27,384 nucleotides of DNA from a virus, in IMG/VR virus record IMGVR_UViG_3300032046_000177, positions 1 to 27,384 of that record. One strand, given 5' to 3'. Positions 1 to 27,384 of this stretch are shown here, piece after piece. Within the stretch, counting starts at the first letter, position 1, and every line of letters begins with the position of its first letter. Under the pieces are notes generated by a model that made no database searches, was not told where the DNA came from, and was given only the letters and a program-made list of their open reading frames with translations. Position numbers and translations under genes: made by a program.

Positions 1-2
1 AA

Positions 3-812
3 GAGTTGATAAGCTCGTGCGTGATAGTCTGCGAGGACATAGAGGACTCAATGATAGGGATGTTTGTGGTAAACAAGAACATTGGATCATTCAACACGCT
101 GATAGTAAGGGCGGCAGGACCGTTGCTGAAAGATATCGAGGGGGCAGTAGGAGCAAGAGCAGTGTCCGATGCCAACGGGGTGACATTCGGAAACATCCAG
201 CTGGAGGATTTGGGCAAGGCCAAAAAGATAGTATGCGACGCCAACAAGACGTTGTTCTTAGGAAACAGTATTAGGACTCAACTCTATGCCGAGACGTTAG
301 AAAAACAGGCGGAAGCCGAGCCGAACATGTACATAGCAAAGAAGTTAAGAGAGAGGATAGCTAAATTGAGGGGAGGAGTGGCAGTGCTAAAGGTGGGAGC
401 TCCAACGGACTTTGAGAGGGATTACCTACGACTCAAGGCCGAAGACGCCGTAAAGGCGGTCCAGGCGGCGTTAGAAGAGGGCGTAGTGGAGGGAGGGGGG
501 ATGACATTCTGGAAGATAGCCCAGGAGTTGAATCCGAAGACGCCAGGAGAAGAGATCCTCAAAAAAGCCCTGACTTCGCCGCTTAAAAAGATAATAGAAA
601 ACTCAGGAAAGGATTACACCGAGATAATAAAAGAAATGCCAGACGGCCAGGGATATGACGCTAAACTAGATAGGTACACAAATCTGTTGGAAAGTGGTAT
701 AATAGACCCAAGCAAAGTAGAAAGGTGCGTGCTTGAGAATGCCGTCTCGGCCGCATCCACGTTCATTACAACGGCCGCAATAATTACCGAACATGAAGAA
801 AAAGACAAATGA
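3..812 (+). CDS. groEL: GroEL-like group I chaperonin, C-terminal part (5' end outside window)
   Basis: The reading frame is open from base 3 and must begin upstream of the window, so about 269 codons of the apical, intermediate and equatorial C-terminal parts are seen. Recognisable blocks are VNKNIGSFN (apical), LEDLGKAKK, LRERIAKLRGGVAVLKVGA, EDAVKAVQAALEEGVVEGGG and GIIDPSKVERCVLENAVSAA. These match bacterial group I GroEL. The catalytic Asp of the EDA block and the GIIDP nucleotide-site block are present. The apical segment is a few residues shorter than in cellular GroEL (no FGDRRKA block) and the Gly-Gly-Met tail is missing. GroEL folds proteins in an ATP-driven chamber closed by GroES. 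The GroES-like gene 180 nt downstream and the following packaging genes suggest a phage-encoded chaperonin, possibly for capsid folding (inference). The fold assignment is secure; the phage-specific role is not. Confidence 0.9.
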   Translation, partial: ELISSCVIVCEDIEDSMIGMFVVNKNIGSFNTLIVRAAGPLLKDIEGAVGARAVSDANGVTFGNIQLEDLGKAKKIVCDANKTLFLGNSIRTQLYAETLEKQAEAEPNMYIAKKLRERIAKLRGGVAVLKVGAPTDFERDYLRLKAEDAVKAVQAALEEGVVEGGGMTFWKIAQELNPKTPGEEILKKALTSPLKKIIENSGKDYTEIIKEMPDGQGYDAKLDRYTNLLESGIIDPSKVERCVLENAVSAASTFITTAAIITEHEEKDK

Positions 813-999
813 GGAAATAGTACTACCAGCCAAGATAGCTGTGTTTGACGATAAGAAGAGCGGAGCAAAGACGGTAGCGTTCCCTTTCGTATTCCTCGAT
901 GGAACCAGTGGGGTGGTTTCGGTAACCAGATTAAAGAACGAGATATGGATTCCGCAAAAGGATATTAAATCGGTAATAATAAATTGGAACGAATCATGA
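793..999 (+). CDS. hypothetical protein between GroEL and GroES (68 aa)
   Basis: I do not recognise a family. The ATG lies inside the end of the chaperonin gene (20 nt overlap) and the stop overlaps the GroES-like start (ATGA), so it is translationally coupled on both sides. The product is small and rich in Val and Ile, with a Lys-rich N-terminus (MKKKTNEE). Its pattern of alternating hydrophobic residues, KTVAFPFVFLDGTSGVVSV, suggests a small beta-rich fold. The tight packing between the two chaperonin genes makes it a real gene and perhaps a chaperonin accessory, but the function is unknown. Confidence 0.7.
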   Translation: MKKKTNEEIVLPAKIAVFDDKKSGAKTVAFPFVFLDGTSGVVSVTRLKNEIWIPQKDIKSVIINWNES

Positions 1000-1250
1000 A
1001 AATAGAACCAGTGGGGAATATAATATACCTGGAAATAAAGGAAGCCAAAGCTGGAGTGCTTGATACGTCTTCAAGGCAATCAGCGGTGGAGTATGCCCAA
1101 GTTCTGGCCGTAGGCAGCGAAGTAAAGATAGTAAAGCCAGGGGACTGGGTATTCGTAAAGGCATGGTCGGTAGATATAATTAACCACGAAGATAAAAGAT
1201 TTTATTTCGTGAGCGAAGACACCAACGGGGTGTTGGCGATAGTAAAATGA
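996..1250 (+). CDS. groES: GroES-like co-chaperonin (84 aa)
   Basis: The start chosen is the ATG at 996, which overlaps the upstream stop as ATGA; a TTG at 984 would add four residues without support. The product begins MKIEPVGNIIYLEIKEA, has a mobile-loop-like segment AGVLDTSSRQS, then AQVLAVGSEVKIVKPGDWVFVK and ends in SEDTNGVLAIVK. This order (beta strand, loop, G/A-V-G turn, K-GD-V, C-terminal D-x-LAIV) is that of the GroES/Cpn10 barrel, but it is shorter than the usual ~95 aa and diverged in the loop that contacts GroEL. Cpn10 forms a seven-membered lid on GroEL. Finding it beside a GroEL-like gene supports the call despite low similarity. Confidence 0.78.
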   Translation: MKIEPVGNIIYLEIKEAKAGVLDTSSRQSAVEYAQVLAVGSEVKIVKPGDWVFVKAWSVDIINHEDKRFYFVSEDTNGVLAIVK

Positions 1251-1420
1251 CACATAGAAAAGACAGAATTAGGAAAATGAGACAGGGATGGAGACGATCC
1301 CACGGAGAGAAAGTTCCAATGGTTGAATTGAAAGAATTGCCAGTAAAAGAGCCGAAGAAAACACTATGGCAAAAAATAAAGAGTGTGATAACAAAAGTTT
1401 GGCACACGGACTATCAGTGA
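1247..1420 (+). CDS. small basic protein (57 aa), overlaps next gene
   Basis: ATG at 1247 overlaps the GroES-like stop as ATGA, the coupling used repeatedly in this cluster. The product starts MTHRKDRIRKMRQGWRRSHG and ends KSVITKVWHTDYQ; it is strongly basic at the N-terminus and has no recognised domain. Its last 55 nt overlap the next gene in another frame if that gene starts at 1366. Either the overlap is real or the next gene starts at 1441. The coupling favours translation, but a chance frame of this length is possible. Confidence 0.45.
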   Translation: MTHRKDRIRKMRQGWRRSHGEKVPMVELKELPVKEPKKTLWQKIKSVITKVWHTDYQ

Positions 1421-1605
1421 TAGGGGAGGATAGAAACGCAATGAGAGTGTTCTGCAACGTCTGTCACCGAAGATACGTGATCCACAAGGACCCCAACAAA
1501 GGAAACCCAGAGAAAAGAGTCTATGCAAAGCTATTCAAGCGATGGATACTTCAAGGAAATGACAACCTATTTTATAAATATCACCCAGAGCATCTAAAAA
1601 AATAA
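1366..1605 (+). CDS. small putative zinc-binding protein (79 aa)
   Basis: The product contains CNVCHRRY (residues 29-36) after an earlier Cys at 7 and His at 14, giving four possible metal ligands. It ends LFKRWILQGNDNLFYKYHPEHLKK. Small CxxC proteins of this look are common next to phage packaging genes, but I cannot name a family. A downstream ATG at 1441, preceded by the purine-rich GGGGAGGA, would give a 54-residue product and remove the overlap with the upstream small gene; it would lose the first Cys and the His. The stop is one base before the methyltransferase start. Confidence 0.7.
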   Translation: MAKNKECDNKSLAHGLSVIGEDRNAMRVFCNVCHRRYVIHKDPNKGNPEKRVYAKLFKRWILQGNDNLFYKYHPEHLKK

Positions 1606-1606
1606 C

Positions 1607-3022
1607 GTGGAACAATTACAATGGCACAACGAGCGTAGGAGAATAAACGAGCTGATTCCTTACGCAGAAAACCCAAGACTGATCACAGAAAAGGAGCAAG
1701 AAGATTTAAAGAAATCACTGGAAAGATTCAATCTGGTAGAGATACCAGCTATAGATACGGACAACAAAATAATAGCAGGACACCAAAGACTAAAAGTGCT
1801 TCAAATCCTAGGCAGAGGAGAAGAGGAAATAGACGTAAGAGTCCCAAGCAGGAAGCTGACACAGGAAGAGTTCATGGAATACAACCTGCGAAGCAACAAG
1901 AACCTAGGAGAATGGGACTACAACTTACTGGCAAACTTTGATGAGAATCTGCTACTGGATATAGGATTTTCAAATGATGAAATAGACACGGTGTTTGGAC
2001 TGGATAAGGCAGATGATTTCGATGAGAAAAAAGAGTTCGAAAAGGCAGTAAAAGAGCCGAGAGGAATACAATTTGGGGATGTATGGAAACTAGGCGATCA
2101 TAAGCTGATAGTAGCTGATTCAACGGACAAAGATGCATGGGCAAAGCTAATGGGAGATGAAAGATTTGATTTCATGTTCACTGATCCACCATACAGATTG
2201 GCGTACAATAAGAAAAGAGTAAGAAAAGTCCACACAAAAGAGGGCTGGAAAGTAAAAGGACAAAGAGAGTATGACACGGTTGGGGAGACTGACAAGAAAG
2301 GCAAGCCTAAAGGATTTGGGTCAGAACAAAACAGGACATATGAAGGAATAACGGACAGAGGAGTTCCAGAGTTTGATGAATGGCTCTCAATAGCCCATGA
2401 GTACGAGAATCAAAAAGGAGTGAATATAATGGTATTTGAGAACTGGAAGAACGTTCACGATTTATGGGAAGCGATACAAAAGTACTGGAAAATAAGAAAT
2501 ATGGTGATCTGGCATCTGCCAAGCAGGCACCAGGGATTTAGTGCCAAATACAGCTTCTATTCAAGGTATGACATAGCTCCGATAGCAGACGCAGGAAAAT
2601 CAACAATGAATGAAGACCCAGAACAAGAAATAGTAGACTACCTGGAAGAAAAAGGACAAAAGCTATTAGATTCATATGAGATAAGCCTCTATGGAAACAA
2701 GGGACAAAGTGAATGGGAAAGACACTCAGGCAAGTGGGGAAAGGTATCAGATCACGTAAGTTGGATTCCAAGCTCTGAATCATCAACAGGACAAAACCTT
2801 GTATTTGGGACAAAGCCAATCCAAATTCTAGTTCCATACATAAAAGTACTAAGCCCAAGGAATGGAATAGTCATGGAACCATTCGGAGGATCAGGAAGCA
2901 CGGCAATAGCTTGCGAGATAATGAAGAGGAAATGCCGATTGATAGAAATATCTCCGACATATTCAGAAGTAATAGTCAATAGATGGGAGAAGTTCACAGG
3001 TAAGACCGCACAAAAAATATGA
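1607..3022 (+). CDS. ParB-domain DNA methyltransferase (N6-adenine/N4-cytosine type)
   Basis: GTG start, one base after the previous stop. Residues ~12-100 form a ParB/sulfiredoxin-like domain (LIPYAENPR, AGHQRLKVLQ around 57-66, LRSNKNLGEWD). Residues ~155-471 are a class I DNA methyltransferase with motif IV DPPY at 193-196 and the SAM-binding FGGSGS at 426-431. DPPY preceding the SAM motif gives the beta-class order. The enzyme would methylate adenine N6 or cytosine N4 in the phage or host DNA using SAM; the ParB-like domain probably aids DNA binding. Phages carry such enzymes for protection from restriction or for regulation. No restriction endonuclease partner is seen. It overlaps the next gene by ATGA, so it is part of the packaging operon. 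Confidence 0.9.
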   Translation: MEQLQWHNERRRINELIPYAENPRLITEKEQEDLKKSLERFNLVEIPAIDTDNKIIAGHQRLKVLQILGRGEEEIDVRVPSRKLTQEEFMEYNLRSNKNLGEWDYNLLANFDENLLLDIGFSNDEIDTVFGLDKADDFDEKKEFEKAVKEPRGIQFGDVWKLGDHKLIVADSTDKDAWAKLMGDERFDFMFTDPPYRLAYNKKRVRKVHTKEGWKVKGQREYDTVGETDKKGKPKGFGSEQNRTYEGITDRGVPEFDEWLSIAHEYENQKGVNIMVFENWKNVHDLWEAIQKYWKIRNMVIWHLPSRHQGFSAKYSFYSRYDIAPIADAGKSTMNEDPEQEIVDYLEEKGQKLLDSYEISLYGNKGQSEWERHSGKWGKVSDHVSWIPSSESSTGQNLVFGTKPIQILVPYIKVLSPRNGIVMEPFGGSGSTAIACEIMKRKCRLIEISPTYSEVIVNRWEKFTGKTAQKI

Positions 3023-3441
3023 ATGAAGTAGATAAAAACATTACAACATCAGGAGCGACAAATGACGCAGGGAAAAATATGAACAAACCTAATAATACAG
3101 GCAAAAAACAGGATACAAAGTTCAAACCAGGTGTTTCGGGCAACCCCGCAGGCAGACCGAAAGGCAGCAGGAATTGGACCACAGAAATGGATGAGATAGT
3201 GGAAGAATTAGCAATCAAGAATAACATCAGTTTCCAAGAGGCAAAGAAAGAAATATTAAAAAGAGTATACATGGAAGCGAGGCAAGGGAACTTTAATTTC
3301 TATAAAGAATGGGCCGAAAGGTATTACGGTAAAGTGCCAGACAAAATAGAACACAGTGGAGAAATAGAAACAAAGACCACCATCCCAGAGAGAGCGATGA
3401 AGATAATTGAAGCTGACTTAAAAAAGAAGAGAACAGAATGA
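3019..3441 (+). CDS. DUF5681-containing protein, candidate small terminase subunit
   Basis: The Lys/Asn/Thr-rich N-terminus leads into the signature FKPGVSGNPAGRPKGSRN (residues ~35-52), typical of DUF5681, then a helical region with EEILKRVYMEARQGNFNFYKEWAERYYGK. Proteins with this signature are often found immediately before large terminase genes, where the small subunit, which recognises viral DNA and regulates TerL, is expected. Here it overlaps the methyltransferase stop and the TerL start by ATGA, consistent with that role. Function is inferred from position and signature; 140 aa fits a small terminase. Confidence 0.75.
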   Translation: MNEVDKNITTSGATNDAGKNMNKPNNTGKKQDTKFKPGVSGNPAGRPKGSRNWTTEMDEIVEELAIKNNISFQEAKKEILKRVYMEARQGNFNFYKEWAERYYGKVPDKIEHSGEIETKTTIPERAMKIIEADLKKKRTE

Positions 3442-4991
3442 ACTATGATGAAATCGCAGCAACCCAATCAATACTGAAGTTCCTGGATTATTATCATATA
3501 ACCAACGATCAAGGGCAGGAGCTGGATTTCAAGGATCATGAGTACATGTGGGATGTTTATAGCGACTTCTCTCCAAAGATAGCGGTGTTAAAAGCGGCAC
3601 AGATAACCGCATCAACCTGCTTCAATCTCAAAGCCTTATGGCTGGCGAAGAATAAAGGGATGGACATCATATACTCCCTGCCTTCTTCATCGGATATTAA
3701 GGACTTTGTGTCTGGAAAGACAAATAGGTTGATAACCAATAACCCGATTCTTCAGGAATGGACCATAGACAAGGATTCAATCGAGCAGAAGAAAGTAGGC
3801 AGCAACGTAATCTACTACCGAGGCACGTGGACCGAGCGGGCCGCAATAGCCATACCTGCTGACCTTTACATAAGCGACGAGACGGACAGATCCAAGCAGG
3901 ACATAGTGGCTCAATACAGGACCAGACTCCAGCATTCAAAGTACGGCTGGGAATGGTATCTCTCAAACCCCTCGGCACCAGGAGTAGGAGTGGACAACTT
4001 CTGGGCGATATCCGACCAAAAGCATTGGTTTGTTAAATGCGGATGCGGAGAGTGGCAGTTCATGACAATGGACAACATTTTAAACAGAGAGGGGAGTTAT
4101 TACTTCGGATGCAAGAAGTGCGGCAAGGAAGTTGACAGGCATCACGGCAAATGGGTAAGGAAGTACAGCGACAGAAAAGACGTGTCAGGATACTGGATCC
4201 CGTTATTGATAGCACCAAGACGCACGGCTCAATATATTATTGACAAGAAGAAGGAATACAACGACGAGCAGTTCGCCAACTTCGTGATGGGACAGCCGTA
4301 CATCGGGAGAGGAAACGTGCTGACAAAAAACGCTTTCTTCCAGAACTTAATAAACAAAATCAACCCACAGGACACACGGACCATAATCGGAGTGGACACG
4401 GGAGTGGGAATAAACTACGTGGTAGGGAACAGCAACGGGATATTCTTCTACGACAAGTCGGACGGATACGAGCCAATAAGGAGTCTGCTTTTACGATGGA
4501 AGAATGCGATATGCGTAATAGACCAGGGGGGAGATATCATCGGGCCACGTAAATTAAGGGAAGAGTTCCCGAACAGGGTGTTTCTGTGTTTCTTCAGGCA
4601 GGATATGAAGAATGATGAGTTCATGCGTTGGAAAGACGAAGAAGGCACGGTGATGGCGGACAGGAATAAGATGATCCAGCTTGTAGTGGATGAGTTCACG
4701 GAGAAAAGAATACCTATCTGGGGAAGCGAGAACGAGTGGTACGATTACTGGCTGGAATGGGCGGGGATGTACAGATCCGCAGAAGAAAACCAGCTAGGAG
4801 TGCCAGTATACAAGTGGAACAAGCCGTCATCGGGGCGTTGCGATTATCCGTTCGCTACGGTATATTGGCGTATAGGCATTGACAGGTTTATGGAAAATGT
4901 TGCGACATTTCATGAGCCGAAAGGGGATCAGTTCGCATACACAGGGATAGAAGTGACCCCAGACAATAAGGCGTTCCTCCCCAAGAGATAA
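3438..4991 (+). CDS. terL: terminase large subunit, GpA-like
   Basis: 517 aa. The ATPase part has a deviant Walker A, K-A-A-Q-I-T-A-S-T (52-60), comparable with the deviant motif of lambda gpA, and a Walker B ending YISDE (144-148). A zinc knuckle follows with C201, C203, C225 and C228. The C-terminal nuclease has the RNase-H-like acidic residues D320 (IIGVDTG) and D362 (CVIDQGG). This is the GpA-like terminase layout: ATP-driven translocation of DNA into the prohead through the portal, and DNA cleavage by the nuclease. Residues 272-283 (KEYNDEQFANFV) are encoded by a 37-bp stretch that is repeated exactly at 8737-8773. The stop lies just before a phage promoter element. Confidence 0.9.
   Translation: MNYDEIAATQSILKFLDYYHITNDQGQELDFKDHEYMWDVYSDFSPKIAVLKAAQITASTCFNLKALWLAKNKGMDIIYSLPSSSDIKDFVSGKTNRLITNNPILQEWTIDKDSIEQKKVGSNVIYYRGTWTERAAIAIPADLYISDETDRSKQDIVAQYRTRLQHSKYGWEWYLSNPSAPGVGVDNFWAISDQKHWFVKCGCGEWQFMTMDNILNREGSYYFGCKKCGKEVDRHHGKWVRKYSDRKDVSGYWIPLLIAPRRTAQYIIDKKKEYNDEQFANFVMGQPYIGRGNVLTKNAFFQNLINKINPQDTRTIIGVDTGVGINYVVGNSNGIFFYDKSDGYEPIRSLLLRWKNAICVIDQGGDIIGPRKLREEFPNRVFLCFFRQDMKNDEFMRWKDEEGTVMADRNKMIQLVVDEFTEKRIPIWGSENEWYDYWLEWAGMYRSAEENQLGVPVYKWNKPSSGRCDYPFATVYWRIGIDRFMENVATFHEPKGDQFAYTGIEVTPDNKAFLPKR
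4251..4287 (+). repeat. 37-bp exact direct repeat, terminase-gene copy
   Basis: This stretch inside terL, beginning AAGGAATACAACGACGAG, is identical over 37 bases to 8737-8773 in a small gene downstream. It encodes residues 272-283 of the terminase and is read in the same frame in both genes. Flanking bases differ on both sides. Confidence 0.95.
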
Positions 4992-5028
4992 ATATCCACA
5001 TAGATTTAACCGACAAATAGTGTAAAAT
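4991..5028 (+). promoter_or_regulatory. phage promoter, copy 1 of 5
   Basis: AATATCCACATAGA at 4991-5004 is followed, 19 nt after its TAG, by a TAAAAT -10 box at 5023-5028, with AAATAGTG just upstream of the -10. Four more copies with the same spacing occur at 7323, 13881, 16690 and 21175. The upstream block covers the -35 region but does not resemble TTGACA. It lies 3' of terL and 24 nt before the ATG of the first small tag gene. Confidence 0.72.
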
Positions 5029-5052
5029 ATAGGCAATTAAAATTATTAAACC

Positions 5053-5289
5053 ATGACAGAACAAGAATCGTTTGATAAATCCAACAGAGAGTTTCAGGAA
5101 CGTAAAGCAAAAGATCCTGAATCAAAATTCATTTCAGGGTATAGTAAGTTTCACTTGGGAATTGCGAAATCAAAAAAGAAGATGGCAGAGAAAATGGCTC
5201 CAACTGCTTCTCACAAAAAATATCTAAGAAGATTAAAAATCGCATTGCTCCCTTACAAAAGGCCGATGAACATTCGATGGAAGAAGTAG
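5053..5289 (+). CDS. small Lys-rich tag-family protein, C-terminus altered by a duplication
   Basis: 78 aa, starting MTEQESFDKSNREFQERKAK, first gene after promoter copy 1. No SD is visible. It carries KKKMAEKMA, the A-x-K-M tag found in the small genes at 7368-8778. From 5239 the coding sequence is a 50-bp segment identical to 23942-23991 in the glycosyltransferase-methyltransferase gene, but read here in a different frame (KIALLPYKRPMNIRWKK). The original C-terminus was therefore probably replaced. Function is unknown. The A-x-K-M sequence and position beside the portal tie it to the other small genes. Confidence 0.62.
   Translation: MTEQESFDKSNREFQERKAKDPESKFISGYSKFHLGIAKSKKKMAEKMAPTASHKKYLRRLKIALLPYKRPMNIRWKK
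5239..5288 (+). repeat. 50-bp exact direct repeat, copy in small gene
   Basis: The segment beginning ATCGCATTGCTCCCTTACAA is identical over 50 bases to 23942-23991. The bases on either side differ between copies. It is read in one frame here and another in the downstream copy, so the similarity is at DNA level and recent. Confidence 0.95.
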
Positions 5290-5371
5290 AGAAGATAATT
5301 TAACAAGAGTAGGAGAAAAAGAATTAGCTCGAATGAGCAAAGGTAAAAAAACTATATTTGGTCTTAAATAA
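5270..5371 (+). pseudogene. remnant of a small tag-family gene
   Basis: In the frame ending at the TAA 5369-5371 the DNA reads TRVGEKELARMSKGKKTIFGLK before the stop, and ELARM-SK resembles the shared tag. No start codon remains upstream in frame because the 50-bp duplicated segment, with a TGA at 5267-5269, interrupts it. It is best read as the 3' end of a small gene cut by that segment. A 12-codon frame from the ATG at 5334 is possible but weak. Confidence 0.3.
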
Positions 5372-5374
5372 ACA

Positions 5375-7288
5375 ATGGCGATATTAGCAAGTCCAGAAGC
5401 TTCGGGTGGGATCCTTTCTGCGGTTAGGGGTGCTTTTGGGTTGTTCGATAAAATGAACAAGGCCGAGGGAGTGGATGAGAACATGTCTCCGATACCGATA
5501 GACGAATATGAGAGTTCGCTAAGCGATCTGGAGATTGTAGAGCTTATAGGAAAATGGAAGAGAGTCTATTCGGTATATTTCACCGAGATAGACAAGTCCC
5601 AGAAACTGTCGTTCGATTACTGGGTAGGCAGGCACAGAGCCGATGACGCCTCGCAGACCAACAAGAACATTCCCGATGCGACAGACAATTTGATATTTGA
5701 AGCGATAGAAACATTCCTGCCGATAGCGACAAGGGCCAATCCAGATCCATTGGTGTCGGCTGATCCATCGGACTTGGGACAGAAGCTGGCTAAGGATATC
5801 AAGGTAACCTTGGTTAACTGGGCGGACACGCAGAAGTTAAGAAGGAAACTGGCGATGGTCACACGCCAGTGGGCTTTATACAGGATAGGAGTGGGTAAAT
5901 TATGGTGGGACCCGAAGACTAAAGAGATTAAATTTGACGTGATAAATCCGAAAAGAATGATATTTGACAAGGACGGGTATGTGGACGCTGGAGGGCATTT
6001 CATAGGGGAATACTTAGGAGAAAAGAAGAAGAAGACCGCAGACGTTCTGATGGAAATGTTCCCAAAAAAGAAAGAAGAGATAAAAATAAAAGCCAACAAC
6101 AAGATGGGGACTCAAATAGAGTTCTACGAATGGTGGTATCAGGGGACGGATGTATTCTATACAATGGACGAAACGGTATTGGGCAAGTACAAGAACCCGA
6201 ACTGGAACTACGACGGAAAGGTAAAGACAGTTGACCCGACAACAGGAGCGGAAACAGAAACCGAGATACAGGGAACAAATCACCTGAAAGAGATGGACTA
6301 TCCGTACATGTTCCTTTCGATATTCTCAACATCACAGCAACCGCATGACGAGACGAGCCTTGTGATGCAGAACATTTCAATACAGGATATGATTAACCGA
6401 AGATGGAGGCAGATAGACAACAATGTGAATGGAATGAACAACGGAATAGTGGTGTCGGGGACTTCATTCACGGAAGAACAGGCCTCGCAGGCGGCATCGG
6501 CGTTAAGAAGGGGGATGGCGATAAGAGTGCCGAACGGTAAGGTTGGGGACGCAGTTCAAAGATTTTCAGCACCAGCTCTACCGAATGACGTATTCAATAG
6601 TTTGAGGGACGCCAGGATGGAGCTAAGAAACTTATTCGGGACGTCAGGATCCACGCCAGAGGGACAGAAAGCCCAGGAGAGTGTCAGGGGCAAGATTTTA
6701 ATAAACCAAATGGACGCCTCAAGGATAGGCGGAGGAATAACCGAAGTCATCGAGCAGGTAGCTGATACGATTTACAACTACGTAGTTCAGATGATGTTTG
6801 TGTATTACGATGAAGAGCATTTTATAACCACGGCAGGAGCGACGGGCGGGATGGAGCTGATAACCATAAAGAACAGTGCGTTCCAATTCTTAAAGACTCT
6901 AAGTATAACGGTTAAAGAAGGATCGCTTATACCCAAGGACCCGATGACCCAAAGAAATCAGGCAATAGACCTTTGGAGTGCGGGAGCGATAGATCCGTTA
7001 AACCTATTCAAAGCTCTGGATCTGCCCGACCCAGTCGATGCAACCAAACAATTGATTCTCTGGCAACTGCTACAAAAGGGAGCGATTCAGCCGCAAATGT
7101 ATCTGCCGAGTTTTGCGACCCCAACACAGCCAGGAATGGCACCAGGGGGAGTTCCACCGCAGGGAGTGGGAGGACAAGCGGTTAACTCGTTAGGGCCGCC
7201 AGAACAAGCCCCACCGCCGCCAGTGGCGACCCCAGAGGCAGTAACGGCTCAATCTCAGCAGTTAATGAGATCCGTGCCGATAAAGTAG
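5375..7288 (+). CDS. portal protein
   Basis: 637 aa, the right size for a portal (dodecameric ring at the capsid vertex through which DNA enters). Supporting blocks are DATDNLIFEAIETFLPIATR near residues 105-125, typical of P22/DUF-type portals, WALYRIGVGKLWWDPKTKEI, RMIFDKDGYVDAGGHFIGEY, and a C-terminal Pro/Gly/Gln-rich tail (MAPGGVPPQGVGG) that is probably disordered. The long helical middle with QDMINRRWRQIDNNVNGMNNG fits the stem/wing. It sits between terminase and scaffold genes, as expected. The ATG has no SD (preceded by AAATAAACA). Confidence 0.85.
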   Translation: MAILASPEASGGILSAVRGAFGLFDKMNKAEGVDENMSPIPIDEYESSLSDLEIVELIGKWKRVYSVYFTEIDKSQKLSFDYWVGRHRADDASQTNKNIPDATDNLIFEAIETFLPIATRANPDPLVSADPSDLGQKLAKDIKVTLVNWADTQKLRRKLAMVTRQWALYRIGVGKLWWDPKTKEIKFDVINPKRMIFDKDGYVDAGGHFIGEYLGEKKKKTADVLMEMFPKKKEEIKIKANNKMGTQIEFYEWWYQGTDVFYTMDETVLGKYKNPNWNYDGKVKTVDPTTGAETETEIQGTNHLKEMDYPYMFLSIFSTSQQPHDETSLVMQNISIQDMINRRWRQIDNNVNGMNNGIVVSGTSFTEEQASQAASALRRGMAIRVPNGKVGDAVQRFSAPALPNDVFNSLRDARMELRNLFGTSGSTPEGQKAQESVRGKILINQMDASRIGGGITEVIEQVADTIYNYVVQMMFVYYDEEHFITTAGATGGMELITIKNSAFQFLKTLSITVKEGSLIPKDPMTQRNQAIDLWSAGAIDPLNLFKALDLPDPVDATKQLILWQLLQKGAIQPQMYLPSFATPTQPGMAPGGVPPQGVGGQAVNSLGPPEQAPPPPVATPEAVTAQSQQLMRSVPIK

Positions 7289-7322
7289 GACACTTGACAA
7301 AGAAATAGATTTATGTAATAGT

Positions 7323-7360
7323 AATATCCCCATAGAATAAAGGTCAAATAGTAGTAAAAT
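7323..7360 (+). promoter_or_regulatory. phage promoter, copy 2 of 5
   Basis: AATATCCCCATAGA at 7323-7336 and TAAAAT at 7355-7360, with the same 19-nt spacing as the other copies and the shared TAGTAG before and ATACACA after the -10. The ATG of the next gene is only 7 nt past the -10, so the transcript should be leaderless or nearly so. A TTGACA at 7294-7299 lies upstream, but no good -10 stands at 17 nt from it. This promoter would drive the small-gene cluster. Confidence 0.75.
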
Positions 7361-7367
7361 ATACACA

Positions 7368-7655
7368 ATGAAAAAGGAGCAGTTAGCAAAAAAGATGGGC
7401 AAGAATAAAAAAAGTGCCGAATATTATCACAAAGGGTCTGGTTCTTGTTACAAATTACATGGAAAAGAGTTAATTCAATACCCAGCAAATCGTGGCGGTG
7501 GTTATGATAAGGGAGAAGGAGGAAGTGTTGATTGGGGAAACGTTGATAAATCAGAACATCCAGAGCTAAGAAAGATCTATAAGAAGTTGGGTGGAAAGAT
7601 GAAGAATATCAATTACGGAAAACTTATGGTCGGACCAGAAGATATAAAAAAATAA
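7368..7655 (+). CDS. small tag-family protein (95 aa)
   Basis: The N-terminus is MKKEQLAKKMGK, an instance of the shared tag. The rest is Gly/Lys-rich, with YHKGSGSCYKLHGKELIQYP and ANRGGGYDKGEGGSVDWGNV, and a second K-M-K stretch near residue 78. No family is recognised. It is the first gene behind promoter copy 2, with its ATG 7 nt after the -10, and is followed one base later by the next small gene. Charge and small size suit a nucleic-acid-associated or head-internal protein (inference). Confidence 0.72.
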   Translation: MKKEQLAKKMGKNKKSAEYYHKGSGSCYKLHGKELIQYPANRGGGYDKGEGGSVDWGNVDKSEHPELRKIYKKLGGKMKNINYGKLMVGPEDIKK

Positions 7656-7656
7656 C

Positions 7657-7896
7657 ATGAAGAAGAAAGATGTAGCCAAGAGAATGAAGTTCGATCGCAA
7701 AAGATTTGTGATAGACAGATATCCTGGGGACAAAGACGAAGCACCAGGCTACACATTATATGACAAAAAATGGGACGCAAGCGATTTGCTTGATACCAAA
7801 AAAGCTGCAAAAGAAAAAGCCATGCAATGGCAGAAAAGGGAACATCACCCAAATACAGGATACTTAAGATGGCTCAAAGACGAGATAGGAAACTAA
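7657..7896 (+). CDS. small tag-family protein (79 aa)
   Basis: Starts with the tag MKKKDVAKRMK. The rest, FDRKRFVIDRYPGDKDEAPGYTLYDKKW then a helical DTKKAAKEKAMQWQKREH, looks like a small folded domain but I cannot name it. One base separates it from the upstream stop (TAACATG), and the same TAACATG arrangement follows. No SD is present. The tag differs at many synonymous positions from those of its neighbours, suggesting conservation of the peptide and not of recent DNA copies. Confidence 0.72.
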   Translation: MKKKDVAKRMKFDRKRFVIDRYPGDKDEAPGYTLYDKKWDASDLLDTKKAAKEKAMQWQKREHHPNTGYLRWLKDEIGN

Positions 7897-7897
7897 C

Positions 7898-8038
7898 ATG
7901 AAAAAACACGATATAGCTAGAAAGATGAAACCAAAATTATCGCAAGTCAGCAAGGAATACTTCGGTGGTAAATGGCAGAAAGTTGGATTTTATGAAAATG
8001 ATAAAGGAAAAATAGTTAAAGTAAAACCAATAAAATAA
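7898..8038 (+). CDS. small tag-family protein (46 aa)
   Basis: A short gene in the same tight run: TAACATG on the left and TAACATG on the right. The product is MKKHDIARKMK followed by about 35 residues including EYFGGKWQKVGFYENDKGK. The N-terminal tag is the clearest argument that this frame is translated, since the tag recurs in the adjoining genes in different codons. Function is unknown. Confidence 0.65.
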   Translation: MKKHDIARKMKPKLSQVSKEYFGGKWQKVGFYENDKGKIVKVKPIK

Positions 8039-8039
8039 C

Positions 8040-8195
8040 ATGCCACTCACAAAAAAAGGAGAAAAAATCAAATCAGCCATGGAGAAAGAATACGGATCCA
8101 AGAAAGGAGAGCAGGTTTTCTATGCCTCAGAGAACAAAGGTACAATAAAGGGCGTAGCAAAAAAGAAACATGAGGTAGCGAGGAAAATGAAATAA
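8040..8195 (+). CDS. small tag-family protein (51 aa), tag at C-terminus
   Basis: The product MPLTKKGEKIKSAMEKEYG then KKGEQVFYASENKGTI resembles a small protein type frequent in phage head regions (KEYG-KKGE-VFYAS-NKG). It ends KKKHEVARKMK, placing the tag at the C-terminus. The spacing to both neighbours is one base. The mixture of a known-looking small domain with an appended tag suggests that the tag is a module added to different proteins. The domain's function is not known to me. Confidence 0.68.
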   Translation: MPLTKKGEKIKSAMEKEYGSKKGEQVFYASENKGTIKGVAKKKHEVARKMK

Positions 8196-8196
8196 T

Positions 8197-8430
8197 ATGA
8201 AAGATAAAAGAAGTAAATTTGCATGGGGAAAGGCATTGGCTCTCCGAGAAAAAGAGCTTAGTTCAGATAAGTATTGGGCTAAAGTTGGAGAAAAAAAGAA
8301 AGAAGTCGCAAAGAAGATGAAGAAAGATTATCATGTAGGATTAACCCATTATTCTTCCCGCCATGCGTATAGAAAAGCAAAAAGAGAAACAGATGAAGGG
8401 ATAGAATCCATAACCAATCCTCACGATTAA
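8197..8430 (+). CDS. small tag-family protein (77 aa), internal tag
   Basis: Starts MKDKRSKFAWGKALALREKE and carries KKKEVAKKMKK in the middle (about residues 33-43), followed by DYHVGLTHYSSRHAYRKAKRETDEG. The segment after the tag is His/Tyr-rich and unlike its neighbours, so the tag may join two parts. No known family is recognised. It begins one base after the upstream stop, without an SD. Confidence 0.68.
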   Translation: MKDKRSKFAWGKALALREKELSSDKYWAKVGEKKKEVAKKMKKDYHVGLTHYSSRHAYRKAKRETDEGIESITNPHD

Positions 8431-8432
8431 AC

Positions 8433-8621
8433 ATGAACAAATCCATCCCCCATTTGATAAAAGACGAGAAGCAGGCTATAAATGATTATGCCGACTCGGC
8501 ACAAGAGATTAAACACACAGAAGCTAAGGGAAAGTTCAGACACATAAGAAAAGAAGAAATCCACCACAAAAAAGAGCTTAAAGAACTAAAAAACAAGGTC
8601 GCAAGTAAGATGAAACAATAA
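8433..8621 (+). CDS. small ferritin-like helical-hairpin protein with C-terminal tag (62 aa)
   Basis: Two helices are visible: the first has E12 and Y19 (LIKDEKQAINDYADSAQEI), the second has EEIHH at 41-45. The spacing E...Y plus E-x-x-H is that of one half of a ferritin/rubrerythrin-type di-iron site, as in small half-ferritins that dimerise. The C-terminus is KNKVASKMKQ, the shared tag. If it binds iron it could protect packaged DNA from oxidation, but no iron binding is shown here and the motif is short. Its position inside the tag cluster suggests the same destination as its neighbours. Confidence 0.65.
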   Translation: MNKSIPHLIKDEKQAINDYADSAQEIKHTEAKGKFRHIRKEEIHHKKELKELKNKVASKMKQ

Positions 8622-8622
8622 T

Positions 8623-8778
8623 ATGGCAAAGAAAAAAGAAGATAAAAAAGAAAAAGAGGAAGAGAAGAAAGAATCCAAACTCAAAGAAAAGAAAGAGCAT
8701 GTGGCGGGGAAGATGAAGAAGAAACATCCTAGAATAAAGGAATACAACGACGAGCAGTTCGCCAACTTCGTGAGTTGA
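8623..8778 (+). CDS. small tag-family protein ending in a terminase fragment (51 aa)
   Basis: The product is MAKKKEDKKEKEEEKKES, a charged helix, then KKEHVAGKMKKK (the tag), then HPRIKEYNDEQFANFVS. The last part is encoded by a 37-bp stretch identical to terL 4251-4287 and read in the same frame, so residues KEYNDEQFANFV copy TerL 272-283. The frame stops two codons after the match ends. This looks like a tag gene whose 3' end was replaced by a piece of terL. It might also come from an assembly join. Confidence 0.62.
   Translation: MAKKKEDKKEKEEEKKESKLKEKKEHVAGKMKKKHPRIKEYNDEQFANFVS
8737..8773 (+). repeat. 37-bp exact direct repeat, copy in small gene
   Basis: Identical over 37 bases to 4251-4287 in the terminase gene and read in the same frame. 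It forms the 3' end of the small gene at 8623-8778. A distance of about 4.5 kb separates the two copies, with the portal gene between them. Confidence 0.95.
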
Positions 8779-8779
8779 C

Positions 8780-8848
8780 ATGAAAAAAGTAGACTGGAAA
8801 GGAGTGTTTGATAAAGCAGAAAAATTGCACGAAGAAAAATATAAATAA
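8780..8848 (+). CDS. micro-gene, 22 aa
   Basis: ATG one base after the previous stop (TGACATG). The product is MKKVDWKGVFDKAEKLHEEK plus YK, an amphipathic helix without the A-x-K-M tag. It keeps the tight spacing of the run, but at 22 codons a chance frame cannot be excluded. Seen only as the last member of the small-gene cluster. Confidence 0.35.
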   Translation: MKKVDWKGVFDKAEKLHEEKYK

Positions 8849-8895
8849 ATCGTCAAAAGGTTCTGGATTATCCTAAAAATCCGTAATATAAATAA

Positions 8896-9717
8896 ATGGT
8901 TCATGGTCATCCAGGAAAACTTGTAAATAGTATGGCAGATGTAAATTTAAATGCACCAGCCTTCGGTGAAGGGGCTCAGAAGCCCGAGGATCTGGTGGAC
9001 GGCAATGTTCCAGTTGGGACAGAGTCGGAAGAAGAGGAGGTCGAGGAGACGCCTGAACTCCCAGTTGAGGAGAACAAAGTCCCCTACTCAAGGTTCAAGA
9101 AGTTCCATGATCAAGCTCTGGATGCCACAAAAGAGGCAGAAGTTCAGAGAGCTCGTGCGGACTATTTTGAAGAAGCCTTGAGGACAAGCAGAACAGCGGA
9201 GGAACCAGCAGGGGAATCGTCAGCTTGGGATGCTTGGAAAGAGCTTTATGGGGATTCAGAGGCATCAATAAAGGCCTGGAAGATCCAACAAAGCATCAAT
9301 GAATCAATCAAACAGGAGGCCAGACAGGAGGCTATTGAGGCTGTAAGGAGCGAAAGGTTGGAGGAATCAAGTCGAGTTAGGGACAATATCAAGCAAATAA
9401 ACTCGAACTTTGAGGATTTGTCGGCTATGTTAGGCAGGGATTTGACCGAAAGGGAACAATCCACACTGCTCGATATAGTGGATGATTACACATCAAAGGA
9501 CGAGGACGGAAATTACATTGGAGCGATACTTCCTTTCGATAAGGCTTGGGAAATCTACGAACTCAAACAAGGAGCGACCGAAGCTCCCAAAAAGCAATCA
9601 AGAGACAACGTGGCTTCGTTGATTGGTTCAAAAACACACGGTGAGACCAGCATGACGGCCGAAAAGGACAAGAACTTCAATCCGTTGGACTGGGACGCCT
9701 ACAAAAAAAGGGTCTAA
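8896..9717 (+). CDS. scaffold-like acidic head protein
   Basis: 273 aa, acidic, with helical repeats (EEEEVEETPELPVEE, then RFKKFHDQALDATKEAEVQRAR and QEARQEAIEAVRSERLEESS). An acidic N-terminus plus coiled helices directly upstream of the major capsid gene is the usual position and composition of a scaffold, which guides prohead assembly and then leaves. No protease motif is seen. A second in-frame ATG at 8932 (MADVNLNAPAFGEG) is an equally good start. A TAATAT six bases before 8896 would allow a leaderless start there. The C-terminus (DWDAYKKRV) is basic, as scaffolds use to touch the capsid protein. Confidence 0.72.
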   Translation: MVHGHPGKLVNSMADVNLNAPAFGEGAQKPEDLVDGNVPVGTESEEEEVEETPELPVEENKVPYSRFKKFHDQALDATKEAEVQRARADYFEEALRTSRTAEEPAGESSAWDAWKELYGDSEASIKAWKIQQSINESIKQEARQEAIEAVRSERLEESSRVRDNIKQINSNFEDLSAMLGRDLTEREQSTLLDIVDDYTSKDEDGNYIGAILPFDKAWEIYELKQGATEAPKKQSRDNVASLIGSKTHGETSMTAEKDKNFNPLDWDAYKKRV

Positions 9718-9745
9718 ACGAAAAAATTAAACGAATTTAAAATAT

Positions 9746-9889
9746 ATGGCATTTAATAATGTCGTGGATACGATTACTCTTGAAGAAATCATTCCACGAG
9801 TTGTTGATACTGTATTGAGAAGTAATAGGTTTGCGACAAAGATGCTTTCTAAAACAAAGCGTTTCGGAGCCGCAACCATGGATTTCCCT
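9746..9889 (+). CDS. major capsid protein, exon 1 (codons 1-48)
   Basis: ATG at 9746, no SD. Encodes MAFNNVVDTITLEEIIPRVV and on to GAATMDFP, the N-arm of an HK97-fold capsid protein. The exon ends at T9889 in codon phase 0, fixed by pairing of AUUUCCCU with the intron guide GGGGAAAU (U.G at the splice site). Without splicing the frame runs on only to the TAA at 9908-9910, giving a 54-residue fragment. Joined to 10536-11420 it makes a 342-aa protein, a usual size for this family. Confidence 0.85.
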
Positions 9890-9961
9890 AAAATCTTTAT
9901 GGGGAAATAAAATTCTCTCTGATAAGGGGAATGCTGAAATTGCTAACCCCTTCCAAGCATA

Positions 9962-9990
9962 TTGACAGTTGGGAAATAAAAGAGTATAGT
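9962..9990 (+). promoter_or_regulatory. sigma70-type promoter inside the intron
   Basis: TTGACA at 9962-9967, 17-nt spacer, TATAGT at 9985-9990. The endonuclease ATG is 7 nt further on, so the message would start at or next to the start codon. Unlike the five phage promoter elements, its -35 is the standard hexamer, so the intron gene may be expressed by unmodified host polymerase. Confidence 0.7.
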
Positions 9991-9997
9991 TTGGTTC

Positions 9998-10456
9998 ATG
10001 AAACAAAATAAATTAACCAAATTATCGTACATGGCTGGGTTTTTTGACGGAGAAGGTTGTGTAGGAATACTTAAACACAAGAAAGAAACCGCTCAAAGTC
10101 CATCTTATTATGTCTATGTTTCTATTGGACAAAGAGATGGAACAATTATGGAATGGATCAAAGGAAACTTTGGAGGTAGAATATACAAAGTAAAAAGAGA
10201 TGGCAGTTACCAATGGGGAATGTCAGACAGGAAAGCGTATGAGTTCTTAAAGAAAATAACACCATTCCTTAAATACAAAAAACCACAAGCCGAATTAGCA
10301 ATTAGATTCACGGAAAGAGTGATACATGAAAGGGGAAATGAAAAAAGATTTATACAATTATCTCCACATGAAATTAAAATAAGAGAAGAAATATACCAGA
10401 AGATGAAATTGCTAAAGAAAATGTTTTCTGAACCTAAGTCAATAATGCAGGAGTAA
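9998..10456 (+). CDS. LAGLIDADG homing endonuclease (intron-encoded)
   Basis: 152 aa with one LAGLIDADG motif, SYMAGFFDGEG, at residues 10-20, followed by CVGILKHKK and the beta-rich YVYVSIGQRDG...FGGRIYKVKRDG..YQWGMSDRKAYEFLKKI layout of the family. Single-motif enzymes act as dimers and cut the intronless allele at a long site, so that repair copies the intron in. The probable target is the capsid gene around codons 48/49 where this intron sits. The gene lies in the P6 loop of the intron, and its last codons (10445-10451) also form the 3' strand of P6. The TTGACA-17-TATAGT promoter just upstream implies expression apart from the capsid gene. Confidence 0.88.
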   Translation: MKQNKLTKLSYMAGFFDGEGCVGILKHKKETAQSPSYYVYVSIGQRDGTIMEWIKGNFGGRIYKVKRDGSYQWGMSDRKAYEFLKKITPFLKYKKPQAELAIRFTERVIHERGNEKRFIQLSPHEIKIREEIYQKMKLLKKMFSEPKSIMQE

Positions 10457-10535
10457 CGACTAAGCGAGAGAACACCGAAAGGTGATGCGATAGTCTGAAC
10501 TTACATAAACAAAAAGTGTAAGATTAACAAAATTC

Positions 10536-11420
10536 ATAAAGTATCAAATCGGAACAGCAATCCAATCCTTCTTGGGATTTGATGCATTACCAACGAGTTT
10601 CACGGACACTCGCGTACTCATGAAGTACAATCCAAGATTCGTGGCGGCTAACGTTGCGTTAGCTGGCACAGACATCATCGCAAACAATACCGCAGCGAAA
10701 GTGCTTGATCTTACGAAAGTAGAAATGCAATCAAGAGCTCAAGACTTGGCTGATGGACTAGGAACAATGCTTTGGGGTGATGGCACTGGAAACGCTGGAA
10801 AGGACTTGCTTGGACTAGGAGCAATCGTTGACAATGGAAGTACTGTTGCAATCATCGGGGGTCTTTCAAGAAATGTGTATACCACATTGAAGTCAACGGT
10901 AACCGCAGCTGCTACCTTGTCGCTGGCCACTATGCGTACCCTATGGAATGCAATCGCAGATGCGACAATCGCACCCACCAGAGCGTATACTGACTATCCG
11001 ACATGGGCATTATTTGAACAACTTCTGCAACCGCAGGAGAAAATCTTCAAAGAAGTGAACATCGTTCCCAATTATAAGGGATACGAGGGATTCGCTGGCC
11101 TTATGTATGCAGGTATGGAAATTGTACCCGACAGAAAAGCGACCGCAGGTCAAATGGTCTTCTTAAACGAGGACTTCGTTGATTTCTACGGTCTTGACAC
11201 CGACTTAGAACAATTTGAAGGAGCAAGGAAGGTTGATGTTGCTGGAAAATTGTTCGCAGGAAACCAGTATAATGAAGTTGGAAACTTAGGTTTCTATTGG
11301 ACTGGTTTCATTAAAGTAAACACACAGTTTGCCTTTAACTCGTTCATAATTCTTGGCGGTAATCTTTGTACCGACAACCCGAGAAGGCATGGAAAACTTA
11401 CTGGAATAACTGGAGTTTAA
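10536..11420 (+). CDS. major capsid protein, exon 2 (HK97 fold)
   Basis: Begins ATA AAG TAT CAA (IKYQ) in frame with exon 1. Encodes GFDALPTSFTDTRVLMKYNP, VLDLTKVEMQSRAQDLADGLG, LWGDGTGNAGKDLLGLGAIVDNG and IGGLSRNVYTTLKS, a run typical of HK97-type capsid proteins of metagenomic phages, and ends in GKLTGITGV. The start cannot be the TTG at 10572, because the reading frame and the guide pairing continue to 10536. The protein forms the hexamers and pentamers of the head. Codon use here is richer in ATC, GGT and GCT than in neighbouring genes, as fits a highly expressed gene. Confidence 0.9.
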   Translation: MKYQIGTAIQSFLGFDALPTSFTDTRVLMKYNPRFVAANVALAGTDIIANNTAAKVLDLTKVEMQSRAQDLADGLGTMLWGDGTGNAGKDLLGLGAIVDNGSTVAIIGGLSRNVYTTLKSTVTAAATLSLATMRTLWNAIADATIAPTRAYTDYPTWALFEQLLQPQEKIFKEVNIVPNYKGYEGFAGLMYAGMEIVPDRKATAGQMVFLNEDFVDFYGLDTDLEQFEGARKVDVAGKLFAGNQYNEVGNLGFYWTGFIKVNTQFAFNSFIILGGNLCTDNPRRHGKLTGITGV

Positions 11421-11453
11421 TAGTCGTAGCAGTAATTAACTAAAAACATAACT

Positions 11454-11792
11454 ATGGCTATACTATTAGAAAATATATTCAACGAGTTTCAGTATCCCAG
11501 CAAAGTTGCTTCAAATAAGGACTGGGACCTGTCTGGATCCAGCAGTGTTAAACTACCTGGGGGGACTATCATTGGAAGCAATGTAGCTCCTGCTGCGGGT
11601 GGATCCGCATCTGCTGCAATTCTGGCCACATCTACGGCCTTATTGGGAATTTACTTTGGAACTGGAACGCCATCATTCTCGGCAGCAAAGGGTTCGTTGT
11701 ATGTTAAAGTTGATGCGTCAACTAATGTTACCAGACTATGGGTAGCAACTGACGATGCTGGAACTTGGACATTCTTAACAACCAATGCTTAA
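11454..11792 (+). CDS. small structural protein downstream of capsid gene (112 aa)
   Basis: N-terminus MAILLENIFNEFQYPSKV, then an Ala/Ser/Gly-rich stretch. The C-terminal part runs GTGTPSFSAAKGSLYVKVDA followed by NVTRLWVATDDAGTWTFL. The GSLYV-x-D-x-S-T-x-TRLWV-x-x-D motif is common in phage head-fibre and decoration-type proteins. The position right behind the major capsid gene suggests a decoration or head-fibre role. It begins 33 nt after the capsid stop with an A/T-rich leader and no SD. Confidence 0.75.
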   Translation: MAILLENIFNEFQYPSKVASNKDWDLSGSSSVKLPGGTIIGSNVAPAAGGSASAAILATSTALLGIYFGTGTPSFSAAKGSLYVKVDASTNVTRLWVATDDAGTWTFLTTNA

Positions 11793-11819
11793 AGGTCAAA
11801 CAATTAATTAAAGAAAATT

Positions 11820-12554
11820 ATGTCAACATTAAAAGCAGACATACTCGTCACACCGCAAGACATTCTTGCGTCTGTGGTTACTCAGGGAACTGACCTTGGG
11901 GCGAGAGCAACGTCTGGTGATAGTAGATACTTCCGATACATGAAAATCGGAGCGGCAGCGACTGTAGCTGGTCAGGTTTATCAAGGACCAGCCCAGGATT
12001 CTACGAATCTTAATCCTTCTGGAGGATTAGGTTTATCCGCAAACGCAGCAATAGGAGCTACTTCGGTCACTATTAGCACTGCAATAACTGTAGCGGCAGA
12101 TGTCCTAGCGGGCGGATTTATGACCGTAGCGGTCACGCCTGGACAGGGATATACCTATAAAATTACTGGGAACACCGCAGTTACTGGAGCCGCTGGAATG
12201 GTGGTCACATTGGAGGATCCACTACAAATAGCACTGACTTCGGCAGCTTCAAAGGTATGCCTATACAAGAATCCTTATCTTGGAATAGTGGTTGCACCAA
12301 CCACAATGACAAATGTTATTGTTGGAGTGCCGACTAACATCTACACGGCATTGTATTACGCCTGGATTCAGGTGGGCGGACCATGTTCTTGTCTCCAAAC
12401 TGGAACAGGAACTTGTGGAACGGCTCTTGGATTCTTACAAGGAGGAACACAGGGATCATTAGCACCTGCTATTGCGGGAACATCGATATTAGCGTGGGCA
12501 TTGGGAACTTGCGTCACGGGAGAGTATGATTTAGTGAACTTAGTAATAAGTTAA
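11820..12554 (+). CDS. capsid-associated structural protein (244 aa)
   Basis: Starts MSTLKADILVTPQDILASVV and includes SGDSRYFRYMKIGAAATVAGQVYQGP, AIGATSVTISTAITVAAD, GYTYKITGNTA and LEDPLQIALTSAASKVCLYKNPYLGIVVAP. It resembles a family of beta-rich phage proteins that follows capsid genes in uncultured phages, with no experimentally assigned function that I can cite. It is unusual in having a Cys cluster near residue 195 (GPCSCLQTGTGTCGT), which might bind metal or form cross-links. A strong terminator follows the stop, so it closes the capsid transcript. Confidence 0.75.
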   Translation: MSTLKADILVTPQDILASVVTQGTDLGARATSGDSRYFRYMKIGAAATVAGQVYQGPAQDSTNLNPSGGLGLSANAAIGATSVTISTAITVAADVLAGGFMTVAVTPGQGYTYKITGNTAVTGAAGMVVTLEDPLQIALTSAASKVCLYKNPYLGIVVAPTTMTNVIVGVPTNIYTALYYAWIQVGGPCSCLQTGTGTCGTALGFLQGGTQGSLAPAIAGTSILAWALGTCVTGEYDLVNLVIS

Positions 12555-12560
12555 CTACAA

Positions 12561-12582
12561 GAGACCCCTTCGGGGGTTTTTT
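12561..12582 (+). terminator. rho-independent terminator after the capsid module
   Basis: A 5-bp ACCCC/GGGGT stem (12564-12568, 12573-12577) with a TTCG loop is followed by a run of T. It comes 9 nt after a stop and just before a new promoter, so it separates the head transcript from the next one. Confidence 0.88.
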
Positions 12583-12583
12583 G

Positions 12584-12632
12584 TTGCTAAAAAATAAGAG
12601 AAGTGGTATAATTTGCGGAAATAAGTGGTCGA
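12584..12632 (+). promoter_or_regulatory. promoter with conserved leader element (class 2)
   Basis: TTGCTA at 12584-12589, 17-nt spacer, TGG-TATAAT with the -10 at 12607-12612 (extended -10). Six bases later the transcript leader has AAATAAGTGGTCGA at 12619-12632, found again with one base changed and the same spacing at 22071-22084. It drives the genes from 12656 onward. Confidence 0.75.
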
Positions 12633-12655
12633 TATTAAAATTAAAAATAAATAAA

Positions 12656-13177
12656 ATGAGTTCAATTATTGGAAAAGACGAAGGAGTCTACAATCCAGCA
12701 TTGAGATTTGCCTTCACAAATATCACGGATGAAGATTTTGTATCGGCCTGGAACAACAGTCCAATCATAATCAAGGCTCACCAGACAGTGGAGCTCCCCC
12801 ATCACTTGGCGGACAAGCTAACTGATGAATTAGTTGATAAAATAATGATTGGAGAGGCAAAAATGGAAGAGTTAGAAAAGAATCAGCAGTATTATAGGTC
12901 ACCCAAGGGGATATCATTGGGGATTCCTGCCGCCCGAAAACCATGGGAGGATAAGATCGTCAGACAAATGGAAGTTGACGAGGAATCGCCAGAACTTCAG
13001 GTCATTAGGGCTCAAATCAGGGAAGAATTGACCAATGACTTGCAGAACGCACAGCAACCAAAGCAACCAGCTAGTGATATCAAAATAAGTCCAACAGAGT
13101 TTTCTGAACTAGGGAGAGGAGGAATAACGGTAAAAGCTCCTGCGAAGAAACCTCTAAAAACCAAGGTTATAAAATGA
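12656..13177 (+). CDS. hypothetical structural/assembly protein (173 aa)
   Basis: The ATG at 12656 is chosen because the longer frame from a TTG at 12581 starts inside the terminator and promoter. The product reads MSSIIGKDEGVYNPALRFAF and then NITDEDFVSAWNNSPIIIKAHQ, with HHLADKLTDELVDKIM after it, a pattern (FTNITDEDF-x-x-W-x-x-x-P-x-x-I-K-x-x-x-T) common in phages downstream of capsid genes. The C-terminus is Gln/Pro/Lys-rich. The stop overlaps the next start by ATGA. Function is unknown. Confidence 0.75.
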   Translation: MSSIIGKDEGVYNPALRFAFTNITDEDFVSAWNNSPIIIKAHQTVELPHHLADKLTDELVDKIMIGEAKMEELEKNQQYYRSPKGISLGIPAARKPWEDKIVRQMEVDEESPELQVIRAQIREELTNDLQNAQQPKQPASDIKISPTEFSELGRGGITVKAPAKKPLKTKVIK

Positions 13178-13893
13178 AGTTAATGACGCCTCAAGTGACA
13201 AAAGACAAGCAAGAACAACAGCTTGCTCGTGAGGTTTTGCGTTCCGAAGAAGTCAGAATGATGGCGATGAAAGTAAATAAAGACTTGGCTAATGCCGAGT
13301 CTAATTTTAACAAAGTATTGGCTGGACAGAGAGAAAGATGGGCCATAGAAGAGTTGAATCATGAGAAAAGAGTAGCCGAGATGACCAGCGAGATAAAAGA
13401 ACTAAACAAGCAGAAAGAGCTGGCAATGATCCCAATCGAGAAGTACAGGAAGGAAGTTGACGACAAGATGGCGGGAGTTATGGTCTTTTTGGAGGAAGTT
13501 AAGAGAAGAGAGCTGGATGTAGATGACTTGGTGGAAAGACTGGAAACCAAGTTAACTGACGTTGGAAGTAGGGAAATAGCCGTCAGGGAGGGCGAAATTA
13601 GGCTTCAATTGGGCCTTGAAGGGCTTCAAATGCAAAGGGTGGATACTACCGAGGGTTTGAGGAAATTAACGACCCAAATGGCAAATTTCAAAGAATCCAG
13701 AGATCAGGCAGAAAAGGACATTTCAGAAAGAAAAGCCGCCTTGTTCCTATGGGATAGGGATCTGGTCGCCAGAGTCGAAAGATTAAACGGAATAGAAAAG
13801 AGATTAAAAGAATTTGAAATAAGACTAAAAGATGAACGTGGGGTTCTGGATCGTATCTGGAAAGAGATAGAAAGGAAGAGAATATCCACATAG
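13174..13893 (+). CDS. coiled-coil protein (239 aa)
   Basis: Nearly the whole chain is a charged coiled coil: heptads such as ELNHEKRVAEMTSEIKELNK, VERLETKLTDVGSREIAVRE and LNGIEKRLKEFEIRLKDER. There is no signal peptide or membrane segment. ATGA overlap with the previous gene. The stop codon TAG is part of promoter copy 3, so the coding end and promoter are fused. A fibrous assembly chaperone or internal scaffold is possible, but no family can be named. Confidence 0.78.
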   Translation: MKLMTPQVTKDKQEQQLAREVLRSEEVRMMAMKVNKDLANAESNFNKVLAGQRERWAIEELNHEKRVAEMTSEIKELNKQKELAMIPIEKYRKEVDDKMAGVMVFLEEVKRRELDVDDLVERLETKLTDVGSREIAVREGEIRLQLGLEGLQMQRVDTTEGLRKLTTQMANFKESRDQAEKDISERKAALFLWDRDLVARVERLNGIEKRLKEFEIRLKDERGVLDRIWKEIERKRIST

Positions 13894-13918
13894 AAATTGA
13901 GCGGAAATAGTTTATAAT
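13881..13918 (+). promoter_or_regulatory. phage promoter, copy 3 of 5
   Basis: AATATCCACATAGA at 13881-13894, 19 nt after its TAG to TATAAT at 13913-13918, then ATACACAATTAA. The gene upstream ends inside the element. Next ATG at 13943, 24 nt after the -10, without an SD. Confidence 0.78.
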
Positions 13919-13942
13919 ATACACAATTAAACATATAAAAAT

Positions 13943-14269
13943 ATGAAGGGATTTTACGGTACTCCGTTTAGTAAAACAGCAACTCACGCAACAGATGCGG
14001 TCGCAACACAAACAGGGGTCGCATTGCAAACTCATTATATAACTGATCTTTCCGCAAGCTCCGATAAGGCAGGGTCAATAGTATTAGTGAAAGACGGAAC
14101 AACGACAATCTGGCAGGATATAGTTGGAGCGGTCGGATCAGGAGGACACTACGAAATAAGCTTCATCACCCCACTCAAAGCAACGGCAGGAGCGGACATT
14201 TCCGTAACGATAGACGGAACTGCCGCCTGCAAGGCAAACATGAGTGGATTTACACTTAACAACAGCTAA
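13943..14269 (+). CDS. small structural protein (108 aa)
   Basis: MKGFYGTPFSKTATHATDAV, then GSIVLVKDGTTTIWQDIVGA and HYEISFITPLKATAGADISV: a Ser/Thr/Gly-rich all-beta protein of the jelly-roll or Ig-like look common among phage decoration or fibre proteins. It follows promoter copy 3, and its stop abuts the next ATG (TAAATG), so the two are translated together. The exact virion position is unknown. Confidence 0.7.
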   Translation: MKGFYGTPFSKTATHATDAVATQTGVALQTHYITDLSASSDKAGSIVLVKDGTTTIWQDIVGAVGSGGHYEISFITPLKATAGADISVTIDGTAACKANMSGFTLNNS

Positions 14270-16135
14270 ATGGCATATAGAATAGATCCCTATGACAAAA
14301 GCATAGTGATTGACGGATGGGAGAAAGGAATTGCAGACTCGCCGTATGCGGGGATTTCTAATTTAAGAAATATAAACATCGTGTCCGTTCCTGGAGAGGC
14401 AAGCGTGAGTTTTTCAACCGTAGCAGCATCTCAAGGGCCAGTGACTGCGGGGACAGTATCATCTGCTGATCCAGGGACGGAAAGAATAACATTCTCTGGA
14501 GCGGTAGGACTGGAAACTTACATGGCGGTAAAGTTTTCAGGGGCAGGACTTCCGACAGGAATAACCGCAGGAGTGATTTATTGGGTATCACTTATCAATG
14601 CAACAACGATGACAATCTATTCTGATTATCAGATGACTGTCATCGTAAATATAACTGCGACAGGAACAGGAACGTTCGCTGTTATAGAAATGGGTCTTCC
14701 AAAACATTTTGCTGGTAAAAATTCCATAATAGGAACAGGGGGAAACGGATCAATGTTTCTGGTAGATGGATTGGGACAAGTATGGAGTAACAGCTACGTG
14801 ACAACTTCATTGAAATGGACTTTTACAGGAAACAAAGTAAATAACTATTCTTATGGAAACGGACTGGTTTATTATGAAGGATCAAATGGTGTGGGATACA
14901 TATTCTTATTTAATGACAGTTCAATAGACTATACGTTATCCTCAAATATTTCCATTGCTTGGAATTATCAATGGGTTCCTGCCGCAGGAACCGTGGGTGC
15001 ATGGTCAGCGACTCCAGCGGCTATATTAAAATCAACAATATATTCACAGAACTCTCATGAGGCGATAGTTGCTCCAGACAGCAGAGTCTATTTCTGTGAC
15101 TCAAACTGGATCGGCAGATGGTATCAAACGGATCCATCGATAGCATTCGTGCCGACAACACTAGCAACTTATACATACGACCAAACAGCATTATTACCAA
15201 CAACCGACATTTCTACGTGCCTGACATTCCTTGGAACGAACATAATGATAGGAGGAATGAAGAATGTTGTGTATCCATGGAATAGATACGATACACACTT
15301 CAATTACCCAATACTTCTTGCGGAAAGTTATGTATCAAAAATGGTGACCATAAACACCAATACATACATTTTTATGGGAAACAGAGGAAGAATTTACATA
15401 ACGAACGGGACTCAAGTTCAACTTTATAAAAAGATACCAGACCATATTTCAGGAACGATAGAGCCGTATTATATTTGGGGAGGAGCTTGTTCAACAAAAA
15501 ATCAATTATATTTTGGATTTTATGTTACCAGTAACGCTGGAGGATCGTTGAGCGGAGCTGAGAGATATGCTGGTCTATGGGCGATTGACGTGGACACTGG
15601 AGGGATAAGAATGTCAAATGGATTGTCATGGGGACGTTTCTATGGATCTGGGAATCAAGGATATGCTTCTGCATTGTATCCATCAATTCAAATTACAAAT
15701 GCGGTAGGAAATCCTCCAGGAACAGGATTGTGGATCGGATGGAGAAGCACTGAGGGACTAGTGATACCTGGCGGTACTCAGTACGGAATAGATAAAACAT
15801 CTTCAAATCCATACATTGCAGGAGAATCAGAGATAGAAACGGACCTGATTCCGATAGGGACATATCAGAAACCTAGGGATCTTGAACGTGTAGAGTTTAA
15901 GTTAAATAAGCCATTAATAAGTGGGGAATACGTATCTGTGTATTACCGACTTGATTTCTCTCAAGGATATACGCCTATGTTTATTGACGACACCGTTGGT
16001 GACATTTCAAATTCATCGCCAGTGAATTTCAAAAACGCACAATGGGTACAGTTCAAAATAGTAACAGCATCCACATTAACAGATCCATCTTACGTTCGTC
16101 TAAAAGAGATAAGAATACTTGGATTAAAAGAATAA
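14270..16135 (+). CDS. large tail hub / nozzle-like protein (621 aa)
   Basis: Begins MAYRIDPYDKSIVIDGWEKG, followed by IADSPYAGISNLRNINIVSV and PGEASVS, the N-terminal pattern of a family of phage proteins with a predicted beta-propeller, similar in layout to short-tail nozzle or stabilisation proteins. A separate Ig-like insert occupies roughly residues 57-137 (GTVSSADPGTERITFSGAVG then VIYWVSLINATTMTIYSD). Repeating W/Y-rich strands follow (DGLGQVWSNSYVTTSLKWTF, DSRVYFCDSNWIGRWYQTD, NRGRIYITNGTQVQLYKK), with a C-terminal carbohydrate-binding-like VQFKIVTAS..YVRLKEIRILG. The context of adaptor-like and ejection-type genes supports a short tail. The function is inferred from layout only. Confidence 0.68.
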   Translation: MAYRIDPYDKSIVIDGWEKGIADSPYAGISNLRNINIVSVPGEASVSFSTVAASQGPVTAGTVSSADPGTERITFSGAVGLETYMAVKFSGAGLPTGITAGVIYWVSLINATTMTIYSDYQMTVIVNITATGTGTFAVIEMGLPKHFAGKNSIIGTGGNGSMFLVDGLGQVWSNSYVTTSLKWTFTGNKVNNYSYGNGLVYYEGSNGVGYIFLFNDSSIDYTLSSNISIAWNYQWVPAAGTVGAWSATPAAILKSTIYSQNSHEAIVAPDSRVYFCDSNWIGRWYQTDPSIAFVPTTLATYTYDQTALLPTTDISTCLTFLGTNIMIGGMKNVVYPWNRYDTHFNYPILLAESYVSKMVTINTNTYIFMGNRGRIYITNGTQVQLYKKIPDHISGTIEPYYIWGGACSTKNQLYFGFYVTSNAGGSLSGAERYAGLWAIDVDTGGIRMSNGLSWGRFYGSGNQGYASALYPSIQITNAVGNPPGTGLWIGWRSTEGLVIPGGTQYGIDKTSSNPYIAGESEIETDLIPIGTYQKPRDLERVEFKLNKPLISGEYVSVYYRLDFSQGYTPMFIDDTVGDISNSSPVNFKNAQWVQFKIVTASTLTDPSYVRLKEIRILGLKE

Positions 16136-16136
16136 A

Positions 16137-16691
16137 ATGGACACACTCCAAAGCGAATCAAAGCCGAGAGAAAATCAGGATTGGATAACTGCACAGGAAA
16201 CCAGCCAGGATCAGTTTGGAGTGGCCAAGATTCCAGCACACAAACATAGTGGAGTGGATTCGCTGAGAGTGGATGTGGGAGATTTGGAAAGATTCCCGAG
16301 CACGGCTGCCGTTGGAAATACGATTCAATTTAACGGAAATCAGTGGATAGCGACATCTGCAGGATCAAACCCGACAGATACAAACCTGGGAGCACAACTC
16401 AAAAATACTCCCTACACAAACACGAGTGGTCACTGTCAACTTCAATATGTTAGACTAAATGCAGCGGTGGGATCAGCGGACGGATATGTTCAAATCCAAT
16501 TTGTAGTAGATGGCAATATTGTGGATTATGCTCAATTGAGTTACGCAGATGGTGCTGGAGTAAATAGAATAAATACTTATCTTTTAGTGATGGGGTTTGT
16601 TCCTATCGGTTCTACCTACGAAGTTCAAGTTCAGCGTGGTGGGAGTGGGAATAATCCCAATATTCAGTTCTGGCATGCAATCAACTTTTAA
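16137..16691 (+). CDS. fibre-like tail protein (184 aa)
   Basis: The N-terminal part holds QFGVAKIPAHKHSGVDSLRV-DVGDLE, the A-H-x-H-x-G-x-D-S motif seen in many phage tail and fibre proteins before a receptor-binding head. The rest is beta-rich (GHCQLQYVRLNAAVGSADGY, YVQIQFVVDGNIVDYAQLSY). Its stop TAA is formed by the first bases of promoter copy 4. It could be a short fibre or a tail-tip protein. Confidence 0.66.
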   Translation: MDTLQSESKPRENQDWITAQETSQDQFGVAKIPAHKHSGVDSLRVDVGDLERFPSTAAVGNTIQFNGNQWIATSAGSNPTDTNLGAQLKNTPYTNTSGHCQLQYVRLNAAVGSADGYVQIQFVVDGNIVDYAQLSYADGAGVNRINTYLLVMGFVPIGSTYEVQVQRGGSGNNPNIQFWHAINF

Positions 16692-16727
16692 TATCCACAT
16701 AGAAAATTATTAAATAAGTAGTAGAAT
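16690..16727 (+). promoter_or_regulatory. phage promoter, copy 4 of 5
   Basis: AATATCCACATAGA at 16690-16703 and TAGAAT at 16722-16727, again 19 nt from the TAG to the -10, with AAGTAG just upstream. The next ATG is 8 nt after the -10, so the message is almost leaderless. Confidence 0.74.
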
Positions 16728-16735
16728 AATGGCGT

Positions 16736-17632
16736 ATGAAAACTTGGACTACCTATACAAACGACATTCCGAGGATAATAAACAACACTCTGCCCGATAA
16801 CATAACCTGGGCAGGAGAGGTATTAAACGACTCTCTAAGATATCTGACGACCAAATACTATTTCAACGAAAGAACTTACACGGTAAATACCATATCCCAG
16901 CAACAATTCTACAATCTGCCGCCACAGATAAAGAGACTCATAAACGTGACTGTAACGATAGGAAACGTACTCTGGCAACCAAAAGAGTGTCCGTCAAGGC
17001 AATATTGGGACTCTCTGAACACGATTCTATTTTATCAGGACTTTCCATCGTTCTTCTTTGTTTATAACGGGAAAGTGGGGATATTCCCGATTCCCTCATC
17101 AACAGGAAATCTGATAACTCTAAACTATAAGACTCGTATATCAGACTTAAATCAGGCGGATTATGTTACAGGAACAGTGGGAATAACGACAAACACGACA
17201 ATAGTGACAGGAGCTTTGACGGTGTGGACCAAGTCAATGCTTCCAGGGGGATGGATCAGAATAAATCCAAACGCAACCGATGCCAAGAACGGAGACAACC
17301 AGTGGTACGAGATAGACTCAATAACTGATGGAACTCACTTGGTATTAAAGAATCCGTACACGGGAACAACGGTGGCAGGGGGAAGTTACACGATAGGACA
17401 GACGCCTCTCTTGCCAGAGGACTATCAGGATTTACCGCTATACAGAATGGCGATACTTTACTATACAACAAGATTTCCTGATCCAAACAGGGCGGCCTTA
17501 TACCAAGGACTTTGGGACAAAGGAGAAGCTGCTTTGGATGAAGAATTTGGAGCAAAAACAACAAACGTCGCCTTGACCGATACTGACGCTTCGGTCATGA
17601 ATCCCAATTTATTTCAAAGGACAGTAACATAA
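16736..17632 (+). CDS. head-tail adaptor-like protein (298 aa)
   Basis: Helical ends enclose a beta insert. The N-terminus includes NDIPRIINNTLPDNITWAGE and VLNDSLRYLTTKYYFNERTY. The inserted domain TGTVGITTNTTIVTGALTVW followed by GGWIRIN, QWYEIDSITDGTHLVLKNPY and GSYTIGQTPLLPEDYQDLPL is a recurrent insert in phage connector proteins, and the closing helix RMAILYYTTRFPDPNRAALY ends the fold. It is compatible with an adaptor that extends the portal channel. A separate start, 8 nt after a phage promoter -10, sets its expression apart. Confidence 0.65.
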   Translation: MKTWTTYTNDIPRIINNTLPDNITWAGEVLNDSLRYLTTKYYFNERTYTVNTISQQQFYNLPPQIKRLINVTVTIGNVLWQPKECPSRQYWDSLNTILFYQDFPSFFFVYNGKVGIFPIPSSTGNLITLNYKTRISDLNQADYVTGTVGITTNTTIVTGALTVWTKSMLPGGWIRINPNATDAKNGDNQWYEIDSITDGTHLVLKNPYTGTTVAGGSYTIGQTPLLPEDYQDLPLYRMAILYYTTRFPDPNRAALYQGLWDKGEAALDEEFGAKTTNVALTDTDASVMNPNLFQRTVT

Positions 17633-17636
17633 AAAC

Positions 17637-19109
17637 ATGGCAACAATTTATACGCAGGCACAATTAAAGGCGATGGGGAAGATGCAGGATCCTGTGACAG
17701 GGAATATGTATGACTTACCGACTCCGCCGAAAGCACCAACTCCAACAGCTCCAACAACTCCAACAAATACAACTCCCCCAGCTGGAACGTACACGGGAGG
17801 GGGGATGAGTTTCACAACCCCATCTGCACCATTGACGTTTCCCGCAGGAACTGGAATGGGAATAAATCCGATAGGAGTAAAAGCCCAAACTCCAATAAAC
17901 AACGTAATAGGAAACATAACTTTGCCGTCTAATCAGGTATCAACGGTAAAACCACCCGCACCGCAAAGCACAGCGGGAGGAGTTGCTGGGTCAGGGCCAT
18001 CTTTTAGTACAGATCCAAATAAGATATTAAATCCAAATCCACAGAATCTAAGTTCTCAACAAATTGCGGCAGGATATTCTAATCTTCCAGGGCCGTATAG
18101 TCCGATAACGGGACAACCGAATGTAACTGAAACCCCAGGAACACCGAGTCCAAACACTGGAAACTATACGCCATATACACCCAATGCGGGACTTTACGGA
18201 CAACTAATAACGGGAGCGGCAAACATGTCAGCTCAACCGTCACCTCAGTATCAGGCAGCCCAAGCACAATACTTGAATCTTCAGAATCAGATGGTGGCTC
18301 TTCAACAGAACATGGCACAGCAAACGGCAAACATAGAGGGGAGTCCGATAGATCTATCATTGGCGACAGGACAGCAGGGAATACTAAATAGATTATATGC
18401 AGGGAAAGAAGCGGCAGTAGCAGGTCAAATGCAGGGAGCTCAGGCAGCAGCTCAGACAGCCACAGGACAACAGCAGGTCCAACAACAAGGATTGCTGGGA
18501 GCGGGAGGGTTGGCTCAACCACAACCATATCCGATAACTACAACTCCTTATAATCCAGCGACGGGAACTTATGGACCAATGGCTGGAGGGGGAACGGCAG
18601 GGAATGCACCTTACACGGCTGGAACAGTACAAGGACAGGTTGGAGTAGGACAACAGGCAGCTCAACTTCAATCAGTCCAAGCACAGGCACAACAACTAAC
18701 CAGTCAATTGACAACATTGCTTGACCAAAATCCATACATAAACCCCATGGGATTATCGGTAGTGAATGGGTTAGTGCAATTAGGAGCTGCTCAACTTGGA
18801 AATCCAGTGTATCAAACATTCCAAAACTTAGTGAATGATCTAGTGTCTCGTTATTCGGCTATTCTTACTCCAGCAGGAGGAAATGTAACTGACATGAGAT
18901 TACAGATAGCAAATAGTCTTATCAATGCACAAGCCAATCCAGAGAACATCAAGAAAGTAATACAAGCATTAGACCAACAGGCAACTGGAGTTATCAACCA
19001 AATGAACCCTGCAAACAGACCAGGAGGAACAACTGGGGGAGGGACAATAACGGCAGGGGGATATAACTACGTTCAAAACGCCCAGGGGCAATGGGTTCCA
19101 TCTCAATGA
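17637..19109 (+). CDS. Pro/Gln/Ala/Gly-rich virion protein (490 aa)
   Basis: Low complexity throughout: Pro/Thr repeats near residues 27-50 (PTPPKAPTPTAPTTPTNTTP), Gln/Ala runs in the middle (QGAQAAAQTATGQQQVQQQG), and a helical AQLQSVQAQAQQLTSQLTTL near 340. The C-terminal third is more ordered (NPVYQTFQNLVNDLVSRYSA, ENIKKVIQALDQQATGVINQ). The preceding and following genes suggest an internal or ejection protein that is delivered with the DNA. The function is not recognised. It starts five bases after the previous stop. Confidence 0.65.
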   Translation: MATIYTQAQLKAMGKMQDPVTGNMYDLPTPPKAPTPTAPTTPTNTTPPAGTYTGGGMSFTTPSAPLTFPAGTGMGINPIGVKAQTPINNVIGNITLPSNQVSTVKPPAPQSTAGGVAGSGPSFSTDPNKILNPNPQNLSSQQIAAGYSNLPGPYSPITGQPNVTETPGTPSPNTGNYTPYTPNAGLYGQLITGAANMSAQPSPQYQAAQAQYLNLQNQMVALQQNMAQQTANIEGSPIDLSLATGQQGILNRLYAGKEAAVAGQMQGAQAAAQTATGQQQVQQQGLLGAGGLAQPQPYPITTTPYNPATGTYGPMAGGGTAGNAPYTAGTVQGQVGVGQQAAQLQSVQAQAQQLTSQLTTLLDQNPYINPMGLSVVNGLVQLGAAQLGNPVYQTFQNLVNDLVSRYSAILTPAGGNVTDMRLQIANSLINAQANPENIKKVIQALDQQATGVINQMNPANRPGGTTGGGTITAGGYNYVQNAQGQWVPSQ

Positions 19110-19110
19110 C

Positions 19111-20820
19111 ATGGCGAATTTACCAACAAGAAGCAATAATCCTGGAGACCTCAAGGACCCGTCTACGGGAGAATTTAGGCAGTTTGGTGATCCAAAGGAA
19201 GGATACGGAGCCTTATTAAATGATCTCCAACATAAGATAACAACGAATCCAGAATGGAATCTGGCTGACTTTTCAAATGTTTATGCACCACCCACGGACA
19301 ACAATGATTCGGCTCAGTATGCGGCCAATTTAGCCAATCAACTGAAAGTAAGTCCAGATACAAAGATAAGCCAATTACAACCAAGGATCGGAGAATTTGC
19401 CGATGCAATAGGAGTGAATGAAGGATTTGAAGGAAAGAATGTGGCAACGGCAGCTCCTACGGGAACAACTCAATCCGCCAGTCCTACAGTTGGAGGAGTG
19501 GCTAACTCAGTTATAAGTGGGTACCAACAATACCTGACGGGAACATTGGGATTGTTTGCTGGACTCATCGGAGGAGGAGATTTTGTACAAAAAGTAGGAC
19601 CAGTTGCGGCAGGACTTGGTGTTGCGGCAATAACAAAAAGTCCTGCGGCGGGAGTAGCGGCACAATCGATAACGTCAGGAATACTAGGAGGAAATAAAAC
19701 TCCAACAACACAGACACAAGGAACGACGGCCAGTCAGATGACAGACTTTATTTCACCGCAGTCACAAGAAGCATCGGGAACAGTAGCGAAAGTATTGACC
19801 GAATCACTGGGTGCTACTATGACAGGAAGAATTGCACTGCAACAACCTGATACTCAGGCGGGATTATATGCAAACAGTTTATTTGGAATTGTCCCAACTC
19901 CAGACGAGAACGGAAACCTGGACTCATCGGAGGCAAGAAAGAAGAGCCAAGGATTGGTCAGTAAAATCAATAGTGGAATGGGATCGATACTTGAAGCCGA
20001 AGGAACATCAGGATCGGTGAAAGAAGCCCTTGCCGAAGTTGAAAAATTGATAGAAAAACATATTCCTGACACAGACAAAGAGATAGCCAGAAAATACGCA
20101 AGAGAGACGATACCAATTTATGCAAAAGAAAACACAGGAAGTAAGAATGCAAAGGAACTACCATTGGCAGTGTGGCAAAGAATGAAACAACAAGAAGCAT
20201 ACGGGAAAAAATGGGGAATACTTGAATCCACCGCAAAGAAAAGAGCGGCAAAAGTTCTATCCCTTGCGGCCAGGAATGTAATAACGAATAATACAAAGAA
20301 CAAGGACATGTACGAGTCGGCAATGAAGATGGAACACGACTTGATGAAGGGATGGAAAATACTAGACAGACTAAACGGGAAAAAAGCAGTTACACACCAT
20401 GCGTTAATGAAAGACTTGTCTCATGCGTTTGGGAGATATTCAGCGTTATACATAGGGGATAAACTGGGAGGGCCGATGGGAGCAATTGTTGGAGACATGA
20501 TAGGAAGAAGATTGGTAGGAATGATAGACAAAAGACACGGCAAGACGATATTTGAAACTCCCGAAATGCACAAAGCATTAGAAATAGTTGAGAGAGAAAA
20601 TCCTGATGTTGGATTAAAGTTAAACGAAGCATTAAAAAAACATCTGATAGAAGATGTTCCAGGAGAGGTGGCGGAAACAGGACCAGCGACAGCTCCAGTG
20701 ATAAAAGGAAAGAAAGGAATGCTTCCCCAATTAGCTAAAGGCGGTGGTAAAAAAATACAAACCAAACAACCAAAAGCACGATCGCAGGGACGATTAACCC
20801 AGAAGCGATCAAGGCGATAG
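19111..20820 (+). CDS. ejection-type protein with lysozyme-like N-terminal domain (569 aa)
   Basis: Residues ~7-120 (RSNNPGDLKDPSTGEFRQFG, YGALLNDLQHKI, FSNVYAPPTDNNDSAQYAAN) match the look of virion-associated peptidoglycan-degrading domains that open with NNPGDL/NNPGNL and have an APP-x-x-DN block. A Gly/Ala-rich hydrophobic part (~140-210) may insert in membrane, and the rest is a long helical, Lys/Glu-rich body with a basic tail (KKIQTKQPKARSQGRLTQKR). This is the layout expected of an internal virion protein that cuts the wall and helps DNA cross it. No catalytic residue can be assigned by eye. The 3' 86 nt overlap an antisense frame. Confidence 0.68.
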   Translation: MANLPTRSNNPGDLKDPSTGEFRQFGDPKEGYGALLNDLQHKITTNPEWNLADFSNVYAPPTDNNDSAQYAANLANQLKVSPDTKISQLQPRIGEFADAIGVNEGFEGKNVATAAPTGTTQSASPTVGGVANSVISGYQQYLTGTLGLFAGLIGGGDFVQKVGPVAAGLGVAAITKSPAAGVAAQSITSGILGGNKTPTTQTQGTTASQMTDFISPQSQEASGTVAKVLTESLGATMTGRIALQQPDTQAGLYANSLFGIVPTPDENGNLDSSEARKKSQGLVSKINSGMGSILEAEGTSGSVKEALAEVEKLIEKHIPDTDKEIARKYARETIPIYAKENTGSKNAKELPLAVWQRMKQQEAYGKKWGILESTAKKRAAKVLSLAARNVITNNTKNKDMYESAMKMEHDLMKGWKILDRLNGKKAVTHHALMKDLSHAFGRYSALYIGDKLGGPMGAIVGDMIGRRLVGMIDKRHGKTIFETPEMHKALEIVERENPDVGLKLNEALKKHLIEDVPGEVAETGPATAPVIKGKKGMLPQLAKGGGKKIQTKQPKARSQGRLTQKRSRR

Positions 20821-20869
20821 TGACAAGACCAGCGATGAATTGAGCTTTAGTAAGACCATAATCACTCAT
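20735..20869 (-). CDS. small membrane protein on the opposite strand (44 aa)
   Basis: On the minus strand, ATG at 20869-20867 starts MSDYGLTKAQFIAGLVTIAL followed by IASGLIVPAIVLLVVWFVFF and YHRL. It has one long hydrophobic stretch from about residue 11 to 41 and charged ends, as in a single-pass membrane protein. Its codons (GGT, GCT, ATC, CTT) differ from those of the sense genes around it. Upstream on that strand TTTACA-16-TATAGT stands 6 nt before the ATG. It overlaps the 3' end of the sense gene by 86 nt, where antisense of a Lys-rich tail would give Phe/Leu-rich sequence by chance; the first 17 or so codons lie outside the overlap. A holin-like role is possible but unproven. Confidence 0.45.
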   Translation of the reverse strand: MSDYGLTKAQFIAGLVTIALIASGLIVPAIVLLVVWFVFFYHRL

Positions 20870-20875
20870 AAACAC

Positions 20876-20903
20876 ACTATAACATGAAACAGGGAAATGT
20901 AAA
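20876..20903 (-). promoter_or_regulatory. possible minus-strand promoter for the membrane protein
   Basis: Read on the minus strand: TTTACA (20903-20898), 16-nt spacer, TATAGT (20881-20876), then 6 nt to the ATG. The hexamers are one base off (TTGACA/TATAAT), and the short distance to ATG repeats the pattern of the promoters at 7355 and 9985. Confidence 0.4.
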
Positions 20904-21225
20904 GGTATTTGCAAGGGACAAGCAAAAGTTGTATCAGGCAGTAAACATGAGAATAAATGGAATATCTTTGACTTCTATAGCGATGTTCTTCAACTGTGAT
21001 AGGGGATCAATAAAGCACCAATTGGACAAATACGAGATAGAGCCGAAAACAGACAGCATATACACGGTAGAAAGGATAATAATAAAGTCACTTCCCAAAC
21101 CAGACGAGAGCCGATGGATATTCAAGAACGGGGAGAAAATAAACACAGGCAGGATGTACAAGGATTATTTCAACAATATCCACATAGAAAAAAAGCAGGA
21201 AAGTAGTAAAATTACACAAAAATGA
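20884..21225 (+). CDS. small HTH-containing protein (113 aa)
   Basis: Residues ~18-50 (AVNMRINGISLTSIAMFFNC then RGSIKHQLDKYEI) form a helix-turn-helix like those in sigma region 4 and resolvase-type recognisers, with the recognition helix near RGSIKHQL. The rest has no recognised domain. Promoter copy 5 sits inside its last codons, so its translation continues through that promoter, and its stop overlaps the next gene by ATGA. It is a candidate regulator of phage transcription, by fold only; no operator has been identified. Confidence 0.62.
   Translation: MKQGNVKVFARDKQKLYQAVNMRINGISLTSIAMFFNCDRGSIKHQLDKYEIEPKTDSIYTVERIIIKSLPKPDESRWIFKNGEKINTGRMYKDYFNNIHIEKKQESSKITQK
21175..21212 (+). promoter_or_regulatory. 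phage promoter, copy 5 of 5
   Basis: AATATCCACATAGA at 21175-21188, and 19 nt after its TAG comes TAAAAT at 21207-21212. It lies wholly within the end of the HTH gene. The next ATG at 21222 is 9 nt after the -10. Confidence 0.72.
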
Positions 21226-21491
21226 ATGCAAGCAGAGATGACAATAGAGTACCGACAATGATAGCGGCATTACAGACCGACGGAAAAACAGTAGTGCCTA
21301 TTGCCGTAAATCCGATAACCAATGCACTCAAGGTTTCTGATGGATTGGCGGGAGTCAGTCACAGCACTGAACCAGCGATAAGGGATGAGAATAGAGATAC
21401 TGGAATAATGGGAGTATCGAGTGCCGACGGAGTGACACTGATCCCAATTTATGCAGACGCATTTGGAAATTTATTAATTCAATCAAACTAA
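21222..21491 (+). CDS. small fibre-type protein with two repeat domains (89 aa)
   Basis: Two related units: SRDDNRVPTMIAALQTDGKT followed by VNPITNALKVSD, and RDENRDTGIMGVSSADGVTL followed by ADAFGNLLIQS. The unit R-D-x-N-R-x-P-T-x-I-A-x-x-x-x-D-G-x-T is common in phage fibre-associated proteins and recurs at the start of the next gene. The ATG overlaps the HTH gene's stop, 9 nt after the promoter -10. It probably supports a fibre or decorates the tail; the exact role is unknown. Confidence 0.7.
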   Translation: MNASRDDNRVPTMIAALQTDGKTVVPIAVNPITNALKVSDGLAGVSHSTEPAIRDENRDTGIMGVSSADGVTLIPIYADAFGNLLIQSN

Positions 21492-21492
21492 C

Positions 21493-22053
21493 ATGGCGAT
21501 ATCAGCACCAAGAGATGACAACCGAGTTCCAACTCTTATAGGGGTTTCAAGCGTAGACGGGAAGACTCCTGTATTGCCTTATGTTGATCCAATAACCCAT
21601 AGATTATTGGTAGACACACTAGGAGGAGGAACTTTTGAATTAACACCAGTACTGCCAGCAGATGGAACGTGGTCAGGAATAACTGAAGCTGGAACTGCGG
21701 GAGCAACTTTGGTATTTGGAAATATTTGCTATCTGGTAACGGCCACATCAAGATGGGTATTGGCTAAAGCAGACGTGATAGCAACATCAGGGGGAGTGAA
21801 ATTGGGGATGTGCGTAATGGCGGCAAATAATGGACAAGTAACAGAGATGTTGTTGTTGGGAAAGATAAGAGCGGACTCGCTATTCCCGTCACTTACCGTA
21901 GGAGCAGCAGTTTATATAAGCGACACGACAGTTGGGGCAATAACGAACGTTCAACCAAGTCTCAGCGATCACGTGATAAGAGTGGTCGGGTTTGGAAACT
22001 CGGCGGTAGATTTATATTTCTATCCATCACCTGACTACATCACCCATATTTAA
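21493..22053 (+). CDS. fibre/decoration-type protein (186 aa)
   Basis: N-terminal residues 1-45 repeat the unit of the preceding gene (APRDDNRVPTLIGVSSVDGK, PYVDPITHRLLVD). The C-terminal domain runs WVLAKADVIATSGGVKLGMC, AAVYISDTTVGAITN and HVIRVVGFGNSAVDLYFYPS before PDYITHI. The ending RVVG-x-x-x-x-x-x-x-x-L-Y-F-x-P-SPDYITH is common in phage proteins with a beta-sandwich, some of them tail-tip or fibre parts. It begins one base after the previous stop. Confidence 0.72.
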   Translation: MAISAPRDDNRVPTLIGVSSVDGKTPVLPYVDPITHRLLVDTLGGGTFELTPVLPADGTWSGITEAGTAGATLVFGNICYLVTATSRWVLAKADVIATSGGVKLGMCVMAANNGQVTEMLLLGKIRADSLFPSLTVGAAVYISDTTVGAITNVQPSLSDHVIRVVGFGNSAVDLYFYPSPDYITHI

Positions 22054-22058
22054 TATGC

Positions 22059-22084
22059 TATAATGACTAAAAATAAATGGTCGA
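22059..22084 (+). promoter_or_regulatory. extended -10 promoter with conserved leader (class 2)
   Basis: TGC-TATAAT with the -10 at 22059-22064, no clear -35, and AAATAAATGGTCGA at 22071-22084. The -10, a six-base gap and this 14-mer match 12607-12632 in register, with one changed base in the 14-mer. It lies 6 nt after the upstream stop codon. Confidence 0.62.
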
Positions 22085-22107
22085 GAGAACAATAATTAAA
22101 TTACAAA

Positions 22108-22680
22108 ATGGCAGCTACATTCAGTTTCTATCACGTATATGGAACGACCCCTTCAACGGAGGTGGCTTCAACGGGCAATACACTGAACTTTTTTGGTGGA
22201 ACGAGCTTGACTAATACTGCAGTCTATGAGGCAGCAGCGGGAACAGCTAACTACAACAACACAGCGTCAAACATTGCAGCTGGTTCGAACTCATGGCCAA
22301 TCTGGATTACTGGGAGATTCTCAACGGCAGGTGCTGGAACATTCAACAACATAAAGTTCTGGCAGTATACCGAAGCGAACGGTTCAGCTTTCTGGAATGC
22401 TTCAGCTTCAATGATTGCAGTTGGTACAGTCGTGGCAGCTTATGCCGCACCGACAACTAGAGCGACTGGAGCAGGACAAGCTTCAAACGTTCAGGTTCCG
22501 ATAAGCAGCAGTTCAACGACAGCTCCTGGTTCACCTTTAGTTTTGGGAATAGTTTCCACAGCAGGTGCAGGAACGTGTTTATCACCTTCTTACGTTGTTT
22601 ATCAGCTTACGACAGCAACAACGGCTCCAGCTGGAGACACGGCTACTGCGGGATTCACATTCCAATACGACGAACAGTAA
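22108..22680 (+). CDS. structural protein with its own promoter (190 aa)
   Basis: Small residues dominate (Ala, Ser, Thr, Gly) over an all-beta pattern: MAATFSFYHVYGTTPSTEVA, WPIWITGRFSTAGAGTFNNI, KFWQYTEANGSAFW and a final FTFQYDEQ. This fits a virion surface protein. It has its own extended -10 promoter and codon usage close to that of the capsid gene (GCT, GGT, TTC), both signs of high expression, so a decoration protein or major tail component is a fair guess. No family is recognised. Confidence 0.68.
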   Translation: MAATFSFYHVYGTTPSTEVASTGNTLNFFGGTSLTNTAVYEAAAGTANYNNTASNIAAGSNSWPIWITGRFSTAGAGTFNNIKFWQYTEANGSAFWNASASMIAVGTVVAAYAAPTTRATGAGQASNVQVPISSSSTTAPGSPLVLGIVSTAGAGTCLSPSYVVYQLTTATTAPAGDTATAGFTFQYDEQ

Positions 22681-22707
22681 ATATAAATAACCATTTAATT
22701 CAATATT

Positions 22708-24147
22708 ATGGCAAAAATAGGCGGAGTGATTGGAGTCCCCTCCTTGGGCATGGTTTCAACACATTTCTTAGGTGCGAGAGCCATGCTCCAGGGAGACTTA
22801 GGCCTCAGTTGGGTTGATAAGATAGTCTTGGACGAAGAGATGAGGTCATTGGGAAAACCGACCGATGTCGGTTCAAAAAAGCAATACATAGCAGAATATG
22901 CAATAGAACAGGGTGCGGATTGGGTTCTATACATCGATGATGATGTTATCTTCCCACCGAACACATTGATTAAACTTCTCCACAGGAATAAGGATATAGT
23001 CGGAGGAGTCTATTGGTCCAAGTCAGAACCCCCAGTGCCTTTGATATTCAAAGGACACATGCAGGGAACTTACAGGGACTGGCACGCAGGAGACTTCATT
23101 AAGGTTGACGCCATGGGAATGGGTCTAACCTTGATAAGGACGAAAGTATTCAAGGCAATGGAGAAGCCTTGGTTTACGTTAGATTATACCTACCAAGAAG
23201 CCGAGAATAGAACAACGAAAGATTACGGAACAACAGAGGATTTGTACTTTTACAAGAAAGCCAGAGACCACGGGTTTGAAGTCTGGTGTGACACGTCTCT
23301 ACAGGCGTGGCATTACGAAAAAAATACCAAACAAATGTTTGGAATACAGAATGACTTTCCTCAAGCAATCGCTGGTTCGGACTTAAAACCAAGAGGAAAG
23401 AAATTGATAGCGGACATTGGGTCAGGAGAACACAGTCCCTACTTCCCAGAAGGAATTCCAGTCAGAATGGACATAAGGGAAGAGGTTAAACCCGACATAG
23501 TCTGTGATGTAAGAAGTATTCCTGAACCAGATGAGAAATACGACATAGTATTTTCATCACATACGTTGGAGCATTTTTCTCACAAAGTAGTTGATGTTGT
23601 GCTGAGAGAATGGACAAGGATACTTAAGATAGGTGGAGAGTTAAGATTGATACTTCCGAATCTTGAGTTTGCTTGTGACAGCATAATAAAGAGCAAAGGA
23701 GAAATTGATTACAATGCAATCAATATTCTCTATGGAGAACAGACCTATCCGAAGAACTTCCACGCTTGCGGATTTACCCAGAAGACTTTAGCGAGATTAT
23801 TAGAAAAGATGGGATGTTTAAAAGATATATTAGTTGTCTTTGATGGACCCAAATATAATCTTCTTGCCAGTGCAGTTAAGTATAAAAAGACAAGACTCTT
23901 TGAGTCTATACATCCAAGTTATTCGCTCAAAGGAGGAATGCATCGCATTGCTCCCTTACAAAAGGCCGATGAACATTCGATGGAAGAAGTAATGTTTAAA
24001 CAAAACGATGTCTTACGAAAAAGAGGAAAGGGCAATCTTCAATTATCTGACAAACGACATAAAAGGGCTGGAAAGAAAAACAAAGATAAAGTTAAGAGAC
24101 ACAAGACTCACTCCAGCACATCTAGCACGAGTAACATTACTCTTTAG
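22708..24147 (+). CDS. glycosyltransferase-methyltransferase fusion (479 aa)
   Basis: Residues ~1-215 form a GT-A type glycosyltransferase: ADWVLYIDDDVIFPP with the DDD metal/nucleotide motif at 77-79, and GTTEDLYFYKKARDHGFEVW for the acceptor side. Residues ~230-400 are a class I SAM methyltransferase with motif I LIADIGSGEHSP, acidic MDIREEV, and VFSSHTLEHF (283-290) typical of type 11-like enzymes, then LREWTRILKIGGELRLILPN. The two together could add and methylate a sugar on phage protein, DNA or host surface polymer. The C-terminal tail after residue ~411 is encoded by the 50-bp repeated stretch and then basic low-complexity sequence. The last 140 nt overlap the next gene in another frame, so the true end may be earlier. 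Confidence 0.85.
   Translation: MAKIGGVIGVPSLGMVSTHFLGARAMLQGDLGLSWVDKIVLDEEMRSLGKPTDVGSKKQYIAEYAIEQGADWVLYIDDDVIFPPNTLIKLLHRNKDIVGGVYWSKSEPPVPLIFKGHMQGTYRDWHAGDFIKVDAMGMGLTLIRTKVFKAMEKPWFTLDYTYQEAENRTTKDYGTTEDLYFYKKARDHGFEVWCDTSLQAWHYEKNTKQMFGIQNDFPQAIAGSDLKPRGKKLIADIGSGEHSPYFPEGIPVRMDIREEVKPDIVCDVRSIPEPDEKYDIVFSSHTLEHFSHKVVDVVLREWTRILKIGGELRLILPNLEFACDSIIKSKGEIDYNAINILYGEQTYPKNFHACGFTQKTLARLLEKMGCLKDILVVFDGPKYNLLASAVKYKKTRLFESIHPSYSLKGGMHRIAPLQKADEHSMEEVMFKQNDVLRKRGKGNLQLSDKRHKRAGKKNKDKVKRHKTHSSTSSTSNITL
23942..23991 (+). repeat. 50-bp exact direct repeat, glycosyltransferase-gene copy
   Basis: Identical over 50 bases to 5239-5288. Here it encodes HRIAPLQKADEHSMEEV in the frame of the fusion gene; upstream it is read in another frame. 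It lies where the conserved methyltransferase sequence ends. Confidence 0.95.
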
Positions 24148-24226
24148 CAGTGGGAAGATATCAAGTCGAGAGGCAAAAGACATAATAACTAAATTATATG
24201 TACAACTGGGAAGCACTCGTGAATAA
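24008..24226 (+). CDS. small helical protein with GatB/YqeY-tail-like motif (72 aa)
   Basis: MSYEKEERAIFNYLTNDIKG is followed by LTPAHLARVTLLFSSGKISS and REAKDIITKLY. The L-x-P-x-x-L-A-x-x-x-x-L-x-x-x-GKIS-x-x-x-A-K-x-x-x-x-x-L pattern recalls the helical tail domain of GatB/YqeY proteins that binds tRNA. The likeness is short and may be only that of a three-helix bundle. It overlaps the fusion gene's tail by 140 nt and the next gene by 29 nt. The composition of this frame is more protein-like than the overlapping low-complexity tail. Confidence 0.55.
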   Translation: MSYEKEERAIFNYLTNDIKGLERKTKIKLRDTRLTPAHLARVTLLFSSGKISSREAKDIITKLYVQLGSTRE

Positions 24227-24581
24227 CGAGTTAGTAAAACAGATAGAACAGATAGACGGGTTGTCCGAAGAACAAAGAAACAAGACGACAATGTTCCAGT
24301 GGATTGATTACGACACCGAGCGTAAGGTGGGAGTTGATTTAACTGACGGTTCGTTTTTTATAAACGATCAAATACTTCATGCTGGAGAAGATGACGTCAG
24401 GGATTTGAGTGATAGGGGAGATTACAGAATTATTTATGCCACAAGACATACAATAATTGGAGGAGGAGATGATCCAAGCAATTATCTTTATCTTGTTGGA
24501 TGGCAAGTGACCGACGAAGGAAAAAATAAGAAAAGAATTTTGTATATTTATCCTTCGGGGACTGTGATATTTGGAGGATGA
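24198..24581 (+). CDS. conserved-type phage protein, hypothetical (127 aa)
   Basis: MYNWEALVNNELVKQIEQID, then TMFQWIDYDTERKVGVDLTD, RIIYATRHTIIGGG, YLYLVGWQVTD and RILYIYPSGTVIFGG. The ending YLVGWQ-x-x-x-x-x-x-x-x-x-x-I-x-Y-I-x-x-x-G-T-I resembles a family of small beta-rich phage proteins seen near fibre genes. There is no function I can name. It starts inside the previous gene (29-nt overlap). Confidence 0.68.
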   Translation: MYNWEALVNNELVKQIEQIDGLSEEQRNKTTMFQWIDYDTERKVGVDLTDGSFFINDQILHAGEDDVRDLSDRGDYRIIYATRHTIIGGGDDPSNYLYLVGWQVTDEGKNKKRILYIYPSGTVIFGG

Positions 24582-24608
24582 TAAACAATAATTTAATAGG
24601 TCAATTCA

Positions 24609-24662
24609 ATGACTGTAGGACAATCCAATGTGAAAGAGGACTACATTGGGTAGTCCTTTTTT
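24609..24662 (+). promoter_or_regulatory. attenuator-like leader with alternative hairpins and 14-codon frame
   Basis: CCAATGT (24625-24631) can pair with ACATTGG (24643-24649), which would disrupt the terminator stem at 24637-24657. A further TGTAG (24614-24618) can pair with CTACA (24641-24645). A short frame from ATG 24609 to TAG 24653 reads MTVGQSNVKEDYIG and overlaps both hairpins. The terminator's T-run ends 5-6 nt before the fibre ATG, so the fibre gene must be read through it. This is compatible with attenuation; no ligand or trans factor is indicated. Confidence 0.4.
24637..24662 (+). terminator. rho-independent terminator directly upstream of the fibre gene
   Basis: Stem AGGACTAC (24637-24644) / GTAGTCCT (24650-24657), loop ATTGG, then six T (24657-24662). 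The 8-bp stem is perfect. It lies just before the ATG of the fibre gene with no promoter between them. Confidence 0.8.
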
Positions 24663-24667
24663 AATAT

Positions 24668-27384
24668 ATGGCACTAACAGATAACATATTAAGTTGGTAC
24701 AAGATGAACGATAACGCCGCTTCAACAGCGGTGAGTGATTCAACCAACAATTGTCCAGGAACTGCTGCTCAAAATACAAATCTGATTTCAACTCCAGATG
24801 CCACACCTGCGATAGACAGAGCATTAAGTTTTAACGGAACTTCGGACTCAATTTCTCAAGCTGGTAGCAACGCATTGGCTAACGAATGGACAGTTGCTGG
24901 ATTTTTTAAACTCAATGATGCTGGAGCAGATGCGTCTCGACAAGTTTTAGTCAACTGGAAACCAGGTTCGGGAGATGTAAATAGAATAGAATTTGAAATA
25001 GTTGGGGGTGTCCAAGCTCCTTTGTTGCAGGGTCACATAATGGCAAGGATAACAAGTTCAACTGGGTCTGTTGGAGGAGTCAAAACTTACAGTGGAAATA
25101 CTTTAACCGTAGACGCAACTTGGTATCATATTGCGGAGACTTGGGATGGAACTAATTTAAAACTATACATAAATGCAGTAGAGGACACACCGTATACAAT
25201 ACAGGACAATACTGCTGTGACGATGACTTCCAGCGTTAGGAATAAAAGACTTGGAAGAAATACTGGTGGGGCAACTTTTTATTTCAATGGAATAATGGAT
25301 TTAGTTGGTTTCTGGTCAAGAACGTTGAGCCAATCAGAAATATCACAATTATACAATAGTGGATCTGGGTTATTATTATCATTTACAGACGTTGCAGATT
25401 TAGAATCCAAAGGAAATATAAGACCTCATCTACCGAAGGATTTGAGAAGTAGAGGAAATATTAGACCTCATCTTTCAAAAGACTTAAGAACTAAGGGTGG
25501 GATTAAATATCCCGATATTCCCAGAGGACTACAAACAAAGGGAAACGTAATAGACTCCAAAGTCTTAAGATACGAGTCTGGTCAATACAACGGAAGTAGC
25601 ACTCTTTTTACTCACACTTGCGGAGGAGCATATCCTGGATTAGTAGTTTTTACTAGAGCTTCTTATACTTTTCCCTGGCTGGGAGTGACAAGTGTAACGT
25701 GCAACGGTGTAGCCATGCACCAGGGTCCAGCTTCTGGACAGAGTTCTGTTGGTATAAATCAAAGTTGGTATTATGAGAGTCCAATAGTTGGTGACAATAC
25801 AATCACAATAATTGGTGGAGGTGGTATTCAGAGTTTTTCTTTTTCATTTGCTGGAGCTAATCAAGATGATTTGGTTGGATTTGCTTATGCCGAAACTTCT
25901 TCTACTAGTGGTTCATACTCTAAAGTTTGTGCAACTGAATCTAACGATAGTATATTAGTTGATTCTATAGATAGCGATATTGCAGCTATGCCGTCTCCTG
26001 GAGTAAACCAGATTGCAAGAATCAATGACGGAGTTAGTCATAACACCAGCACTCAAAACACAACTACGGCAGGGAACTATACGATGGATTGGACTTTAGG
26101 TTTCTCTTTCTTTGATTACAATGTGCTGGAAGTTAAGGAATTTGTTCTTACTAAGATTAAGTCTTTACAATCAAAGGCGTCAATAATACCTACTCCTGTG
26201 GTTGCAGTTTTGCTTATCGCAGCTGGTGGAGGGGGAGGAAAGGGTGACCAGGCAAGTCAAGCAGGTGGTGGAGGCGGTGGTGGTGGATATGTATATGATG
26301 CATCTCGTTCTGTCATTCCTTCGACAATATATCCTGTAACCGTTGGATTGGGATCGGCAGGAATTGAAGGTGGTAATTCTATATTTGATAGTTTAATAGC
26401 GATTGGTGGAGGACGTGGAGGGAGTTATGCTTCGGGCCCAGGAACAGATGGAGGGTCGGGAGGAGGTGGTTGTTCTAATCATGGTGGTCTTGGAACTCAA
26501 GGATATGATGGAGGTGATGGACTATCCAGCTATGCTGGTGCTGGAGGTGGAGGAGCTGGAGCAATAGGACAAGATACCCAGGGCAGTGCTCACGGAGGTG
26601 ACGGAGGAATTGGAATAGTAAATCCAATAGTTGGTTCTACTTCTGGTGAAAATATCGGAGGGATATATTATCTTGCTGGTGGAGGGGGAGGTGGTGCTAA
26701 TAGTGGAAGTTATGGTATTGGAGGAGATGGAGGAGGAGCAGATGGAGCTCAGGGAGGACTAAATAATGGTCTTGCTAATACGGGAGGCGGCGGAGGTGGT
26801 AGATATTATATAGGTGGAATGGCTTCTGGTGGTTCAGGAGTAGTTGTAATTACTTATCCAACTGGAAGTTTAATTGGTGCACTCGGAGGAACAATTACTA
26901 CTGTGGGAGGAATGACTATCCACACATTCAATGCAAGTGGAACGTTTTCGTTTCAACTTGGCTGGAAAGATTTAAGAACAAAGGCAGAAATTATTAGTTC
27001 TGGTGCTATAAGAAGACAAAAAGATTTAGAGTCTAAAGCTAAACTATTCCCTCAACAGAAGAAAGATTTGGAATCTAAAGCAAATGTTTTTCATAATTGG
27101 AAAGATCTGAGGACAAAAGGAAACATAAAGCCTCCCATTTTAAAAGACTTAGAATCCAAGGGAAACATAAAGACTACAAATCGCAAGGATTTAGAAACCA
27201 AGGGAAGAATAAAGCATACATATCCCAACGATTTAAGAACCGAGGGTAATCTTTGGAAAACCACTACTACTTATAAAGACTTAAGGTCCAAGGGTTCAAT
27301 AAAGAAAACCAATCGCAAAGACTTAGAATCTAGGGGAAGTATTTCAGGAAGCATAAAGAAGGACTTAAGAACAAAGGGAAATAT
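24668..27384 (+). CDS. large tail-fibre protein, LamG + Gly-rich + repeats (3' end outside window)
   Basis: Open for 905 codons to the window end with no stop. Residues ~1-235 form a LamG/concanavalin-like domain (SWYKMNDNAASTAV, WYHIAETWDGTNLKLYIN, GIMDLVGFWSRTLSQSEISQ). Then come ~14-residue repeats (KDLRSRGNIRPHLS type, ~244-297), a beta-rich middle (~298-500), and a Gly-rich domain of ~510-765 opening AVLLIAAGGGGGKG and closing GGSGVVVITYPTG, like Gly-rich phage fibre tips. From codon 767 the 14-residue repeats resume (about ten copies) to the edge. LamG and Gly-rich parts suggest binding of host surface glycans. A short linker-like repeat separates globular units. It is downstream of a terminator-like hairpin. 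The true C-terminus is not visible. Confidence 0.82.
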   Translation, partial: MALTDNILSWYKMNDNAASTAVSDSTNNCPGTAAQNTNLISTPDATPAIDRALSFNGTSDSISQAGSNALANEWTVAGFFKLNDAGADASRQVLVNWKPGSGDVNRIEFEIVGGVQAPLLQGHIMARITSSTGSVGGVKTYSGNTLTVDATWYHIAETWDGTNLKLYINAVEDTPYTIQDNTAVTMTSSVRNKRLGRNTGGATFYFNGIMDLVGFWSRTLSQSEISQLYNSGSGLLLSFTDVADLESKGNIRPHLPKDLRSRGNIRPHLSKDLRTKGGIKYPDIPRGLQTKGNVIDSKVLRYESGQYNGSSTLFTHTCGGAYPGLVVFTRASYTFPWLGVTSVTCNGVAMHQGPASGQSSVGINQSWYYESPIVGDNTITIIGGGGIQSFSFSFAGANQDDLVGFAYAETSSTSGSYSKVCATESNDSILVDSIDSDIAAMPSPGVNQIARINDGVSHNTSTQNTTTAGNYTMDWTLGFSFFDYNVLEVKEFVLTKIKSLQSKASIIPTPVVAVLLIAAGGGGGKGDQASQAGGGGGGGGYVYDASRSVIPSTIYPVTVGLGSAGIEGGNSIFDSLIAIGGGRGGSYASGPGTDGGSGGGGCSNHGGLGTQGYDGGDGLSSYAGAGGGGAGAIGQDTQGSAHGGDGGIGIVNPIVGSTSGENIGGIYYLAGGGGGGANSGSYGIGGDGGGADGAQGGLNNGLANTGGGGGGRYYIGGMASGGSGVVVITYPTGSLIGALGGTITTVGGMTIHTFNASGTFSFQLGWKDLRTKAEIISSGAIRRQKDLESKAKLFPQQKKDLESKANVFHNWKDLRTKGNIKPPILKDLESKGNIKTTNRKDLETKGRIKHTYPNDLRTEGNLWKTTTTYKDLRSKGSIKKTNRKDLESRGSISGSIKKDLRTKGN
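25397..25560 (+). repeat. fibre protein repeats, first block
   Basis: Four units of about 14 codons: ADLESKGNIRPHLP, KDLRSRGNIRPHLS, KDLRTKGGIKYPDIP and RGLQTKGNVIDSK. The first two share 10 of 14 residues. A weak unit (KSLQSKASIIPTP) recurs near 26160. Confidence 0.85.
26966..27384 (+). repeat. fibre protein repeats, second block
   Basis: About ten units of 13-18 codons with consensus KDL(R/E)(T/S)KGNI-x5, for example KDLRTKGNIKPPIL, KDLESKGNIKTTNR, KDLETKGRIKHTYP and KDLRSKGSIKKTNR. They run to the window edge, so more may follow. Confidence 0.88.

Follow-up and report, generated by a model that had tools for sequence, protein, structure and literature searches.

The window analysed here is the whole of an IMG/VR virus record of 27,384 bases, one of a group of uncultured tailed phages. 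Its genes include those for a partial GroEL-like chaperonin, a GroES-like protein, a DNA methylase, a terminase, a portal protein, seven small proteins, a scaffold protein, and a major capsid protein (MCP), after which come an SU10-type adaptor and other genes (Table 1). The GroEL-like (partial) and GroES-like genes (6-1250) adjoin the terminase; groEL is also annotated near the terminase in MW202566, a distant portal relative. The split MCP gene was identified through its unsplit counterpart in the relative L164, which matches the major head protein family phrog_9953 (E 8e-44). A similarly placed split interrupts the gene in L003, L089, L198, and L199, the other relatives have it whole, and an Rfam search of the window, including the split gene, gave no intron match. 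For the scaffold gene, comparison with relatives suggests a start at 8932 and not at 8896. The structure model of its product (mean pLDDT 77) is helical nearly throughout, and a fold search with this model gave no match under E 0.001. An untagged reading frame of 22 codons, MKKVDWKGVFDKAEKLHEEKYK, occupies 8780-8848, between the last of the seven small genes and the scaffold gene.

Table 1. Features around the portal and scaffold genes of the window; tags are given with their cores in parentheses
Feature	Position	Strand	Tag and its place	Remark
Tagged 78-aa protein	5053..5289	+	KKKMAEKM (MAEKM), internal	Upstream of portal; final 50 bp duplicate 23942-23991 exactly
Portal protein, 637 aa	5375..7288	+		phrog_156 portal, E 5.4e-9
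Promoter-like element ATATCCCCATAGA-N-TAGTAAAATATA	7324..7363	+		Directly before the cargo island; first half in 5 copies in the window
Tagged 95-aa protein	7368..7655	+	KKEQLAKKM (LAKKM), N-terminal	
Tagged 79-aa protein	7657..7896	+	KKKDVAKRM (VAKRMK), N-terminal	
Tagged 46-aa protein	7898..8038	+	KKHDIARKM (IARKMK), N-terminal	
51-aa EYGxKKGxxVFYASxNKGTIKG protein	8040..8195	+	KKHEVARKM (VARKMK), C-terminal	
Tagged 77-aa protein	8197..8430	+	KKKEVAKKM (VAKKMK), internal	
62-aa ferritin-like protein	8433..8621	+	LKNKVASKM (VASKMK), C-terminal	Coat_F E 4.4e-4
51-aa Lys/Glu-rich protein	8623..8778	+	KKEHVAGKM (VAGKMK), internal	37 bp near 3' end identical to terminase 4251-4287
Acidic helical scaffold protein, net charge -24	8932..9717	+		Alignment A5, structure model, charge
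MCP gene, split in two by a LAGLIDADG endonuclease gene (9998-10456)	9746..11420	+		

The sequence ATATCCMCATAGA occurs five times in the window, at 4992, 7324, 13882, 16691, and 21176, versus 0.08 occurrences expected. All five copies lie a short way ahead of a gene start, and those inspected stand about 20 bp upstream of a TAAAAT-like box. The sequence is probably the phage's own promoter, one copy of which heads the run of seven small genes between portal and scaffold, called the island below. Two exact duplications also fall within the small genes. The 3' end of gene 5053 (5239-5288) is repeated in another frame within a glycosyltransferase/methyltransferase gene (22708-24147); this 50-bp copy may be a genuine micro-duplication or may have arisen as an artefact of assembly. 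The 37 bp at 8737-8773, the end of gene 8623 (KEYNDEQFANFV), match the terminase gene in frame. Because both copies lie at 3' ends, the protein ends of 5053 and 8623 are doubtful; comparable long copies were sought in the other islands of the window's lineage (lineage A, defined below) and were not found.

The initial annotation had described a short peptide with an A-x-K-M core in all seven island genes and in gene 5053, and all eight copies are present where it placed them. The pattern [VILM]A.[KR]M was then counted in the translated products and compared to its frequency in composition-preserving shuffles. In the window island it was found in 7 of 7 proteins versus 0.03 expected, and none of 2,000 shuffles reached 7; an unsupervised 9-mer search of the same island recovered the tag with z = 8.1. 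Head-gene homology yielded 24 related loci, not counting the window, and of the 106 proteins that they encode between portal and scaffold, 47 carried the pattern versus 0.73 expected (maximum of 6 in 2,000 shuffles). Elsewhere on the same contigs it was present in only 3 of 258 ORFs of at least 100 aa and in 9 of 206 small ORFs outside the islands. Seven of these nine, including window 5053, are directly upstream of the portal gene, and tagged genes thus bracket the portal (further examples are L090:1752, L091:8546, L092:3315, L098:6208, L100:9822, and L169:3223). The shuffles and the small ORFs elsewhere rule out chance in Lys-rich proteins as the source of the pattern; the initial annotation had named a chance-level frequency in such proteins as grounds for abandoning its claim, and the shuffles, the other small ORFs, and the relatives all speak against such a frequency. 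These results confirm that the tag recurs.

Not every island protein is tagged. A third or more of those in the relatives (41 of 113, by a loose definition) have no recognisable tag, including zinc ribbons, acidic PVE-rich proteins, YxMxG repeats, and the His-phosphatase of L192, and the tag fades in the more distant members L101, L193, L195, and L205. Tiny acidic Pro/Val/Glu-rich and zinc-ribbon proteins were seen in islands of both lineages described below (L101, L107, L198, L206, L295, L297, L322, L339, and L344); they are almost never tagged and may form a separate functional class.

A profile built from 72 tagged proteins reads K(-4) K(-3) x x [MIV](0) A(+1) x K(+3) M(+4), often with a hydrophobic residue at -7, that is, 7 residues before the core. 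The A-x-K-M core is therefore present as initially described and is better written K-K-x-x-[MIV]-A-x-K-M. Its A (63 of 72) and M (65 of 72) are kept almost as strictly as Lys. The tag stands at the N-terminus in 18 of the 72 proteins, at the C-terminus in 17, and internally in 37, and each protein has exactly one copy (70 of 70). When the tags of one phage were compared with each other, the same codon was used at 220 positions, versus 242.8 expected from island codon usage. Tag codons are thus shared no more than by chance, so it is the peptide that is conserved and not the DNA, as had been proposed, and this comparison rules out a DNA repeat or duplication as the origin of the tag. The profile would suit a short amphipathic helix.

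The proteins that carry the tag differ from each other outside it, as the initial annotation held: with the tag masked, they fall into about 50 unrelated families. Most of the small proteins could not be usefully named from Pfam, PHROGs, or NCBIfam. Among the families are a histidine phosphatase (L164:9077-9679; Pfam E 1e-30) with the tag in a 14-residue N-terminal extension, two ferritin-like proteins (window 8433 and L168:3533), a protein weakly like a fragment of Mu F/SPP1 gp7 (L090:4560), and carriers of the small phage domains EYG..VFYAS and KQAVAIA. An untagged His-phosphatase in L192 is 41% identical to that of L164 and begins at the M that forms the last residue of the tag; in the His-phosphatase structure model, residues 1-16, the tag region, have low confidence and so do not bear out a helix. 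The EYG..VFYAS domain of window 8040 is widespread in untagged phages. For control phages with the same EYG..VFYAS or KQAVAIA domains, 3 of 73 runs gave z > 3, all 3 from tagged lineages, versus 4 of 183 control runs. Same-domain phages from elsewhere thus have no shared island tag, and the carrier domains were rejected as its cause.

The tag also marks the places at which these proteins have been recombined. In L002:5721 the tag precedes a domain that in L090:5738 comes ahead of the tag. The phages L090 and L091 are near-identical (98.6% in the portal region), and the DNA of their first island gene is identical through GCTAAAAAGATGAAGAA, the end of the tag, and unrelated beyond it. In the gene upstream of the portal the arrangement is reversed, with DNA unrelated up to KK-x-IAKKM and nearly identical after it. 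These phages have swapped protein halves with DNA breakpoints at or inside the tag. Genes sharing one half only were also found among L003, L098, and L100, between L090 and L206, and between L104 and L206, and the number and identity of island genes vary even between near-identical phages.

We examined a second group of loci, from a sister portal lineage, lineages A and B being defined by head-gene homology only and the 80 loci of lineage B being fetched by portal homology alone. The lineage B islands have a different tag, typically AKSKALKxK, with the general form A-[KR]-[STG]-[KE]-A-L-[KE]-x-K (tag B). In the islands of lineage A, to which the window belongs, tag A (the peptide described above) was found in 70 of 163 proteins and tag B in 6 (3.0 expected). 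Lineage B islands had tag A in 1 of 175 proteins (0.9 expected) and tag B in 64 (3.7 expected; maximum of 11 in 1,000 shuffles), a count that is somewhat inflated, the pattern having been written after the lineage B islands were viewed, while the near-background cross-counts are unaffected. With the tag masked, tag B proteins form 41 families, and about 20 cargo families are common to both lineages. Within these shared families, lineage A had 36 sequences with only tag A and 2 with only tag B, and lineage B had 0 and 32, respectively (Fisher p about 6e-18, which overstates the case because sequences are not independent events; the family numbers, 50 and 41, are the sounder measure). Single cargo families show one tag or the other according to lineage. 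Proteins with GEKxAPVKSxKLKVKF end in KKEIAKKM (L164) or KEKLARKM (L192) versus AKSEALKKK (L307) or AKTKALKGE (L344); MWDWMDKxEGR is followed by KKSIAKKM in L091 versus VRTKALEKK in L295; KVGEGKSH..IYKH is preceded by KKIAEKM in L098 versus ARKEALKNK in L334; and the EYG..VFYAS domain carries tag B in lineage B. A third related form, QLSALKNKM, was recovered by unsupervised motif search in L117 (z = 8.3), and the variant Q[LM]xA[LIM]KxK is present in L117, L122, and L147. By these counts, tag type follows phage lineage and not cargo family.

The nearest named phage is TM7 phage DolZOral124_53_65, from a dolphin-mouth Saccharibacteria sample, with 25% portal identity; the tagged island is absent from this phage and from record MW202566. 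One relative belongs to a bin with a listed size of about 1 Mb, which no more than hints at small-genome hosts, and a search for 16S in bin L206 as a guide to host identity found none.

Taken together, these results strongly support a role for the peptide as a functional address tag on otherwise unrelated small proteins. The initial annotation had proposed that it sorts cargo into the prohead. The families, the swaps at the tag, and the tracking of lineage bear out a shared sorting tag, and the head as its destination is a step that we infer. Sorting to the prohead is the most economical reading, given the position between portal and scaffold, basic cargo (all positive in the window, net +6 to +11) next to a scaffold that is acidic, the fast turnover of cargo, and the presence of ferritin-like proteins and enzymes among the cargo. 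Our best overall explanation, which we consider probable, is that small proteins of diverse and exchangeable kinds are recruited to the assembling head by a lineage-specific docking helix. For a peptide that stands at any position in any protein, in one copy, in a head-gene neighbourhood, and that changes with lineage while the cargo stays, the simplest account would be a docking tag recognised by a head protein of its lineage. The peptide would be a short amphipathic docking helix that serves as an address, each lineage having its own version, and small accessory proteins from the genes around the portal would each bear one copy, at either end or inside. During assembly, the tag would be bound by a lineage-specific head component, with the acidic scaffold as the first candidate and the portal or capsid interior as the second. 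Such binding would concentrate the cargo inside the prohead, and the cargo would leave with the DNA at infection. Cargo genes would turn over fast and cross lineages, a newcomer being kept in the form that has the lineage's own tag. The scaffold is placed first because its strong negative charge lies beside positively charged cargo and because T4 internal proteins reach the scaffold core by means of short propeptides (PMC9026906). A complementary motif for the tag was sought in the scaffold and not found.

Among known systems, T4 provides the closest parallel. There, short N-terminal propeptides, cleaved by gp21, target unrelated proteins to the core (PMC9026906). As in the T4 capsid-targeting sequence of IPI, IPII, IPIII, and Alt (PMC9026906), a peptide of about 10 residues is found here on otherwise unlike small basic proteins, the cargo varies fast between related phages, and binding to the scaffold core, which occurs in T4, is what we propose. 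Unlike the T4 sequence, which is N-terminal and cleaved, the tag is N-terminal in a minority of proteins and otherwise internal or C-terminal. Peptidase_S78 prohead protease was detected neither in 8 virus records, which may be incomplete, nor in the L206 bin, although the controls were positive, and a search for S77 protease was run without a positive control. This negative result for S78 fits an uncleaved tag. The T4 literature examined offers no counterpart to a pair of dialects on shared cargo. On our best reading, the tag would be an analogue of the T4 capsid-targeting sequence that is position independent and, as far as tested, uncleaved.

The T4 core genes 67, 68, and 21 lie between the portal and scaffold genes, whereas the ip genes are not known to lie there. 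The argument from T4 gene order made in the initial annotation is therefore looser than it was put there, and what stands is a functional parallel only. P1 DarB is a further precedent, in which an N-terminal signal of 30 residues is enough to direct a reporter into the capsid; DarB is one large protein, and the portions of that report consulted describe no family of tagged small proteins (PMC9024508). In giant phage SPN3US, N-terminal segments are believed to draw a variety of ejection proteins into the prohead, but several of these propeptides exceed 100 residues and are cleaved (PMC5694885), whereas the tag is of about 10 residues and position independent. Encapsulins resemble the present system in having an HK97-fold shell of viral origin, a small targeting peptide, and ferritin-like or enzyme cargo (PMC8346489, PMC10960027). 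Among NCBIfam models, the best match of window 8433 is the EncB family, but its 26.6 bits with EncB_fam are far under the cut-off of 90 that would place it among encapsulin cargo, and the shell here is not an encapsulin but a phage major head protein accompanied by portal, terminase, and scaffold. A literature search found no description of such tags.

Several other roles for the tag were weighed against docking to the assembling head. Tagged proteins might attach to the portal or neck and serve there as structural or gatekeeping subunits, not as internal cargo, which would suit a portal flanked on both sides by tagged genes and a tag type predicted by portal lineage. We think this unlikely, since gene numbers and identities differ between near-identical phages, unlike those of structural neck proteins, and ferritin-like proteins and enzymes would be odd parts of a neck. 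It is less likely still that the tag's destination is a host target or a compartment made by the phage, the portal neighbourhood reflecting late expression only. Phosphatase and zinc-ribbon cargo would suit host take-over, but the tag type tracks the head-gene lineage despite shared cargo, and the genes lie among head genes and not early genes. For short Lys-rich motifs in general, binding to nucleic acid or membranes is also possible, and we counted this against the head-docking reading, together with the untagged island proteins and the fading of the tag in distant members. In a separate rival account, the tag would be a basic nucleic-acid-binding helix whose proteins compact DNA in the head without a specific protein receptor. 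Lys makes up 19.6% of island residues versus 9.8% in other small ORFs, and the window cargo is uniformly basic, yet A and M are conserved nearly as strictly as Lys, there is one copy per protein, Lys-preserving shuffles fail to yield the tag, and the lineages use differing but fixed sequences; we regard this role as improbable. The location of recombination breakpoints at the tag and its purine-rich DNA could point to a translated nucleic-acid element, such as a recombination site, a ribosome-binding site, or an RNA signal, but synonymous codons are not shared and the peptide is what persists, making this explanation very improbable. Chance or common descent, whether in Lys-rich small proteins or in duplicated genes sharing one segment, would fit Lys-rich proteins encoded in tandem but is contradicted by the shuffles, the codon comparison, the many otherwise unrelated families, the varying tag position, and the domain that moved across the tag, and we give it almost no weight.

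Tailed-phage lineages may run private address codes for virion cargo, a proposal to which we give slightly better than even chances: the cargo pool would circulate, newcomers would be kept with the tag helix of the lineage, and each lineage's tag helix would be matched to its own head receptor, making the cargo exchangeable but not the dialect. Were such a code true, only the right lineage's receptor should read the right tag, as the two dialects on shared cargo imply. The tag also suggests a position-independent packaging label, which a reporter fusion could test, and the swaps at the tag reveal how phages exchange accessory proteins. Small genes of unnamed function beside portals make up a large share of phage dark matter, and a readable tag marks, from sequence alone, which of them probably travel together, perhaps into the virion.
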